Below are positions 1-64,000 of a stretch of 64,000 nt of DNA, one piece after another. The first letter of the stretch is position 1, and each line of letters opens with the position of its first letter. Made by a program: the position numbers and the translations under genes. The DNA is from Lachnospiraceae bacterium 28-4. Its GTDB lineage: Bacteria; Bacillota; Clostridia; Lachnospirales; Lachnospiraceae. The notes beneath the pieces were generated by a model. It made no database searches. It was not told the DNA's origin and worked only from the letters and a program-made list of their open reading frames with translations. The DNA lies in NCBI GenBank assembly GCA_000403275.2, contig KE159599.1, positions 186,001-250,000 on the forward strand. The letters are read 5' to 3'.

Positions 1-336
1 ACATTTAGGATTGCAATCATTAGGATTCACAAGGCGTTTGCAGACAGACGCTTTTGCAATTTCTTTTTTCATCTTTGCCGGAAGCGTCTCTAAAAACCCC
101 ATGTACTCATTAAGATGCTGTGGGAAAATTCTAATCTTTATTCCCGTTTTTCTGCAAACGAAAGTGGCTAATGTCTTTTTTGTATCCCGAAAAAGATAGG
201 AAACAGTAAAACCGCTTTTAGCTGTTTTGATTTCACGTTTGCAGTTGCTATCCAGAAGAAGATTATTTATATCTTCTACGAGATTTCTGCTTGCACCGGT
301 AGTCTCTAAAAATTCATCATAATTTTTATCTGTCAT
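1..336 (-). CDS. Hypothetical protein, C-terminus beyond the window edge
   Basis: Open frame from an ATG at 336 running leftwards out of the window, so only about 112 N-terminal residues are visible. It starts MTDKNYDEFLETTG and includes a Cys/Lys-rich stretch (CKRLVNPNDCNPKC) near the cut edge. A GAGG ribosome site sits directly before the ATG. The start is 9 bases beyond the stop of the AraC-type regulator at 346, so the two genes are almost certainly co-transcribed. I do not recognise a catalytic domain. The clustered cysteines could bind metal, but that is inference. It may be an effector or partner of the neighbouring regulator. Confidence 0.6.
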   Translation of the reverse strand, partial: MTDKNYDEFLETTGASRNLVEDINNLLLDSNCKREIKTAKSGFTVSYLFRDTKKTLATFVCRKTGIKIRIFPQHLNEYMGFLETLPAKMKKEIAKASVCKRLVNPNDCNPKC

Positions 337-345
337 GTTGTAACC

Positions 346-1194
346 TCATATTTTTCTGATTGGCAGCCAAACTTCATATTGCATATTATTCGGGTCAGGG
401 TTTAGATAAACCTCTATATCAGGAGCATTAGCCAATTCAAATCCAGAGGCTGGAAGCCATTCTGTTATAATGCGTTGTTCCAATTCTTGAATGGATATCC
501 CTGTACCAATTCCGCTAAAAATAGCCCATGTACAAGCAGGAACAACATATTCATCTAAGGAATTGTCGATTTCAGCGGAGGAAGATACAGCTATAAAATA
601 TCGCCAGTCCTCTTCGTCATTGCACACGCTTACACCCAAGACACCCATAGGCTGATTATTCATAAGCGGTGCCATTTTTTCTAATGTACCGTTTACAGCT
701 GCATTTTGCCATATTTGCGGTACGGCTGCGAAATTGTTTTCTATTTCCTTATCCAGTGGATGAGATACTCCCACAATGCGAAAGGCTGCTTTTTCTTCAA
801 TGCGATAATTCAATTCTTCTACTCCTTTTACGGTTATTTTAAAGCTGATAGGGGAATAAGACTTCATAGGAACGCCTCCTTTTTTTGCCATTGATGGCGC
901 TATGCCATGCACATTTTGAAATGCCCTGTTAAATGCAGTCGGGGAAGAATACCCATATTTCATACCAATATCAATAATTTTTTCAGTTCCGCTTTGCAGA
1001 TCGATAGCGGCTAAAGACATTCGCCTACGACGGATATATTCCGAAAGCGGAATACCTGCCATATATGCAAACATTCTTTGAAAGTGGTATGTAGAGCAGC
1101 ATGCTATGCGCGCAAGTTCATCATAGCTTATTTCTTCTGCAAGATGTTCCTCAATATAAGAAATTGTTTTATTCAGTTTTTCTATCCATTCCAT
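346..1194 (-). CDS. AraC-family regulator with GyrI-like effector-binding domain
   Basis: 282 residues. The first ~105 form the double helix-turn-helix of AraC/XylS regulators (YDELARIACCSTYHFQRMF, then the second HTH with YSSPTAFNRAFQNVHGIAPS). The C-terminal ~160 residues resemble the GyrI-like small-molecule binding domain found in AraC/MerR regulators, including a YEVWLPI-type ending. Such proteins usually sense a hydrophobic or cationic compound and activate nearby genes. AAAGGAG lies at good distance from the ATG. The downstream gene begins 9 bases after the stop and is a likely operon partner. The ligand cannot be deduced. Confidence 0.85.
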   Translation of the reverse strand: MEWIEKLNKTISYIEEHLAEEISYDELARIACCSTYHFQRMFAYMAGIPLSEYIRRRRMSLAAIDLQSGTEKIIDIGMKYGYSSPTAFNRAFQNVHGIAPSMAKKGGVPMKSYSPISFKITVKGVEELNYRIEEKAAFRIVGVSHPLDKEIENNFAAVPQIWQNAAVNGTLEKMAPLMNNQPMGVLGVSVCNDEEDWRYFIAVSSSAEIDNSLDEYVVPACTWAIFSGIGTGISIQELEQRIITEWLPASGFELANAPDIEVYLNPDPNNMQYEVWLPIRKI

Positions 1195-1273
1195 TTTTCT
1201 ACTCCTTTCCAGTGATAATTATATTTCTTTGGATTGATTATTTCCTCTCTTTTCATGCACAAAAAAGAGAGTG

Positions 1274-1843
1274 TCAGAAGTTTATACTTGCTTTTTTTGC
1301 CTGATTGCATAAATCACGGCCTTTTAATGTATATAATTTATCATCTTTAATAAAGTGTGTACCGCATTGCCTAAACTCAAAATGTACGTTATGGGAAATA
1401 ATATTTTTATGCCTAATAGGAAGGCTGGAAAAAATGTGTAATCGGTAATCGGCATTTTCTTGATTTTCAACCGTACAGCCAACCGTAACATTTTCGTACC
1501 CACTTTCCCAATCATGCGGGACACAATCCAAAAATCTTTCAATTCTTTTTGTCAGAAAGAGAAAATGTAAGTCGGAGCGTTCTCGTATCATTTCCCAGCA
1601 TTCAGTACGCCATTTATCTGCATCCTCTATCAAGAAGTCTGATGAAAAACATACATAAACCATTTGCCCCGATTTCATTTTGTAAGTTCCATTTTTGTTT
1701 TTTTCAATAGGGGCATAAAATTTTTCGGTTTGCTTAATAATGTTTGTGTCAATTCCCTTTTTATAATCTCCCTTATGTATGTAGCAAAATTTGCAGCCTG
1801 CACTGTAACGATGACAGCCACGCCAAGGATTCCATATCGCCAT
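1274..1843 (-). CDS. DUF5131-like (phage Gp37/Gp68) protein with apparent internal deletion
   Basis: 189 residues starting MAIWNPWRGCHRYSAGCKFC, the typical start of the DUF5131/Gp37-Gp68 family, which carries a CX7CX2C radical-SAM-like cysteine cluster (C10, C18, C21). The C-terminal FEFRQCGTHFIKD motif is also typical. As I recall the family, about 50-60 residues including a conserved VGGES-type segment separate the LPIRHKNII motif from FEFRQCG. Here they are joined within three or four residues (around residue 149, nt 1390-1400). The gene therefore looks like an in-frame internal deletion derivative, possibly non-functional. Function of the family is not established. Confidence 0.7.
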   Translation of the reverse strand: MAIWNPWRGCHRYSAGCKFCYIHKGDYKKGIDTNIIKQTEKFYAPIEKNKNGTYKMKSGQMVYVCFSSDFLIEDADKWRTECWEMIRERSDLHFLFLTKRIERFLDCVPHDWESGYENVTVGCTVENQENADYRLHIFSSLPIRHKNIISHNVHFEFRQCGTHFIKDDKLYTLKGRDLCNQAKKASINF

Positions 1844-1905
1844 TTTTATCCTCCAATCTACTATTCTATATAACTTTATACGGATTTTTTCCCCCTCTTA
1901 CCCAT

Positions 1906-1933
1906 AAAAAAGAGCCAGCCACCGGCCAGCTCT
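1906..1933 (-). terminator. Rho-independent terminator after ftsZ
   Basis: Read on the minus strand, a 9-bp stem (AGAGCTGGC with GCTGGCTCT, two wobble pairs) closes a CGGTG loop and is followed by a run of six T. It lies about 45 bases after the ftsZ stop codon and should end the division-cluster transcript. Confidence 0.85.
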
Positions 1934-1976
1934 CAAATTTACTATGTATCACCTATAGCGCCACTTTTCCATTATT

Positions 1977-3179
1977 CTACTTCCTTTGCAGGAAATCCGG
2001 GATTTTCAAAGTTTTTTCTTCCACCGTACTCCTGATATCCCCAGGCTTGTTGATGCCGGGAATATTTTTCAGCGGTACGGTTCCCATATTATTCGGGGTC
2101 ACGCCAAAGCCTTGTCCTGTCGTTCCGGGCATGGGCATACCTGCTCCTCTGGAAGTTTTGCCCTGCAACGTCGAGGGGGAAATATATCCTGGCTTGTATG
2201 CAGGAAATCCCTGTGCTGCCTTGGAAGCCGCATCTTCCAGTCCTGTCGCGATTACTGTGATCGTACAGGTATCCGCCTTATTGGCATCATACATTGCCCC
2301 AAAAATGATATTTACTTCATCGCCGGCAAGGTTTTGAACATAATCCACCGCATCTGCCGCATCCGCCAGCGTAATATCGCCGGATACGTTGATAATGACA
2401 TGAGTCGCCCCCGATATCGTGGTCTCCAGAAGAGGACTTTCCACAGCCATTTTAACGGCCTCGTTGGCCTTGTCGTCTCCCTTACCATAACCGATACCGA
2501 TATGGGCAATGCCCTTATCCTTCATAACGGTCTGCACATCTGCAAAATCCAGGTTGATGATCGCAGGCACGTTAATCAGATCCGTAATTCCCTGCACTGC
2601 CTGCTGCAATACCTCATCCGCTTTTTTCAAAGCATCCGGCATCGTTGTCCGCCTGTCCACAATCTCCAAAAGCTTATCGTTAGGTATTACGATAAGCGTG
2701 TCCACATTATCTTTAATTCTTTCTATACCGTTTAAAGCATTTACCATGCGGGCTTTCGCTTCAAAACGAAACGGTTTTGTCACAACGCCCACCGTCAATA
2801 TTCCCATATCCTTCGCGATCTTCGCTACCACAGGAGCCGCGCCCGTTCCGGTTCCGCCGCCCATGCCGCAGGTAACAAAAACCATATCCGATCCTTTCAG
2901 CGCCGCCGTTATCTCTTCGCTGCTTTCTTCGGCAGCTTTCTCACCGATCTCCGGCTTCGCGCCGGCTCCCAGACCCTTTGTCAGCTTTTCCCCGATCTGC
3001 AGAAGCCTGGGCGCTTTGCATAACTGCAAGGCCTGCTTGTCCGTATTAATGCCGATAAATTCCACTCCGTCTATGTTTTCGTCAACCATTCTATTAACAG
3101 CATTATTGCCTGCACCGCCAACTCCTACCACTATGATCTTTGCTGCAGCCTCAGCTTCGTTTGTCTTAATTTCAAGCAA
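1977..3179 (-). CDS. ftsZ: Cell division protein FtsZ
   Basis: 400-residue tubulin-like GTPase that polymerises into the cytokinetic ring. The GTP-binding signature [11 protein letters not shown] is at about residues 106-116, the nucleotide loop [11 protein letters not shown] at 21-31, and the T7-like segment NLDFADV is present. After a Gly/Pro-rich linker the protein ends IPDFLQRK, the conserved C-terminal peptide that docks FtsA, SepF or ZapD-type partners. The start is TTG: AGGAGG sits 7 bases before it and the reading MLEIKTNE follows. It is the last gene of the cluster but has its own promoter and a structured leader. Confidence 0.98.
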
Positions 3180-3211
3180 GGTGTGACCTCCTTCATTATC
3201 CCTTTTCCAAT

Positions 3212-3229
3212 CAGTATGAATGCATACTG
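3212..3229. promoter_or_regulatory. Perfect inverted repeat in the ftsZ leader
   Basis: CAGTATG and CATACTG separated by four bases, a 7-bp perfect inverted repeat between the proposed ftsZ promoter and its ribosome binding site. It could be an operator or a leader RNA hairpin. No regulator can be named. Confidence 0.45.
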
Positions 3230-3254
3230 GATCCCTGATAAACTCCTACATGTT

Positions 3255-3283
3255 ATCATATAATTATTTCAACAAATTAGCAA
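3255..3283 (-). promoter_or_regulatory. Sigma-A type promoter for ftsZ
   Basis: Minus strand TTGCTA, 17-base spacer, TATGAT, placed about 76 bases before the TTG start of ftsZ in the ftsQ-ftsZ gap. A separate promoter would let ftsZ be expressed above the rest of the cluster. Confidence 0.65.
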
Positions 3284-3338
3284 CCCATTTTTCGCTTTTT
3301 TCGTGGGCTTTTTTTTCCGTTTGAATTTTATCTGTATT

Positions 3339-5006
3339 TTATTCCTGATGGAATGTAATATTTTTTGTATCCTCCGTATAGTTCTCCATTTGCAGTGTTC
3401 CGCTCTTTCCCTCTAATTCGGGAAGAATATTCTTCAATTTTATGATTTTCTGGTCAATCTCGGAACTGGAACCAAGCGTTACCCTGACCTCTTCAAAAAA
3501 CAAAGTCAGGTTGTAAGAAGAATCAAAAAATATCTTGTCCGCCGTAAGTTCATATTTATTCAACAGCTGGGTAATATCCAGAATCCGTTTGAAAATCTCG
3601 TCGTTCTCCACGGGCAGGGGTTCGTTCACTACCACATAGTCGAACCTGAGGCCCGTAACCTGCGGAATTCCGCGGGTTCTCTCCGAAGAGCTTTCCACCA
3701 CTGTTCCGTCTCTGTCAAAATACATATATCTTCCAAGATATTCCACATACCCCGCCAGCGCTTTTTCATATACGCTGATCCGTATCGTATTCGGCGTGAG
3801 GATATTCACATCCATTTTCTCGACAAAGGGTATGCCCTCCACGCCTTTATCTTTGTATTTCATAGCAAGATAAAGGGAATTCTTCCCATACCTTCCTTTC
3901 ATTACCATATCCATTACTTCTTCATTCGTATAATGGACATTGCCGTCCACATATACCGTCGTCACCTTATAAGCGGTGGTTATGTAATAATAAATACCTG
4001 CCAGAAAGGCGCAGCATGCAAAAATCGTAAAACCGATAATTACCAGGCTTCTATGCTGAACAAACCATTCTCCCAGTTCCGGCTTGTCCCGATAGACATC
4101 CCTGTCTTTTTTCCTGCTGTCCGTTTTCAGGCTTTTTTTCTTTTCTGTTGTCTCTTTTTTCTTCCCCGGTTTTTTCCTCTTTTTCCCTGTTTTCTTTTTT
4201 TCCCCTTCCGGCTTCTCTTTTTCTCCGCCCTCTTTCTTTTCTCCTCCCAACGCCGTTTTTCCGCCGGCCTTTTTCGTTTCCCCTTCCGGCTCCGCTTTCC
4301 CTTGAGCCTTCTTTGCCTCGCTCTCCGGCTCCGCTTTCCCTTTGGCCTTCTTTGCCTCGCTCTCCGGCTCCGCTTTCCCTTTGGCCTTTTTCGCATCGCC
4401 TCCTGGCTCCGCTTTCCCTTTGGTTTTCTTCGCCCCGCCTCCCGGTCTCGCTTTCCCTTGGGCCTTCTTTGCCTCGCCCTCCGGTTCCGCTTTCCCTTGG
4501 GTTTTCTTCGCCCCGTCTCTCGGTTCCGCTTTTCCTTTCGCTCCCTTTATTTTTCCTTCCGGCGCTGCTTTCTCTCCGGTCTCCTTCTTTTCTTCCTCCG
4601 GCGTCTTTTTCTTTCCGCTTCTTCTTACTTTCCCTTCCGCAGATTTCTGCCCTTCCGCCGTTTTTTTCTTCTTTTCCCCGGAAACCCTCTTTCGCTTACG
4701 TGTAGATTTCTTTGTTTCCCCCGTTCCTTTTTTCTCCCCGGCTTTCTTCTCCGGTTTTGCCTCTGCCTTTTCCTGCTGCGCGCCTTTCTTCGCTTCCTCC
4801 GGCTCTTTTCTTCCTTTTTGAACCGCTTTCTTCGTCTCTCCGGCTTCCTTCTCTCCAAAGGAGCCCCTTGCCCCTTTGGATGAATTTTCTTCCTTTACCA
4901 GCTTATCTCCGTTTTTAACCAGTCTTAAATTAGGATTACGCCGCCTGGCGCTCTGTTTTATTTTCTGTCCACTGTTTTGTTTTGTATTTTTCCCGTTACC
5001 GTCCAT
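3339..5006 (-). CDS. ftsQ: Division protein FtsQ/DivIB with a very long repetitive cytoplasmic tail
   Basis: About 555 residues, roughly twice the usual FtsQ/DivIB length. The C-terminal ~235 residues are conventional: one transmembrane helix (LVIIGFTIFACCAFLAGIY), then a POTRA-like segment (VTTVYVDGNVHYTNEEV) and the FtsQ beta domain. The preceding ~320 cytoplasmic residues are almost entirely Lys, Ala, Glu, Gly and Pro and include seven 13-residue tandem repeats. I place the start at the ATG at 5006 (MDGNGKNTKQ), preceded by AAGG. An upstream ATG at 5060 sits in an AT-repeat without a ribosome site. DivIB stabilises the FtsL/DivIC and PBP complex at the septum. The charged tail is likely disordered. 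Confidence 0.85.
   Translation of the reverse strand: MDGNGKNTKQNSGQKIKQSARRRNPNLRLVKNGDKLVKEENSSKGARGSFGEKEAGETKKAVQKGRKEPEEAKKGAQQEKAEAKPEKKAGEKKGTGETKKSTRKRKRVSGEKKKKTAEGQKSAEGKVRRSGKKKTPEEEKKETGEKAAPEGKIKGAKGKAEPRDGAKKTQGKAEPEGEAKKAQGKARPGGGAKKTKGKAEPGGDAKKAKGKAEPESEAKKAKGKAEPESEAKKAQGKAEPEGETKKAGGKTALGGEKKEGGEKEKPEGEKKKTGKKRKKPGKKKETTEKKKSLKTDSRKKDRDVYRDKPELGEWFVQHRSLVIIGFTIFACCAFLAGIYYYITTAYKVTTVYVDGNVHYTNEEVMDMVMKGRYGKNSLYLAMKYKDKGVEGIPFVEKMDVNILTPNTIRISVYEKALAGYVEYLGRYMYFDRDGTVVESSSERTRGIPQVTGLRFDYVVVNEPLPVENDEIFKRILDITQLLNKYELTADKIFFDSSYNLTLFFEEVRVTLGSSSEIDQKIIKLKNILPELEGKSGTLQMENYTEDTKNITFHQE
4257..4529 (-). repeat. 39-bp tandem repeat inside ftsQ (7 units)
   Basis: Seven consecutive 13-codon units of consensus AEPEGEAKKAQGK, imperfect at the DNA and protein level and all in frame. 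Flanking sequence is of similar composition without strict periodicity. The array encodes a polyampholytic stretch of the cytoplasmic tail and could vary in copy number. Confidence 0.85.
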
Positions 5007-5059
5007 ATATTCTACCTTAATGTGATATCTGCATCCGTCCCTCATTCCAAAAGGGCACA

Positions 5060-5107
5060 TTATATAATTATATAGTTATATAATTATATAGTTATATAGT
5101 TATATAA
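5060..5107. repeat. Six perfect 8-bp AT tandem repeats across the murA stop codon
   Basis: Plus strand units TTATATAA or TTATATAG repeated six times without interruption. The first unit read on the minus strand contains the last murA codons and its TAA stop, so unit gain or loss changes only the murA-ftsQ spacing and not MurA itself. It looks like a slippage-prone microsatellite. Confidence 0.9.
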
Positions 5108-6350
5108 TGTTAATATCCGCCCCCAGATTCCGCAGGTCTTTGCAAATATTTTCATATCCGCGTTCAATAAAATGCCTGTTTCTTACTACGCTTTTCCCTT
5201 CCGCAGCCAGGCCCGCCACTACAAGTGCCGCGCCTCCCCTTAATTCTTCCGCTTCCACATCCGCGCCCTTTAATCTCTCCACACCGTTAATGTATGCCTT
5301 ATTTTTAATGACTTCAATATTTGCGCCCATGCGGAGCAGGTCGTTTACGATCCGAAAACGGTTTTCAAATATATTTTCCTCAATGACACTTTGCCCCCGG
5401 GCTATGGACAGGGCCGCCATAAGCGGCGACTGCAGATCCGTGGGAAATCCCGGATGCACTTCTGTTTTCAGATAAGAGCATGCCTTTAATTTATGAATCA
5501 CATCCACGCCGACGCCTTCATCATTGACCGTTACACAGGCTCCCATTTCTTCTGCCACGGCCAGCAACGTCTGCATTTGCCCGGCGGGAGCGTTTTCCAG
5601 GAAAATGCTTCCTCCGGCCGCCAGAGCCGCCGTAAGATATGTTCCTGCCACGATCCTGTCCGCCGGCACTTTGTACTTGGCTTCGTGCAGTTTTTCCACG
5701 CCTTTGATCTTAAGACAGTCCTTGCCGATTCCTTCGATATCCGCCCCGGCTGCCGCTAAAAATTCACATAACGCCTCAATCTCCGGCTCCTTTGCCGCGT
5801 TTTCCAGCACTGTTGTTCCTTCCGCTGTCACTGCCGCAAGAACAACATTTTCCGTTGCCCCTACGCTTGGGAATGGCAGCCTGATCTCCGCTCCCTGCAG
5901 CCGTTTTGCCTTTGCGGTAAAAAACTGCTCCTGTTCTTCGATCTCTACTCCCATTTTCCTAAGGGCGGACAAATGGATATCGATCGGCCGTCTTCCTATC
6001 ACACATCCTCCCGGATACGCCATCGTCACTTCCCCAAACCTTCCAAGCGCCGCTCCGAGAAGCATAACGGAAGAACGCATGCGTGTCACGGACTCTCCGC
6101 TGATCCGCCTGTCGTTTACATGAAAAGCGTTTACCGTCACCGTACTGCCCGCCCAGGATACAAAGCACCCCAGTTCCTGCAAAAGATTCTGCATCAGATA
6201 AACATCCGCAATGCGCGGACAATTTTTTATCACACAGGTTCCCTTCACCAGTAAAGAAGCGGCAAGAATGGGCAGCACCGCATTTTTAGAACCTTGTATC
6301 TTCGTCTCTCCTCTCAGGAAGTTCCCGCCATAAATATAAATAGAATCCAA
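5100..6350 (-). CDS. murA: UDP-N-acetylglucosamine 1-carboxyvinyltransferase MurA
   Basis: 416 residues. Transfers enolpyruvate from PEP to UDP-GlcNAc, the first committed step of peptidoglycan precursor synthesis, in the cytoplasm. Lys22-Asn23 (GSKNAVLP) and the loop Cys116 in GGCVIGRRPID are present, the latter being the residue alkylated by fosfomycin. The ATG is preceded by AGAAGGTG. It sits between ftsW and ftsQ, the slot often occupied by murG/murB in related clusters. Its stop codon lies within an 8-bp AT repeat array. Confidence 0.95.
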   Translation of the reverse strand: MDSIYIYGGNFLRGETKIQGSKNAVLPILAASLLVKGTCVIKNCPRIADVYLMQNLLQELGCFVSWAGSTVTVNAFHVNDRRISGESVTRMRSSVMLLGAALGRFGEVTMAYPGGCVIGRRPIDIHLSALRKMGVEIEEQEQFFTAKAKRLQGAEIRLPFPSVGATENVVLAAVTAEGTTVLENAAKEPEIEALCEFLAAAGADIEGIGKDCLKIKGVEKLHEAKYKVPADRIVAGTYLTAALAAGGSIFLENAPAGQMQTLLAVAEEMGACVTVNDEGVGVDVIHKLKACSYLKTEVHPGFPTDLQSPLMAALSIARGQSVIEENIFENRFRIVNDLLRMGANIEVIKNKAYINGVERLKGADVEAEELRGGAALVVAGLAAEGKSVVRNRHFIERGYENICKDLRNLGADINII

Positions 6351-6485
6351 TGATTCACCTTCTAAACCATTTTTTTAAATGATGACCTATTTTATATATA
6401 TGGTAATCGCTGCCATCGCGTACCTTGTCCATTTTGAAACCTTAGCATGCGGTTCGTTCCCTTTGGCTCCCCTTTCCTGCTTTTG

Positions 6486-7640
6486 TCAGATGTCCTTTAA
6501 GCGAATTCCCTTTGCCACACTCAGAACGATCCCGACCTCAATCATAAGGAACAGCACCGCCGAACCTCCATAACTGATGAATGGCAGGGAAATACCCGTA
6601 TTGGGTATCGTATTGGTCACAACGGCAATATTCAGGATTACCTGAATCGCAATATGCCCCATCACGCCCACCACAAGCAACGCGCCAAACAAGTCGGAAG
6701 CGTTATTGGCAATCACCATAAAACGCCATATGAGCAAAAGGAACATAAGAATAATCGAAATGGCTCCGAAAAGCCCGAGTTCTTCACAAATAATGGAAAA
6801 AATCATATCGTTCTGCGCTTCCGGCAGGAAACCCAGCTTCTGCATGCTCTGTCCAAGCCCTTTTCCCAGAATACCGCCGGAACCAATAGCGTACAATGCC
6901 TGTAAAGTCTGGAATCCCTTTCCGCTGGCATATGCTTCCGGATCCAGCCACGCCAAGATACGCTCGCTTCGGAATCCCATGCCTTCCGCAGAAGCGGCCT
7001 GGGAAATAAAAAATATCACTACCGCGATTACCGCCGCTCCCCCGGCGGCCAGAATAATAAATTTTTTATATTCCGGACTGGCCACAAACAGCATCAGCGC
7101 CGCAATGCCAAATACAATAATCGCAGAACTCATATTGTTGGTAATCTGCCATATCATCACGCATATGGGCGCCGGTATTAACAGAACCATAAAAAAACCT
7201 TTGGTCGTCCGTATCGCCCTTCCCATCCGGCATACCAGGCTGGCTAAAAAAAGAATCATGCCCAGCTTTGCCACCTCCGCCGGCTGCAATGTCAAAGGGC
7301 CGACCTTGATCCATCTGGTCGCGCCGTTTGCGGAATATTGAAGCTGCGGAACAAGTACCATCACGATCAGCACCGCCGAACCTATGTATGCGATCGTGGC
7401 AAACTGCTCCCAAAAATGATAGGGAATATTCGCCACCACGATCATAGCTGCCAGGCCGATTACTGTAGCCATTACCTGTTTTTTCAAATAAAAAGTGGAT
7501 TCATGCCCTTGCAGGGTCGCTTCATAAGAACTGGTGGAATAGATCATCACCAGACCAAACCCCAGCAAAAACAAAACAATAAACAAAAGGCTGTAATCAA
7601 AATAATTTTCCGCCGGCCTCTTTCTCTGTCTTCCTGCCAT
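6486..7640 (-). CDS. ftsW: FtsW/SpoVE-type SEDS peptidoglycan polymerase
   Basis: About 384 residues with roughly ten membrane helices. SEDS proteins polymerise lipid II glycan strands with a partner class B PBP. The loop LGQSMQKLGFLPEAQNDMIF corresponds to the conserved region with the catalytic aspartate, and ISLPFISYGGSA is the C-terminal family motif. I choose the ATG at 7640 (MAGRQRKRP) with AAAGGA 9 bases upstream. A TTG nine codons earlier is less likely. From sequence alone I cannot tell FtsW (vegetative division) from SpoVE (sporulation). The position after murD fits either. Confidence 0.9.
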   Translation of the reverse strand: MAGRQRKRPAENYFDYSLLFIVLFLLGFGLVMIYSTSSYEATLQGHESTFYLKKQVMATVIGLAAMIVVANIPYHFWEQFATIAYIGSAVLIVMVLVPQLQYSANGATRWIKVGPLTLQPAEVAKLGMILFLASLVCRMGRAIRTTKGFFMVLLIPAPICVMIWQITNNMSSAIIVFGIAALMLFVASPEYKKFIILAAGGAAVIAVVIFFISQAASAEGMGFRSERILAWLDPEAYASGKGFQTLQALYAIGSGGILGKGLGQSMQKLGFLPEAQNDMIFSIICEELGLFGAISIILMFLLLIWRFMVIANNASDLFGALLVVGVMGHIAIQVILNIAVVTNTIPNTGISLPFISYGGSAVLFLMIEVGIVLSVAKGIRLKDI

Positions 7641-7689
7641 TTTTCTTTTCCTTTCATCCTCTCCCAAGCAGGATCATTGCGCCGCCCGT

Positions 7690-9057
7690 TTAAAGGCTGT
7701 TCACATAATCCTTAAATACTTTTCCCCTCACTTCATAATTGGGGAACATCCCCCAGCTGGCACATGCCGGCGAGAGCAAAACCGCATCCCCGCTCCGGGC
7801 CGTTTCCGTGCATATACGGAGAGCCTCCTCAAAACTGCCCGCACGGACGATATTTTCCATACCGTGTTTTCTGGCGCATTCCTCTATCTTCCCCGCTGTC
7901 TCTCCTACCAGCACCAGGCATTTTACCTTGTCCCCGCAAGCTTCTATCCATTCATCATACTCGCTTTGTTTATCATAACCGCCGCCGATCAGCACCGTAG
8001 GTCTGCTCATGGCCCGGATCCCCTGAATCGCAGCGTCCGGATTCGTCCCTTTGGAATCATTATAGTAATCCACTCCGTTTTTCGTAGCCACGAACTCAAT
8101 CCGGTGTTCCACCGCCCGGAACCGTTTTACCGTATCCAGTATATGCTCCATCGGCAGACCCATAGAAAAGGCAATGGCAATAGCTGCCATGACATTTTCC
8201 ACATTGCACATTCCCACCAGCTTCATATCGTGGATATTCATGAGTTTTTTTATTTCTCCGCCCACGGCCATGCAGATTTCCTCTCCTTCCAGATACAGCC
8301 CCTCTTCCAGCCTTCTCTTCGAAGAAAAGAAAATCACCCGCGCAGGGCATCTTCCGCCGAATTCCCGCGTATATTTATCTTCATAGTTTAAAACACATAC
8401 ATCTTCTTTCGTCTGTTTTCCGGCGATCCGCTCCTTCACCGCCACATAATTTCCCATATTATGGTGCCTGTTCAGATGATCCGGGGTAATATTCAAAATC
8501 GCGGATACATCGGGCCGGAAAGCATCTGTTGTTTCCAGCTGGAAACTGCTCACTTCCGCCACTGTCACCGTCTGTTCCGTTGTATTGAGAGCCATCTCGG
8601 TATAAGGCGTTCCGATGTTTCCCACCACGTAAACGGAATCATAATATTCCTTCATCATCTGTCCTACCAGGGTGGTTGTCGTCGTTTTTCCATTGGTTCC
8701 CGTGATCGCGGCCAGTCTGCCCTTCGCATACCGATAACCCAGCTCCAGCTCTCCCCATATGGGGATGCCCCTTTCTCCCAGCCCTTCCATAAATTCCGTA
8801 TCTACCGGCACTCCCGGACTTGGAACCGCCAGGCAGATCTCTTCCACGATGCTTTCCGGCAGTCTGCCGACAAAGATCTCCGCTTTACCGCCTTCCGGCA
8901 GTCTGCCCCGTATCTCCTCCGGTTTTGCGTTCTCATTCTCATCATAAAGGACAGGGATAGCCCCTGCTTCCAAAAGAAGCTTCGCCGCCCCTGTTCCGCT
9001 GATTCCCGTTCCTATTATTAATACCTTTTTATTCATCAGTTCCATAACGCCAGCCAT
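7690..9057 (-). CDS. murD: UDP-N-acetylmuramoyl-L-alanine--D-glutamate ligase MurD
   Basis: 455 residues. Adds D-glutamate to UDP-MurNAc-L-Ala using ATP. The Rossmann-like N-terminus (VLIIGTGISGTGAAKLL), the ATP loop GTNGKTTTTTL at about 119-129, and the Mur ligase motifs NITPDHLNRH and YNDSKGTNPDA are all present. The start is ambiguous: ATGs at 9057, 9045 and 9036 are in frame, and the AAAAGGG just after the mraY stop serves the second best. mraY ends 7 bases upstream, so the genes are tightly coupled. Confidence 0.95.
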   Translation of the reverse strand: MAGVMELMNKKVLIIGTGISGTGAAKLLLEAGAIPVLYDENENAKPEEIRGRLPEGGKAEIFVGRLPESIVEEICLAVPSPGVPVDTEFMEGLGERGIPIWGELELGYRYAKGRLAAITGTNGKTTTTTLVGQMMKEYYDSVYVVGNIGTPYTEMALNTTEQTVTVAEVSSFQLETTDAFRPDVSAILNITPDHLNRHHNMGNYVAVKERIAGKQTKEDVCVLNYEDKYTREFGGRCPARVIFFSSKRRLEEGLYLEGEEICMAVGGEIKKLMNIHDMKLVGMCNVENVMAAIAIAFSMGLPMEHILDTVKRFRAVEHRIEFVATKNGVDYYNDSKGTNPDAAIQGIRAMSRPTVLIGGGYDKQSEYDEWIEACGDKVKCLVLVGETAGKIEECARKHGMENIVRAGSFEEALRICTETARSGDAVLLSPACASWGMFPNYEVRGKVFKDYVNSL

Positions 9058-9063
9058 CCCTTT

Positions 9064-10041
9064 TTAAATTCCAAGGCAAAGCGCTGCCAGGCAGAGCATT
9101 GCCGTAATGATCGTAAATACCGCCACTACCCTTGTTTCCGACCATCCGCACAGTTCAAAATGATGATGGATCGGTGCCATTTTGAAAAACCGCTTTCCTC
9201 CGCTTACTTTAAAATAACCTACCTGTATGATCACCGAAATTACTTCCAGCGCATATATAAGACCTACAATAGGAATGAACAACGGCATCTGGAGCATATA
9301 TGCCGTGGCTGCCACGAATCCTCCGAGGGCTAGCGATCCCGTATCCCCCATAAACACTCTGGCCGGATATACATTAAAGAGCAGGAATCCCAAAAGCGCT
9401 CCTACTACCGCACACGTAATCGGCTCGATCCCGCTGGCAGTCCCTATGGCTACCGCCGTAAAAAAGGTAGCGATCATCACCGTCACGCTGCTCGCCAGCC
9501 CATCCAGCCCATCCGTAAAATTCGCCCCGTTCACGGTGGCAATCACGACAAAGAACAACACCGGAATGTTTAAAATGCCCCAATCCACATATTTTCCCGG
9601 CCAGAAAGGTATCTTCATAGCCAGGGATACTCCGGCATAGTTTACCATATAATAAGCGAATACTCCCGTTACAACAATCTGCCCAAGCATCTTCTGCCAT
9701 GCCCGCAGTCCCATGGAACGGTGCAATACCACCTTGATATAATCGTCCAGAAACCCGATCAGCCCAAATCCAAGGGTAACAAAGAGAATCGGCATAATCT
9801 TAGGGTAATCTTTCATATAAACCACGGAAGTCGCGGCTACACCTATGAGAATCAATATCCCTCCCATCGTGGGCGTACCCGATTTTTTCAAATGGCTTTC
9901 AGGTCCGTCATCCCTTTCGGTCTGGCCCACTTTCAACCTTTTTAAAAAAGGTATAATCACCGGGCCCAATACCACGCTTATAGAGAAAGCTATCGCTACG
10001 GACATTATTATTGTGTAATGATTCATCACTATATGATTCAT
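9064..10041 (-). CDS. mraY: Phospho-N-acetylmuramoyl-pentapeptide transferase MraY
   Basis: About 325 residues with ten predicted membrane helices. Transfers phospho-MurNAc-pentapeptide to undecaprenyl phosphate to make lipid I. Family motifs are visible: SHLKKSGTPTMGGI, FLDDYIK with its paired Asp residues, NFTDGLDGLA, and the C-terminal APIHHHFELCG. I prefer the ATG at 10041 (MNHIVMNHY), preceded by AGGTTGG. An upstream ATG at 10080 would add 13 residues unlike the family start. Confidence 0.95.
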   Translation of the reverse strand: MNHIVMNHYTIIMSVAIAFSISVVLGPVIIPFLKRLKVGQTERDDGPESHLKKSGTPTMGGILILIGVAATSVVYMKDYPKIMPILFVTLGFGLIGFLDDYIKVVLHRSMGLRAWQKMLGQIVVTGVFAYYMVNYAGVSLAMKIPFWPGKYVDWGILNIPVLFFVVIATVNGANFTDGLDGLASSVTVMIATFFTAVAIGTASGIEPITCAVVGALLGFLLFNVYPARVFMGDTGSLALGGFVAATAYMLQMPLFIPIVGLIYALEVISVIIQVGYFKVSGGKRFFKMAPIHHHFELCGWSETRVVAVFTIITAMLCLAALCLGI

Positions 10042-10106
10042 CTGTTCCAACCTATCCTTTCCGAACCAGAATCGCCGCATTCCTGCCTCCGCAGTCCTGT
10101 AACATC

Positions 10107-11843
10107 CTATGTATTATAATCCATTCCTTCCAAATATGGAAGAATATTTTCAAAAAGCTGTCGCACGACCGGTGCCGCTATCTGCCCCCCATAATAAACG
10201 CCCTGGGGATTGTTGATGATTGCCACGGCAAGCACCTTCGGATCGTCTGCCGGGGCAAATCCCAAAAAGGAAGAAATATACCGGCCGCTTCCCCTGGGAA
10301 GCGTCTGGCTGGTAGCCGTCTTGCCGCCTACCCGGTAGCCTTCCACATAACCGTTTTTCCCGCTGCCGTTCTCCACCACCTGTTCCAGAATATACCGCAT
10401 GGTTTCGGAAGTCTGTTCGGAAACAACGCCTTTTTTCACGGGGTATTGCAGGTTTTCCACCGTTTCTCCTTTTCCGTTTACCACTTTTACCCCAAAATGG
10501 GGCGTTACCCGATTGCCTCCGTTTACAATGGATGAAGCCGTTGTCGCCAGCTGTATCGGCGTGATCTGGAAAGATTGGCCGAATGATATTGTCGCCAGCT
10601 CCACCGCCCCTATATTTTCTTTTTTATGCATAATAGTTCCCGCTTCTCCGGGCAGATCCACGCCCGTTTTTGTCAGAAGCCCGAACTTTTGGAAGTAATC
10701 ATAATACCGATCCACGCCGATTCGCATTCCCACCGTAATAAAAACGGGATTGCAGGAATTCATCGTACCCTGTACAAAATTTTCCGCTCCATGCCCTCCG
10801 ACCTTATGGCAGCGTATTCTCCTGTCCTCCACCATAATATAGCCCGGGCAGCTGAAGCTGTCGTTTACCGTCACCTCTCCTGACTCCAGCCCTGCCGCTG
10901 CCGTAATAATCTTAAAAGTAGAACCCGGTTCGTAAGTATCATTGATACAGCCGTTCCTCCACATTTGATTTAAAGCATTTTGTTTTTCCTCCTGGCTGGC
11001 CGGCTGCGGGACTCCCTCTGGCAATGTATAAGGATCGTTCAGATCGAACTCCGGTACGTTCACCATGGCCAGTATTTCCCCATTCTGCGGATTCATCACC
11101 AGAATGGATACGCTGTCCGCCTGTTTCGTCTCCATCGCCTGCATGGCGAGCTGTGTCGCATAGCTTTGAATATTGATATCCAGACTTACATATACATCAT
11201 TGCCGCTTTCCGGCTCGATCCTTTCCTCTCCTGCTTCGGCAATTTCTACCCCTTTGGCATCCGTCACTGTTAGGATGGTTCCCTCTTTTCCCTTTAAATA
11301 TTCCTCGTAGATCACTTCCAGGCCGATAATTCCCTGGTTATCCCCCCCTGTAAATCCCAATACTTTCGAGGCCAGCGTTTCATAAGGATAGTAACGTTTA
11401 TAGTCCTCATCCACTTTTACCCCGTCTAAATCGTATTCTCTTATTTTATCCCCTATGGATTTATCTACGTTGCTTTTGATTCTTTCAATAGCAGAATATT
11501 TTTCTACCCTTTGTGATACATATTCTTCCGACAGTTCAAGTTCTTTGGAAAGGACTTCCACCACCCTTTGCGGATCGCTGATCTGGTTGTGGATAACGGA
11601 TATGGTGCATACTGTCCGGTTATCCGCCAGTACGGCCCCAGTGGAATCGATGATCCTTCCCCTGGCCGCCTTGATGGACCGTTCCCTTTCATGCAGATCC
11701 TTTGCCGCCTCCGTATAATGCCCGGAGCGGCCCACCATCAAATAAACAAGCCTCCCGATCAGCATAAGGAACGCCGCCGCACAGAGGAAAAAAGTCACCA
11801 CGATCTTTTTCCTTATATAAGTCTTATTCTTCATCGCCATCAT
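10107..11843 (-). CDS. Class B penicillin-binding protein, SpoVD-like
   Basis: 578 residues: short cytoplasmic N-terminus, one membrane anchor (VTFFLCAAAFLMLIGRLVY), PBP dimerisation domain, then transpeptidase domain. The catalytic SxxK is STFK in YEPGSTFKIITA, and the second motif is SCN in MNSCNPVF. The third box reads KTA (VGGKTATSQTLPRG) instead of the usual KTG. No PASTA domain follows. As the second of two tandem class B PBPs before mraY it matches the place of spoVD in Bacillus, hence a tentative spore-cortex role; a division role is not excluded. Several Met codons cluster at the start, so the exact initiator is uncertain. Confidence 0.85.
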   Translation of the reverse strand: MMAMKNKTYIRKKIVVTFFLCAAAFLMLIGRLVYLMVGRSGHYTEAAKDLHERERSIKAARGRIIDSTGAVLADNRTVCTISVIHNQISDPQRVVEVLSKELELSEEYVSQRVEKYSAIERIKSNVDKSIGDKIREYDLDGVKVDEDYKRYYPYETLASKVLGFTGGDNQGIIGLEVIYEEYLKGKEGTILTVTDAKGVEIAEAGEERIEPESGNDVYVSLDINIQSYATQLAMQAMETKQADSVSILVMNPQNGEILAMVNVPEFDLNDPYTLPEGVPQPASQEEKQNALNQMWRNGCINDTYEPGSTFKIITAAAGLESGEVTVNDSFSCPGYIMVEDRRIRCHKVGGHGAENFVQGTMNSCNPVFITVGMRIGVDRYYDYFQKFGLLTKTGVDLPGEAGTIMHKKENIGAVELATISFGQSFQITPIQLATTASSIVNGGNRVTPHFGVKVVNGKGETVENLQYPVKKGVVSEQTSETMRYILEQVVENGSGKNGYVEGYRVGGKTATSQTLPRGSGRYISSFLGFAPADDPKVLAVAIINNPQGVYYGGQIAAPVVRQLFENILPYLEGMDYNT

Positions 11844-11932
11844 GACCTCATAATAAGGGATTACTACAATCTATTATCCCATTTATGAGGTTATTCTTTT
11901 TTTCAGCGCCTGAAATAATTATTTTGCCTGTC

Positions 11933-14278
11933 TTAGAAAGGGCTGTTATCTTCCGTATCTCCCCCTGGCATGCCGCCTCCCAAACCGGTCGGCGCGCTGC
12001 CGCCTCCGAATACTACATTGCCTGTTTCCGGATCAACGAGTTTGCCCGTCTCCGGGTCTTTCGCATATCCAGTTTCCGGATCGATCGGAAAGCTTTTCCA
12101 TGCTTCCGAATGGGTGTCGCTTTCGCCGCCCTCTCCTTCTCCGCCTTCTCCTGTTTCGCCTCCGGTTTCTCCTTCTCCGGTTCCATTTTCTCCGGTTCCG
12201 TTTTCTCCGCTGCCGTTTTCTCCTGTTTCCGTTTCGCCCTCGTTTTCCCCGGTTTCGGTTCCGCCTTCTTCTCCTTCTGCCTCTCCCTCTGCGTCCTCCG
12301 GCGCTACCGGTGACATAATTTCTTCCTGCAGCGCTTCCAATTCCTCTCTTTCCTTGTCCGTCACCTCTTCTGTCATGAAAATCCCCATATAAGGAAGCAC
12401 TTCCGTCAGTATATTGCGGACAATACCGGTCGCAAACTTGGCGTCATCCTGAATGATGATATTGGGCCTGTCCACCACGACATAAATAGCTATCTGGGGG
12501 TCGTCCGCCGGCGCATACCCCATAAAAGAAACCACATATTCATTATTGCCACGGGGAAGAGTCTCTGCCGTCCCTGTTTTGCCGCCGATCATATATCCTG
12601 CCGGACGGGCCGTTTTTCCCGTGCCTTTTTCCCCCGCCACTACCAGATTACAATATTCCTTTATTTTTTCGGAAACCGATGCCGATACCGTCTGCTTCAG
12701 CAGCCGTGGTTCGATATTCTGTACCGTCGCCCCGCTCGGGCTGATAATTTTGCTCACCACGTGGGGTTCATAATAATTCCCGCCGTTGATCAGGGAGCAG
12801 AATCCCGTGATCATCTGTATCATCGTCACGTTAAACCCCTGTCCGAAAGAATTGGTCGCCAACTCCGTAGGTCCCATTGTATTTTTGTTATATACAAGGC
12901 TTGCCGTTCTTGATTCTCCCCAAAGATCAATATTGGTTTTTAAGCCGAAATTAAAAATATGCTGATAATCGATATATGTACTTCGGCCGACAATCTCAGC
13001 AATGCGCATCATAACAACATTGCAGGATCTTTCCACTCCCTGGGCCACCGTCAGCTCGCCGTCGCCCCATTCGTTATGGCAGTCGATATCGTAATCCCCC
13101 ACGTGCAGATATCCGTTGCAGACAAAAGATTCGTTTCCGGTGATCTTTCCGGAGTCCAGGGCCGCAGCCACCGTAAAGGGTTTGGATACAGATCCCGGCT
13201 CATACGTATCATTGATGCAGAAATTCCTCCACAATGCATTGAACTGCTGCATCTGCAAGTCGTGATCCATATTATTAAAATTCTCCGGGGTAATATATTC
13301 CCCCGGCACTACATTGCCTACCTCATTCACCATAGCCATTCCATACAAATCCTCCGGATTCATACGGTTATTCAGGTCAAAATCAGGGTAACTTGCCATA
13401 GCGAGAATATTCCCCGTATTTACTTCCATAATAATGCATGCCGTATTATTGCTTCCGTTTCTTTCCAGGTAATTGTTCTTCATTTCATCATTGAACTTCT
13501 TTAAATATTTCTCTACAATCCTCTGGATATTTACGTCTATCGTAGTGACGATGGAATTACCGTCCACGGCGGAAATGGTCGTTCTTTCCAGCGCCGCGTC
13601 ATCATTCAGATACCCATATTCCCTTCCGGGAGTGCCGCTCAAAACATCATTATAATACTGTTCAAGGCCAAACAGACCGCTATTGTCGCTCCTTGTAAAT
13701 CCGATCACATCACAGGCCAGTCTGTTGTTCGGGTATATTCTCTTATATTCCTCCTCAAACCAGATCCCTTTGATGTCCGCTCCCGCCTCTTCATCGGCCT
13801 GCAGTTCCTTAAACCCTCTTACTTCCTCGTACGTCATCTGCTTGGCAAGCACATAATAAGAAGAACCCGGATGGGATTCCAGCCGGGAACGAATGATCCC
13901 CGTATCCAGCCCAAGCTCCCTTTGCACCGCTTCCAGCGTAGGTTCTACGTATTTCCCATCCCGATCCAACATCACCTTCGCATCCAGAATCACATTATAG
14001 ACCTTTTCACTGGCTGCAAGTTTTGTGCCGTTGCTGTCCAGAATGTCTCCCCGCCGGAAAGGAATCGTCGTGCTGTCATAGGCTTGTTGGGAAAGCACCT
14101 GTTTCTCATATCTTGCCCCGTTATCCTTGTTAATCCGCACTAACTGGAGACTTAATCCGATGAAAGCTGACAGTACCGCTAAAAAGAGTACCACCAGCTT
14201 TTTCTGCATCCTTAACGTAAATCTGCTATAAATTCCACGCTTTGTCTTATTCTCTCTCACTCGCATCTGTCTGCTCAA
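11933..14278 (-). CDS. Class B penicillin-binding protein, FtsI/PbpB-like, with repetitive acidic tail
   Basis: About 781 residues: one N-terminal membrane anchor (LVVLFLAVLSAFIGLSLQLV), dimerisation domain, and transpeptidase domain with SxxK (SVSK in YEPGSVSKPFT), SCN (ERSCNVVMM) and KTG (IGGKTGTAETLPRG). This is the septal crosslinking enzyme paired with FtsW. After the catalytic domain comes an unusual ~130-residue tail: a Glu-rich part, then Gly-Glu-Asn-Gly repeats, then DPETG repeated three times, and a Gly/Pro-rich end. No PASTA repeats are visible. A TTG at 14278 has AGGTGG at the right distance; an ATG at 14266 is an alternative. It lies directly after ftsL. Confidence 0.87.
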   Translation of the reverse strand: MSRQMRVRENKTKRGIYSRFTLRMQKKLVVLFLAVLSAFIGLSLQLVRINKDNGARYEKQVLSQQAYDSTTIPFRRGDILDSNGTKLAASEKVYNVILDAKVMLDRDGKYVEPTLEAVQRELGLDTGIIRSRLESHPGSSYYVLAKQMTYEEVRGFKELQADEEAGADIKGIWFEEEYKRIYPNNRLACDVIGFTRSDNSGLFGLEQYYNDVLSGTPGREYGYLNDDAALERTTISAVDGNSIVTTIDVNIQRIVEKYLKKFNDEMKNNYLERNGSNNTACIIMEVNTGNILAMASYPDFDLNNRMNPEDLYGMAMVNEVGNVVPGEYITPENFNNMDHDLQMQQFNALWRNFCINDTYEPGSVSKPFTVAAALDSGKITGNESFVCNGYLHVGDYDIDCHNEWGDGELTVAQGVERSCNVVMMRIAEIVGRSTYIDYQHIFNFGLKTNIDLWGESRTASLVYNKNTMGPTELATNSFGQGFNVTMIQMITGFCSLINGGNYYEPHVVSKIISPSGATVQNIEPRLLKQTVSASVSEKIKEYCNLVVAGEKGTGKTARPAGYMIGGKTGTAETLPRGNNEYVVSFMGYAPADDPQIAIYVVVDRPNIIIQDDAKFATGIVRNILTEVLPYMGIFMTEEVTDKEREELEALQEEIMSPVAPEDAEGEAEGEEGGTETGENEGETETGENGSGENGTGENGTGEGETGGETGEGGEGEGGESDTHSEAWKSFPIDPETGYAKDPETGKLVDPETGNVVFGGGSAPTGLGGGMPGGDTEDNSPF

Positions 14279-14292
14279 AAATACCACCTGCT

Positions 14293-14802
14293 TTACTGCG
14301 GAATATCCGCCACCTGTCTCATATAATCGCTGCCTCCCCCTGTAATGGTAACGATTTGTCCTTCTTCCGCATATTTCATCCCTAACTCCTGGATCGCCAC
14401 ACGTTTTACCTCATCCAGATCAACACTGTTCGTGATCCTGCTGTATTCTTCGTCGTTATCCAGTTTCAAAGAATTCAACTGGCTCTCCAGCCTGGATATA
14501 TTTTTAATGCTGTTAGTAATGTCTGACTGAAGCCCGATATATATCGTCAAAATAAACCCTGCCGCAATAACCGCACAGGATAAAAAGAACACATACCCAA
14601 GACTCATATGCCTTGCCTTTTCCCTGTTTTTCCTCGCCGTATTGCTCAGCTGTTTCCTGGGCCGCCGGGGTGCGTATATTTCTTCGTCCAGTCTCCTTAC
14701 GACATTTCCATGCACATAAACGCCGTTTCTTCCCGTGTATGCCTGCTGTCTTCTGTTGTCACCTCTTGCCCTATACTGCGCCATAACACTATTCCTTTTC
14801 AA
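14293..14802 (-). CDS. ftsL: FtsL-like septum protein
   Basis: 169 residues: basic cytoplasmic N-terminus (~65 residues), one transmembrane helix ([20 protein letters not shown]), then an extracytoplasmic coiled coil ([20 protein letters not shown]) and the conserved [17 protein letters not shown] end typical of FtsL/DivIC. Bitopic partner of FtsQ and DivIC. Its gene overlaps the end of rsmH by 14 bases and precedes the first PBP, the canonical ftsL position. Confidence 0.88.
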
Positions 14803-15724
14803 ATACTCTTAATTTTGCACTTTTTGCGCGTTTATTTGCTGTCGTTTCTTCTTCCGCCGGGAATATCGGTTTTCTTGTCACCGTTTTTCCCTTAGGTCTC
14901 CTGCCGCATACACATACCGGAAAATCCGGCGGGCATGTACACGGGTTCTCGTAATTTCTGAATGCGGTCTTTACGATCCTGTCCTCCAGAGAATGAAACG
15001 TAATGATGCAAAGCCGTCCGCCGGGCTTCAAACAGTCCGTCAGATCATCCAGGGAATCTTTCAATACTTCCAGCTCCCTGTTACACGCAATGCGAATTGC
15101 CTGAAATGTTTTCTTGGAAGGGTGTCCTCCCGTCTGGCGCATTTTTGCCGGAATGGCTGCTTTTATAATCTCATTCAGCTCTCCCGTCGTCTCGATCTCT
15201 TTTTCCTGCCTGGCTCGGACGATATGCTTCGCAATATTTTTTGCAAACTTATCCTCTCCGTAATCCCTTATGATCCGAAACAGTTCTCCTTCCGTATAAC
15301 CGTTTATGATATCTCTGGCGTTCAACTCCTGCCTCGTATCCATCCGCATATCGAGCGCGGTGTCATACTTGTAGGAGAATCCCCGTTCCAGAGCATCCAG
15401 CTGGTAGGAGGAAACCCCCAGATCCAGAAGAATACCGTCCACCTTTTCCACACCAAGGCTTTTTAATACTTGTTTTGCATTACAATAGTTGTCCCTTACG
15501 ATTGTCACCTTATCCGAAAACGGTAAAAGCCTTTTTCCGGCGGCCTCTATTGCCGCTCCGTCCTGGTCGATGCCGACCAGCCTTCCGTTTTCTCCAAGGC
15601 GCCCGGCGATCTCATAAGAATGTCCGCCGCCGCCCAGGGTACCGTCCACATAAATTCCGTCATTTTTTATCTTTAAATTGTCTATTGTTTCTTTCAGTAG
15701 AACAGAGCAATGTTCAAATTCCAT
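14789..15724 (-). CDS. rsmH: 16S rRNA (cytosine(1402)-N4)-methyltransferase RsmH
   Basis: 311 residues, full length. SAM-dependent methylation of C1402 in 16S rRNA. Family start [16 protein letters not shown] motif [25 protein letters not shown], and the C-terminal [12 protein letters not shown] and [10 protein letters not shown] blocks are all present. Also known as mraW. It lies between mraZ and ftsL as in most Firmicutes and overlaps ftsL. Confidence 0.97.
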
Positions 15725-15792
15725 TCATCTTCCCCCGCGTGTCCCTCACTTGCATGTGCCTCACTTGCATGTGCCACGCTTGCATGTTCGCT

Positions 15793-16224
15793 CTATATGC
15801 CCAGTCCCAGTTCAGACATATGTTCTGCGATACTCTCCATATCTTCATAAGCGGACTCGCCTTCCCATCTTTCTTTGCTCCAGATTTCAATCCTGCTTGC
15901 CACGCCTATCAGAGCAACTTCTTTGTTGATTCCTGCAAATTCTTTTAATACCGAGGGGATCAGTATCCTTCCCTGCTTGTCCACTTCCACACTGGCTGCC
16001 CCCGCCAGAAAAAAACGGACAAAGGTTCTCGCATCTTTATTGGTAAGAGGCAGACTGCGCAGCTTTTCTTCGAAGGAGGCCCATTCCTCGTTATCGTATA
16101 CAAATAAACAGCCGTCCAGCCCCTTTGTCACAACAAACTCATCACCGAGAGTTTCCCGGAACTTGGAGGGGATGATCAGCCGGTTTTTTGCATCGATCGT
16201 ATGGTTGTACTCTCCCATAAACAT
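15793..16224 (-). CDS. mraZ: Transcriptional regulator MraZ
   Basis: 143 residues, the usual length. Two AbrB-like SpoVT folds, each with a DxKxR-type signature ([12 protein letters not shown] near residue 10 and [12 protein letters not shown] near 84). MraZ forms a ring-shaped oligomer that binds tandem boxes in its own promoter and represses the division/wall cluster. I choose the ATG at 16224 (MFMGEYNHT), preceded by GGGTGAG. A GTG three codons upstream lacks spacing. Four matching decamer boxes lie just upstream. Confidence 0.95.
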
Positions 16225-16275
16225 AAAGCTCACCCGCCGTCCTATAAGAACCTTTGGTTCCTCAAAAACTAATAA

Positions 16276-16296
16276 TAAAAAAGTGGGCTGCCACTT
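16276..16296 (-). terminator. Terminator-like hairpin in the mraZ leader, built from box sequences
   Basis: Minus strand AAGTGG, four-base loop CAGC, CCACTT, then T-rich sequence (TTTTATTATT). It is a short intrinsic terminator form between the mraZ promoter and gene. Each arm also spells the AAGTGG of the upstream MraZ boxes, so it could be an attenuator, an extra MraZ site, or both. Confidence 0.5.
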
Positions 16297-16335
16297 GTTG
16301 ATATGAATATCTTTTATTTGGAAATATTGGAATTT

Positions 16336-16375
16336 ATCCCCACTTCATTCCACTTCATACCACTTTCCACCACTT
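16336..16375 (-). promoter_or_regulatory. Four tandem MraZ-type boxes
   Basis: Minus strand AAGTGG followed by four variable bases, repeated four times at exact 10-bp period, so all boxes face the same side of the helix. They begin about 8 bases after the -10 hexamer and thus cover the transcription start. AAGTG-type decamer arrays are known MraZ binding sites in Mollicutes, and TGGG-type arrays in Proteobacteria. Autorepression by the adjacent MraZ is the simple reading. Confidence 0.8.
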
Positions 16376-16383
16376 TTATATAG

Positions 16384-16412
16384 ATTCTATACTAATACGG
16401 AACGTTTGACAA
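16384..16412 (-). promoter_or_regulatory. Sigma-A promoter of the division/wall cluster
   Basis: Minus strand TTGTCA, 17-base spacer, TAGAAT. The four MraZ boxes follow at once. This would be the main promoter for mraZ through ftsQ. Confidence 0.8.
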
Positions 16413-16440
16413 GCAATTTTCAGGAATTTATTTATAAAAA

Positions 16441-16470
16441 ATGCACTTTACAATAGCTTGTAAAGTGCAT
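16441..16470. terminator. Bidirectional terminator between ychF and mraZ
   Basis: Perfect 12-bp stem (ATGCACTTTACA with its complement), 6-base loop, flanked by A-run on one side and T-run on the other. It follows the ychF stop by about 58 bases and separates ychF from the division cluster. Confidence 0.92.
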
Positions 16471-16527
16471 TTTTTCGGCATTTTCTATATGTGGTAGGAA
16501 CATTCGTTCGCTATACGAGATATGGAT

Positions 16528-17625
16528 TTATACATTAAAGCGGAAAAGAATCACATCTCCATCTTTTACTACATACTCTTTTCCTTCCATCCCGACCAGT
16601 CCTTTCTCCCTGGCCGCCGCCAGAGAACCCTGTTCCAGCAAGTCTTTATAGTTTACGACTTCCGCTTTGATAAACCCTCTCTCAAAATCCGTATGGATTT
16701 TGCCGGCCGCTGCCGGCGCTTTCGTTCCGACTTTGATGGTCCAGGCCCTCGTTTCGTCTTCCCCGGCCGTCAAAAAGCTATGCAGTCCTAAAATGCGGTA
16801 GCTCGCCTTGATCAGTTTTTCCAGCCCGGATTCCTTTAAACCGAGATCTTCAAGAAACATCGCCTTTTCTTCCTCATCCAGTTCGGCGATCTCCTGTTCT
16901 ATCTGGGCACAGATCACGAATACTTCGCTGCCGCTTTCCTGTGCAAAAGCGCGCACTCTGGCAACGCCTTCATTGCCCGCTCCGTCGTCCGCCAGCTCTT
17001 CTTCGGCTACGTTCGCGGCAAAAATCACCGGTTTTCCGGTCAGAAGATTGTAAGAAGCCAGCAGAGACAGCTCGTCCTCATCTTCCGTCTGAAAAGTAAG
17101 AGCCAGCTTTCCTTCTTCCAGATGCGCTTTGAGCCTTTCCAAAAGCCCTTGCTCTTTCGCAAGTCCCTTATCCATTCTGGCTCCTTTTCCCACCTTCGCG
17201 ATCCTCCGCTCCAGAATTTCCAGATCAGAAAAAATAAGCTCCAGATCAATCGTCTCGATATCCCTCAAAGGATTCACGCTGCCGTCCACATGTACTACAT
17301 TGGAATCTTCAAAACAGCGCACCACATGGACAATCGCATCTACCTCCCGAATATTGCTCAAAAACTGGTTTCCGAGTCCCTCCCCTTTGGATGCGCCCTT
17401 TACCAGTCCGGCAATGTCCACAAATTCAATCACCGCCGGCGTAACCTTTTTCGACTGATACATATCCCCTAAAAGCTTCAACCGCTCATCCGGCACGGCT
17501 ACGATCCCGACATTGGGATCAATCGTGCAAAACGGGTAGTTGGCGGATTCGGCTCCCGCCTTTGTCAACGAATTAAATAAAGTGCTTTTGCCCACATTGG
17601 GCAGTCCTACGATTCCTAGTTTCAT
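16528..17625 (-). CDS. ychF: Ribosome-associated ATPase YchF (OLA1 family)
   Basis: 365 residues, full length. TRAFAC-class P-loop protein that prefers ATP and binds ribosomes. G1 motif GLPNVGKSTLFN, switch region and G3 FVDIAGLVKGAS, and the NxxE-type AANVAEEE in place of NKxD are seen, then the TGS domain (FLTAGEDETRAWTIKVGTKAP) and the conserved VVNYKDLLEQGSLAAAREKG. Often reported as a stress-modulated translation factor. It has its own promoter and terminator, so it is monocistronic. Confidence 0.96.
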   Translation of the reverse strand: MKLGIVGLPNVGKSTLFNSLTKAGAESANYPFCTIDPNVGIVAVPDERLKLLGDMYQSKKVTPAVIEFVDIAGLVKGASKGEGLGNQFLSNIREVDAIVHVVRCFEDSNVVHVDGSVNPLRDIETIDLELIFSDLEILERRIAKVGKGARMDKGLAKEQGLLERLKAHLEEGKLALTFQTEDEDELSLLASYNLLTGKPVIFAANVAEEELADDGAGNEGVARVRAFAQESGSEVFVICAQIEQEIAELDEEEKAMFLEDLGLKESGLEKLIKASYRILGLHSFLTAGEDETRAWTIKVGTKAPAAAGKIHTDFERGFIKAEVVNYKDLLEQGSLAAAREKGLVGMEGKEYVVKDGDVILFRFNV

Positions 17626-17677
17626 GATATTTTACTCCTCCGTGTTTGCTCAGTTCATTTTTATTACACATCATTAC

Positions 17678-17705
17678 AATATAATCCTATTACAAAATGT
17701 TCCAA
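17678..17705 (-). promoter_or_regulatory. Probable promoter of ychF
   Basis: Minus strand TTGGAA, 16-base spacer, TATATT, about 55 bases before the ychF start. The -35 is imperfect. Confidence 0.45.
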
Positions 17706-17749
17706 ATCAAAGAACCTTAACAGCTATGATAGTATAGCACAGCAAAGCT

Positions 17750-17985
17750 TTATTCACCAAGCATTATCGTCCCTTTTTTCGCCTTTGCTCTCAGCCCCAC
17801 CATCTGCTCTCTTTCAATCTCTTGAATACTTTTTTCAGATATTGGCAAATCCTCCGGCATCGTTCCTCCAATTTTCTCAATAACTGTACGCACTTCTTTT
17901 CCTGGGTCTCCGTTTTGCACAATCAAATAACAGGCATATTTCTCATAAAATATAAAGAATTTACTACTGTGAACTCCGGTAGATT
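17750..17985 (-). pseudogene. DinD-like (DNA-damage-inducible protein D) remnant
   Basis: On the minus strand one frame reads KYACYLIVQNGDP and then at once GKEVRTVIEKIGGTMPEDLP, ending GTIMLGE and a stop at 17750. The first piece matches the middle of DinD proteins and the second their C-terminal end, so a large central segment has been deleted. No start codon or ribosome site is present and upstream frames contain stops. Assignment rests on my memory of the family motifs. Not expected to be functional. Confidence 0.55.
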
Positions 17986-18001
17986 ACACTCAATCAGAAA
18001 A

Positions 18002-18145
18002 TTATAAAACCGTTTCGCTTAACTGTCTGCGTACATTCCTGCCTCCATACATAATTCGAACAATATTTACTGTATTCTAAGGTTCTTCCGGCAGATAGAG
18101 CAAGTCTTGTCTTGCCTGTGCTGTATATACAATATTCCAGCTCAT
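18002..18145 (-). pseudogene. RelE/ParE-type toxin, internally deleted and stopped
   Basis: The ATG at 18145 overlaps the antitoxin stop (ATGA). The frame reads MSWNIVYTAQARQDLLYLPEEP, a TAG at 18077-18079, and continues NTVNIVRIMYGGRNVRRQLSETVL to a TAA at 18002. The two halves are the N- and C-terminal ends of a RelE/ParE-superfamily toxin of normally about 100 residues. The middle ~55-60 residues are missing and a stop sits at the join. The toxin should be inactive while its antitoxin remains whole. Confidence 0.75.
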
Positions 18146-18447
18146 ACGCCAAAATCTCTCCTCATTTCCGCTTCAATGGTATCTGCCGAATAAACCCTGC
18201 CCGCTTTAACATCAGCCATGCCTTTTTCCATTTCCGCATCAAACTGTTCTCTGGTAAGAGAGCTGTAATTCAGCAATTCTGTCTGCGGCAGCTTCATTTC
18301 AAACGGAATACCTCTCTGCAATACCACCTGTCTTAAAAACATACTCACTGCATTGGACATTGGGATTCCCAAACGTTCAAGCACCTGTTCCGCCTGCTCT
18401 TTGATTTCAGGTTCTACTCGTGCAAATACATTTGATGTTCGTGCCAT
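18142..18447 (-). CDS. RelB/DinJ-family antitoxin
   Basis: 101 residues from an ATG at 18447 (MARTSNVFARVEPE) with GAGG nine bases upstream. The N-terminal ribbon-helix-helix is typical of DinJ/RelB antitoxins (VFARVEPEIKEQAEQVLERLG, then SNAVSMFLRQVV). The C-terminal half would wrap the cognate toxin. Such antitoxins repress their own operon. The partner toxin immediately downstream is a pseudogene. An ISLre2-like element is inserted 67 bp upstream, which may have cut the original promoter. Confidence 0.85.
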   Translation of the reverse strand: MARTSNVFARVEPEIKEQAEQVLERLGIPMSNAVSMFLRQVVLQRGIPFEMKLPQTELLNYSSLTREQFDAEMEKGMADVKAGRVYSADTIEAEMRRDFGV

Positions 18448-18482
18448 AACAATCGCCTCTTTTATTTTTAGTATATCCATTT

Positions 18483-18501
18483 CGCTTGCGAAATGCAAGC
18501 G
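18483..18501. promoter_or_regulatory. Inverted repeat upstream of the antitoxin, possible operator
   Basis: CGCTTGC and GCAAGCG separated by five bases, a perfect 7-bp inverted repeat about 35 bases before the antitoxin ATG. Ribbon-helix-helix antitoxins usually bind such palindromes, but there is no direct evidence. Confidence 0.4.
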
Positions 18502-18504
18502 CTT

Positions 18505-18514
18505 CGCATAAACA
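18505..18514. repeat. Target-site duplication, left copy
   Basis: CGCATAAACA immediately outside the left end of the insertion element; the same ten bases follow its right end at 20174-20183. Confidence 0.85.
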
Positions 18515-20173
18515 GATAGCGTAAGTTTATTGTAGGAATAGGATAGACAGAATAGTCCCTTGATCTGGTCAGACTGATTGACCTTCTTTACTATACCTGT
18601 TCTTTTCTCTTCCTACAAGCCCCAGATATGATTCTTTAGCGCCGCGATCTTTCTGATCTGTGTATACGGTATCGTGTAGACAGGCAGCTCTGCCAGCGCT
18701 CCCTGTGCCTTTCGGTTCTTTCGCTCGCTCTTTAATACTTCTTCCGCTGAACAGATCACTTCTTCCATCCCCGCAGCCCTTGGCAGTTCCTGTTTCTGGT
18801 ATCTTACGAGCGTCAGCATATCCCCGCCATTCTTTTTATACACCCTAAGGCGCGCCATCTTATCCGCTCCTGTCTTTGACCACCCAAGGGGTCTTGAACT
18901 CATCCTGTCCGCATAGATGTGGCTGATATGCCCTTCTGCGCTACAATGAATGTCATCCTCTTTGTTCCTCACCCCGTTCATGATCGCAGACCAGTGCCCC
19001 AGGATATAATCCCTGGATGCCCCTACCGCTTTCTGTTTGCTCTCTGTATCTGTGATGCCGATGATCCTCTCAAAGACCTCCGCCGCATCCTTTTTCCTCT
19101 TCCCGTTTATCGCGCCCCATATCTCACTCCGGGCATCCTGCGCACTGTCCCCCAGATGGGAGGTCGCCGCCATGATGTACTTATGCATGTGGTATCTGTC
19201 AAGCACAAACTTCGCCTTGGCATGTACCTTCGCCCCTGTCTTGATCCATTCTGCCCCGTCCCCGTTCACATAGATGCGTTCCAGCACTTCTTCATCATAA
19301 GTCCCTGCTATATAGTCATATACCTCTCTCCATAACCGCTGCGTCCCCTCTGTCCCTTCACAGCCGCCGCCAAAGTATCTTACTCCAACAAGTTCATGTC
19401 TGTCTCCCTCTGCCCGTATGCCTTCGTAGACATACACCAGTTTTGGCATGAAGGTATGTTTCAGGGCGCTTTTTGTATCTCCCTTTTTCTCCAGATACTG
19501 CAATGCCACATGGTCTTCATCCGCATCTATGTAGAGCACCTTTACCTGTCTCTTTTCTTTTGTATCTTCTGCTTTGGGAAACTGTAGGCAGTGCAGCTTC
19601 TCCATCACGGTCTCCTTGCTCACTGCCACACCTGATATGCTGGCATTCATGCCGCCTTTCCTGTAACTGCTGTCCGCCGCCTCTTCGTAGATCCTTGCCA
19701 CGGCATCCTCTGTCATGCGTTCCCCTGATCCTAATCCCATCAGCCTGTCTAACAGGTAGCATCTTTCCCCCGTCTGAGGATTATGAAAGTAAGTCTTTTT
19801 ATAGGTCACTTCACCAAGGGATGTCAGTTTGGACACTTCATCCCTGCGCACCACCCGCCATCCCGGTCTCAGTTCTTTTCTGTCATGGAGTAGGGTATCA
19901 TAGAACTCCCATTCCTCCGCAATCATGGACAGTCCCAATCCAATGACACTGTCCGTCACTCCCTGTACCATCTCCGCAACCTTTGTCATGTCTGATGCAT
20001 AGCTGTTAAAAACTTTTTCTAACTTTTTTACCCCTTCTGCCTGAAACTGTTGTATACTGTTGATCATGGAAGCACCTCTTTCTTTGGATTTTTTCGCCAA
20101 TCAAATCCTAACACAGAAAAAGGTGCTTTCCTATTTCTTTCTATTCTGTTTTCCTACAAAAACTTTACCCTAG
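18515..20173 (-). mobile_element. ISLre2-family insertion sequence, complete (1659 bp)
   Basis: One transposase gene bounded by imperfect inverted ends. The right end read inwards is CTAGGGTAAAGTTTTTGTAGG and the left end is GATAGCGTAAGTTTATTGTAGG, about 20 bp matching with one indel and few mismatches. A 9-10 bp direct repeat (CGCATAAACA) flanks the element, consistent with the 9-bp duplications I recall for this family. It interrupts an open frame that runs into the antitoxin gene. Both ends and the transposase look intact, so it may still be active. Confidence 0.85.
18613..20067 (-). CDS. ISLre2-family (UPF0236) transposase
   Basis: About 484 residues from an ATG at 20067 (MINSIQQFQ) with GAGGTG six bases upstream. 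Central region shows the family pattern: GEVTYKKTYFHNPQTGERCYLL, then a VLYIDADEDHVALQ block with likely catalytic acidic residues, then YVNGDGAEWIKTGA and FVLDRYHMHKY. The C-terminal half carries the conserved CSAEGHISHIYADRMSSRPLGWS. Catalyses transposition of its own element. Confidence 0.9.
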   Translation of the reverse strand: MINSIQQFQAEGVKKLEKVFNSYASDMTKVAEMVQGVTDSVIGLGLSMIAEEWEFYDTLLHDRKELRPGWRVVRRDEVSKLTSLGEVTYKKTYFHNPQTGERCYLLDRLMGLGSGERMTEDAVARIYEEAADSSYRKGGMNASISGVAVSKETVMEKLHCLQFPKAEDTKEKRQVKVLYIDADEDHVALQYLEKKGDTKSALKHTFMPKLVYVYEGIRAEGDRHELVGVRYFGGGCEGTEGTQRLWREVYDYIAGTYDEEVLERIYVNGDGAEWIKTGAKVHAKAKFVLDRYHMHKYIMAATSHLGDSAQDARSEIWGAINGKRKKDAAEVFERIIGITDTESKQKAVGASRDYILGHWSAIMNGVRNKEDDIHCSAEGHISHIYADRMSSRPLGWSKTGADKMARLRVYKKNGGDMLTLVRYQKQELPRAAGMEEVICSAEEVLKSERKNRKAQGALAELPVYTIPYTQIRKIAALKNHIWGL

Positions 20174-20183
20174 CGCATAAACA
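20174..20183. repeat. Target-site duplication, right copy
   Basis: CGCATAAACA immediately outside the right end of the insertion element, matching 18505-18514. Confidence 0.85.
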
Positions 20184-20269
20184 CCTTCCAGAACGATTTC
20201 AGTAACTCCGCCAATATCTACGATTCTGCTGACCGCATCAAAATCGTAAGATACGCAGAAAGGAAGCAT
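20174..20269 (-). pseudogene. 5' fragment of an open frame cut by the insertion element
   Basis: Minus strand ATG at 20269 reads MLPFCVSYDFDAVSRIVDIG and on to GVYA at the target site. If the element and one duplication are removed the frame continues AKRLHFASEMDILKIKEAIV and enters the antitoxin start MARTSN in frame. I do not recognise the product and the ATG has no convincing ribosome site. It may be the end of a lost upstream gene rather than an N-terminal extension. Confidence 0.35.
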
Positions 20270-20334
20270 ATCACAATTAGTGCGACAGCCCCCTTGTATT
20301 GACACTCTTTTCCTTTATCTTGTATAACAAGCTG

Positions 20335-21318
20335 CTAACCGCTTGCCAGCATCACTATTTTTCTCACAAATGGTATATGGCCAGCTACAAATGCACCGAA
20401 CAGGCTGACTATGAAAATAAATACCGTCATGACAGGTATGGAAATAACCGCCGGATATGAAACCGTTGTGATCCCCACCAGATTCAGCTTTTCAAGCACG
20501 AACATGTGGGACATGTATACAAAAAATGTATAGCGGGACAGCTTTCCCCATATATCCGCCCTTTTTACCTGCTCAAATGCCTTACCATACTGAAAGAAGA
20601 CAAAGACGGCAATGGTCATGACCAAAATATTCAACGATCCCGGACTGAACCATTTCTCCACATAGGTGCCGGACTTTATGCAGCTCCCGATTGTAAGAAA
20701 TGGGGTGAGAATCCATGCGCCAATCCCCATTGCATAAATACACCACCTGACTTTTTTCCTGATATTTGTTGTGTTCAGATAATATCCTAATAAAAAGTAA
20801 CCAAAATTTCCAACCAGCATATCGAGCCCCAGGCTGTCAATCCGTGCCTGGAGTGTGGCCAGGCCAAAAGCTTCCGTCAAAGTCGGTACCAGGAACCGGA
20901 AGACGATCCACAGAAGCAGGTAATACCGCAATGTTTCCCTTTTTGCGCTTATCTGCCTTGCGATCGGAATCAACAGATAAAATCCGCACAAAATCTGAAG
21001 AAACCACATATGGATATGGCCGAAGATAAAACGCTCTACCGCCGCTCTGAATACTTCCATTGAAAATGCGCCCTTCAGCGTATCCACCGCGATTCCCTGA
21101 AAGGCATAAAATGCTGACCAGACATAAAATAACATCACAAGCCTTAAAACCCGCTTTCCTATTGCCACATTTTCCCGTTCAGGCGCAACCAGAAAAAGTC
21201 CGCTTAACATGAAGAAAACAGGCACCGCAAAACGGGTTAAACTATTATAAACCGTCATAACCAAAAATTCCCCGCCCCGGACATCCACTACGCTCCAATA
21301 ACTGGCCGATACATGCAC
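20335..21318 (-). pseudogene. Acyltransferase-3 family membrane protein, 5'-truncated
   Basis: About 327 residues with nine or ten hydrophobic segments typical of OafA-like O-acyltransferases. The open frame begins VHVSASYWSVV; in full-length relatives an N-terminal first helix with an R/DxxR motif and a terminal IHVSASYW precedes this point. Here a TGA lies four codons upstream of the GTG and no ribosome site is visible. The first membrane helix and its catalytic region are missing, so it is probably dead. The 5' join falls next to the promoter region of the divergent XRE gene. Confidence 0.65.
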
Positions 21319-21345
21319 CCCATTCTGTCAATACTAATACCCCTT

Positions 21346-21363
21346 ATAGATGTTTCAATCTAT
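21346..21363. promoter_or_regulatory. Inverted repeat before the XRE regulator
   Basis: ATAGAT and ATCTAT around a six-base centre, about 40 bases before the XRE start. A possible autoregulatory operator; the match is short. Confidence 0.3.
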
Positions 21364-21400
21364 CATGATGACATTCTAAAATAAACAGTGAGGTGATCAT

Positions 21401-21736
21401 ATGGACTATAAGAGATTGGGAAAAAGAATCCGCGAAGAGCGTCAGAGGTTAAATCTCACACAGGCGCAGCTGGCAGAAGATATTGATATATCGGATACTT
21501 ATATGGGAGCTATCGAACGGGGCGAACGGAGCCTCACATTGGATACGCTTGTGAAGCTTGTCAACAGGCTTGGCGTGTCCGTCGATTACATGCTGTCCGA
21601 TTCCGTAAGAGACAGCAACGCCAATATCATAAATCAGTTCCTTCAGATTACCGACTGCCAGCCATTGGAACGTAAACAGATGGCGATCAATGTTTTGCGC
21701 ACTATCTTTTCTCATTTCGACAAGGATAAAACATAG
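21401..21736 (+). CDS. XRE-family helix-turn-helix regulator
   Basis: 111 residues. Residues 6-60 are a classic lambda-repressor-type HTH (RIREERQRLNLTQAQLAED, DTYMGAIERGERSLTLDTLV, LGVSVDYML). The ~45 C-terminal residues (LQITDCQPLERKQMAINVLR) are a short helical region of the sort used for dimerisation. GAGGTG lies before the ATG. It heads a small plus-strand accessory group with the hydrolase gene. Target unknown. Confidence 0.85.
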   Translation: MDYKRLGKRIREERQRLNLTQAQLAEDIDISDTYMGAIERGERSLTLDTLVKLVNRLGVSVDYMLSDSVRDSNANIINQFLQITDCQPLERKQMAINVLRTIFSHFDKDKT

Positions 21737-21787
21737 CGAACTATCTTCCTCCTGTTTTTTGTTCCGAAGACTTCTTACAAAATCAAC

Positions 21788-21821
21788 GCTGTTGCGCCCA
21801 ATCAGTCATTTCACTTATGAA
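21788..21821 (+). repeat. Fragment of the family D hairpin core
   Basis: GCTGTTGCGCCCAATCAG followed by TCATTTCACTTATGAA matches, with about three differences, one inner strand of the family D hairpin cores at 47983-48018 and 54886-54927. No complementary partner strand or arm was found nearby, so this is a remnant of an older copy between the XRE gene and the hydrolase gene. Confidence 0.65.
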
Positions 21822-21849
21822 TAGAAATCGTAAAATAAAGGAGACTGCT

Positions 21850-22656
21850 ATGTTTTACCATGCCCATAATGGAAGTGTCCGTGTCGGAAATTCTGAAATG
21901 GATTATATATCTTTTGGAAATGGAGATAAAAATCTTATTATGCTGCCCGGATTGGGAGATGGACTGTCTACGGTAAAGGGAATGGCTCTTGTTTTTTCCA
22001 TCATGTATAGGATATATGCCAAAAAATTTACCGTGTACGTTTTCAGCCGGAAAAATCATTTGCAGGAGGGATATTCTACAAGGAAAATGGCCAAAGACCA
22101 TGCAGAAGCTATGGCCGTTCTTGGTATTTCAAAAGCAGATATTTTAGGCATATCCCAGGGCGGTATGATAGCGCAATATCTTGCGATTGATTATCCCGAT
22201 TTGGTCAACAAACTCATCCTGGCGGTAACAAGTGCAAAACCCAATGAACTCATCAAAAAAGTGGTTGGTGTTTGGATTGAAATGGCAATGCAGGGAAATT
22301 ATAAGGATTTAATAATAGATACAGCAGAAAAATCATACTCAGAAAAATATTTGAAAAAGTATCGGAAAATTTATCCGTTCATTGGAAGAATAGGAAAGCC
22401 AAAAAGCTTTCAGCGCTTTCTCATCCAGGCAGCTTCTTGCATCAGCCACAATTCTTATGCGGAATTAAACAAAATAGTATGCCCTGCATTAGTGATTGGC
22501 GGGGATTGCGATAAAATCGTTGGAACAACTGCGGCTTCTGCAATCGCTGAAAACATTAATCAGAGCGAGTTGTTTATTTATCATGGTCTTGGTCATGGAT
22601 TATATGAAGAAGCAAAAGATTTTAATGAACGGGTTTTGAATTTTCTAATAAGATAA
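21850..22656 (+). CDS. Alpha/beta-fold hydrolase
   Basis: About 268 residues from an ATG at 21850 (MFYHAHNGSVRV) with AAAGGAG six bases upstream. Oxyanion segment LPGLGDGLS, nucleophile elbow GISQGGM (Ser ~95), acid in GGDCDKIVG and catalytic His in GLGHGLYEE give a complete triad. Substrate unknown; similar proteins are carboxylesterases or lipases. Codon choice is more AT-rich than in the neighbouring housekeeping genes, which fits its accessory location. Confidence 0.85.
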   Translation: MFYHAHNGSVRVGNSEMDYISFGNGDKNLIMLPGLGDGLSTVKGMALVFSIMYRIYAKKFTVYVFSRKNHLQEGYSTRKMAKDHAEAMAVLGISKADILGISQGGMIAQYLAIDYPDLVNKLILAVTSAKPNELIKKVVGVWIEMAMQGNYKDLIIDTAEKSYSEKYLKKYRKIYPFIGRIGKPKSFQRFLIQAASCISHNSYAELNKIVCPALVIGGDCDKIVGTTAASAIAENINQSELFIYHGLGHGLYEEAKDFNERVLNFLIR

Positions 22657-22697
22657 GCAAATCGGCACTATGGCAAATCGGTGTTTGGAGGGAGAAA

Positions 22698-22786
22698 ATG
22701 GAATTTAAACTAATTTCCATAGCGAGCCTTATAGCTTTCTATGGTTGCTATTATGTGAAAATATTTCATCAGAAAACGATAAGGGG
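22698..22786 (+). pseudogene. N-terminal stub of a membrane protein gene
   Basis: A good ribosome site (GGAGGGAG) precedes ATG at 22698 and the frame reads MEFKLISIASLIAFYGCYYV then KIFHQKTIRG. A single hydrophobic helix followed by a basic stretch resembles the start of isoprenylcysteine methyltransferase-like membrane proteins. The similarity stops where the rsgA-side hairpin begins, so the gene has lost its 3' part and the frame afterwards runs antisense into rsgA. Confidence 0.55.
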
Positions 22787-22801
22787 TTCCTTTTCGTTTT
22801 C
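22772..22801 (-). terminator. Hairpin after rsgA
   Basis: GAAAACGA pairs with TCGTTTTC around an inner AAGG/CCTT stem. It is about 30 bases past the rsgA stop and probably ends the long murE-rsgA transcript. The T-tract is part of the stem rather than downstream, so efficiency is uncertain. Confidence 0.5.
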
Positions 22802-22832
22802 CGCCGGTTCCTTGTGCCGGCGCTTCCTTGTT

Positions 22833-23738
22833 TCACACATTCTCGCGTCTCTTTCTTTCATATTTCCTGCGTTCCTTTAATTCCTCATACAGCTCTTTGT
22901 AATTTCCATACCTGACGCCGCTGATCTTCCCTTCCGCCAAAGCTTCTTTGACCCTGCAGTCCGGTTCGTTCAGGTGGGAACAGCCGGAGAAGCGGCAATA
23001 CTCCGAATAGCGGACGAATTCAGGATAATATCCTTGCAAGTCCTCCTTATCCAAACCGAACAGGCCGAGAGAAGTAAATCCTGGCGTGTCCATAATAAAA
23101 GTATTTTTCTGTAAAGCAATGATTTCCGAATGTCTCGTCGTATGCTTCCCCCGCCCGATTTTCTTGCTGATCTCTCCGGTCTCCATCCCGGCGTCGGGAT
23201 TCAGACGGTTAATGATGGAAGATTTTCCTGCCCCGCTGGGGCCCGCGACCGCCGTCGTCTTCCCTTTCAACACTTCTTCCAGCTCTTCCATGCCATCCCC
23301 TCTGGAAGCGCTGGAAAACAAAATCCTGCTGCCACAGAAACCATAAGCTTCCCGCAGCGCTTTCTGTTCTTCCTCCGAAGCAATATCCTTTTTATTAAAG
23401 CAAAGAATACTGGAAAGCCCCTGCTGTTCCATCATAATAAGAAACCGGTCCAACAGGTTATAATTTGGTTCCGGTTTCACTATCGCAAATATAACAAGCG
23501 CCTGGTCGATGTTCGCCACCGCCGGACGTACCAGTTCATTCTTTCTCGGAAGAATGCGGACAATATTTCCGGTTCTCCCCTCCTGATCCAGCACTTCCAT
23601 GCATACGTTATCACCGACCAGCGGTTTTTTATTTTCTTTGCGGAAAATCCCCTTTGCCTTGCATTCGTATACCTTTCCGTCGTCTTCCGCATACACATAA
23701 TAAAATCCTGCGATCCCTTTAATGATCTTTCCCTGCAT
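22833..23738 (-). CDS. rsgA: Ribosome small subunit-dependent GTPase RsgA
   Basis: 301 residues. Circularly permuted GTPase that checks late 30S assembly. N-terminal OB fold (GKIIKGIAGFYYVYAEDDG), G4 FNKKD near 120, G1 GPSGAGKSSIINRL near 170, G3 DTPGF, and the C-terminal zinc knuckle C-x(4)-C-x-H-x(5)-C (CRFSGCSHLNEPDC). Last gene of the prpC-prkC-rsgA tail, starting 12 bases after prkC. Confidence 0.96.
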   Translation of the reverse strand: MQGKIIKGIAGFYYVYAEDDGKVYECKAKGIFRKENKKPLVGDNVCMEVLDQEGRTGNIVRILPRKNELVRPAVANIDQALVIFAIVKPEPNYNLLDRFLIMMEQQGLSSILCFNKKDIASEEEQKALREAYGFCGSRILFSSASRGDGMEELEEVLKGKTTAVAGPSGAGKSSIINRLNPDAGMETGEISKKIGRGKHTTRHSEIIALQKNTFIMDTPGFTSLGLFGLDKEDLQGYYPEFVRYSEYCRFSGCSHLNEPDCRVKEALAEGKISGVRYGNYKELYEELKERRKYERKRRENV

Positions 23739-23750
23739 ATTCTCCGCCCT

Positions 23751-25904
23751 TTATGTCTCAGGGGTAAACTGCAGTTCCCTGGCTATCGTCTTTTGCACGG
23801 ATGTTCCTTCCGTCGTCGTCACTTCTCCTGTTTCCGGATTCGTATCCGTCACGGCATCCGTCGTTACCGTGTAGGTAAATGTCACTGTCCCTGTCGCGGA
23901 ACGGATTCCCGTATAATTCACCGAGATCGGAAAAGAAGCCGTATTCGTATTCAAAAGCTGCACTCCGTCTTCCGTATCGATCGTCACCGTAACATCCAAT
24001 CCATCCCTGTATTCCGGGTCTTCCGCCGCAGAAGGAGCTTCGATGCTTCCGGTAAAACTGTAAGTCGCCTGTTTCGGCCCTATGCTCACTTGCAGGTCAA
24101 TGGCCGTTCCCGGTTCCACATAAGAACCTACCGAATAACTTTGATAGCAGACAAGCCCGTTCAAAGCGGGATCTTCGTTATTCACTTCCGTAACGCTGCC
24201 TACTACCAGCCCGCTTTCCGTTATGGAAGCCATCGCGTCCATCTCGGATATGGCGATCAGGTTGGGAACCCTCACTTTCGTATCTTCCGCTCCCAGACTG
24301 ATTTTAATCGTTACCGCCGATCCGCTGGGAGCCTTGGTTCCCCCTTCCGGAGTCTGTGAAATGATATTTCCTTTTGGCACCTCCGCATCATAGCTCTCCG
24401 TGCGATTTACAACGAACCCTTTCTGTTCCAGCTCGGACACCCCCTGCGCCGTAGACACTCCCGTTACCTTTGGCACTTCTACTCCGCTGGCCCCCGCGCT
24501 GACCGTTAATACGATATCCGTTTTGGAATCCACCATCTGGCCGATTCCTATATTGCATTCCAGAATCAGGCCGGCCTCATATTCGTCCGTTTCTTTATAG
24601 GTAATCTCCGGCATCAGCCCAAGACCCATCAATTCCGTCTTTACTTCTTCCAGCTGCCTTCCTACTACTTTTGGCATCTCCACCTGCCCTGAATCCTCTT
24701 CCGTAGTCTCCTCTTCCCCTGTTTCTCCCCCAAAAGGCAGTATGCCCAATGTTTTTCCTACGAGGAAAAGCACGATACACCCAATCAACAAAGCCGCTAT
24801 TACGGCTAAAACGGTAGTAATACGTTCCATTTTGGAATCGTACTCTTCTTCTTCCTCGTCGATATCTTCCTCGATATCCTCTTCTTCCACTTCTTCTATG
24901 ATGTCCTCTTCGTCGTCCTCTTCCTCTTCCTGATATTTCCGGCGGACATCCTTTTTCAGACGAAGGGCCTCATCCATGGAATCCCTTCGGTCGGACTGCC
25001 TTTTAATCTGAACCATGTCTTTATCGGTAATCATCCGGGTAGAAGCCTCTTCGTCGGGATTGACCAGCTTTACAAAGTCTTCATCGGGATTGATCAACGA
25101 CTGTTTCAGATCCGCTACCAGATCCGCCATCGTCTGGTACCGCCTGTCAGGACTTTTCTGGCAGCACTTAACCACGATCCGCTCCACGCTGACCGGAATC
25201 TCCGGGATGTATTCCCTCGGAGACGGGAGCTGCTCCTGAATATGTTTAATGGCGATCGCCACCGTCGTTTCCCCGTTAAACGGCACTCTTCCCGTAAGCA
25301 TTTCGAACATGGTAATACCAAGGGAATAAATGTCGCTCTTTTCGTCGCTATAGCCTCCCCTCGCCTGTTCGGGAGATGTATAATGCACGGACCCCATGAC
25401 ATTTGAAGTAATCGTATTGCTGGTCGCCGCCTTCGCAATGCCGAAATCCGTTACTTTGACCTTGCCCTCCTTGGAAATAATTATGTTCTGTGGTTTGATA
25501 TCCCTGTGTATAATATGGTTGTTGTGGGCAGCCTCAATGCCCATGGAAACCTGGATCGCGATGCTGATCGCCTCTTTAACGGAAAGCCTGGCCTTTTTTT
25601 CAATATACTTCTTCAAAGTAATGCCTTCCACCAATTCCATGACAATATAATAAACATCGTTCTCTTCGCCTACATCATAGACATTCACCACATTAGGATG
25701 TGCCAAACCTGCCGCCGCCTGTGCCTCCACCTGGAATTTGGAAACAAAATTCGCATTTTCCGAAAATTCCTGTTTCAACACTTTGACCGCCACGTATCGG
25801 TTCAACTTGTGATCCTTCGATTTATATACGTCCGACATTCCACCGGTTCCAATTTTTTCCAGTATTTCATACCGGTTTCCAATCATCATTCCAATTTTAA
25901 TCAT
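23751..25904 (-). CDS. prkC: Stk1-type serine/threonine kinase with three PASTA domains (PrkC)
   Basis: About 717 residues. Kinase domain at ~8-270 with glycine loop GTGGMSDVYK, VAVKVLK lysine, catalytic HRDIKPQN and DFG in VTDFGIAK. A linker with a strongly acidic run (~330-365) precedes one membrane helix (LAVIAALLIGCIVLFLVG), then three extracellular PASTA units beginning MPKVVGRQ, VPKVTGVS and VPNLIAIS, and a further ~120-residue beta-rich end. PASTA units sense muropeptides and lipid II, tying wall state to growth, division or germination. The ATG at 25904 overlaps the prpC stop by 8 bases. Confidence 0.96.
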   Translation of the reverse strand: MIKIGMMIGNRYEILEKIGTGGMSDVYKSKDHKLNRYVAVKVLKQEFSENANFVSKFQVEAQAAAGLAHPNVVNVYDVGEENDVYYIVMELVEGITLKKYIEKKARLSVKEAISIAIQVSMGIEAAHNNHIIHRDIKPQNIIISKEGKVKVTDFGIAKAATSNTITSNVMGSVHYTSPEQARGGYSDEKSDIYSLGITMFEMLTGRVPFNGETTVAIAIKHIQEQLPSPREYIPEIPVSVERIVVKCCQKSPDRRYQTMADLVADLKQSLINPDEDFVKLVNPDEEASTRMITDKDMVQIKRQSDRRDSMDEALRLKKDVRRKYQEEEEDDEEDIIEEVEEEDIEEDIDEEEEEYDSKMERITTVLAVIAALLIGCIVLFLVGKTLGILPFGGETGEEETTEEDSGQVEMPKVVGRQLEEVKTELMGLGLMPEITYKETDEYEAGLILECNIGIGQMVDSKTDIVLTVSAGASGVEVPKVTGVSTAQGVSELEQKGFVVNRTESYDAEVPKGNIISQTPEGGTKAPSGSAVTIKISLGAEDTKVRVPNLIAISEMDAMASITESGLVVGSVTEVNNEDPALNGLVCYQSYSVGSYVEPGTAIDLQVSIGPKQATYSFTGSIEAPSAAEDPEYRDGLDVTVTIDTEDGVQLLNTNTASFPISVNYTGIRSATGTVTFTYTVTTDAVTDTNPETGEVTTTEGTSVQKTIARELQFTPET

Positions 25905-26649
25905 TTTCCACCTCATTTACAAACGGCTCAATAAGAATCACTGCAATATTATCTCTGCCGCCGTTATGATTGGCTGCCTTCACCAATTCCTCCGCTTTTT
26001 TCTCCACGCTTTCCTGACTGCTCACTATCATATGGATTTCTCCGTCCTCGAGCATATTCGTCAGGCCGTCGGAACACATAAGTACGGTATCGCCCGGCTT
26101 TAGTTCCACATCAAAAAAATCAGCCACCACAGCATCTTCCGCGCCGATCGCCCTGGTGATGATGTTTTTATCCGGGTGAACTCTTGCCGCCTCCCTGTCA
26201 ATGCCGCCTCTGCGTACCATTTCTTCTACAAGGGAATGATCCCTTGTGATCTGCTCTATCTTCTCGTCATTAATCACATACAGTCTGCTGTCACCTACAT
26301 TAGCAACCTGCAAGTATCTGCCTTGTAAACAGGTGGCCGCCACCAATGTAGTACCCATGCCCCTTAAGTCCGCCTCTTCCATTGCCTTTTGCCGGACATA
26401 GCTGTTAGCGGCTTCGATCGCCTTTCCCAATATTTTCACCGGATTCTTTTCCAGGGACCGGCCGATCTCTTCCTTTATCGTCTCCACCGCGCATTTGGAC
26501 GCATAATCCCCCGCATTATGCCCGCCCATTCCGTCAGCCACAATAAATAAATTCGGAAGGTTGCCCAAAGGCTTATCCGATACGAACACATAATCCTGAT
26601 TCAGTTTTCTCCTTTTTCCGATATCCGTAATGGAAAATGTCTTTAACAC
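25897..26649 (-). CDS. prpC: PP2C-type phosphatase PrpC (Stp1)
   Basis: About 250 residues. Metal-dependent phosphatase that reverses PrkC phosphorylation. Motifs: RKLNQDYVFV, FIVADGMGGHNAGD with the metal-binding Asp, ANVGDSRLYVI, ITRDHSLVEEMV, and MCSDGLTNML, GGRDNIAVIL. I choose a GTG start at 26649 (reads MLKTFSITDIG) with AGGAGG seven bases upstream. It overlaps prkC at the 3' end, so the opposing enzymes are translationally coupled. Confidence 0.95.
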   Translation of the reverse strand: MLKTFSITDIGKRRKLNQDYVFVSDKPLGNLPNLFIVADGMGGHNAGDYASKCAVETIKEEIGRSLEKNPVKILGKAIEAANSYVRQKAMEEADLRGMGTTLVAATCLQGRYLQVANVGDSRLYVINDEKIEQITRDHSLVEEMVRRGGIDREAARVHPDKNIITRAIGAEDAVVADFFDVELKPGDTVLMCSDGLTNMLEDGEIHMIVSSQESVEKKAEELVKAANHNGGRDNIAVILIEPFVNEVEND

Positions 26650-26665
26650 AACGAAACCTCCTGCA

Positions 26666-27706
26666 TTACCGATGAAGCTCCCGGCGCCTGAGCTGGCCGC
26701 ACGCTCCATCGATATCTCTCCCCATTTCCCTTCTTATAGTAACATTTATTCCATTTTTTTCAAGCTTATTTTTAAATGCAATCGCTTTTTGCGGGGAACC
26801 CGGCGCAAAATCCCTCTCTTTTACAGGATTTACCGGAATCAAATTCACATGGCAGTTCATTCCCCTGACCAGTTCCGCCAGTTCCTGCGCATCCATTTGC
26901 GAGTCATTGATGCCGTCGATCAGGCTATATTCAAAGCTAATACGTCTGCCCGTTCTTTCAAAATAGTATGCACTGGCATCCATCAATTCATCCAGCCTGT
27001 ATTTTTTCGCTATGGGCATCAATTCGCGCCTTTTTTTATCGTTTGCCCCATGTAAGGAAAGAGCCAGTGTAATCTGAAGTTCCTCTTCCGCCAGCCTCCT
27101 CATCTGCGGAACTAAACCGCAGGTAGATACCGTCACATTCCGCTGGCTGATATGCAGCCCGTTTTCATCTGTTAAAAGCCGGATAAATTTCAGTAAATGG
27201 TCATAATTGTCCAAAGGTTCCCCCATTCCCATTACAACCACATTGGAAACTCTCTCTTTTGTCAGAAGCGTAACCGCATAGACCTGGTCGAGCATTTCCG
27301 AAGGCAGCAGCGGACGAACCAAACCATCCAGCGTGGAGGCACAGAAACGGCAGCCCATCCGGCAGCCCACCTGGGAAGAAATACAGACCGAATTTCCATG
27401 CTTATATTTCATCCATACGCTTTCCACCGTATTCCCATCCGACAGCCGAAACAAAAATTTCTTTGTTCCGTCCACCGCTGATTCCTGTATCCGTACCGGC
27501 TCCAGGGCGGTAAAAGAATAGTCCTTCCGGCATCTTTCCCGCAGCGCTTTCGGAATGTTGCTCATCTCATCAAAATCCCTCGCCAGTTTTTGGTGCATCC
27601 ATTCATAGAGCTGCTTTGCACGGAAAGCTTTTTCTCCGGCCGCCCCCATTTCTCTTTTCAATTCTTCCAAATCCATAGATTTGATATCTGCTTTTGTATC
27701 TTTCAT
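26666..27706 (-). CDS. rlmN: 23S rRNA/tRNA m2A methyltransferase RlmN
   Basis: About 346 residues. Radical SAM enzyme methylating A2503 of 23S rRNA and A37 of some tRNAs. The CX3CX2C cluster is in GCRMGCRFCAST. The SAM-binding GMGEPLDNY and the catalytic C-terminal Cys in DIDGACGQL are present. The ATG at 27706 lies one base past the rsmB stop, so the genes are coupled. Confidence 0.96.
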   Translation of the reverse strand: MKDTKADIKSMDLEELKREMGAAGEKAFRAKQLYEWMHQKLARDFDEMSNIPKALRERCRKDYSFTALEPVRIQESAVDGTKKFLFRLSDGNTVESVWMKYKHGNSVCISSQVGCRMGCRFCASTLDGLVRPLLPSEMLDQVYAVTLLTKERVSNVVVMGMGEPLDNYDHLLKFIRLLTDENGLHISQRNVTVSTCGLVPQMRRLAEEELQITLALSLHGANDKKRRELMPIAKKYRLDELMDASAYYFERTGRRISFEYSLIDGINDSQMDAQELAELVRGMNCHVNLIPVNPVKERDFAPGSPQKAIAFKNKLEKNGINVTIRREMGRDIDGACGQLRRRELHR

Positions 27707-27707
27707 C

Positions 27708-29090
27708 TTAACACATATTTCCTTTCCTGCGGAACACCGCGATGAAAAAACCATCCGCGCTATGTATCCCGGGAAGCAGCTGCAAATATCCGTCCGCCGC
27801 CGTACCGGTCTGCGGGATATGGGCAACGCTTCTTCTTATATCCTCTCCCTGAAACGGAAATTTCCCCAAAAACCACCTGACATTTTCTTCGTTCTCTTCC
27901 CTGCGTATGGTGCATGTGCTGTAAACCAGTATTCCTCCCGGTTTTACATACCGCTGCGCCTTCTCCAATATTTTTCTTTGTATTCCGGGCAGTTCCGCCA
28001 GCGTTGCCCGGGTCATATGGTATTTAATATCCCGTTTCCTTCCAAGTATCCCCAAGCCGGAACAAGGAACATCCGCCAGGACAACATCCGCTTTCCCGTC
28101 CAGCTCCGCATCGTATTCCGTAGCATCAAAAACCTCCGCCTCTATATTCTCCAGACGCAGCCTTTCGGCATTCTCCCGGATCATGTCCACTTTCTCCTCC
28201 GAAATATCCCTGGCCAGCACTCTGCCTTTTTCTCCCGTTTTTTCCGCCCCGTGGGCGCTCTTTCCTCCCGGCGCGGCACAGACATCCACAACAAAACTTC
28301 CTTTTTCTATTCCCGCACACTCGACGCTTATCATGGAACTTACATCTTGTACCGCAAACAGCCCTTCGTCAAATCCGGGAATATTCCTGACACCCTCCGC
28401 ATGTTCCAGCATATAGGCATAAGGCAGATATGGATGCTGCTCCGCCCCGATCCCGGCCTCCCCCATATCCCGCAGAAGGGCTTCCTTTTCTTTTTCCGTC
28501 AGCGATTCCCTGATTCGGATCGTAACGGGCCGGACTTCCAACATGGCCTGAAGCATCTTCTCCGTCCGCTCCATCCCATATTCCTCCAGCCACATCACAA
28601 TAAAATATTCCGGCATGGAATAAAAAACCGACAAATAGGCGAGAGGTTCTTTTTCCCTGTCCGGATAAAATCCTTCTTTCCCTCCTGCGGACAGGATCAT
28701 ATCTTTTTCCCTGGCAATATTGCGCAATACTCCGTTGACAAACCCCTTCAACGATTGGAACTTCCTCTTCGCCGCCAGCTTTACCGCCTCATTGCATGCC
28801 GCCGAATCGGGAACTGCATCCATAAAAAGAATCTGATATACGCTCATCCTTAGCAAATTGCGTATCAAAGGTTTCATTTTCCCTGACGGCGTTTTCGAAA
28901 ACTGATCCATAATATAATCGATCTGTATCCGCCTCTCCAGCGTCCCTTCCGTCACGCGCTTGATAAACGCCTTATCTTTCCCCGGCAGGTCATCATATTT
29001 ATCCAACACCCTTCGGATTAAAAGATTGCTGTAAACCCGCTCCCTTTCCATCTCCAACAACATATCCAGAACCAATTCCCTTATGTTCAT
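27708..29090 (-). CDS. rsmB: 16S rRNA (cytosine(967)-C5)-methyltransferase RsmB
   Basis: About 460 residues. N-terminal NusB-like RNA-binding domain (~1-140), then the SAM-dependent methyltransferase. Motif I VDVCAAPGGKS, ADVPCSGLGILGRK (motif IV with PC) and VYSTCTI (catalytic Cys) are clear. I choose the ATG at 29090 (MNIRELVLDML), preceded by GGAGGTTGGG. Two strong hairpins separate it from the upstream peptidase gene. Confidence 0.95.
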   Translation of the reverse strand: MNIRELVLDMLLEMERERVYSNLLIRRVLDKYDDLPGKDKAFIKRVTEGTLERRIQIDYIMDQFSKTPSGKMKPLIRNLLRMSVYQILFMDAVPDSAACNEAVKLAAKRKFQSLKGFVNGVLRNIAREKDMILSAGGKEGFYPDREKEPLAYLSVFYSMPEYFIVMWLEEYGMERTEKMLQAMLEVRPVTIRIRESLTEKEKEALLRDMGEAGIGAEQHPYLPYAYMLEHAEGVRNIPGFDEGLFAVQDVSSMISVECAGIEKGSFVVDVCAAPGGKSAHGAEKTGEKGRVLARDISEEKVDMIRENAERLRLENIEAEVFDATEYDAELDGKADVVLADVPCSGLGILGRKRDIKYHMTRATLAELPGIQRKILEKAQRYVKPGGILVYSTCTIRREENEENVRWFLGKFPFQGEDIRRSVAHIPQTGTAADGYLQLLPGIHSADGFFIAVFRRKGNMC

Positions 29091-29133
29091 CCCAACCTCC
29101 ATGATGCCGCCAGGCGGCACAAACCATCAACGA

Positions 29134-29219
29134 GAAGAATGCCCGTATTTTGGGCATTCTTCCAAACATTAAGAAACTCTTAAGCTGCGTCCCTTGCAGC
29201 CTTAGTGTTTCTTAATGTT
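29134..29219 (-). terminator. Two consecutive hairpins between yugP and rsmB
   Basis: 29165-29219: an outer stem AACATTAAGAAAC/GTTTCTTAATGTT encloses an inner CTGC/GCAG stem. 29134-29162: an 11-bp perfect stem GAAGAATGCCC with a 7-base loop. Neither has a long downstream T-run on the minus strand. They may be partial terminators or processing sites that lower expression of rsmB-rsgA relative to the upstream genes. Confidence 0.55.
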
Positions 29220-29228
29220 TTTCTCACG

Positions 29229-29936
29229 CTAATCGTCGTTTCTCCTGTTTCCAAATAAAAGCACCAGCCTCAGCAGCTGCAAAATCGAGGCCGCCGCTCC
29301 CGCCACATACGTAAGCGCCGCCGCCCGAAGCACTTTCCTGCAATGCCCCGTTTCCTCCCCTCCGGTAATGCCATAATCCTGCAACATGGCTAAAGCTCTG
29401 GAAGAAGCATTGAATTCCACAGGCAGCGTAACGATCTGAAACAGAACCGACAGGGAAAAAACCCATATCCCTACCTGTACCAGCGTGTCGCTAAGCCCCA
29501 GCAATATGCCCAGCAAAATCAGAGGTATCCCTATCCTGGAACCGATATTGGCCGCCGGTACCAAAGCGCTTCTGATCTTCAGGGGGGCATATCCCTTCTG
29601 ATGCTGTACGGCATGTCCGCACTCGTGTGCCGCTACGCCGATCGCCGCTATCGAACTGGACTGATATGTGCTGTCGGAAAGACGCAGCACCTTGTTTTTC
29701 GGATCGTAATGATCCGTCAGCCTCCCGCCGGTATGCTCGATTCTTACATCATGAATCCCCGAATAACTTAAGATTCTGGCCGCCGCTTCCGCTCCTGTTA
29801 TTCCGCTCATACTGCGCACCTTCGCATATTTTCCGTATGTGCTGTTCAGGCTGCTGCTGGCCGCCATACACAAAATTGCTCCCAATAATACGAGAAAATA
29901 TGTGGGGTCAAAATAATAACCATAATATCCATACAT
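29229..29936 (-). CDS. YugP-family membrane zinc metallopeptidase
   Basis: 235 residues. N-terminal helix (YFLVLLGAILCMAASSSL), the zinc motif HEXXH as HECGHAVQH near 124, and two or three C-terminal helices (IPLILLGILLGLSDTLVQVG and others). The family is called neutral zinc metallopeptidase; physiological substrates are not established. It lies between fmt and rsmB in the same orientation, which is a common arrangement in Clostridia. Confidence 0.88.
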   Translation of the reverse strand: MYGYYGYYFDPTYFLVLLGAILCMAASSSLNSTYGKYAKVRSMSGITGAEAAARILSYSGIHDVRIEHTGGRLTDHYDPKNKVLRLSDSTYQSSSIAAIGVAAHECGHAVQHQKGYAPLKIRSALVPAANIGSRIGIPLILLGILLGLSDTLVQVGIWVFSLSVLFQIVTLPVEFNASSRALAMLQDYGITGGEETGHCRKVLRAAALTYVAGAAASILQLLRLVLLFGNRRNDD

Positions 29937-29954
29937 AGCAATACCATTCCCTTT

Positions 29955-30896
29955 CTATTCTCCAAGCGCAAGCCCTTCTTCCAAAGGATATCCCAGGAGA
30001 AAATCCTTTACCGGCATTCTCCTTTTTCCTTCCAGCTGCACCTGCGTCACTTTCAAAAGCCCGTCGCCCGTTCTTACATAAAAAGCGTCCTTCTCCACTC
30101 TTTCCACGCATCCTGCCTCCCACTTTTCTTCGCAGGAATGATCCTTTACGGGTTCGCTTTCCCAGATTTTCAAATTTTTCTTATGATAATAAGTATACGC
30201 ACTGGGCCAGGAATTTAGTCCCCGCACCAGCCTGTCGATCGAACACGCATCCCCTGTCCAGTCGATTCTGCCCAGAGATTTTTTTAACGTTCCTACGTAA
30301 CTGGCCTCTTCCTCCTTTTGTTTCTCCGGCACCAGTTCCCCTCTTTCGATCTTCGGCAAAGCTTCCACGATCAGTTCCGCTCCCGCCTGGCACAGTTTAT
30401 CGTGCAAAGATTCCCCTGTTTCCTTTTCTTCAATAGGAACTACTCTTTTCAACAACATGTCCCCGGTATCCAGTCCCCGATCCATCTGCATGATCGTAAT
30501 TCCCGTCTCCTTCTCCCCGTTCAGAATCACCCACTGAATCGGCGCAGCCCCTCTGTATTTCGGCAGCAGGGAAGCATGGATGTTCACGCATCCGAACCTG
30601 GGAAGCCGTAATATCTCCTCCGGCAGTATCTGCCCGAAAGCAGCCACCACGAAAATATCCGCCCCGAACTGTGCCAATTTCTCTATCTCCTCCGGTTCTC
30701 TCACCTTTTTAGGCTGAAGCACCGGAATTCCATGCTTCAGCGCGCACGCTTTTACCGGCGTCATCTGCATTTCTTTTCCTCTTCCCTTCGGCTTATCCGG
30801 CTGTGTTACCACGGCCGCCACCTCATGCCCGGCTGCCACGATAGCCTCCAGCGCTCCCACCGCAAAATCCGGCGTTCCCATAAATATCAATTTCAT
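29955..30896 (-). CDS. fmt: Methionyl-tRNA formyltransferase
   Basis: 313 residues, full length. Formylates initiator Met-tRNA. MKLIFMGTPDFAVGALEA start, the catalytic Asn-His-Asp region NIHASLLPKYRGAAPIQW and DRGLDTGDML, then the C-terminal OB-like domain. Adjacent to def, whose product removes the formyl group, as usual. Confidence 0.97.
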   Translation of the reverse strand: MKLIFMGTPDFAVGALEAIVAAGHEVAAVVTQPDKPKGRGKEMQMTPVKACALKHGIPVLQPKKVREPEEIEKLAQFGADIFVVAAFGQILPEEILRLPRFGCVNIHASLLPKYRGAAPIQWVILNGEKETGITIMQMDRGLDTGDMLLKRVVPIEEKETGESLHDKLCQAGAELIVEALPKIERGELVPEKQKEEEASYVGTLKKSLGRIDWTGDACSIDRLVRGLNSWPSAYTYYHKKNLKIWESEPVKDHSCEEKWEAGCVERVEKDAFYVRTGDGLLKVTQVQLEGKRRMPVKDFLLGYPLEEGLALGE

Positions 30897-30919
30897 ATCA
30901 ACAACCTTGCCTTTCTACA

Positions 30920-31411
30920 CTAACTTTCCATTTCGTCATCATCCTCTAAATCTTCCAGGTTCATCAGCGGGCCTTCCACTTTATCTACGTAAAGATTTCC
31001 TTCCAGATGATCCAGTTCATGGCAGATCGCCCTTGCCAGCAATTCGGTTCCCTCTATTTCATACAACTCCATATTTTCGTTATAAGCCACCGCTTTTACA
31101 TAATTGGGTCTGGTAACAATTCCTGATTTCCCCGGCACGCTCAGGCAGCCTTCATGGCCGGTCTGTTCCCCGCTCATTTCCAGTATTCTTGGATTGATCA
31201 TCACATACGGATCCTCTCCCGTCACGTCGATCACCACGATCCGTTTTAAAATGCCCACCTGGGGCGCCGCCAGCCCGACGCCGCACGCTTCATACATGGT
31301 TTCGAGCATATCCTCGATCAACTCCTTCACCCTGGGCGTAATTTCCTTTACTTCCTTGCATTTCTTATTTAATACCGCATCGCCAATTTCTCTTATGTTT
31401 CTGATTGCCAT
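30920..31411 (-). CDS. def: Peptide deformylase
   Basis: 163 residues. Removes the N-formyl group from nascent proteins using Fe/Zn. The three family motifs are intact: GVGLAAPQVG, EGCLSVPG with the metal-binding Cys, and HELDHLEG with the HEXXH pair. ATG preceded by AAAGGAC. Flanked by priA and fmt. Confidence 0.97.
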   Translation of the reverse strand: MAIRNIREIGDAVLNKKCKEVKEITPRVKELIEDMLETMYEACGVGLAAPQVGILKRIVVIDVTGEDPYVMINPRILEMSGEQTGHEGCLSVPGKSGIVTRPNYVKAVAYNENMELYEIEGTELLARAICHELDHLEGNLYVDKVEGPLMNLEDLEDDDEMES

Positions 31412-31443
31412 TTCGATTCTGTCCTTTCTTAACCTTTTACTTA

Positions 31444-33723
31444 TTAATAGGAGCGAAGGGGATCGAAGTCAAACTGAACGGTCTCTTTTCCCGTTTTTCC
31501 CTTCTCCTGCCGCTCCTCCAAAAATGCCTCTATGGCATTTTTTGCCTCTATCAGCTTTCTTTTATCCATATGTTTTATATAAACCATAAAGCGGTAGACA
31601 TCCTGTATCTTCCCTATGGAAGCCGCCGCCGGCCCAATCACCCGAAGAGGATCTCCGTGGATATCCGCCCCGCTTTCTTTTAACAGTTTCCCAATCTTTG
31701 CCGCCAGCTCCATTCCCTCTTTCTCTACGGGCGAAGATACAAGAATCGCAAGCATGTGCGCCGCCGGCGGGTATAAAAGCATCTCCCGGTACATCATTTC
31801 CTCTTCATAAAATCCCTGATAATCCTGATTGGCCGCATGCACAATGCTATAATGCCCCGGATCATAAGTCTGTATCACTACTTCTCCGGGTCTTTTTCCC
31901 CTGCCGGCCCTTCCCGCCGCCTGGGTCAGAAGCTGGAACGTCCGCTCGCCTGCCCGGTAATCGTTCACATGGAGGGAGAGATCCGCAGCCAATATGCCGA
32001 CTAACGTAACGTCCGGAAAATCATGACCCTTTACGATCATCTGGGTACCAAGAAGAATATCCGCCTCCCTGTTGGCAAAACCGTTCAATATCTCTTCATA
32101 GCTGTCTTTTGTCCGTGTGCTGTCCGCATCCATCCGAAGAACCCTTGCCCCCGGGAACTCTCTGTGAACCGCCTCTTCGATCTGCTGCGTTCCCGCACGG
32201 AAACCAAGAATATATTTGGAACCGCATTCCGGGCAGCTTCCGGCTCCCGGCCTGGTGTAACCGCAGTAATGGCATACCAGCTTCCCGCCCGCATGTTCCG
32301 AAAGAGACACATCACAATGGGGGCATTTCATCACATATCCGCACGAACGGCAGGAAACAAATCCGGCATATCCCCTCCGGTTCAAAAACAGGATGCTCTG
32401 TTCCCCCTTTGCCAGCCTTTCCTCCAACAGTTCCCGCAGCTTTCTGCTGAAAATCGAACGGTTTCCCTGTCTCAGCTCTTCCCTCAAATCTACCGTCCGA
32501 ACCGACGGCAACTCCTTTCCAGGCTGCCTTTGCTTTAGTTCATAAAGCCTGTATTTGCCTGTTTTTGCCCTGTAATATGCTTCCAAAGAAGGGGTCGCGG
32601 AACCGAGTACCACCACCGCGCCCTGCATGGACGCTATTTTTTCCGCCGTCTCCCTGGCATGGTATTTCGGCATGGATTCGCTTTTATATGTACTCTCATG
32701 CTCTTCATCGATAATAATCGCGCCAAGCCTGGAAAACGGGGTAAACAGCGCGGATCTTGGGCCGATCATAACATCTATTTCCCCTTTTTTCGCCCTTTCG
32801 CACTGATCGTATTTTTCTCCCTGGGACAGCGTGGAGTTCATCACCGACACCCTGTCGCCAAAGCGTACATAAAAGCGCAGCAACGTTTGATAAGTCAGGG
32901 CAATTTCAGGAATCAGCACGATTGCCTGTTTTCCTCTTTTTATCATTCCCTCAATAATCTCCAGATATACTTCCGTCTTTCCGCTTCCTGTAATTCCGTG
33001 GATCAGCGAAGTATCTTTCCTGCCCGCGTCAAAATCCGCCAGAATTCCGTCCGCTGCCGCCCTCTGTTCTTCGTTCAGGCATTTTTTCTTCCTATACGCT
33101 TCCATCCGGGCGTCCGAAGCATTATTTTCTATTTTTACGGGATTCCGGTAGCTGCTTTCTGAAAGAATCTCCACCGCCGCCTGTCTCTCCAGGCTTTTTA
33201 TTGTCTGGGAGGATATATGGAGCTTGCCGGTAATCCATGGCATAGGCAGCTCCCCCGCCTGTATCAGCTCCTTTAACAGTCTTGCCTTCGCCGTCTGCTT
33301 TTTCTTTTCACAGCTTTGCAGCAGCTGTTTCGCCTCTTCGGCATCCAGCAGAAGCTTACAGCTCTTTCTTTCCAGCTTTCTTACTTTCTGTTTGATGGGA
33401 AGAACCGTTTTCAAAGCAGCGATCAGTGTGGAACCGTATTGTTCTTTCATCCATGCCGCCAGCGCGATATAACGCTCCTCGGCTCCTATGGAATTTTTTT
33501 CCACATCCGCTATTTCTTTCAGCCTTCCCGGCTCATAGGATGCCTGTTCGCCGATAGACGCCACATATCCTTTTCTGAGCCGGTTCCCCTTTCCAAAAGG
33601 CACGGAGACGCAGCTTCCGATCCCCACCGCTTCCCATAACCGTTCCGGAATCACATACTGGAATGTCTTATCCAGTTTTTCATGGGAAATATCTATAATA
33701 ATGTCCGCATATTTTCTTTCCAT
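31444..33723 (-). CDS. priA: Primosomal replication restart helicase PriA
   Basis: 759 residues. 3'-5' DNA helicase that reloads DnaB at stalled forks. N-terminal DNA-binding domain, Walker A GITGSGKTEVYLE (~245), DEEH box (IIIDEEHES), the cysteine-rich zinc region (CRSCGYVMKCPHC, CHYCGYTRPGAGSCPECG) and helicase motifs QAAGRAGRG. The start codon lies 31 bases inside the end of murE. Confidence 0.97.
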   Translation of the reverse strand: MERKYADIIIDISHEKLDKTFQYVIPERLWEAVGIGSCVSVPFGKGNRLRKGYVASIGEQASYEPGRLKEIADVEKNSIGAEERYIALAAWMKEQYGSTLIAALKTVLPIKQKVRKLERKSCKLLLDAEEAKQLLQSCEKKKQTAKARLLKELIQAGELPMPWITGKLHISSQTIKSLERQAAVEILSESSYRNPVKIENNASDARMEAYRKKKCLNEEQRAAADGILADFDAGRKDTSLIHGITGSGKTEVYLEIIEGMIKRGKQAIVLIPEIALTYQTLLRFYVRFGDRVSVMNSTLSQGEKYDQCERAKKGEIDVMIGPRSALFTPFSRLGAIIIDEEHESTYKSESMPKYHARETAEKIASMQGAVVVLGSATPSLEAYYRAKTGKYRLYELKQRQPGKELPSVRTVDLREELRQGNRSIFSRKLRELLEERLAKGEQSILFLNRRGYAGFVSCRSCGYVMKCPHCDVSLSEHAGGKLVCHYCGYTRPGAGSCPECGSKYILGFRAGTQQIEEAVHREFPGARVLRMDADSTRTKDSYEEILNGFANREADILLGTQMIVKGHDFPDVTLVGILAADLSLHVNDYRAGERTFQLLTQAAGRAGRGKRPGEVVIQTYDPGHYSIVHAANQDYQGFYEEEMMYREMLLYPPAAHMLAILVSSPVEKEGMELAAKIGKLLKESGADIHGDPLRVIGPAAASIGKIQDVYRFMVYIKHMDKRKLIEAKNAIEAFLEERQEKGKTGKETVQFDFDPLRSY

Positions 33724-35192
33724 CCCCGCTCCTTTAAGATATCCCGGATCAGGTCTCTTTCATCCATCGGGTATTTGACTCCTTTGATCTCCTGATAATC
33801 TTCATGGCCCTTCCCGGCGAGAACTATAATATCCCCCGGCTCTCCGTGATCGATCGCATAGGCAATCGCTTCTTTGCGGTCGCAGATCTCCACATATTTT
33901 CCCCCTGTCTTTCCGATGCCGGTCTTAATATCTTCGATAATCGCCTGTGGCTCTTCAAATCTGGGGTTATCCGAAGTAATGATCGTCAGGTCGGCCAGCT
34001 TCCCGCTGACTTCCCCCATCTCATATCTCCGCAGCCTGGAACGGTTTCCCCCGCAGCCAAAAAGGCAGACCAGGCGGTGCGGCTCGTATTCTTTCAGCGT
34101 ACCCAGCAGGCTTTCCAGGCTCATCGCATTATGGGCATAATCGATCATCAGCGTAAAGTCATCGGATACCTTTACCATTTCGATCCGGCCTTTGACCTTT
34201 GCTTCCGAAAAGGCTTTTTTTATCTGTTCCGTCTCCACCCCGAAATGACGGCATATCGCAATAGCTGTCAGGGCATTATACACGCTGAACCTTCCGGGCG
34301 TAGTGACCTCCACCGAAAAATCCATCAACCCCTTTACATCAAAAACCACGCCCAGTTCTCCCGGCTTTTTGACAAGCTGCAGATTTTCCGCTCTCAGGTC
34401 GGCCCCTTCACTGAATCCGTAAGTTTCTATCCCGCAAGTATGCCCTTCGATCACCTTCTCAAAATGCGCATCGTCCCGATTCACAATACCAGTTCTGCAC
34501 TGCCGGAACAACAGCCCCTTGCATTTTAAATATTCATCAAAATCCGCATGCTCGTTCGGTCCGATATGATCCGGTTCAATATTGGTAAAAATACCGATAT
34601 CAAACAAAAATCCCTGTGTCCTGTGAAGTTTCAGCCCTTGGGAAGAAACCTCCATCACTACTGCATCGCAGCCTTCCTGCGCCATCTGGTAAAGATATTC
34701 CTGCAAAAGATAAGATTCCGGGGTGGTATTCACCGCATGAATCCGTTTTTTCCCGATAATCACCTCTATCGTCCCGATCAGTCCTACCTTGTGCCCCGAA
34801 TTTTCCAAAATGGATTTGACCAGGTAAGTAGTGGTCGTCTTTCCCTTCGTCCCCGTTATCCCGATCACTTTCATTTTTTCCGCCGGATTTTCAAACCAGG
34901 CCGCCGCGATATATGCCATGGCATAGCGCGTATCCTTCACACGGATTACCGTCACATCCTCCGCGCCTTCCATCGGGATATCTTTTTCCGTTACAAGGAC
35001 TCTCGCCCCCTTTTCCACCGCATCCAAGGCAAAATCATGGCCGTCCGCATTGGCTCCGGCGATACAGAGGAACAAACATCCCTTTGTTATTTTCCTCGAA
35101 TCATATACTACCGCATCCACGCAGACATCCATGGAACCTGCAATGCATTGGTATTCTATTTTTTCTATAAGTTGTTTTAGTTTTTTCATCAT
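33693..35192 (-). CDS. murE: UDP-MurNAc-L-Ala-D-Glu ligase MurE, meso-DAP type
   Basis: About 499 residues. Adds the third stem residue to the wall precursor. ATP loop GTKGKTTTTYL, DYAHNAMSLE and the specificity motif DNPR (TSDNPRFEE), which in MurE indicates meso-diaminopimelate. I start at the ATG at 35192 (MMKKLKQLIEK) with GGAG eight bases upstream; longer in-frame sequence upstream runs into a large hairpin and is not coding. Unlike the Bacillus arrangement it is outside the division cluster and heads the priA-rsgA operon. Confidence 0.95.
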   Translation of the reverse strand: MMKKLKQLIEKIEYQCIAGSMDVCVDAVVYDSRKITKGCLFLCIAGANADGHDFALDAVEKGARVLVTEKDIPMEGAEDVTVIRVKDTRYAMAYIAAAWFENPAEKMKVIGITGTKGKTTTTYLVKSILENSGHKVGLIGTIEVIIGKKRIHAVNTTPESYLLQEYLYQMAQEGCDAVVMEVSSQGLKLHRTQGFLFDIGIFTNIEPDHIGPNEHADFDEYLKCKGLLFRQCRTGIVNRDDAHFEKVIEGHTCGIETYGFSEGADLRAENLQLVKKPGELGVVFDVKGLMDFSVEVTTPGRFSVYNALTAIAICRHFGVETEQIKKAFSEAKVKGRIEMVKVSDDFTLMIDYAHNAMSLESLLGTLKEYEPHRLVCLFGCGGNRSRLRRYEMGEVSGKLADLTIITSDNPRFEEPQAIIEDIKTGIGKTGGKYVEICDRKEAIAYAIDHGEPGDIIVLAGKGHEDYQEIKGVKYPMDERDLIRDILKERGWKENMRTLL

Positions 35193-35263
35193 TTTTTTAA
35201 CTCCATTTCTGTGGGGATTGGGGGGATCGTTGGATGAGGGTTGCGGGGGGAGGTAAGTTGTGA

Positions 35264-35413
35264 GAATATTCTGATCAGATCTTCCGTAAAAATCTAACTG
35301 TGCCAGACATTCCACCAAGCCCATAACATCATAGCGGCTCCCCCGCCATGATGTTACGGTCTTGGTTCCATGGCACAAAAAAGATTTTTACGGAAGATCT
35401 GATCAGAATATTC
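35264..35413. repeat. Large hairpin A in the murE leader (150 bp)
   Basis: Perfect 32-bp inverted arms (35264-35295 and 35382-35413) enclose 86 bp that pair further: GTGCCA with TGGCAC, then about 22 bp around TAACATCAT/ATGATGTTA closing on a CTCCC loop. The whole unit folds as one long stem. It lies between the proposed murE promoter and the murE start, so it would be part of the leader RNA. Its sequence is unrelated to the family C and D hairpins. Confidence 0.9.
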
Positions 35414-35516
35414 GGCAAATTTATCCTTCCCGCAATGATCTAATCTTTAATCCTGCTATAGCAATTCAAATCTCTCTTTACAATGCCGCCTCCATTCATA
35501 GGAAAAACGCTGGTCA

Positions 35517-35582
35517 GTGTGAGATTTAGTACTTCTTAGCGAAACGCCCTTTGGCGTGAGCTTTTAGAAGTACTTCTCACAC
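35517..35582. repeat. Second hairpin in the murE leader (66 bp)
   Basis: GTGTGAGA and AGTACTTCT on one side pair with AGAAGTACT and CTCACAC on the other; an inner ACGCC/GGCGT stem closes on CTTT. About 100 bp upstream of hairpin A, within the same presumed leader. Confidence 0.7.
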
Positions 35583-35612
35583 CTCTCACACTTCATACTA
35601 AGATTTTAGAAA

Positions 35613-35641
35613 AGAATAGCATGTAAGCTTATATTTTTCAA
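35613..35641 (-). promoter_or_regulatory. Promoter for the murE-priA-rsgA operon
   Basis: Minus strand TTGAAA, 17-base spacer ending TGC (extended -10), TATTCT. It is ~420 bases before murE, implying a long leader with both hairpins. The 35414-35890 stretch otherwise holds no credible open frame. Confidence 0.6.
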
Positions 35642-35765
35642 CTTAATCCTGTCATTTCCGTATTGATCGTGAAAAGCTTTAAAAGTATTTTATAAAGTTT
35701 ATTTTTTTTATATATTTCAAACACACTTTGAACACATTTATATTTTATAGTATAGACAAGATAGT

Positions 35766-35800
35766 TGAAAAAGTTGCTACAAGGCCTACGGCTAAGCAAC
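35766..35800 (-). terminator. Intrinsic terminator
   Basis: Minus strand GTTGCT and AGCAAC enclose a short CC/GG stem and are followed by TTTTTC. Lies downstream of pfkB and upstream of the murE promoter, so it should stop the secDF-recJ-pfkB transcript. Confidence 0.7.
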
Positions 35801-35843
35801 AAAAAACACTCACTATCTCCCCCCTCATAAGATAAACAACATG

Positions 35844-35867
35844 AAAAGTCCGGTTTTCCGGGCTTTT
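35844..35867. terminator. Small terminator-like hairpin
   Basis: AAAAG-T-CCGG-TTTT-CCGG-G-CTTTT, a 9-10 bp stem with one wobble or mismatch depending on strand; T-rich sequence follows on the plus strand. Sits between the 35766 terminator and giant hairpin B. Confidence 0.5.
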
Positions 35868-35891
35868 CTGTTTTTATGGCATCTATTGCCA

Positions 35892-36157
35892 GGATTGCGG
35901 TTAAAAAGTCCCTGTCCACAGGGGCGGCCTGGCCCGGCCAAAGGGAGCAAAAGGCTTGCGGGGCGCAGGGGCGAAAAGGTTTTGTAAGCACGGCTTAATG
36001 CACGACGGAAAGGAGACTTCCCCAGAAGGCTCCTTGGAGTGTTTCGTGCATCAGAGTGCGCACAAAACCTTTTTCGCCCCCTGCGCCCCGCAAGTCTTCC
36101 GCTCCCTTTGGCCGGGCCAGGACGCCCCTGTGGACAGGGACTTTTTAACCGCAATCC
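35892..36157. repeat. Giant hairpin B just after pfkB (266 bp)
   Basis: Arms of about 94 bases pair almost completely (outer GGATTGCGGTTAAAAAGTCC and its complement; about four mismatches and two single-base gaps over the arm). The centre carries an inner hairpin: ATGCACGA/TCGTGCAT around AAGGAG-CTTC/GAAG-CTCCTT. It begins 16 bases past the pfkB stop. Its sequence is unrelated to hairpins A, C and D. Confidence 0.92.
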
Positions 36158-36173
36158 GTCCTCCCCAGAACCT

Positions 36174-37100
36174 TTACCGCCTCTCTATCTCCACTCTCTC
36201 CAACAGGTCCTCCGCCAGTTCCAGCGTAATGTCCCCGCTTTCCAGTGTAGCCGTATTTGCTGCCGATATGGCCGCCGCTCTTTTTAATGCCGTGTAATTG
36301 TCCTCCCCTTTTAACAGCGACATTGCATAGGAAGCTACCACGCTGTCCCCGCAGCCTACCGTATTGACTGCCTTTACCGCAGGCGGTTTGGCCCAGAGCG
36401 TCTCTCCCTCCGTCACCGACAGCAGTCCTTTTTTTCCAAGGGAAACAAGAACATGCTCTATGCCTGTTCCGCGCAGTTTTTCCGCCGCCCTGCCGATTTC
36501 TCCTATATCTTTTAGCTTATGCCCGACCAGATATTCCAGTTCCTTCTGATTCGGCTTGATCATAAACGGCGCGGCTTTGATTCCATGGAGAAGAGCCTCT
36601 CCGCTCGTATCCAGAATGCATCTCCGGCCGGCTTTTTTCCCGGTCTCCACCAATTTCCGGTAAATGTCCGCCGGTATTCCCTTGGCCACGCTTCCCGACA
36701 TAATCACCAGGTCGCAGTTTTCCACCTCTTTCTCATAATCGGCGGTAAAACATTCCAATTCCTGCGCCGATATTACCGGCCCCGGTTCCAGTATTTCCGT
36801 TACATAACCGTCCTCCGCAATCACGTTGATGCTGCTCCTCGTCTCCCCTGCAACCTTGGTAAAGCGGCACAGGGCATGAATCTCCTGCATACAGTTTTCG
36901 ATAAACTGCCCCGTATATCCGCCGAGAAATCCTGCCGTTGCCACCTCGTATCCATACTGGCGCAGGATCTTTGCCACATTAATGCCTTTTCCCCCCGCAA
37001 TATTATTTACCGTGCGCATACGGTTCACCTGGCCGAGCATCAAGGCTCCCGTCGTATATGTCTTATCCACCGCCGGATTCAACGTTATCGTTAATATCAT
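36174..37100 (-). CDS. 1-phosphofructokinase-like PfkB sugar kinase
   Basis: About 308 residues. PfkB/ribokinase fold: MILTITLNPAVDKTY start, GGKGINVAKILRQYG substrate region, and the catalytic loop GCGDSVVASYA with the general-base Asp. Closest in pattern to fructose-1-phosphate kinase (FruK) or tagatose-6-phosphate kinase. No fruA PTS gene is adjacent, so the substrate is not certain. ATG at 37100 has GAGGG upstream. It closes the secDF-recJ group. Confidence 0.85.
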   Translation of the reverse strand: MILTITLNPAVDKTYTTGALMLGQVNRMRTVNNIAGGKGINVAKILRQYGYEVATAGFLGGYTGQFIENCMQEIHALCRFTKVAGETRSSINVIAEDGYVTEILEPGPVISAQELECFTADYEKEVENCDLVIMSGSVAKGIPADIYRKLVETGKKAGRRCILDTSGEALLHGIKAAPFMIKPNQKELEYLVGHKLKDIGEIGRAAEKLRGTGIEHVLVSLGKKGLLSVTEGETLWAKPPAVKAVNTVGCGDSVVASYAMSLLKGEDNYTALKRAAAISAANTATLESGDITLELAEDLLERVEIERR

Positions 37101-37143
37101 ATCTTCCCTCATTTCCGCTGCTCCGCAGCTGGCAAAATTTTTT

Positions 37144-38925
37144 CTATTGGTATCCGCGCATAACGATCTGAACGCTTTCCCTTCCTCCGTATCTGTTGAT
37201 ATCCGGATAGTAAATAATGCTGACCGGGATGTCTACCCTTTCTCCCTGATACAGCCGGTTTACCATATATTCCCCCGCCTTTTCCACGAGAAAATCATGG
37301 AAGGCCTCCAGATCCCCAAAATATACCATGTCATAAAATCCCCCATTTCCATCCGTTATTCCATACTTCCCTACATTTCTGTTTTTCCCCACAATCCTTC
37401 CGTTTATGATATGTATATCTTTCTGGGCAAAAACAGGCTTGACATTGCCGGCACCGAAAGGTTCCAACAGCCCCAGCTGTTCAATCAGCCCTTTGGAAAT
37501 ATAAGCCAGGGGCATTGCCACGTCGATATGGATTTTTTCCTCCAGGTCTTTCTCCGTCAACTGGCACTTTTCGTTGATCTTTTTTCGGAAAGCATCCACA
37601 TCCCCTTCCCGCATCGACAATCCGGCCGCCATTTTATGACCGCCATATTTTGTAAAAAACTCTTTACATCCGGTCAATTCTTCATACATATGGTAGCTTT
37701 CGACAGAGCGCCCGGAACCCTTGACCCCGTCTTCCCCCCTGGTCAGCACAAACGCCGGCTTTCCATACTTTTCACGTATCCTTCCCGCAATGATTCCTGC
37801 CAGGCTTTCATGCACTTCGGGCAGATAAACCACAAGAACTCTGTCCTTCCGCAGACCTTCCCTTTCTATGACAGCCACCGCTTCTTCCGTTCCTTTTACC
37901 GTCATTTCCTTTCGAATGTCGTTCAGGTTTTTAAGTTCTGCGGCAATCCTTACCGCTTCCTCCCTTTCCCTGCTCTGTAAAAGCTCCAGCGCCCGCTTCG
38001 CCGTATCCAGCCTCCCCGTAGCATTCATGCACGGGCCAAGGATAAACCCTATATGATATGCTGATATCTGCCGCCGTTCCACGCCGCATACTTCCATCAG
38101 AGCCCGCAGCCCCGGGTTTCTCGTATTTCGCATGTTCTCCAGTCCCTGCTTTACAATAATGCGGTTTTCATCCCTAAGCTCCATCAGATCGCATACGGTC
38201 GCGAAAGCGGCCACCTCCAGCAGTTCCTCCGAAAGTTCCTCTCTCTCCCTTTCCGAAACCACATCACAAAACTCATGCAAAAGCTGTTGTACCAGTTTAA
38301 AAGCCACTACTGCGCCGCATATATTTTTGCAAGGATAAAGGCAGTCCGGCCTTTTCGGATCTACCACGGCAGCAGCTTCCGGCAGCAGATATTTCCTCTC
38401 TCCATCCTCCATCTCTTCATAAGGAATCTCGTGATGATCCGTCACCACTACTGTCATGCCAAGCCTTTTCCCATAATCGATCTGGGCCGCCGCCGCGATC
38501 CCGTTATCACAGGTAACGATCGTATCGACCCCTTCCGCCAAAGCCTCTTCCATCAGAACTTCGTTCAATCCATAACCGTCCCTGATCCGGTGGGGAATCA
38601 CCGTATCCACCAGCGCTCCGCAGACCGTCAGCCCTTTGAGCAGAATATAAGAAGCGCAAATACCGTCCGCGTCATAATCCCCGATCACCCTTATCTTTGC
38701 TCCTGCTGCAATTTTATCCTTCAATATGGAGGCCGCCTTGTCCATATCCTTTAACAGCGAAGGATCGTAAAGATCCTTTTTCCCCCCAGTCAGATACTTG
38801 CGGATATCCTCCTCTTCTATGATATCCCGGTTACGGATCAAACGGGCGATCACAGGGTCTATCCCATATTTTTCGGCTATACCCTGAAAATCCGCTCTTT
38901 TCGCCGCAATCAGCCATTGTGCCAT
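37144..38925 (-). CDS. recJ: Single-stranded-DNA exonuclease RecJ
   Basis: 593 residues. 5'-3' ssDNA exonuclease of the DHH superfamily used in recombination and mismatch repair. Metal motifs: GDYDADGICA near 65, VTCDNGI, VVTDHHE (DHH box), and the GPCMNATGRLDTA region; the DHHA1 domain carries SGRSVESYH and GGHKMAAGLS. The C-terminal OB-like domain is present. Separated from secDF by a hairpin. Confidence 0.95.
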   Translation of the reverse strand: MAQWLIAAKRADFQGIAEKYGIDPVIARLIRNRDIIEEEDIRKYLTGGKKDLYDPSLLKDMDKAASILKDKIAAGAKIRVIGDYDADGICASYILLKGLTVCGALVDTVIPHRIRDGYGLNEVLMEEALAEGVDTIVTCDNGIAAAAQIDYGKRLGMTVVVTDHHEIPYEEMEDGERKYLLPEAAAVVDPKRPDCLYPCKNICGAVVAFKLVQQLLHEFCDVVSEREREELSEELLEVAAFATVCDLMELRDENRIIVKQGLENMRNTRNPGLRALMEVCGVERRQISAYHIGFILGPCMNATGRLDTAKRALELLQSREREEAVRIAAELKNLNDIRKEMTVKGTEEAVAVIEREGLRKDRVLVVYLPEVHESLAGIIAGRIREKYGKPAFVLTRGEDGVKGSGRSVESYHMYEELTGCKEFFTKYGGHKMAAGLSMREGDVDAFRKKINEKCQLTEKDLEEKIHIDVAMPLAYISKGLIEQLGLLEPFGAGNVKPVFAQKDIHIINGRIVGKNRNVGKYGITDGNGGFYDMVYFGDLEAFHDFLVEKAGEYMVNRLYQGERVDIPVSIIYYPDINRYGGRESVQIVMRGYQ

Positions 38926-38951
38926 AACTCATCCCCTCTTTTCAACCAAAG

Positions 38952-38989
38952 CCCCGCCGAAAGCAATTTTAATATTGCCGCCGGCGGGG
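38952..38989 (-). terminator. Hairpin between secDF and recJ
   Basis: CCCCGCCG pairs with CGGCGGGG, then an inner GCAAT/ATTGC stem after a 3-base mismatch. On the minus strand CTTTGGTTG follows, a weak T-tract, so read-through into recJ is likely. Confidence 0.55.
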
Positions 38990-39003
38990 AAATTTATCTT
39001 ATC

Positions 39004-41250
39004 TTATGCTTTCTTTTCAAACTTTGTCCTGAACACATACCACAGCGCTCCCGTAATGCATACCGAAGAATACGTTCCGCATACAATACCTACCATAAGG
39101 GGCAGCGCAAACTCGCGGATACTCGTAACTCCGAAAATATAAAGGGAAGCTACCATAAAGAACGTCGTCAGGGAAGTAAAAATGCTCCTCGACAAAGTCT
39201 TGCTGACGCTGTCGTTTACCACATCTTCCAGGCTGTCCTTTTTGCCCATCAGAGCCATATTCTCCCTGATCCTGTCAAAGATAACGATCGTCGCATTAAT
39301 GGAATATCCTACGATTGTCAGCATACACGCGATAAACGTACTGCTTACGGACACTTTTGCCGCCGCATAGAATGCCAGTACCACGAGAACATCATGCACG
39401 AGAGCCAGCACCGCGCTCGCTCCGAAACGGATATCCTTAAAGCGGAACCAAATGTAAAGAAGCATGCACGCTGTCGCTACCAGAATAGCCACTACCGCAT
39501 CGGACTGCATTTCGCTGCTGATCGTCGAACTGATGGTCTCCGCCGTAATTTTTTCCGCATCCGCAGAGAAATTATTTACCATCGTATCTTTAAACTGCTC
39601 TCTTTCCGCTACCGTCAAAGTCCTCGTCTTAAAGATCACTTCATTGGTTCCTGCCACCTTCTGCGTCTGTACGTTTCCGTCGCCGGTAATCGCCTCAATC
39701 GAAGGCACGATATCCTGATCGATCTTTTCAATCGTCATATCCTCATTAAAGGTTACGTTCGTGGAAGTACCGCCCACAAATTCCAGACTGTAGTTCAAAG
39801 CGCTTCCGCCGGACGACTTATTCACGCCCATCACAATGAATCCTGCTGCGATAATAGCCAGGGAAACGGCGAAAAATACTTTTCTCCTGGATAAGAAAGC
39901 GATCGCTTTGCTTTCCTTTCCGATGCCATAAAGGGATACTTTTTTCAATCCTGCCGCATACATGGCTTTCATAATCGATTTCGTAATGACCAATGCGGTA
40001 AACATGGATACCACGATACCAAGCCCCAGAGTCTGTGCAAATCCTTTGATCGTTCCGGACCCTATAAATCCAAGTACAAGGGCCGCGATCAACGTAGTCA
40101 CATTTCCGTCCAGGATAGCGGAAAACGCCTTCTCAAAACCGATTTTCACTGCCGACTGCACGGTTTTTCCTGTCGCCAGCTCTTCCCTGATCCTGGCAAA
40201 AATAATGACATTCGCATCCACCGCCATACCGATTGAAAGGATGATGCCGGCAATACCCGGCAAGGTCAAGGTGATTTCAAATAAATTCAGGAGTACGACG
40301 ATCATCGCCGTATAAATTGCCAGCGCAAGGCCTGCCGCCACACCCATAAGCCAGTAGACCGCGATCATAAAGATCACCACAAGGCCGAAGCCCACAGCCG
40401 CCGCCTTAAGGCTCGTACTGATCGCCGCGCTTCCCAGCTGGGCGCCTACCACGTTAGAACGCAGTTCTTCCAGCTCCAGCTTCAATCCGCCGATACGTAT
40501 CGTGGACGCAAGCATGTCCGCCTCTTCAAAAGTAAAACTTCCCGTAATCTGGGCATTTCCGTCAGTGATCGCCGCATTTACCATAGGCGCGCTGATGATT
40601 TCGTTATCGTAATAGATTGCGATGCTTTCTCCCTTTTCATATGCCTTTCTGGTAGCATCCGCAAACTTCTTTGTCCCCTCCTGGGTCATCGTCAGGTCTA
40701 CCCCGAACTGGCTGCCCTGCATATTGTCATTGATGCTGCCGGCACGGGCATCCTTCACATCCGTTCCCGCCAGCACCGTAGAACCGTCGGCCTGGAGTTC
40801 CGAAATATCTCTCAGCATAATATAGACCAATTCCCCGTTTTCATCCATAGTCGCCGTATAATTCAGGCCGCCTTCCGGATCTGTTTCCGAAAGAAAGAAC
40901 AAGGAACCAGGTTTGCCCAACTCCTCCAGAATCGCATTGGCATCGGATACACCTGGTATTTCGATGCTGATTCTGTCATTCCCTTCCTGATACACCTGAG
41001 CTTCCGTGCTGTATTTTTCCACACGTTTCTGAAGTTTGTAAATCGTATCCGCCATATCTTCTTTGGAAGGATTTTCTTCCCCCACCACCTGATAAGTGAT
41101 GCTGACACCGCCGGCCAGATCAAGCCCCAGCTTGATGCCCGACGCCGCTCCCGCTTTCTCGGTTCCGATTCCCTCTACCGCGGTATAGGATAAACCGCCT
41201 AAAAGCAGAACCATCACAAGCAGGACAATAATCGCCTTATTTTTTTTCAT
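39004..41250 (-). CDS. secDF: Fused protein translocase subunit SecDF
   Basis: 748 residues, SecD and SecF joined in one chain. N-terminal helix, periplasmic P1 domain (LGLDLAGGVSITYQV), then SecD helices with DANVIIFARIREEL, followed by a SecF half with GGTSTNVTF and NATIVIFDRIREN. Twelve membrane helices expected. Uses proton motive force to aid protein export after SecA. Next to the SCIFF genes, a linkage conserved in Clostridia. Confidence 0.95.
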   Translation of the reverse strand: MKKNKAIIVLLVMVLLLGGLSYTAVEGIGTEKAGAASGIKLGLDLAGGVSITYQVVGEENPSKEDMADTIYKLQKRVEKYSTEAQVYQEGNDRISIEIPGVSDANAILEELGKPGSLFFLSETDPEGGLNYTATMDENGELVYIMLRDISELQADGSTVLAGTDVKDARAGSINDNMQGSQFGVDLTMTQEGTKKFADATRKAYEKGESIAIYYDNEIISAPMVNAAITDGNAQITGSFTFEEADMLASTIRIGGLKLELEELRSNVVGAQLGSAAISTSLKAAAVGFGLVVIFMIAVYWLMGVAAGLALAIYTAMIVVLLNLFEITLTLPGIAGIILSIGMAVDANVIIFARIREELATGKTVQSAVKIGFEKAFSAILDGNVTTLIAALVLGFIGSGTIKGFAQTLGLGIVVSMFTALVITKSIMKAMYAAGLKKVSLYGIGKESKAIAFLSRRKVFFAVSLAIIAAGFIVMGVNKSSGGSALNYSLEFVGGTSTNVTFNEDMTIEKIDQDIVPSIEAITGDGNVQTQKVAGTNEVIFKTRTLTVAEREQFKDTMVNNFSADAEKITAETISSTISSEMQSDAVVAILVATACMLLYIWFRFKDIRFGASAVLALVHDVLVVLAFYAAAKVSVSSTFIACMLTIVGYSINATIVIFDRIRENMALMGKKDSLEDVVNDSVSKTLSRSIFTSLTTFFMVASLYIFGVTSIREFALPLMVGIVCGTYSSVCITGALWYVFRTKFEKKA

Positions 41251-41284
41251 CTTCGTTTCTCCTCTTTTTTATTGAATATGCGCC

Positions 41285-42718
41285 TTATTCTGCCAAAGCC
41301 GCTTTTATCATAATCGCGCATTCAATGCGCTTTCTCTGCAATTCACAGCCAAGATCATATGCATCGTTAATATTTTTATGGAAATTATAGGAATTTGCCG
41401 CACAGCCTCCGCTGCAATAAAATTTGGCGAAACAATCCCGGCATTTTTCCTTGGCATATACATTGCATGTCTTAAATTCATCCCTGATATCGGTACGCGT
41501 AATGCCTTCCTCCACATTGCCCATCAAAAATTCTTCTTTTCCCACAAATTGATGGCATGGGTACAAATCGCCCCAAGGCGTTACCGCCAAATATTCCGTA
41601 CCCGATCCGCAGCCGGAAAGCCTCTTAGCCACACAGGGACCCCCTTCCAGATCGATCATAAAATGGAAGAAATTCACCGGTTTTCCCGCCTTCCTTCTTT
41701 CCAGCAGTTCCACGGCCAGCCGGTCATATTCCGCCAGAAGGGTTTCCAGGTCTTCCTCCCTCAAGGCATAGTCATCGGAAGGCTCCGCCACCACTGGCTC
41801 CACCGAAATCTGTTCAAATCCCAGATCGGCCAGGTGCTCCACATCCTTCGAAAAATCCAGGTTATTCCTCGTAAAAGTCCCTCTCACATAATAATTCATC
41901 TGCTTTCTGCTCTCAGCCAGCTTCTGAAACTTCGGAACGATCTCCTCATAGCTGCCCTGTCCTCCCCTGTGGGGACGCATCCTGTCGTTGACTTCTTTTC
42001 TCCCGTCGATGCTGAGAACTACATTGCTCATTTCTTTATTGACAAATTCCATAACTTCTTCGTTCAGAAGAACGCCGTTGGTCGTCAGCGTAAAGCGGAA
42101 TTTTTTATGAAAAGTCTCCTCCAGGCTCCTTCCGTATGCCACCAGATCCTTTACCACCTGCCAGTTCATCAGCGGCTCCCCGCCGAAAAAATCCACTTCC
42201 AGGTTGACCCGGTTCCCCGAATTCGCCACAAGGAAATCCAGCGCCTTTCTCCCCGTTTCATAGCTCATCAAAGCCCGTCTTCCATGATATTCTCCTTCTT
42301 CTGCAAAACAATATCTGCAAGCCAGGTTACAGTCATGAGCCACATGCAGACAAAGCGCCTTGACTACCGTTTCCCTTTTTTTAAAATCACCGATATAGCC
42401 TTCATAAATATCCGGCGCATAAAGCTGCCCCGCTTCCTTTAATGCAAGGATCTCTCCCAGCGCCTCCCGGATCTCCTCCTCCGCATAAGGCAGATGCAGC
42501 CCTTCTATCTTTTCCATCCATGCCCCGCTGCATAGCTGCGAACCGCATGACTGCTCACTGCAATGCTGTGAACTGCAATGCTGCGCGCTGCATTCCTCAC
42601 CGAGCAATTCTTCCACCACACGAATCAAATCGTAAACAACATCATCCACCACATGCACGGAACCGCTGTTTACGTCCAATACGATATTGTATCCATTGTT
42701 TTTATACTGATGTACCAC
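41285..42718 (-). CDS. scfB: SCIFF radical SAM maturase with Cys repeat insert
   Basis: About 477 residues. Radical SAM/SPASM enzyme that forms thioether links in the SCIFF peptide encoded upstream. N-terminal peptide-recognition region (HQYKNNGYNIVLDVNSGSVH), SAM cluster CNLACRYC at ~130-137, then SPASM auxiliary-cluster cysteines (SGCGSGTEY, YPCHQF, CNVYAKEKCRDCFAKFYCSGGC). I choose the GTG at 42718 with AAAGGG nine bases upstream; a 41-residue upstream extension looks non-coding. Residues ~43-65 contain five cysteines spaced every five residues, an insertion I do not know from other members. Confidence 0.93.
   Translation of the reverse strand: MVHQYKNNGYNIVLDVNSGSVHVVDDVVYDLIRVVEELLGEECSAQHCSSQHCSEQSCGSQLCSGAWMEKIEGLHLPYAEEEIREALGEILALKEAGQLYAPDIYEGYIGDFKKRETVVKALCLHVAHDCNLACRYCFAEEGEYHGRRALMSYETGRKALDFLVANSGNRVNLEVDFFGGEPLMNWQVVKDLVAYGRSLEETFHKKFRFTLTTNGVLLNEEVMEFVNKEMSNVVLSIDGRKEVNDRMRPHRGGQGSYEEIVPKFQKLAESRKQMNYYVRGTFTRNNLDFSKDVEHLADLGFEQISVEPVVAEPSDDYALREEDLETLLAEYDRLAVELLERRKAGKPVNFFHFMIDLEGGPCVAKRLSGCGSGTEYLAVTPWGDLYPCHQFVGKEEFLMGNVEEGITRTDIRDEFKTCNVYAKEKCRDCFAKFYCSGGCAANSYNFHKNINDAYDLGCELQRKRIECAIMIKAALAE
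42524..42592 (-). repeat. 15-bp tandem repeat in scfB encoding CSxQx pentapeptides
   Basis: Four full units and a part unit: CSAQH, CSSQH, CSEQS, CGSQL, CSG. The DNA keeps a TGCAG-----CAG pattern with period 15 bp. The array is in frame, in the linker between the recognition region and the radical SAM core. Confidence 0.9.
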
Positions 42719-42841
42719 TTCACCAATCCCTTTCCGGTCAAAGCTTCGCAGCATGCTCCCTCGGCTGCACAAAGAAGTTTTCCCTTCGCGTGCCGTACAT
42801 CCCCTGCGGCATATTCTCCCTGCATGGGCCTGTGCATACAA

Positions 42842-42872
42842 TAAGCAGCGATGTCAATCCAATCGCTGCTTA
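42842..42872 (-). promoter_or_regulatory. Hairpin between scfA and scfB
   Basis: Perfect 11-bp stem (TAAGCAGCGAT and its complement) with a 9-base loop, 43 bases after the scfA stop and ~120 before the scfB GTG. No T-run follows, so it is more likely an RNA-stabilising or attenuating element setting the high peptide-to-enzyme ratio than a full terminator. Confidence 0.65.
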
Positions 42873-42915
42873 CGAAGTCTTTATTCTCAGCCTGTCCAAA
42901 TGTCAAACTGCGACG

Positions 42916-43059
42916 TTATTTCACCTTTTCGCAGCTCTGATTGCCTACGGTACAAGATGTCTTGCAAGCTGACTGGCAAGAAGTCTGGCACTCGCCGCAT
43001 CCGCCCTTTTTCATAGATTCTTTATAGTCTCTTGTGCTTAATGTCTTTATATGTTTCAT
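42916..43059 (-). CDS. scfA: SCIFF six-cysteine ribosomal peptide precursor
   Basis: 47 residues. N-terminal leader MKHIKTLSTRDYKESMKKGG, then six cysteines (21, 24, 28, 32, 36, 43), which is the defining pattern of SCIFF (six cysteines in forty-five residues), the near-universal RiPP precursor of Clostridia. ScfB makes thioether bonds between cysteines and acceptor residues. AGGAGG sits seven bases before the ATG. It lies between the TIGR04086 gene and scfB. Biological role of the mature peptide is unsettled. Confidence 0.96.
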   Translation of the reverse strand: MKHIKTLSTRDYKESMKKGGCGECQTSCQSACKTSCTVGNQSCEKVK

Positions 43060-43104
43060 CACAAAGCCTCCTAATATTTTATGAACTTTCTACACATTTA
43101 CTGT

Positions 43105-43113
43105 AGTATAGCA
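43105..43113 (-). promoter_or_regulatory. Extended -10 promoter of scfA
   Basis: Minus strand TGC-TATACT, an extended -10 about 45 bases before the scfA ATG; the -35 position (TTTTCC) is poor. It is downstream of hairpin C1. Confidence 0.55.
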
Positions 43114-43152
43114 TAGATTCTCCGCAAGGAAAAGGATTTTTTTGATAAAATC

Positions 43153-43583
43153 ACGGAAATCCATTTTGAAGGTCCAGGGCATGGCAGGGAGGGTGCAGAC
43201 AGCAGGGGAAAGGGCGGGCGGAGACGGGACGGGGAAAGACAGACAGAGGCGGGACGGAACAGGCGGTGCATGGATTTCCGCTGCTTTACGCAGGGAAATA
43301 AGATTTTCTTAATATTCCGTTCTGCAAACAGCAATTTGGGGACATGGATGTCACCAAAAGCCAGCGATGAGCCAGGATGGCGAATAGCTGGCGGTTGCGT
43401 CCGGCTGCTATTGTTTTCCCGGAATATTTAGAAAATCCATTTCCCGAAGCCGGCACGGAAATCCATGCACCGCCTGTTCCGTCCCGCCTCTGTCTGTCTT
43501 TCCCCGTCCCGTCTCCGCCCGCCCTTTCCCCTGCTGTCTGCACCCTCCCTGCCATGCCCTGGACCTTCAAAATGGATTTCCGT
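43153..43583. repeat. Giant hairpin C1 (431 bp), family C
   Basis: Arms 43154-43280 and 43456-43582 are 127-bp perfect inverted repeats. Each arm starts CGGAAATCCAT and ends ATGGATTTCCG. The 175-bp core pairs further (GGGAAAT..GATTTTCT.AATATTCCG with its complement) and holds two small hairpins (GACA/TGTC; GCCAGC/GCTGGC). The core is about 85 percent identical by eye to that of C2 at 60449-60622, but the arms differ. Flanked by TTTGATAAAATC (43141) and TTTGGTAAAATC (43583), a probable target duplication. Lies between the TIGR04086 gene and scfA. Confidence 0.93.
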
Positions 43584-43646
43584 TTGGTAAAATCCTCCTA
43601 AAATGCAAAAGAGCGCAACCCGCAAGCCACGCCCTTTCCAAATATC

Positions 43647-44069
43647 TCAATGCGCCAGCATCCCGCCCAGCATCCCGCTTCCCGCGCAAAGACAGAACAC
43701 CGTTACAAAATTGGTCGCCACATCCGCTATGCTCCTGTTTACCGCCAAAGATACGAGAGCCAGAACCGCGAAGTAAAGCGTCCCCATGCAAAGCCCCCAT
43801 AAAAATTTCCTGCTTCCGGCGCGTTTTCCTGCCAACAGCCCCGCCAGAAAGGTAACCGCTATGTAAATCACAATAATTCCGATATTCACAATTTTTTCCT
43901 GCAAGCTGAAACGATACAGCAAAAGAGCCAGCAAAAGCAACAGCCCTGCGGTCAGCACATAGGAAAAAAGCAGACATTTCATTATAAAAAGGATTCCCTC
44001 CCCGCTCAGCATATTGCCCATTTGGGGTTCTCCTTTATTTTTCGATCGCATCCTCCCCATTCTTTCCAT
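43647..44069 (-). CDS. TIGR04086-family membrane protein
   Basis: About 140 residues with four hydrophobic helices (ILFIMKCLLFSYVLTAGLLL, IVNIGIIVIYIAVTFLAGLL, FLWGLCMGTLYFAVLALVSL and VTVFCLCAGSGMLGGML). Pattern and position fit TIGR04086, a Clostridia membrane family found beside the SCIFF genes and secDF. Function unknown; a link to SCIFF export or signalling is guesswork. ATG at 44069 has AAGGAG seven bases upstream. Confidence 0.75.
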   Translation of the reverse strand: MERMGRMRSKNKGEPQMGNMLSGEGILFIMKCLLFSYVLTAGLLLLLALLLYRFSLQEKIVNIGIIVIYIAVTFLAGLLAGKRAGSRKFLWGLCMGTLYFAVLALVSLAVNRSIADVATNFVTVFCLCAGSGMLGGMLAH

Positions 44070-44149
44070 AATCAATCTCCTTCCGCTATTTCTATCTTTT
44101 TAATATATATTCCCCTTCTTCCCGTAAATTGCCTGAATCATGAAATATC

Positions 44150-44178
44150 TTGACACCCAACATACAATATTGTAATAT
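44150..44178 (+). promoter_or_regulatory. Promoter of the CorC-like gene
   Basis: TTGACA, 17-base spacer, TAATAT, close to consensus, ~78 bases before the TTG start at 44256. Confidence 0.8.
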
Positions 44179-44255
44179 TTCATATATGCTTTCGGCCATT
44201 GCGGGCGGAAGACGGCAACACAAAATTATTAAGTTACATAAGGAGTGAGAAAATT

Positions 44256-45596
44256 TTGGATACCACTGGTGTCATACAACTTGTTACTATCTTAGTTTTA
44301 GTCGGTCTTTCGGCCTTTTTTTCTTCCGCCGAAACGGCCTTTACCACGGTGAACCGCGTGCGCATGAAAGCCCTTGCGGACGAAGGCAATTCCCGCGCTT
44401 CCGCCGTCCTTACTGTTTTGGATCATTACAGTAAAATGTTAAGCACCATTTTAATCGGCAATAATATTGTCAATCTGACAGCTTCCTCCCTGACTACCAT
44501 CCTTGCGTCTAAAGTCTTCGGGAGTTATGCGGTCGGGATTGCTACCGGCATCCTGACTCTGACCATTCTTATTTTCGGGGAAATCATCCCAAAAAATACC
44601 GCCATGATCTATTCAGATAAAATATCGTTAATATATGCCAAAATCATTCTTTTCCTCATGAAGATATTCACCCCTGTGGTCTTTATTATCGACAGGCTGT
44701 CCATGGGTATTTCCCGGCTGCTGCATATCGATATGAGCAAAAAGGGAAGCGTCATGACGGAAAATGAGCTGAAGACCTATGTGGATGTCAGCCATGAGGA
44801 CGGCGTTATCGAATCCGAAGAAAGAGAGATTATCTATAATATTTTCGATTTCAGCGATGCGGTGGCCAAAGATATTATGATTCCCCGCATCGACATGGTA
44901 AGCATCGGCCTGGATATGGGTTATGAGGAAGTCCTTAACATTTTTAAAGAATATATGTATACACGGCTCCCCGTCTATGAAAACGATAAGGATAATATTG
45001 TGGGCCTCATTAATATCAAGGATTTTATCCTGTTATCCGATAAGGAACATTTCCAGGTAAAAGATATTCTGCGGGAAGCGTACTATACTTATGAATACAA
45101 AAAAACGGCCGATTTGATGATCGAAATGCGGGAAATCACCGCCAACGCAGCCTTTGTACTGAACGAATACGGAGCAACGGTAGGCATGATCACTCTGGAA
45201 GACTTGCTGGAAGAAATCGTGGGAGAAATCCGGGACGAATACGATGCGGATGAAGAAGAATTGATCCAACAGATCGACGGGCATACCTATCTCGTGGAGG
45301 GCGGCATGAAACTGGATGATATTAACGATGCTCTGGATATTTCCCTTCATTCGGAAGATTATGATTCCATCGGCGGCCTTATCATCGAGCATCTGGATCG
45401 TCTTCCGGAAGCCGATGAAACCATTATTACCGAAGACGGAATTACTTTACAGGTAAAAGAAATCAACCAGAACCGCATTAAAAAAGTATCCATGACTCTT
45501 CCGGAAGAAACCGGGGAAGATTCCGATACCGGAGCATCCGAGGAAGATTCCACTCCGTCTGCTGAGCAGGAGCAGGAAAACCAGGCTGGCTCATAG
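44256..45596 (+). CDS. HlyC/CorC (CNNM-like) transporter-associated membrane protein
   Basis: About 446 residues. DUF21 transmembrane domain (~1-180; four helices, LSAFFSSAETAFTTVNRVR motif), two CBS domains (DIMIPRIDMVSIGLDM; REAYYTYEYKKTADLMIEM) and a C-terminal CorC/HlyC domain (GTVE-type, with ATVGMITLEDLLEEIVGEI). Proteins of this kind act in magnesium/cobalt export. The tail is acidic and Ser/Glu-rich. Start is TTG at 44256 with AAGGAG upstream. The next gene begins 16 bases after the stop. Confidence 0.9.
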   Translation: MDTTGVIQLVTILVLVGLSAFFSSAETAFTTVNRVRMKALADEGNSRASAVLTVLDHYSKMLSTILIGNNIVNLTASSLTTILASKVFGSYAVGIATGILTLTILIFGEIIPKNTAMIYSDKISLIYAKIILFLMKIFTPVVFIIDRLSMGISRLLHIDMSKKGSVMTENELKTYVDVSHEDGVIESEEREIIYNIFDFSDAVAKDIMIPRIDMVSIGLDMGYEEVLNIFKEYMYTRLPVYENDKDNIVGLINIKDFILLSDKEHFQVKDILREAYYTYEYKKTADLMIEMREITANAAFVLNEYGATVGMITLEDLLEEIVGEIRDEYDADEEELIQQIDGHTYLVEGGMKLDDINDALDISLHSEDYDSIGGLIIEHLDRLPEADETIITEDGITLQVKEINQNRIKKVSMTLPEETGEDSDTGASEEDSTPSAEQEQENQAGS

Positions 45597-45611
45597 AAAG
45601 GAGCTGATCCA

Positions 45612-46211
45612 TTGAACGAGTTGGAAAAATGCATGGCGGGAGAATGCTATAATTGCCACGACAAAATTTTTACCGGCTTCAAAGCCTCTGCCAGAAAATT
45701 GCTGGCGGAGTATCATGCCCTGGCATATGAGCAAAAAGAAGAAAAGACGGCTGTCCTGAAACGGTTATTCCATAAAGTCGGAACAAACGTGTCTGTCGCA
45801 TCGCCGTTTCTCTGCGATTACGGACGAAACATTTCGATCGGCAATCATGTGTCCGTCAATATGAATTGTACATTTGTAGACTGTAATACGATCACTATCG
45901 GGGATAATGTTCTGATCGCATCCAATGTCCAGCTTTACACCGCAACCCATCCCGTGGAACTGGCGGAAAGGCTCACGCCGGACTGGGATCCTGAATCGGA
46001 GCAGTACTTTTGCCGCACTTACGCGTTGCCGATTCGGATCGGAAACGGCTGCTGGCTCGGCGGAGGCGTCATCGTCCTTCCGGGCGTAACGATAGGCGAT
46101 GGTTCCGTTATAGGAGCCGGAAGCGTTGTAACGAAAGACATTCCAAAAAATTCCCTGGCGGTCGGAAACCCGTGCCGCGTCATCAAAAAAATCAATCAAC
46201 CCAAGTCCTAA
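45612..46211 (+). CDS. Maltose/galactoside O-acetyltransferase family protein
   Basis: 199 residues. Left-handed beta-helix hexapeptide acetyltransferase of the LacA/Maa/NodL type: N-terminal Mac domain (EKCMAGECYNCHDKI), SPFLCDYGRNISIGNHV, the catalytic His in TATHPVE, and GGGVIVLPGVTIGDGSVIGAGSVVTKDIP. Acetylates a sugar with acetyl-CoA. Start is TTG with AAAGGAG upstream, co-transcribed with the CorC-like gene. Its end overlaps the convergent phosphatase gene by 4 bases. Confidence 0.9.
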   Translation: MNELEKCMAGECYNCHDKIFTGFKASARKLLAEYHALAYEQKEEKTAVLKRLFHKVGTNVSVASPFLCDYGRNISIGNHVSVNMNCTFVDCNTITIGDNVLIASNVQLYTATHPVELAERLTPDWDPESEQYFCRTYALPIRIGNGCWLGGGVIVLPGVTIGDGSVIGAGSVVTKDIPKNSLAVGNPCRVIKKINQPKS

Positions 46212-46855
46212 ACTAATTTCAGGATATCCAAAGGCGTATCGGCAAATACTTTGCCGCCCGCCTTTTTCTGTTCCTCCCTCGTGCGGAATCCCCAGGCAAC
46301 GGCAATGCAGTCCATCCCCGTATTTTCTGCCGTGGCAATGTCCACTTCGGAATCCCCTACATATACCGCATCTTCCTTATCGATTCCCAATTCCCGCAAA
46401 GCCTCTACCACCGTATCCTTTGCCGGCTTCCTGCGTATTCCTTCTTTTTCCCCTATCGCTATTTCAATATATTCTTCAAAATAAAGCTTTCTTAGTTCTT
46501 GTACCGCGTCATAAAATTTATTGGAAACCACTGCCATTTGATAACCTCTTTTTTTCAATTCCGACAGCAATTCCATAATATAGGGATAAGGCGCTGTCTT
46601 ATCATTGCAGTGCAAAGCATAGTGCTTTTTAAAATCTTCAAATACCTTATCGAACTCCGGGTTTTCCTCCCCAGACGGCACGGCAAGCTCCATCAGCCGC
46701 CGCACGCCGTTCCCTACAAAAGTCCTCACTTCTTCCAGCGAACGTAACGGCATCCCCGCGTTTTCCAATGCATAGTTTACGCTGTCCTTCAAATCTTCCA
46801 AAGTATCCAGCAGCGTGCCATCCAGATCAAAAATAACCGCTTTGTATTTTTTCAT
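46208..46855 (-). CDS. HAD-family phosphatase (phosphoglycolate phosphatase-like)
   Basis: 215 residues. Motif I FDLDGTLLDT, motif II VVSNK, motif III Lys region and motif IV YVGDSEVDIATAENTG are complete, with an alpha-helical cap between. Matches Gph/PpaX-type phosphatases acting on phosphoglycolate or pyrophosphate. Own transcription unit facing the acetyltransferase gene. Confidence 0.9.
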   Translation of the reverse strand: MKKYKAVIFDLDGTLLDTLEDLKDSVNYALENAGMPLRSLEEVRTFVGNGVRRLMELAVPSGEENPEFDKVFEDFKKHYALHCNDKTAPYPYIMELLSELKKRGYQMAVVSNKFYDAVQELRKLYFEEYIEIAIGEKEGIRRKPAKDTVVEALRELGIDKEDAVYVGDSEVDIATAENTGMDCIAVAWGFRTREEQKKAGGKVFADTPLDILKLV

Positions 46856-47072
46856 AAGTTTTTTCTCCCTATTTTCCCTTTTTTCTTATATCCATTATTA
46901 TCCATTGTCCGAACTATTATCCATTTGTATTATGTATGATCCGCCCTCAAAATGCAAGAAACAAGTTATGCAAAATCATAGGGAACAAACATTAACAAAT
47001 TTATAATTTTATCCGATATAATGATATATTACATAATGTATCTCATAAAAAACAAGAAAGGGAGGATGGAAT

Positions 47073-47876
47073 ATGGGAATAGATATTACGAACACATACA
47101 ACAGCTATGCATCTCAGATCATGGCAGAAAACAATACGCCGCGCGGCACAAAGAAAAAAGAAGCGGAAAAATCTTCGCCGACAGCCAAAAACGATATGGA
47201 TGAGAGTATGGCCGATTATGTCCGCCAACTGGCCAAACTCGTTCCCAGCGTAGAATTCCGGGTCGGAAATTCTTTTTCTTCCGCCAAAACCGGCCTGACT
47301 CTGGCCGTAAACCCTAAACTGATCGAAAAAATGCGCAATAACCCGGAGCAGGAAAAGGAAACGAAAGAGCTGATCCGCGGCGTCGAAACGATGACGAAAT
47401 GGGTGGAAAGCCTGAATAAAGCCACAGGCTGGAAAACCGTGTTCCGGCATAGTTATATCGATGAAAACGGAAAATACTATTCCTGCTCCCTTACCGTAAA
47501 CGAGTTCGGCTATAAAATGAGCGAAAAGCTCCGAAAAGAAAGACAGGAAAACGCCAAAAAACTGATCGAAAAAACAAGAGAAAAGACGGCAGAAAGGAAA
47601 AATAACCAAAAAGAAAAGATAGAAGAAACAAAAGCCGAAAAAAAGAAAACAGAAAAGGCGCCAGAACAATCTGCCAAAGATAAAGCAATACATCTTTTAA
47701 ACCAGAAAATGAATGCATCCCCTGACGGTATCATTTATATGAACCATACCGATATGCTGACTATTTTAGAAGCTGCAAAGACGGACGCTAAAGATCAAAC
47801 AGCGGAAGATGACGCCGGCAAACCAGGCACAAAGCCCCAAGCCGCTGCCGGTGCAAATCTGGATCTGCAAGTATAG
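47073..47876 (+). CDS. DUF6033-like protein
   Basis: 267 residues. Starts MGIDITNTYNSYASQ, has ELIRGVETMTKWVESLNKAT and FRHSYIDENGKYYSCSLTV, then a Lys/Glu-rich coiled-coil region (~155-205) and a helix ending (HLLNQKMNASPDGIIYMNHTD). The pattern fits DUF6033, a Lachnospiraceae family of unknown function. No signal peptide or membrane helix. GGGAGG ribosome site. Hairpin D1 begins 16 bases after the stop. Confidence 0.7.
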   Translation: MGIDITNTYNSYASQIMAENNTPRGTKKKEAEKSSPTAKNDMDESMADYVRQLAKLVPSVEFRVGNSFSSAKTGLTLAVNPKLIEKMRNNPEQEKETKELIRGVETMTKWVESLNKATGWKTVFRHSYIDENGKYYSCSLTVNEFGYKMSEKLRKERQENAKKLIEKTREKTAERKNNQKEKIEETKAEKKKTEKAPEQSAKDKAIHLLNQKMNASPDGIIYMNHTDMLTILEAAKTDAKDQTAEDDAGKPGTKPQAAAGANLDLQV

Positions 47877-47891
47877 CAAATATCCGGGACA

Positions 47892-48234
47892 CGGAAAACA
47901 ATTTTTATAAGCGCCATGGGAAGGAAGGCGAAGGGGACAAGGGCGGCTGCGTCAAGGGCGGGCGGGGGCCGGTTTTCTGCCGTTGCGTACAATCAGTAAT
48001 TTCACTTATGAAATGGTCGAAATAGTAGGGAAAAACCGCATGGAGGCAGTTTTAGGGAGCCCAGGACAGGATGTCCGTGGCTCCCGGCCCGGCCTCTTCC
48101 GTAATCTTGATCCATTTCATTAGTGAAATCTGATTGGAAGCTTCGGCAGAAAACCGGCCCCCGCCCGCCCTTGACGCAGCCGCCCCTGTCCCCTTCGCCT
48201 TCCTTCCCATGGCGCTTATAAAAATTGTTTTCCG
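47892..48234. repeat. Giant hairpin D1 (343 bp), family D
   Basis: Arms 47892-47982 and 48144-48234 are 91-bp inverted repeats with one mismatch. Outer ends read CGGAAAACAATTTTTATAAG, then GCGCCATGG. The core pairs CAATCAG-ATTTCACT-ATGAAATGG with its near complement and carries an apical stem GGGAGCC/GGCTCCC with inner GGACA/TGTCC. The core and outermost ~28 bp match D2 (54662-55020) in reverse orientation; the arm interiors do not. Lies downstream of the DUF6033-like gene. Confidence 0.93.
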
Positions 48235-48320
48235 TTCACCAACTATATTCTCCATTGAAAAAAACGGGAAAGGATGATAAAATAAATGAAAATAAATCGT
48301 TGGCACTAAGGACAAACATC

Positions 48321-48917
48321 ATGAAAATAATCAAACGCTTTTTCTACATAATATTTGGAATCTTATTAATTGGCACCATATCTCTGACGGGCATTATGCT
48401 TTATGCGGAATATAGCGGCCGCCGCTTCCATCCCGGCTCGCTGGAAGAAATAACAGGAAACAAGGAAGAGGACTCTCGTCTTGCTTACGACAGCGAAGGC
48501 AATATTATCGAACTGCCAGGGAATTCGCAGCCTTCTTCTCCCGAAGCGGAAGCCGTGCCTTCAAGCGGCATGGATACCTCCGTTCTCCCGGAAACTTCTG
48601 TCGCAGATACGATGGGTACGGATGTTTCCAATGTCGGGGAAACGGCCGCTCCCGCTTCTGATCCGGGCGAGTCCCCCAATTCGGAAAGTTCCGGTACGGA
48701 ACCGGCCGAAGCGCCCGCCGAGGCTCCTGCTGCGCAGCCGGCATCCGATCCCGATACCGAACAGCTCTATATTATGGATTTGGGAACCGGGCTATTCCAT
48801 ATTGCCGACTGTTCCGATGCTGCCGAGATCCCGGTGGATAAGCGGTCCGAGCGCACCGCCCTCAGGAATAAGATCCTCGATGCCGGCTACCAATCCTGTC
48901 CCCATTGCAATCCATAA
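48321..48917 (+). CDS. Membrane-anchored protein with C-terminal Cys/His motif
   Basis: 198 residues from ATG at 48321 (MKIIKRFFYIIFGILL) with AAGGA upstream. N-terminal uncleaved anchor or signal helix (~7-30), a ~110-residue low-complexity linker rich in Ser, Glu, Ala and Pro, then a ~50-residue folded end: FHIADCSDAAEIP ... AGYQSCPHCNP. The H-x(3)-C ... C-x(2)-C spacing resembles the Ada-type metal-binding module that is appended to secreted nucleases and wall proteins. Function unknown; surface location is inferred. Confidence 0.7.
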   Translation: MKIIKRFFYIIFGILLIGTISLTGIMLYAEYSGRRFHPGSLEEITGNKEEDSRLAYDSEGNIIELPGNSQPSSPEAEAVPSSGMDTSVLPETSVADTMGTDVSNVGETAAPASDPGESPNSESSGTEPAEAPAEAPAAQPASDPDTEQLYIMDLGTGLFHIADCSDAAEIPVDKRSERTALRNKILDAGYQSCPHCNP

Positions 48918-48993
48918 TTATATCATTCATAGGAAATGCACCGTTTTCACGCTCCATCATAAAGTAAAATAAGTAACGATTGGAGCAATTCCT

Positions 48994-49524
48994 ATGGCAT
49001 ATACCATTGTTTTAGATGCCGGGCATGGCGGAGCCAATCCCGGCGCTACTTATAACGGAAGGCAGGAAAAAACAGATGCCCTCAACCTTACGCTTGCAGT
49101 AGGACGCCTGTTAGAAAATGCCGGCGTAAACGTAGTTTATACGAGGACATCGGACATTTACGACAGCCCGGCCCGCAAAGCGGAAAAAGCCAATGAATCG
49201 GGTGCCGACTACTTTGTATCCATCCACCGTAATTCCAGCGTTTATCCTAACCAGTATACGGGAATAGAATCCCTCGTATACAACCGTTATGGCGATGCGG
49301 CCCGTATGGCGGAGAATATTAACGAAAACCTGCAGGCCCTCGGTTTTATCAATCATGGAGTAAATGAAAGAACCAATCTGGTCGTGCTGAACCGCACGCA
49401 GATGCCCGCCCTTTTAATAGAAGCGGGATTTATCAATAATGACAGCGATAACGCCCTGTTTGACAACCGTTTTGATGAGCTTGCCCAGGCTATCGCAGAT
49501 GGAATTTTAGACAGCTTGCCATGA
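48994..49524 (+). CDS. N-acetylmuramoyl-L-alanine amidase (Amidase_3)
   Basis: 176 residues, a bare catalytic domain. Zinc ligands His in LDAGHGGANPG, Glu in GRQEKTDALN and His in VSIHRNSS, with catalytic Glu in LLIEAGFINND. Cleaves the amide bond between MurNAc and L-Ala. No signal peptide or wall-binding repeats, so export is unexplained; it may act in mother-cell lysis, germination or be exported otherwise. The gene end forms part of a terminator stem. Confidence 0.9.
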   Translation: MAYTIVLDAGHGGANPGATYNGRQEKTDALNLTLAVGRLLENAGVNVVYTRTSDIYDSPARKAEKANESGADYFVSIHRNSSVYPNQYTGIESLVYNRYGDAARMAENINENLQALGFINHGVNERTNLVVLNRTQMPALLIEAGFINNDSDNALFDNRFDELAQAIADGILDSLP

Positions 49525-49547
49525 TCCGCGGCAAGCTGTTATTTTAA
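49511..49547 (+). terminator. Terminator overlapping the amidase 3' end
   Basis: Perfect 10-bp stem ACAGCTTGCC/GGCAAGCTGT with 9-base loop containing the TGA stop codon, then TATTTTAAT. Confidence 0.85.
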
Positions 49548-49568
49548 TGCCCGGCGATAAGTCGCCAC

Positions 49569-50267
49569 TCAGCCTTTCGCCCGGAAACTCCCTTCCAGGC
49601 TCCTGTCCTTCGCCAGCGTACTGTATTCTCCTTCACGGTTATAAGAATCCAGCAAAAAGCTGTTGTCCCCTATGTTAAAATCCGCTTCGCTTTCCGCAAG
49701 TCCTGATTCCATTTTCTTTTTTCTTTTCAGGAACTGGCCCGCCTTTGCCGCAGTCTCTTCGAATTTTCGGAGAAATTTCCGTATTCCTCCCTGCTCCTTT
49801 TTCAATCCCCCTCCTACAGCCCCTTCTATATTTTCTACTCTCCGTTCCGTCTCCTCTTCCGTCTCTTTTTTCTCCGTTTCAGTTCTGATCATTGCGGTGG
49901 ACATCACCGCCGCCGACACGCCGCTGGCCGGAGAAAGGATATTCTTTGCTTCTTCCGTCACTCCGGCTGCCGACCCGGATCCCCTTCTATCTTCCGCGGC
50001 CAATTCATTCCGGTCGCCTGTTCCTTCTTCTCCCATTCTTCTCCAGAACCCGGATACTCTCGAAAGCAGATCCCGCATACCGTCTGTCAGCCATTCCTGT
50101 AAGGAAAAAGTTTTCCTCTCCTGTCTCATCTGTGAAGAAGAAGCATTCATTCCTGCTCTCATTTTTCCTCCGTCTTCAATTTTTGCTGCTCCTGATTCAT
50201 GTATGCATTTTGTCACCTCATGTTTATGGTAGTTGCCGGAATTTACCTTTCCGCTGCCTCCGATCAT
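49569..50267 (-). CDS. Hypothetical charged protein
   Basis: 232 residues, not recognised. No signal or membrane helix. A hydrophobic Ala/Ser segment (~118-128) is followed by a Glu/Lys/Arg-rich helical region (~130-150, 160-185). The C-terminus (FNIGDNSFLLDSYNREGEYS) looks more ordered. Starts inside the end of the upstream gene (4-base ATGA overlap), so the pair is translationally coupled. Confidence 0.55.
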   Translation of the reverse strand: MIGGSGKVNSGNYHKHEVTKCIHESGAAKIEDGGKMRAGMNASSSQMRQERKTFSLQEWLTDGMRDLLSRVSGFWRRMGEEGTGDRNELAAEDRRGSGSAAGVTEEAKNILSPASGVSAAVMSTAMIRTETEKKETEEETERRVENIEGAVGGGLKKEQGGIRKFLRKFEETAAKAGQFLKRKKKMESGLAESEADFNIGDNSFLLDSYNREGEYSTLAKDRSLEGSFRAKG

Positions 50268-50647
50268 AAATATTTCTCCTCTTTTTCCTTCGAATAACCG
50301 ATGTCAATAAAACTATGTTCCTGTAAAATCTTAAGCCCCGTCAGCGCATTCTCCTTCTCCCCTACCGATACGCCGAACCGCTTTTTTTCCCTGGTCGCCA
50401 GCATCAGAAAATGCGTCTCCGCATCGGCTTCCTTCCCTTTCTTTCCCGGGATCTCCCCCAGCCGCCTATATGCCCAGACAATATCATCATAACCTATGTA
50501 CATCCATTTTTCTATACCGGGAAAAAATACGAAATATCTTCCATATCGCACATTTCCTACCTTCCTCGCCCTGTTAAAATCTCTCCGAATCCCCCTCAGC
50601 TCCCGCTGCAAGCCCAATACATGCTCAAATCCATGGATACCCTTCAT
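50264..50647 (-). CDS. Hypothetical protein, possibly PH-like
   Basis: 127 residues, not recognised with certainty. Pattern GRYFVFFPGIEKWMYIGYDDIVWAYRRLG followed by THFLMLATREKKRFGVSV suggests alternating beta strands like a bacterial PH-like domain. Soluble. Coupled to the next gene by a 4-base overlap and in the same orientation as the phosphopantetheinyl transferase gene upstream. Confidence 0.55.
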   Translation of the reverse strand: MKGIHGFEHVLGLQRELRGIRRDFNRARKVGNVRYGRYFVFFPGIEKWMYIGYDDIVWAYRRLGEIPGKKGKEADAETHFLMLATREKKRFGVSVGEKENALTGLKILQEHSFIDIGYSKEKEEKYL

Positions 50648-50703
50648 ATCGATCGCTGCCCCCAGTTTCTGTCCTTTCCCGCATGGCCTATCCGCCGTAA
50701 ATG

Positions 50704-51447
50704 CTATATTCGTACTTCCTCTCTTTGTATATCGTCATCTCTGTCGTAACTGCACACCGCCATGCTGTACTTGCTTATTTTATCCCTCTCCTCATAAATT
50801 TTAAAATATGCCGCTCCTTTTCCCGCCTTTTTCCTGATTCTCCCCTGCTTCCATATACCATCCGCATCTCTTTCCAGCGTCGTCCCGGCGTCGTCCTCCA
50901 TTTCTATGACCGTCGAATCCAGCCCCTGCCTCATTCCTTCCCCGGTCAGCTTCATATAGGCTTCCTTTACCGTCCACATGGAAAAAAATATTTCTTCCGA
51001 ACTTCTTTCTTCACCGGCCAGTTTTTCCATCAATGCCCTGTCTTCCATGGAAAAAAATCGCTGGGCGATATCCCCTTTTCCCTTCTTATGAACCTGTATA
51101 TCGATGCCCACCTCTCTGTCCGAAAAGGCGCAGACCACATAATTTTTAGAATGGGAAATATTGAAATACAGATTCTTTTCTCCCCTTAAATATGGTTTTC
51201 CATATTCAGAATAGACATAAGACAAAAAAAGCGGTTTTGCATCCCCCTGCAAGCCGCCCTCTTTTGTCCTCCACTCTTTTGCCCCCTCCCGGATCAAATA
51301 TCCCGCAAGGAGGCTCCTTTTTTTATCTTCTAAATTTTTACACTGCCATACCTTCCGCTTCCGCCCTTCATCCAAAAATACCATATTTCTCAGAACCGCT
51401 TCTTCATCGGGCAGCAGGGCAGTGTCTGCCCTGTATATCCTTATCAT
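50704..51447 (-). CDS. 4'-phosphopantetheinyl transferase (Sfp type)
   Basis: 247 residues. Transfers phosphopantetheine from CoA to a carrier-protein serine. Motif VGIDIQ (Mg-binding Asp) and FFSMWTVKEAYMKLTGEGM (W-x-x-KEA) are present, with the N-terminal half KPLFLSYVYSEYGKPYL and NISHSKNYVVCAF. Sfp-type enzymes usually serve secondary-metabolite or fatty-acid carrier proteins; no such synthase is in the window. Confidence 0.9.
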   Translation of the reverse strand: MIRIYRADTALLPDEEAVLRNMVFLDEGRKRKVWQCKNLEDKKRSLLAGYLIREGAKEWRTKEGGLQGDAKPLFLSYVYSEYGKPYLRGEKNLYFNISHSKNYVVCAFSDREVGIDIQVHKKGKGDIAQRFFSMEDRALMEKLAGEERSSEEIFFSMWTVKEAYMKLTGEGMRQGLDSTVIEMEDDAGTTLERDADGIWKQGRIRKKAGKGAAYFKIYEERDKISKYSMAVCSYDRDDDIQREEVRI

Positions 51448-51490
51448 ACCCTTCCCCCAATACCTGCTTCCGCAAAAAAATGTTCCTTCC

Positions 51491-53281
51491 TTACCCCTGA
51501 ACTTCTATCGTTTCAATCCCCAACTCTTTTAATTGTCCTTCATCCACCACATCCGGCGCATTCGTCAGCAGACAGGACGCATCCTTGATCTTCGGAAATG
51601 CCATCACGTCCCTGATGCTCTCTCCATGCACGAGCAGCATTACCAGGCGGTCCAGCCCGTAAGCCAGTCCCGCGTGGGGCGGAACCCCGTATTTAAACGC
51701 ATTCAGCAAAAAGCCGAAACGGTTATAAGCATCCTCTTTTTCAAACCCTAATACTTCAAACATCCTCTCCTGTACATCGTTCTGGAAGATTCGAACCGAA
51801 CCGCCGCCCAGCTCCACGCCATTCAGCACGATATCGTACGCCTTGGCGCGCACTCTCCCCGGATCGGAATCCAAATATTCCAGATCTTCGTCCATCGGCA
51901 TCGTAAAGGGGTGATGCATCGCCACAAAACGATTCTCCTCTTCATTCCATTCCAATAAAGGAAATTCCGTTACCCAGAGGAATTGGAACCGGTTCTCGTC
52001 GATCAGCCCCATCTGCTTCCCGAGTTCCAGACGCAGGGCACCCAACACGCTCCACACGATGGCGTTTTTATCCGCCGCAAACAAGAGCAGATCTCCGTTT
52101 TCCCCATCCATAGCCTTAACCAATGCCGTCAGTTCTTCTTCCGTCATAAACTTTGCGAAAGAAGACTTGTAGCTCCCGTCTTCGCCAATGCAAAGATAGG
52201 CCAGCCCTTTTGCGCCGTAACCCTTTGCCATATCCACAAGGGCATCTATTTTCTTCCGCGGCATAGTTCCCTGCCCTTTGGCGTTGATTCCCCTGACGGA
52301 ACCTCCCTGCTCCAAAGCGGAAGCAAATACGCCGAAGCCGCAGCCCCTTACCGTCTCCGATACATCCGTGAGTTCCATGCCGAAACGGGTATCCGGTTTG
52401 TCGGAACCATAGCGGTTCATTGCATCGATCCAGCGGATGCGCGGAAGAGGAAGTTCCACTTCCAGTCCGATCGCTTCCCGGCATACGAACTGTATCAGCC
52501 TTTCATTCACATCAATGACATCTTCCACATCCACAAAGGAAAGCTCCATGTCCACCTGTGTAAATTCCGGCTGTCTGTCCGCCCGCAGATCTTCATCCCT
52601 GAAACATTTTGCTATCTGGAAATAGCGGTCATAACCGGAACACATCAATAACTGTTTGAACAGCTGAGGCGACTGGGGAAGCCCGTAAAAAGTTCCCGGA
52701 TGGACGCGGCTCGGAACCAGATAATCCCTCGCGCCTTCCGGTGTGGACTTACCGAGGATCGGCGTCTCTATCTCCAGAAAACCTTCCTCCGTCAAAAACT
52801 TACGGATATTAGCGGTGATCGCGCTGCGCAGGATCAGATTCCGCTGCAGATCCGGTCTGCGCAGATCCAGATAGCGGTATTTCAGCCTCAGTTCTTCCTT
52901 CGTCCTGGAATCCGCCTCGATGGGAAATGGAGGCGTCTCCGCTTCCGACAGAATGCGCGTCTCCTTCGCGCGGATCTCGATCTCGCCGGTAGCCAGGTTT
53001 TCATTGACTGCCCCGGCCCTTTTCTCCACCGTTCCCACTACCGCCACGACAAACTCGCTTCTCATCTTTTCCGCTTTGGCAAAGTTTTCCCCTCCGCAAT
53101 CGCTTTCTTCAAATATAATCTGAAGCAGCCCGGAACGATCGCGCAAATCTACAAAAATAATTCCTCCCTTGTTTCTCTGTTTCTGCACCCAGCCCATCAC
53201 GGTCACTGTTTCACCCGCATGAGCCAGGGAAAGCTCCCCGCAACGGTGCGTCCTCTTTAATCCTCTCATCGCTTCTGCCAT
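51491..53281 (-). CDS. aspS: Aspartyl-tRNA synthetase
   Basis: About 596 residues, bacterial length. N-terminal OB anticodon-binding domain (TVMGWVQKQRNKGGIIFVDLRDRSG), class II motif 2 (FRDEDLRADRQPEFTQVDMELSF), the bacterial GAD insertion, and motif 3 (GLAYGLDRLVMLL). The QPEFTQ and DRQPE signatures are exact. ATG at 53281. Next to hisS in the same orientation, the typical pair. Confidence 0.98.
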   Translation of the reverse strand: MAEAMRGLKRTHRCGELSLAHAGETVTVMGWVQKQRNKGGIIFVDLRDRSGLLQIIFEESDCGGENFAKAEKMRSEFVVAVVGTVEKRAGAVNENLATGEIEIRAKETRILSEAETPPFPIEADSRTKEELRLKYRYLDLRRPDLQRNLILRSAITANIRKFLTEEGFLEIETPILGKSTPEGARDYLVPSRVHPGTFYGLPQSPQLFKQLLMCSGYDRYFQIAKCFRDEDLRADRQPEFTQVDMELSFVDVEDVIDVNERLIQFVCREAIGLEVELPLPRIRWIDAMNRYGSDKPDTRFGMELTDVSETVRGCGFGVFASALEQGGSVRGINAKGQGTMPRKKIDALVDMAKGYGAKGLAYLCIGEDGSYKSSFAKFMTEEELTALVKAMDGENGDLLLFAADKNAIVWSVLGALRLELGKQMGLIDENRFQFLWVTEFPLLEWNEEENRFVAMHHPFTMPMDEDLEYLDSDPGRVRAKAYDIVLNGVELGGGSVRIFQNDVQERMFEVLGFEKEDAYNRFGFLLNAFKYGVPPHAGLAYGLDRLVMLLVHGESIRDVMAFPKIKDASCLLTNAPDVVDEGQLKELGIETIEVQG

Positions 53282-53317
53282 AATCAATATTCCCTCGCCT
53301 TCTGCTTTTTTGTCCTT

Positions 53318-54580
53318 CTATTTCTTTAACGGATCTTTGTAGAACTCGCGGAACTCCATATATCCTTCCGCATTTAACTGTTCTTTTTGAAATTTTTTAT
53401 TTTTGTTCATACGAGCCACCAGCACTTGCGTTCCATCCGCCCGCTCTTCCTGAGCCTTCGCAATAATGGAACAAAGTTCTTCCGTGGCAACGCCTTTTTC
53501 GATCAAATAAGCGACTTTTTTATTCCCGTCCGGAATCGGAAAGCCGTTTTCCATCATAATGAGGATAATTCTTTCAAATCCGATGGAAAAACCGCAGGCC
53601 GGCACGTCCTTGCCCGTAAATCTTCCCACCATTTTATCATAACGCCCGCCGCCTCCGCAGCTCCCGCCAAATTCCGGCATGGCAATCTCAAAAATCGTTC
53701 CCGTATAATAAGACATCCCCCTGACTAACGTGGGATCAAAAACAATCTCAAATTCCGAAGCTTTCGTCGCTTTTACGCTGGCAATGATCTCTTTCAGACT
53801 CTGGCCTACCTCTGCGTCCAGCGTCCCTTCCAGTTTTTCCGTCAGATAAACCAAGCCGTTCTCCGACTCTTCCATCCCCTGGAAGAGTTCCATGTATTTT
53901 TCCACGCTTTCTTCACCGAAACCGTTTCCTTTCAGTTCCGCCGCCACGCCATCCAGCCCTATTTTGTCCATCTTATCCAAAATAATAAATACCTGGTCAT
54001 AGGACTCCTCCGGAAATCCGCTGTAAGCGGCCATCGCTTTTAATATCCTTCTTTCATTAATGCGTATCTGAAACCCGCGAAATCCCAGTTTCCCCAGCGT
54101 AGTAGTAGTTGCCAGTATCAGCTCGATCTCCGCTAAGTTGGAAGGCTCGCCCAAAATATCGATATCGCATTGCATAAACTGGCGGTAGCGTCCCTTCTGG
54201 GGCCGGTCCGCCCTCCATACATTCCCCATCTGCAATGCCTTAAAAGGAGATGGAAGTTCATTGGCATGATTGGAATAATAACGCACCAAAGGCACGGTCA
54301 GGTCATATCTTAACCCCCCGTCCACCAGATCTTCCTCTCCCTTCGCCGTTTCCAGATTCAGCTTTTCCCCTCTCTTCAATATTTTAAAAATCAGCTTTTC
54401 ATTTTCTCCCCCTTGCTTACTGCTCAAATTAGCTATATTTTCCACGCAGGGAGTCTCTATAGACGTAAAACCAAATTTCCCATAAGTTTCTTTAATGACT
54501 CCGATAACATAATCCCGAAGCTGCATTTCCGCTGGCATAATATCTTTCATGCCTGTAACCGGCTTTTTACTAAGCGCCAT
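53318..54580 (-). CDS. hisS: Histidyl-tRNA synthetase
   Basis: About 420 residues. Class II: motif 1 near VENIANLSSKQGGENEKLI, motif 2 FKALQMGNVWRADRPQKGRYRQF, HisA LVRGMSYYTGTIFE and HisB motif CGGGGRYDKM, and ACGFSIGFERI. The anticodon-binding C-terminal domain is present. ATG at 54580 (MALSKKPVTG) preceded by AAAGGA at long distance. Hairpin D2 and the restriction cassette lie immediately upstream. Confidence 0.97.
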   Translation of the reverse strand: MALSKKPVTGMKDIMPAEMQLRDYVIGVIKETYGKFGFTSIETPCVENIANLSSKQGGENEKLIFKILKRGEKLNLETAKGEEDLVDGGLRYDLTVPLVRYYSNHANELPSPFKALQMGNVWRADRPQKGRYRQFMQCDIDILGEPSNLAEIELILATTTTLGKLGFRGFQIRINERRILKAMAAYSGFPEESYDQVFIILDKMDKIGLDGVAAELKGNGFGEESVEKYMELFQGMEESENGLVYLTEKLEGTLDAEVGQSLKEIIASVKATKASEFEIVFDPTLVRGMSYYTGTIFEIAMPEFGGSCGGGGRYDKMVGRFTGKDVPACGFSIGFERIILIMMENGFPIPDGNKKVAYLIEKGVATEELCSIIAKAQEERADGTQVLVARMNKNKKFQKEQLNAEGYMEFREFYKDPLKK

Positions 54581-54661
54581 ATGAATAACCGTATCCTTTC
54601 CGCAATTAATTTGCAAACTTTCACTTATGAAACGATTTTACACCGTTTGACAAGGTTTTTC

Positions 54662-55020
54662 AACCACGGAAATCAATTTTTATAAGCGCCATGGCGGAGG
54701 GAGGCCAAACGGGCCGGAACAGCTGGGAAAAGGGGCTGGCAGGACTGCGGTTTTCTGCTGGAGCTTCCAATCAGATTTTACTAATGAAATGGATATATAA
54801 TATCCAACCGGACGAGCCGGCAGCAACGGCATCCATGCCTATGCTTCCTGAAGCCGCCATCCCTGGCGGCTTCGCTCTGACTATTGACCATTTCATAAGT
54901 AAAATGACTGATTGTACGCAACAGCAGAAAACCGCAGTCCTGCCAGCCCCTTTTCCCAGCTGTTCCGGCCCGTTTGGCCTCCCTCCGCCATGGCGCTTAT
55001 AAAAATTGATTTCCGTGGTT
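54662..55020. repeat. Giant hairpin D2 (359 bp), family D
   Basis: Arms 54662-54760 and 54922-55020 are 99-bp perfect inverted repeats. The outer ends share CGGAAATCAATTTTTATAAG and GCGCCATGG with D1; arm interiors are unrelated to D1. The core is D1-like but in reverse orientation: CCAATCAGATTTTACTAATG on the left and its partner on the right, with an apical stem GAAGCCGCC/GGCGGCTTC that replaces the different apical stem of D1. Direct repeat TTTTCAAC at 54657-54664 and 55019-55026 flanks it. Lies between hisS and the nuclease gene. Confidence 0.94.
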
Positions 55021-55095
55021 TTCAACTCCTTCATCTATCTTTTTCCATCCCGTTTTGATATAATATTTTATCATACACTATTACGAGGTAAATCA

Positions 55096-56253
55096 ATGGT
55101 TCATTTATGTACAAATCCTGACTGCAATCTGCCGATACATCATAAAGGCAAACATTCTTTTATTTATAAAAAGGCATGGGAAGCCCTTTTCCGCACCGAT
55201 GACATAAATAAAATCCAAAAAGCCGGCTATTGTACGCCTCGTGGCGGAGCTAAAGGCGGCTATCAAAATCATGTCAACAGAAACAGCAAAGTCATCATTC
55301 CTTATGAAAAGCTTTCTGAGGTGACTTTGGACAACTATAAAGATGGATATGTGATCCGGTTTTTCCCTTCACAGTATTTTTCAGAAAAACATATTGTGAA
55401 AGAAGAATTTATAAATGATCCATCTATCGTGGTCGGCAGCAATGCCTTTGTATTATACCGAACTTATGAAGATTTTGAATCATTGCCGCCGCTTCCCGAC
55501 TGGCAAATACGTTCCATATTAAAATATGATAAAAAAACAAAAACCCATTGCATCCCTTCCAATGACAGAAGAGGGGACATCATTGACCGCGGACACTATT
55601 TGCTAAGAATTTCCAACAGTGGTACAAATAAAAAACAAAATTTATTTGAAGGACCTGCACAGGGTATTTTTGCCCCTGAATATGCAGATGCAAATACCAA
55701 TTTTCTATGTCAAGCCGTTCTTGCCTGGCTAATAATCAAAACCGAAAACTCTCCTTATAAAGAAGATGATTTTGAACATTTAAAGGCTATTTTGGAAAAA
55801 CATCATTTACTTCATTCGCCCCATTACGAAAATAACTACATATTACATAATGGTAAAACGACATGTCCGCTATGCCAGCGTGTCATCATGCACAAAGAAC
55901 TGAGCGAACTGATTTCCTTTGATGATGAAGAGGGTCTGACCAATTCAACGGAGCAAGCCGGTTCTACACGTTCGACGAAAGTAAATCTTTTCCATATGGT
56001 TCCGCTATGTTATTCTTCATTGGAAAACATTCCCACACAGGTCGCATGGGGACACGCTACCTGCAACACTCGTTTGGGGCAGCGCCAATGTTTTTCATAC
56101 CATAGCTTGCTCCAAACAGATCTCACAATCGAAATTCACAATGGCCAGGAGCGGCGGTTTCTTGGTTACGCAAATGCAGAACAAAACTTTATACGTTCGC
56201 AAAATGGAGATGTCTGGATTCGAATTTCAAAAGGCGATCCTTCTCCTAAATAA
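55096..56253 (+). CDS. HNH restriction endonuclease, BstXI-like
   Basis: 385 residues from ATG at 55096 with GAGG eight bases upstream. N-terminal zinc-finger-like LCTNPDCNLPIHHKGKH; a middle region (NRNSKVIIPYEKL, GYVIRFFPSQYFSE, VGSNAFVLYR, FEGPAQGIFAPEY) that fits my memory of BstXI-family enzymes; and a C-terminal beta-beta-alpha-metal nuclease: CPLC at ~257, NLFHMVPL at ~297 and WGHATCNTRLGQ at ~318. It is convergent with hsdS and hsdM, and no HsdR is present, so it is the probable cleaving partner. BstXI itself is known to work with Type I-like M and S proteins. Confidence 0.7.
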   Translation: MVHLCTNPDCNLPIHHKGKHSFIYKKAWEALFRTDDINKIQKAGYCTPRGGAKGGYQNHVNRNSKVIIPYEKLSEVTLDNYKDGYVIRFFPSQYFSEKHIVKEEFINDPSIVVGSNAFVLYRTYEDFESLPPLPDWQIRSILKYDKKTKTHCIPSNDRRGDIIDRGHYLLRISNSGTNKKQNLFEGPAQGIFAPEYADANTNFLCQAVLAWLIIKTENSPYKEDDFEHLKAILEKHHLLHSPHYENNYILHNGKTTCPLCQRVIMHKELSELISFDDEEGLTNSTEQAGSTRSTKVNLFHMVPLCYSSLENIPTQVAWGHATCNTRLGQRQCFSYHSLLQTDLTIEIHNGQERRFLGYANAEQNFIRSQNGDVWIRISKGDPSPK

Positions 56254-56256
56254 CAA

Positions 56257-56285
56257 CGAGGTTATCACTATATGTGCTAACCTCG
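56257..56285. terminator. Bidirectional terminator between nuclease gene and hsdS
   Basis: CGAGGTTA and TAACCTCG, 8-bp perfect stem plus inner CAC/GTG, in the 36-bp gap between the convergent genes. Confidence 0.75.
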
Positions 56286-56289
56286 CTGT

Positions 56290-57435
56290 CTAAAATTTTG
56301 TTTCTAAAATCTTCATTTTTAATTGGGAAATAATATTGTTTTCCTTCACTAAGCTCTCATAAAAACCAAACAGCTTCTTTGTCTGTTTTTCAAATAAATC
56401 TCCTGCTTCTTCCTGTACTTTGACCGGCAGCTTTCCCAAATCCTTTTTATATATTTCTTTAAATATGCTTCCGTTGGCATTAGCAGCTATAAATTTCTTA
56501 TTCCGTTTCATCCAGAAATATATTTGAAGAGCCGTAACTCTGTTATCCTTTGGGACAAGAGACAGCATTCCCTGGTTGGTGGTCGCCTCATTCAGATTAA
56601 TGACTGCTTCTCCAATTGTCGCTCTGCTTGTCATAATGACCGAATTGGCAGGAACCAATTTTGCCCCGCTATTCTCCAACCCCGAAACACTTATCTTTTT
56701 TTCGGCCGACAAAGTTATGAGATTTCCGCAGGTTGTTACATCCGTTGGCGTATACCAATCATACACCCCATTCTTCCAATACATTTCATTTTTTGTTGAG
56801 GGAGTCCCGCCGGTTACAATTTCAACTGCATCCGCTACATGTATTTCATCATATTTCCTCGTATCATCTTCGAAGAATTTATAGTATAAATGTTCCATCA
56901 AAAGTTCCAGGCTGGCAATAAGGTTACAATTATCCTCATATTTTTCATCCAGCATTACCAGTTCTTTGACTGTACGTTTCTGTTCGTCTATGGAAGGCAG
57001 TTCAATCTCATAATCGGCTAAAGTTTTGCGCGATACTTCCTTAAATGTACTTCCATTTCCCAACGCGGCAATTTTTTCCCGGTTCTTCGTCAAATAATAA
57101 TATAAATATTGATTTGATAAAAATTTATCATTACATACAAAGCTTTTAAATCCCTGATTGGTACAAAGTTCCTGACCAGCAATAGCTACATATCCAATAG
57201 GCGCCCTGGATGAAAATAGCACCGTTCCTTTTGGCAAAAGTTTGGTAGAGCAGCTTTGATATCCTTCTTCGGTAATGCTTCTCTGACCTGAAAAAATATA
57301 TTTGTGTTTAAATCCCGACAGGTCCTTGGGCGTAATCCATGCAATACTGCCATTCTCATAGTAAGACTTATTTTTCGTCAATGGAGTTGCGCCGCTATAA
57401 ATCTCAGCAACTTCTTTTAAATGCCATCTCTTCAT
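56290..57435 (-). CDS. Type I-like DNA specificity subunit (HsdS)
   Basis: 381 residues with two target-recognition domains. TRD1 ~1-185 (VAEIYSGATPLTKNKSYYEN, LFSSRAPIGYVAI, GSTFKEVSRKTL) and TRD2 ~195-375 (AVEIVTGGTPSTKNEMYWKN, MTSRATIGEAVI, GSIFKEIYKKDL), each followed by helical conserved regions. Two TRDs predict a bipartite target with a fixed gap. The ATG overlaps the hsdM stop (ATGA). Confidence 0.9.
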   Translation of the reverse strand: MKRWHLKEVAEIYSGATPLTKNKSYYENGSIAWITPKDLSGFKHKYIFSGQRSITEEGYQSCSTKLLPKGTVLFSSRAPIGYVAIAGQELCTNQGFKSFVCNDKFLSNQYLYYYLTKNREKIAALGNGSTFKEVSRKTLADYEIELPSIDEQKRTVKELVMLDEKYEDNCNLIASLELLMEHLYYKFFEDDTRKYDEIHVADAVEIVTGGTPSTKNEMYWKNGVYDWYTPTDVTTCGNLITLSAEKKISVSGLENSGAKLVPANSVIMTSRATIGEAVINLNEATTNQGMLSLVPKDNRVTALQIYFWMKRNKKFIAANANGSIFKEIYKKDLGKLPVKVQEEAGDLFEKQTKKLFGFYESLVKENNIISQLKMKILETKF

Positions 57436-58790
57436 TCAATCAGCTCCTTAAAAACAGCACCAGACATTTGAAGCGATATTTCAATTTGTTTTCTCAGTTG
57501 ATCTTTCAAATCACTAATTGCTTTTTCATTCGCTTCACGATCTGTTTTTTCCTCCTTCACCCCCGTATATATTCCAGGCATCAGTTTGCATCCGTTTCCA
57601 ATCACATCGGAAACGGCAGTTACCCAGGAATATCCTTTTTTATTATATTTTATCTTTTTGCCCTGCTTGTAAGAATGATATAATTTACAGATTCGGGTAA
57701 TATCCCTTTCCGGCAATATTTTTTGTGTCCTACTAATGTTTTTTCCAAAGTCGCCCGCATCGATAAACAGTATTTTATCCCTTTCTCCCCTTGCCTTATC
57801 CAAAAAAATCAATGCGCTCGGAATAGCCGTGCCTAAAAACATCTTATCAGGAAGCTGGACAACGCAATCAACGATATTCTGCTCAAGCATTTTCTTCCTT
57901 GTATCGAAGTCTGCTTCATTTGAACTCGTTAGCGCCCCGTTGGAAATAACAAAACCAGCTTTCCCATCTTCTTTTAAATGATAAATAAAATGTTGCATCC
58001 ACATATAATTGGCATTATTTTTATTTATTTTTCCAAATACTCTCGGGTCATCCTCCGGCAACTGTTCAGCGCCCCAATCTTTCATATTAAAAGGAGGATT
58101 GCTAATGACATAGTCCGCTTTTAGTTCATGGAAACGGTCATCAAGCAATGTATCGCCATTTTTCATCTGCAAGTCCAATCCGTGCAGTACACCATTCATA
58201 TACGCGAGCATAATTGTTTTGCAGTTCTGTTCTTGTCCAATAAATTTCATCCCTTTTTTTCCATATTTATTGGATTGTATAAATATTCCTCCTGTTCCGC
58301 AAGCCGGATCATATACAATTCCTTCCTGCGGATTCAACATCTGTACAAGAAGTTCCACAACAGAAGCGGGTGTAAAAAACTCTCCTCCCCTGTTCCCTTC
58401 CGTTGCCGCAAAATTACTTATGAAATACTCATAAATTCTTCCTAAATAATCCACTTTTTTCCCTTGGCCATTTATGTCAATTTCATGAATCAAATCGACC
58501 AATTCCTTTATCGTCCTGACCGGTAAATTACTTTCTGAATATATATTTTCATACGGATTCTTTACCTGGTCAAATCCGGGCAGTATTTTTTTCAGTTCTT
58601 GATCCAAGAGCGTTGCTATTCCTTCCTGGCCGCTCTCATCAACGATTTTCTCCCAAACATTGCTTTTATTCTTTTCCGACATGTATCTAATAAAAACCAA
58701 TGGCAAAACGTAAAATTTATAATCCGATGGCGGAATTTTTCCACGCAATTTATTTGCAGTCTTAAACAAATTATTTTCGTAGTTCTCCAT
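57432..58790 (-). CDS. Type I-like N6-adenine DNA methyltransferase (HsdM)
   Basis: 452 residues, somewhat short for HsdM. N-terminal helical domain (FKTANKLRGKIPPSDYKFYV), SAM motif VYDPACGTGGIFIQS preceded by GGEFFTPASVVELLV, catalytic NPPF (VISNPPFNMKDWG) and a C-terminal helical tail. Methylates adenine in the target set by HsdS. AAGGAG before the ATG. With the nuclease gene it forms a self-contained cassette lying between hisS and hemZ, which are normally neighbours. Confidence 0.93.
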   Translation of the reverse strand: MENYENNLFKTANKLRGKIPPSDYKFYVLPLVFIRYMSEKNKSNVWEKIVDESGQEGIATLLDQELKKILPGFDQVKNPYENIYSESNLPVRTIKELVDLIHEIDINGQGKKVDYLGRIYEYFISNFAATEGNRGGEFFTPASVVELLVQMLNPQEGIVYDPACGTGGIFIQSNKYGKKGMKFIGQEQNCKTIMLAYMNGVLHGLDLQMKNGDTLLDDRFHELKADYVISNPPFNMKDWGAEQLPEDDPRVFGKINKNNANYMWMQHFIYHLKEDGKAGFVISNGALTSSNEADFDTRKKMLEQNIVDCVVQLPDKMFLGTAIPSALIFLDKARGERDKILFIDAGDFGKNISRTQKILPERDITRICKLYHSYKQGKKIKYNKKGYSWVTAVSDVIGNGCKLMPGIYTGVKEEKTDREANEKAISDLKDQLRKQIEISLQMSGAVFKELIE

Positions 58791-58829
58791 CTCATATCTC
58801 CTTCTGTCTTACTCTCCTGAAAAGTCCGA

Positions 58830-60272
58830 TCACCCATTCAGCAGCAAACGTTTCTTCCGTTCTATCATTTCATCTATTTTCTCTATATATAGGGCTACAT
58901 CCTTTACGTTATCGCACCGCTCGATCCGTCCGTCCCCGTATACCCGCTTGGTAATGGATCCCGCGCCCAAAGCCACGATCGTCTGCATTTCCTCCATAAT
59001 CAAAATATTATAAATGCCATACTTTCCCGGAAGGGCATAACCCACGTTCTCAAAATTACCGGACATATTTTTCTGCCGGTACAGATAATAGGGCTCCATC
59101 CCCATATTCTTTGCCGCCTCCGCTGCGATCCCCATCGTGGCGTCCGTATTTTTCAATGCGGCCATTCCATTTTTTTCGATCCACTGGTTTAGCCCGGATG
59201 CCCTTTTAATGGCCAAAGAATGCACGGTCAGGCTGTCCGGGGACAGCTTCTTGATCTCTGCCGCCGTATATCTCACATCCTCCTGCGTCTCTCCGGGAAG
59301 CCCCAGAATAATATCCATATTGATGTTATCGAACCCTTCTTCCCTGGCAAGGGCAAACGCCTCCTTTACCTGCTCCGGCGAATGTTTTCTCCCTATGATG
59401 CGCAAAGTCTCCTCCCTCATCGTCTGCGGATTAATGGATATTCTCGTAATCCCATGTTTTTTCAATACCCGAAGCTTTTCCACCGTTATACTGTCCGCCC
59501 GGCCGGCCTCCACCGTAAATTCCTGTACACGGCCCAAATCAAAATACCGATATACCGCTGCCAGCAGCCGATCCAGCTCTTCCGGCTCCAAGGTGGTCGG
59601 CGTACCGCCCCCTATATAAACGGTATCCACGATCCTGTCTCCATATGTCTCCCCCACATATGCCATCTCCTTTTCCAAGGCATCCAAATAATCCCCGACA
59701 CGCTTTTTCCATGACACAATCGGATAAGAAGTAAAAGAACAGTAAAGACATGTAGTCGGGCAAAAAGGTATCCCGATATACAAGCTGTATCCGTCTTTAT
59801 AATGCAGGGAAGACAAAATCTCCGTCTCCCGTTTCGCAATCTCAATACTCAACCGGCCCTTTGCGTCGCTGATAAAATAAGTTCTCTTCATAGCCTCCAG
59901 TATTTCTTCCTCCGTCCACCCCTCTTCTATCATGCCCATAGAAATTTTCGTAGGACGTATTCCCGTCAGGGTTCCCCAAGGCAGTTCTTTATTCAAATGT
60001 TCGGATAATGTCCCATAGATCAACTGCTTTAGAACATTTTTCCTCTCTCCCCGACCCGCATCGGCAGCGCATTCCTCCCACGCACCCTCTTCCTCTGCTT
60101 CCTCTCCCAGCCGCATCCTCATCCCGTTTTCCTCAAAGTCAATGCGAAAGACCATGCCTTCCCCTGCTTCCTCCCCGCAGTACACCTTCACATCCTCCTC
60201 CGGATAAAAAGCCTTGACAAGAGAATGGATATCATATTCAAACTCCGGTTTATTGATCAATATTGTAATCAT
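58830..60272 (-). CDS. hemZ: Coproporphyrinogen dehydrogenase-like radical SAM protein HemZ
   Basis: About 480 residues. HemN/HemW-type radical SAM protein with CX3CX2C (FCPTTCLYCSFTSYP), GGGTPTTLEPEEL, and a HemZ-specific ~160-residue N-terminal part (EFEYDIHSLVKAFYPEED). Named for a role in haem synthesis, but whether members are true dehydrogenases or HemW-like haem chaperones is unsettled. ATG at 60272 with GAGGAG upstream and a strong promoter just before. Confidence 0.88.
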   Translation of the reverse strand: MITILINKPEFEYDIHSLVKAFYPEEDVKVYCGEEAGEGMVFRIDFEENGMRMRLGEEAEEEGAWEECAADAGRGERKNVLKQLIYGTLSEHLNKELPWGTLTGIRPTKISMGMIEEGWTEEEILEAMKRTYFISDAKGRLSIEIAKRETEILSSLHYKDGYSLYIGIPFCPTTCLYCSFTSYPIVSWKKRVGDYLDALEKEMAYVGETYGDRIVDTVYIGGGTPTTLEPEELDRLLAAVYRYFDLGRVQEFTVEAGRADSITVEKLRVLKKHGITRISINPQTMREETLRIIGRKHSPEQVKEAFALAREEGFDNINMDIILGLPGETQEDVRYTAAEIKKLSPDSLTVHSLAIKRASGLNQWIEKNGMAALKNTDATMGIAAEAAKNMGMEPYYLYRQKNMSGNFENVGYALPGKYGIYNILIMEEMQTIVALGAGSITKRVYGDGRIERCDNVKDVALYIEKIDEMIERKKRLLLNG

Positions 60273-60295
60273 CTGTTTTCTCCTCATTTATTTTT

Positions 60296-60324
60296 ATTAT
60301 AGTGCGGAACCCCATAAAAATCAA
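60296..60324 (-). promoter_or_regulatory. Promoter of hemZ
   Basis: Minus strand TTGATT, 17-base spacer, TATAAT; start point would be only ~15-20 bases before the hemZ ATG. Confidence 0.8.
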
Positions 60325-60398
60325 ACATATACCGCCAGCAACAAGCAGAAATCAATTTTAGCAGGATAGGACACAGCAAAGCTTGGCAGGAAAGAAGA

Positions 60399-60672
60399 AA
60401 GGCGGCAGGAGAACGGCGGGACGGAGTAGGCGGAAAATGGTTTTACCGCTGCTTTGCGCAGGGAAATGAGATTTTCTTAATATTCCGTATATAAACAGCA
60501 ATTTGGTGACACGGATGTCACCAAAAGCCAGCTATGAGCCCGGACGGCGAATTGCTGGCGGTTGCGTCCGGCCGACACCGCCTGGCCGGAATATTTAGAA
60601 AATCCATTTCCCGCAGCCAGCACGGAAAACCATTTTCCGCCTGCCCCGTCCCGCCGTTCTCCTGCCGCCTTT
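60399..60672. repeat. Large hairpin C2 (274 bp), family C
   Basis: Arms 60399-60448 and 60623-60672 pair over 50 bp with three mismatches; complementarity fades outside, so the outer part is shorter or decayed compared with C1. The core (60449-60622) closely matches the C1 core: GGGAAAT-AGATTTTCTTAAT, AACAGCAATTTGG, ATGTCACCAAAAGCCAGC and GCTGGCGGTTGCGTCCGGC are shared. In C2, AGCAATT/AATTGCT and CCGGACG/CGTCCGG also pair. It lies between the divergent promoters of hemZ and the MATE gene. Confidence 0.88.
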
Positions 60673-60733
60673 CCTCCCTCATTCTATCTTTCTCATTCCA
60701 TCCTTCCAAAACCCCTTTCCACAATAGTAACAT

Positions 60734-60762
60734 TTGATTTATACATTCCAATCTTATATAAT
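60734..60762 (+). promoter_or_regulatory. Promoter of the MATE transporter gene
   Basis: TTGATT, 17-base spacer, TATAAT, ending 37 bases before the ATG. Confidence 0.8.
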
Positions 60763-60799
60763 ATGGTAAGCATACATCCAAAAGAAACGAGGTATCACA

Positions 60800-62155
60800 A
60801 TGACTGCAACAGCTGAAAAGACAACCTTAATGACCGAAGGCTCCATCGGGAGAAAAATCATCGCTTTCGCCCTTCCTCTTTTTCTGGGAAACCTTTTCCA
60901 GCAATTATATAATACCGCCGATTCCCTTATCGTAGGCAACTTCCTCGGCAGCAACGCGCTCGCCGCCGTAAGTTCCTCCGGAAACCTTATTTTTCTCATG
61001 GTCGGTTTCTTCCACGGCATTGCCGCAGGCGCCGGCGTAGTCATCGCCAGATATTATGGGGCGAGAGAACTGAAATCAGTAAAAAAAGCGGTACATACGA
61101 CCATTGCTTTCGGACTCGCCGCCGGAATCTTTCTGACGATAACCGGCGTCCTCCTCACTTCCCATATCCTCATATGGATGGGAACGCCGGCGGACGTACT
61201 GCCGGAATCTACCGTTTATTTCCGCATCTATTTTATGGGTTCCCTCTCCTTCGTTATGTACAATGTATTCGTGGGAATCCTGCAATCCGTAGGCGACAGC
61301 AGACACCCTCTTGTCTATCTGATCGTATCTTCTGTTATTAATATTCTGCTGGATCTGCTGTTTGTTGGCGTTCTCGGTTTCGGAGTCGGGGCGGCGGCCT
61401 TCGCCACCATCCTTTCTCAGTTTATCAGCGCTTTTTTATGCCTCTTCCGCCTGATTTTCAAAAGTCCCGAAGATTACCAGGTATCTCTGCGGCTGATCCG
61501 TTTTGACCTCCCTATGTTAAGACAGATCATCGCCAACGGCCTCCCCGCAGGGTTCCAGAACTCTATCATTGCCCTCGCCAACGTGGTCGTCCAAAGCAAT
61601 ATTAACAAATTTGGCAAAATGGCGGTGGCCGGGTGCGGCGCTTATTCCAAGATCGAAGGCTTTGGTTTCCTGCCCATCACCTGTTTTTCTCTCGCCCTCA
61701 CCACCTTTATCAGCCAGAACCTCGGGGCAAAACAGTATGAACGGGCAAAAAAAGGCGCCCGGTTCGGCATCCTCTGTTCTATCACTATGGCGGAGGTAGT
61801 AGGTATTTTCATCTACTTTGCCATTCCCATCCTTATTTCTGCCTTCAACCGCACGCCGGAAGTCATCGCCTACGGCACAACCCAGGCGAGAACCGTCACG
61901 CTTTTTTACTTTTTGCTTTCCTTTTCCCATTGTATCGCCGGTATTCTGCGAGGCGCCGGAAAAGCTTCCGTTCCCATGATTACTATGCTTTGTTTCTGGT
62001 GTATCGTCCGGGTATCCTACATCACCCTTATCGTCCGTTTTATCCCGGTGATCAACGTTATTTTCTGGGCTTATCCCCTTACCTGGTCGCTCAGCTCCAT
62101 CGTTTTTTTGATTTACTTTTTAAAAGCCGACTGGGTGCATGGTTTTGAAAAATAG
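60800..62155 (+). CDS. MATE-family multidrug/cation efflux transporter
   Basis: 451 residues with twelve membrane helices. Family features: FALPLFLGNLFQQLYNTADSLIVG at the start, GAGVVIARYYGARE, FQNSIIALANVVVQSNINKFG and FISQNLGAKQYERAKKGARF. Uses sodium or proton gradient to export organic cations. The 3' end overlaps the convergent glycerate kinase gene by 43 bases. Confidence 0.92.
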   Translation: MTATAEKTTLMTEGSIGRKIIAFALPLFLGNLFQQLYNTADSLIVGNFLGSNALAAVSSSGNLIFLMVGFFHGIAAGAGVVIARYYGARELKSVKKAVHTTIAFGLAAGIFLTITGVLLTSHILIWMGTPADVLPESTVYFRIYFMGSLSFVMYNVFVGILQSVGDSRHPLVYLIVSSVINILLDLLFVGVLGFGVGAAAFATILSQFISAFLCLFRLIFKSPEDYQVSLRLIRFDLPMLRQIIANGLPAGFQNSIIALANVVVQSNINKFGKMAVAGCGAYSKIEGFGFLPITCFSLALTTFISQNLGAKQYERAKKGARFGILCSITMAEVVGIFIYFAIPILISAFNRTPEVIAYGTTQARTVTLFYFLLSFSHCIAGILRGAGKASVPMITMLCFWCIVRVSYITLIVRFIPVINVIFWAYPLTWSLSSIVFLIYFLKADWVHGFEK

Positions 62156-63285
62156 CGGGTTCCCGCCTTCCATAGCCTGTAAGCCTGTTCTGCCGTAACG
62201 GACAGATTTTTTTCCGCGGTCTGCGGTTCCATCGCTTCTTCCAGGGCCGCCGGTTGCTGTAAAATGGAAAAATATGCGTCAATTTCCTCTTGTCCGCATC
62301 CTTCCTCCGCGCTTCCCGCCAAAGCGATAACCGTCTTCCTATATTTTTTTGCCAGCCTCGCCACTCCCAAAGGCGCCTTTCCCATAGCCGTCTGCTTATC
62401 CATCCTGCCTTCTCCGGTTATGACAAGATCTGCTTCTTTGAGATGGCGTTCTATTCCCGTCTCGTCCAATATAATATTCACTCCGGGTTCCAAAGTTCCG
62501 TTCAAAAAAGTGAGGAAGGCAAAGCCAAGCCCTCCGGCCGCTCCTGTTCCTTCCTTCCACATATCCGCTTCCGCATATTTTTCTTTCGCCAGCAGGGCAT
62601 ACCTTTCCATCCACCGGTCCATCCAGGCAGCCATGGATGCATCCGCGCCTTTCTGGGGGCCGTATACCGCACTGCAGCCGTCGGGCCCGCAAAGCGGGTT
62701 CGAAACATCACAGGCAATGCGGAACCGGCACTCTTTCAATTCTTTCATCGCATCGGTATCTGTAATACAAGCCAAATCGGCCAGTCCTTTCGCCCCAAAC
62801 GCCGTCTGTCTCCCGTCTTTATCCAGAAATCCGAACCCAAGAGCCTGCAGCATACCAATCCCGCCGTCGTTGGTAGCGCTTCCCCCGATGCCTATAATAA
62901 AATTCCGGCATCCTTTTCCGATCGCATCTTTAATTATTTCCCCTACCCCGTAAGTCGTGGTATCCATCGGATTTCTTTTTTCCGGCGGCACCAGTGGAAG
63001 CCCCGCAACGCATGCCATTTCCATAACCGCAGTCCTGTTCTCCCCGATCATGCCATATCCGCAGTCCACCATAGCGCCCAAAGGCCCCGTCGCCCTTACC
63101 TTCCGCTCTTTTCCGCCCATCCCCATAATCAGAGAGTCCGCCGTGCCTTCGCCCCCGTCCGCCAGGGGCATTACTTTTATATCCGCTTCCGGATCCGCAC
63201 GCCGTATCCCTTCTGCCACCGCCTTTCCGGCCTCCATGGAAGTCAGGCAGCCTTTCAGCGAATCCATCACTATCACTATTTTCAT
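62113..63285 (-). CDS. Glycerate kinase (GarK/GlxK family)
   Basis: About 390 residues from ATG at 63285 (MKIVIVMDSLKGCLTSMEAG). Phosphorylates glycerate to 2-phosphoglycerate (this family) with ATP. Motifs VMPLADGGEGTADSL, IGIGGSATNDGGIGMLQALG, CDVSNPLCGPDG and ITGEGRMDKQTAMGKAP are complete. It starts 44 bases after... upstream MBL gene stop, so probably co-transcribed with it. Confidence 0.95.
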   Translation of the reverse strand: MKIVIVMDSLKGCLTSMEAGKAVAEGIRRADPEADIKVMPLADGGEGTADSLIMGMGGKERKVRATGPLGAMVDCGYGMIGENRTAVMEMACVAGLPLVPPEKRNPMDTTTYGVGEIIKDAIGKGCRNFIIGIGGSATNDGGIGMLQALGFGFLDKDGRQTAFGAKGLADLACITDTDAMKELKECRFRIACDVSNPLCGPDGCSAVYGPQKGADASMAAWMDRWMERYALLAKEKYAEADMWKEGTGAAGGLGFAFLTFLNGTLEPGVNIILDETGIERHLKEADLVITGEGRMDKQTAMGKAPLGVARLAKKYRKTVIALAGSAEEGCGQEEIDAYFSILQQPAALEEAMEPQTAEKNLSVTAEQAYRLWKAGTRYFSKPCTQSAFKK

Positions 63286-63328
63286 TTTTAACCCCATTTC
63301 CTGCGCGGCTTTTTCTCTTCCCACATTT

Positions 63329-63961
63329 TTACTGCAAAAAAGGGTTATATTTCTTCTCCGAACCGATATCCGTCATATCCCCATGGCCGGGATATACTTT
63401 CGTCTCATCAGGCAGCACAAATAATTTTTCCTTAATGGAACGAACGAGGCTGCCCATGCTTCCGGTAGGAAAGTCCGTCCTTCCCACAGATTCCTGGAAC
63501 AAAGTATCCCCGCTGATCAGAATGCCGTCTTCTTCAAAATAATAACAGCAGCTTCCGATCGTATGCCCGGGAGTCGCTATCAGCTTGCAAGTCATGCCCG
63601 CAATCGTTATTTCTTCCCCGTCTTTCAAATAATGGTTGGGCTTCACCGTATAAGCGCGCCCCGCCTGTTCCGACACGTTATTCACCGCATCTTCACATAC
63701 GTTTTTTTCTTCTTCACAGGCATATATTTTGGCACCGCTCAACTCTCTCAGTTTCCTGCTGCCCCATATATGGTCAAAATGCCCGTGTGTCAGAAGAATG
63801 CCCGCCACCTCCAGGCCCTTTCCTTTTAGCGTCTCATAAATGTGGTCTCCCGCATCCGCAGGATCAAAGCAAATAACTTCTTTGCTTCCCTCTCTATATA
63901 CAAAATAACAGTTGGTCTGGCAAATTCCGAGAACCATCCTGCCTATTTTCAGTTCCGCCAT
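63329..63961 (-). CDS. MBL-fold metal hydrolase (glyoxalase II-like)
   Basis: 210 residues. Metallo-beta-lactamase fold with THGHFDHIWG (HxHxDH), ATPGHTIGSCCYY, GDTLFQESVGRTDFPTGS and VYPGHGDMTDIG, so all metal ligands of a two-metal site are present. Hydroxyacylglutathione-hydrolase-like by pattern; natural substrate uncertain in an organism that may lack glutathione. In related genomes it precedes hemZ-hisS-aspS. Confidence 0.9.
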   Translation of the reverse strand: MAELKIGRMVLGICQTNCYFVYREGSKEVICFDPADAGDHIYETLKGKGLEVAGILLTHGHFDHIWGSRKLRELSGAKIYACEEEKNVCEDAVNNVSEQAGRAYTVKPNHYLKDGEEITIAGMTCKLIATPGHTIGSCCYYFEEDGILISGDTLFQESVGRTDFPTGSMGSLVRSIKEKLFVLPDETKVYPGHGDMTDIGSEKKYNPFLQ

Positions 63962-64000
63962 TTCCTCTCCGCTCCTTTCTCTGTCAGCCCGTCGTCCTCT

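Follow-up and report, generated by a model that had tools for sequence, protein, structure and literature searches.

A perfect hairpin beside scfA in a Lachnospiraceae genome is best read as a copy of a mobile element with the TwoAYGGAY 'RNA' at its heart

What is a perfectly complementary hairpin of 431 nt doing between the gene of the SCIFF peptide (scfA) and a DUF3792 gene, and what keeps its two arms identical? The structure, called C1 here, lies in a window of 64,000 nt from Lachnospiraceae bacterium 28-4. Both neighbors are as the first-pass annotation had claimed (DUF3792 is presumably the same family as TIGR04086, the name used there), and its argument that the perfection of C1 calls for an explanation holds. 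An inverted-repeat search confirmed that the repeat at 43153-43583 is real and perfectly complementary; its arms measure 128 nt, not the 127 bp given before, and are separated by 175 nt. The left arm carries CGGAAATCCAT at its outer and ATGGATTTCCG at its inner end, the two bounding sequences that had been noticed earlier. Folded as single-stranded DNA, the 431 nt of C1 reach -232.8 kcal/mol (z = -40), and 0 of 100 dinucleotide shuffles folded as well. The open reading frames that overlap C1 would encode at most 94 amino acids.

Table 1 Coordinates of C1, of its neighbors and of the related hairpins in the window
Feature	Position	Strand	Basis or remark
C1 element, MITE-like hairpin, CACGG to CCGTT	43152..43584	+	inverted-repeat and end analysis
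C1 left arm, purine-rich	43153..43280	+	128 nt, 100% complementary to right arm
C1 right arm, pyrimidine-rich	43456..43583	+	inverted-repeat search
C1 core, RF01731 TwoAYGGAY, C type	43286..43452	+	116.4 bits, gathering score 43
C1 left target-site duplication TGATAAAAT	43143..43151	.	8/9 identical to right copy
C1 right target-site duplication TGGTAAAAT	43585..43593	.	8/9 identical to left copy
SCIFF (scfA) gene, neighbor outside C1 element	42916..43062	-	PF13165
DUF3792 gene, neighbor outside C1 element	43647..44075	-	PF12670
47.9-kb B-type element	47891..48235	+	arms 47891-47996 and 48130-48235; core 47983-48143
54.7-kb B-type element	54665..55017	-	arms 99/99 complementary
54.7-kb core, RF01731, B type	54761..54921	-	94.9 bits
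54.7-kb target duplications	54656-54664; 55018-55026		TTTTTCAAC; GTTTTCAAC
C2 left arm	60394..60444	+	94% complementary; decayed outer end CAGAAATCAATTTT farther left near 60346-60359
C2 core, RF01731, C type	60454..60619	+	116.4 bits
C2 right arm	60626..60676	+	inverted-repeat search

The core of C1 matches the Rfam family RF01731 (TwoAYGGAY) over the whole model (positions 1-168); Rfam models only this core and calls it a cis-regulatory RNA. We counted as members all cores with a covariance-model score above the gathering score of 43, a threshold passed by four cores in the window (116.4, 116.4, 94.9 and 72.3 bits), the last of which, at 47.9 kb, was missed by the default-filter scan and found with laxer filters. 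The hairpins at 47.9 and 54.7 kb thus belong to the same family as C1 and C2, and the four are split between two subtypes, C with cores of ~167 nt and B with cores of ~160 nt. The cores of C1 and C2, described before as near-identical, are of the same kind but only similar (86% over 163 nt, 93% over 46 nt), and the arms of C2 (51 nt at 94%) do differ from those of C1 in sequence. The window also contains a long inverted repeat at 35892-36157 (114-nt arms, 82%, 38 nt apart), with no RF01731 match at gathering level, and a tandem array with a 39-bp period at 4153-4542.

In the genome of this window (G000; 4.28 Mb, 7 contigs), 62 cores scored above the cut-off, compared to none in 14 control genomes. 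Together with the 47.9-kb copy and five hairpins located through their end sequences, the total is 68. Seven extra hairpins were found by their ends, and five of them reach the Rfam cut-off; L091 and L097, which possess the ends and the hairpin, gave no RF01731 match at E 0.001. Three further places resemble the 54.7-kb element (C1:594543, C2:505783 and C3:366666, as contig:position). With five likely copies added to the 68, we put the copy number at about 70. Within the genus, matches were present in 12 of 16 genomes, G000 included (3 to more than 50 each), and absent in four; G000 itself appears there with 58 copies, since this comparison scored fewer candidates than the 62-copy count did. 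The sister species G009 has 53 matches; we worked with 49 of them, after removing four incomplete matches located at the ends of contigs or close to them. Farther away, 39 of 250 genomes in a family sample had matches (37 above the cut-off), as did 51 of 398 in a phylum sample (34 above it); with 10 and 6 candidates scored per genome, respectively, the copy numbers in these samples are lower bounds. The C1 core, the sole query used for this purpose, had no plasmid or phage match at blastn sensitivity.

The copies have common ends. Intact ones start with CACGGAAATC and finish with GATTTCCGTG, and a search for the 16-mer CACGGAAATCAATTTT that tolerated at most two mismatches gave 93 matches in the genome versus 2 for the reversed control pattern, so that terminal inverted repeats, a mark of MITEs, are shared among the copies. 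Immediately outside these ends is a direct repeat: at 9 bases and zero offset, the identity was 0.461, compared to 0.249 with shuffled partners. The length of the duplication is not sharply fixed, since 7-10 bases with compensating offsets score equally, and we settled on 9 bp, as agreement in the best copies extends over 8 or 9 bases. The two flanking 9-mers shared at least seven bases in 11 of 54 copies, where 0.23 would be expected, and a clear target duplication is retained in only these 11, in a set that includes copies whose ends were misplaced inside an arm. Empty sites were found as well. The 54.7-kb site reads GGTTTTTCAACTC in G009, without an element; among eight loci, it was element-free in G009 and in five others, where the sequence continues uninterrupted through this word or one closely similar, and the pattern used missed the place in the remaining two. 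Shared ends, target duplications and the empty site in G009 together argue for a MITE-like mobile element, as does the lack of space for one at the C1 site in 11 of 15 relatives. Judged from its sequence, C1 appears to be a non-autonomous element of this type with an RF01731 core, present in about 70 copies throughout the genome.

The possibility that C1 derives from a known insertion sequence had been raised earlier; the look of a transposon derivative was confirmed, but the parent element was not found. Neither an autonomous partner nor a transposase flanked by such ends turned up among the G000 end pairs, the ISLre2-type and the IS256-type elements. The end matches listed for G000 include no pair 0.8-4 kb apart, and the extracted loci contain five end pairs that are wider apart. 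An ISLre2-type transposase gene (PF06782) is located in the window at 18790-19989 on the minus strand; its element (~1660 bp, three identical copies in the genome) was rejected as the parent since its ends, GCTAGGGTAAAG, differ. An IS256-type parent was rejected because such ends are absent at two full-length IS256-type genes. Single-strand transposition of the IS200/IS605 type is not known to leave a target-site duplication, and it was rejected because the TwoAYGGAY elements have duplications.

Several other forms and arrangements were observed. Very short elements of ~50-86 bp with little beyond the two ends exist at L099 and at places in G004 and G005; L099 (G000:C3:679136-679185) measures 50 bp, has the two ends and is flanked by a duplication of its own (8/9 bases). 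Close pairs, with cores 140-301 bp apart, are frequent (G000, G009, G013, G023, G052, G101, G181 and G223). By eye, 14 of 15 pairs were oriented (-,+), pointing apart, and one (+,+) (p = 4e-8 against one in four), in pair lists that are incomplete for most genomes. End-like remnants adjoin 22 of 211 element sides versus 5 of 207 windows farther out, and some of these remnants come from the element itself, as outer ends that have decayed, or belong to its close-pair partner.

The conserved core, the varying arms and the recurrence pointed out in the first-pass annotation were all confirmed, and the comparison of arms within and between copies gave our main result. Of the 63 copies in G000, 60 have long arms on either side of the core, as do 44 of 49 in G009, where the flank of four copies was too short to judge. 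These arms are 51-154 bp long and on average ~94% self-complementary within a copy; they are perfect in 10 of 60 copies in G000 and in 1 of 44 in G009. Between the copies of G000, however, the arms agree at only 53% (C type, 21 copies) and 55% (B type, 40 copies) of positions, close to the 48% (C) and 47% (B) of shuffled arms, whereas the cores are 87% (C) and 80% (B) alike. One pair of closely related copies shows this most clearly. The arms are 93/93 complementary in L023 and 99/99 in L024, and between the two copies there are 9 substitutions as well as 8 gap bases, 5 of the latter at the end of the arm; all 9 substitutions and 3 gap bases are mirrored in both arms. Likeness within a copy combined with mirrored changes between copies is the pattern looked for in template switching. 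Arms that match themselves and differ from copy to copy suggest repeated copying from arm to arm at the DNA level.

The arms also have a kept composition. Without the ends, the 3' arm has a median of 76% pyrimidine and is above half in 60 of 61 copies in G000 and 43 of 44 in G009; over both genomes, 103 of 105 copies have a C/T-rich 3' arm, with 48-51% C and 8% A, although its sequence is unconserved. Since the arms are palindromic, this pyrimidine/purine polarity is present on both DNA strands. The G+C content of the 3' arms without ends is 67% in G000, unlike the AT-richness described as typical of MITEs in the available text of PMC10969869. A composition kept so strongly is not predicted by plain neutral copying and counts against copying from arm to arm.

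We also compared sites occupied in both species. Masking the elements and matching the flanks among element-bearing loci, with sites empty in G009 uncounted, yielded 11 sites that are occupied in G000 and G009 alike. Their flanks are 82-94% alike. Nine were scored; L044/L175 aligned partly, and L097/L153, read by eye, has a B-type element in one species and a C-type element in the other at the same base. At L052, L055 and L057, the cores are about as close to the counterpart as to the best paralogue, and in a tree the cores of L052 and L057 adjoin their counterparts, whereas that of L055 does not. The arms at these three sites are 65%, 65% and 50% alike between the species, respectively (random arms average 57, 54 and 48%), but 94-100% self-complementary within each species. 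L055/L115 is also the one site of the nine compared where the core is inverted; as the cores do not group in the tree, this may be an inversion or a reinsertion and is weak evidence for template switching. At the other six of the nine sites, C1 among them, the cores are nearer to paralogues in their own genome than to the counterpart, showing that replacement or reinsertion also occurs. The counterpart of C1 in G009 is a B-type element with quite different arms; its left boundary agrees with that of C1 within ~2 bases by eye, and the right side is unaligned. With cores exchanged at shared places, we conclude that sites persist while their contents change. At L022/L121 (G009:C93), a newer element seems to be inserted within the terminal sequence of an older element and to be flanked on each side by CAGGGAAA, which hints at one possible route for such an exchange.

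Taking these results together, we consider it probable that C1 is a MITE-like element whose copies are kept self-complementary by arm-to-arm copying of DNA and whose position beside scfA is incidental. For the pairing of the arms, DNA-level copying such as template switching is the most likely cause, as judged from the high arm identity within copies, the low identity between them, the mirrored changes and the lack of any G-U preference in the arms (see below). The body of the element is the TwoAYGGAY core, which forms a fork carrying two hairpins with AYGGAY loops, and a long arm on either side of it; a putative enzyme acting in trans would recognize the ends and move the element. After insertion, the arms would change rapidly, in part as purine-rich or pyrimidine-rich stretches are gained and lost, and one arm would repeatedly be copied onto the other during replication, either by template switching of the polymerase or by conversion between the arms. 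Such copying would keep each copy self-complementary while the arms of different copies grow unrelated, and may sometimes flip the core. The arms could lengthen if C/T-rich sequence slips and the change is then copied across to the other arm, which would explain why they are long and polarized. A wider proposal, which we put forward tentatively and hold to be possible rather than probable, is that this is a class of elements conserving complementarity itself: the core would act as DNA, and the arms would be free in sequence, fixed in pairing and polarity, lengthened stepwise within one genus and re-copied from arm to arm, with new copies preferring the places of older ones and sites persisting while contents are exchanged.

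The chief rival is that the arms are made anew at each insertion, by fold-back synthesis from one strand, so that every copy starts perfect and then decays, and differences between copies are errors made in each cycle. Consistent with this, copies range from the perfect ones counted above to those with decayed arms, the mismatches are symmetric as expected for decay, and the six sites with exchanged cores may hold reinsertions. But at L052 and L057 the cores look vertically inherited, and their arms have diverged far more than the flanks (87-89% alike) while remaining self-complementary. This calls for copying after insertion, at two sites, or three if L055 is included. We therefore regard regeneration as unlikely to be the explanation on its own, but it may act alongside copying.

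A second alternative is that C1 and its relatives are transcribed as long double-stranded RNA or as a small RNA, for example a CsrA sponge, and that selection keeps the arms paired through compensatory mutation. Rfam files RF01731 as RNA; passages of Weinberg et al. 2010 (PMC2864571) rate TwoAYGGAY as 'probably' RNA and 'probably not' cis-regulatory, and CsrA binding is proposed in a passage of PMC4333381. Selection on a transcript should lead to more G-U than A-C mismatches. Over all arms, however, we counted 107 G-U, 108 A-C and 60 other mismatches. Equal numbers are predicted for symmetric decay after a DNA-level copying event, and we conclude that the pairing of the arms is not kept by RNA selection. 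The occurrence of 0 to 62 copies within one genus would also be odd for a host RNA.

The cores gave a less uniform picture. With the Rfam structure, the G000 cores of the B type had 34 G-U versus 16 A-C mismatches and those of the C type 10 versus 22, and 14 of these 22 fall at a single column pair in which Watson-Crick pairing never occurs. When the structure was instead derived from the two genomes together, B-type cores had 36 G-U versus 15 A-C on the annotated strand (p = 0.005, relatedness ignored) and 13 versus 24 on the opposite strand; C-type cores, with 30 versus 19 and 37 versus 27, respectively, had no clear strand preference. G-U makes up only ~1.4% of the core pairs, whereas 19 of 42 B-type pairs occur in at least two Watson-Crick forms, which speaks against transcript selection. 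A SAM riboswitch control (n = 13) was too conserved for comparison, with 3 G-U cells, 1 A-C cell and not one pair that occurs in two Watson-Crick forms. The extracted loci contain 13 tRNA genes. The B-type cores thus seem to lean towards RNA and the C-type cores not clearly so, in counts that ignore relatedness. Because of the B-type G-U excess, we leave room for an RNA role of the core and deny it only as the keeper of arm pairing; selection on a transcript as the cause of the hairpin we regard as improbable.

It had also been suggested that C1 insulates the SCIFF unit, and its place between scfA and the neighboring gene, together with a statement in PMC10969869 that MITE transcripts may act as terminators, would fit an insulator or terminator. 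This was not confirmed. Only 10-85 bases separate the conserved flanks of the C1 site in 11 of 15 relatives, which leaves no room for an element; elsewhere, G013 has ~410 bases there, G012 gave no match and G009 has an element. In G003, ~245 bases with a different, shorter inverted repeat occupy the place. Among the 57 copies that could be scored out of 63 (mechanical open reading frames), 6 lie between convergent, 20 between divergent and 31 between tandem genes, so convergent pairs are not enriched, and the roughly 70 copies are dispersed. We conclude that the position of C1 beside scfA is incidental, and a function as SCIFF insulator is very improbable. That the hairpin is an assembly artefact, a suspicion nourished by several G009 copies at contig ends, where hairpins trouble assemblers, is scarcely credible given the target duplications, the empty site and the independent G009 assembly, which has the same architecture, with a different near-perfect hairpin at the place of C1 and long arms in most copies.

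To see how far the long arms extend, we surveyed the 23 best-matching copies of other members of the genus. There were 25-33 arm identities in G001, G002, G008 and G011 (51 in one G002 copy), 38-42 in G013, 32-66 in G004, 33-57 in G005, 56-63 in G012 and G014, and 74 in G003, to be compared with the arm lengths given above for G000 and G009. An exact C-type 20-mer was present in at least 107 copies in other genomes among the matches listed (redundant extracts dropped, 8 copies without flank skipped), 27 of them with at least 40 arm identities; the named genomes among these matches are mostly Lachnospiraceae MAGs. In the part that was sorted by assembly, again among the matches listed, seven of eight G009 copies had 88-105 arm identities, and the 69 copies from elsewhere had 40-63 (13 copies), 19-39 (51 copies) or none (5 copies). 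In 20 copies from distant families, the arms were absent, short or partial. Since arms outside the genus are usually short, partial or absent, we limit the claim of long arms to this genus.

Several known systems resemble these elements in part. Bacterial MITEs such as QMITE2 of Coxiella, in the account available from PMC10969869, are likewise small and dispersed, with terminal inverted repeats, direct repeats of 7-9 bp, a core and a strong hairpin; but QMITE2 has conserved repeats of 23-29 bp, whereas the TwoAYGGAY elements have GC-rich arms that vary by copy and no parent that we could find. According to passages in PMC8604942, template switching homogenizes the arms of inverted repeats and can invert spacers, and in PMC8794818 it is proposed to create and maintain the stems of RNA genes. 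Common to these repeats and ours are arms that are alike and changes on both arms; for an inversion of the spacer, there is one uncertain candidate here. PMC8604942 treats short repeats with arms of 10-16 bp and spacers of up to 70, and mentions the homogenization of long ones as known, in the text available; our arms are several times longer, in dozens of loci in one genome, and the spacer of ~160-175 nt counts against the template-switch reading. In the open-licence literature, as far as accessible, we found no description of TwoAYGGAY as mobile, and the passages that name it (PMC2864571 and PMC4333381 among them) do not mention long arms, ends, target duplications or mobility.

REP/BIME sequences and integron attC sites are dispersed or recombining imperfect palindromes, and attC keeps its structure while its sequence varies; the TwoAYGGAY elements differ from both in bearing target duplications.

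To summarize, the hairpin is best interpreted as one copy of a mobile element built around an Rfam 'RNA'. This gives the orphan family RF01731 a concrete identity as the core of a mobile element and calls its label as a cis-regulatory RNA into question. The approximately 70 copies are natural replicates in one genome, with a sister species at hand, for measuring the copying of DNA from arm to arm. That compensatory changes can arise via template switching has already been argued for RNA genes in a passage of PMC8794818. Should the stems covary through copying rather than selection, then a pattern normally taken to mark a functional RNA can appear where no RNA function exists.
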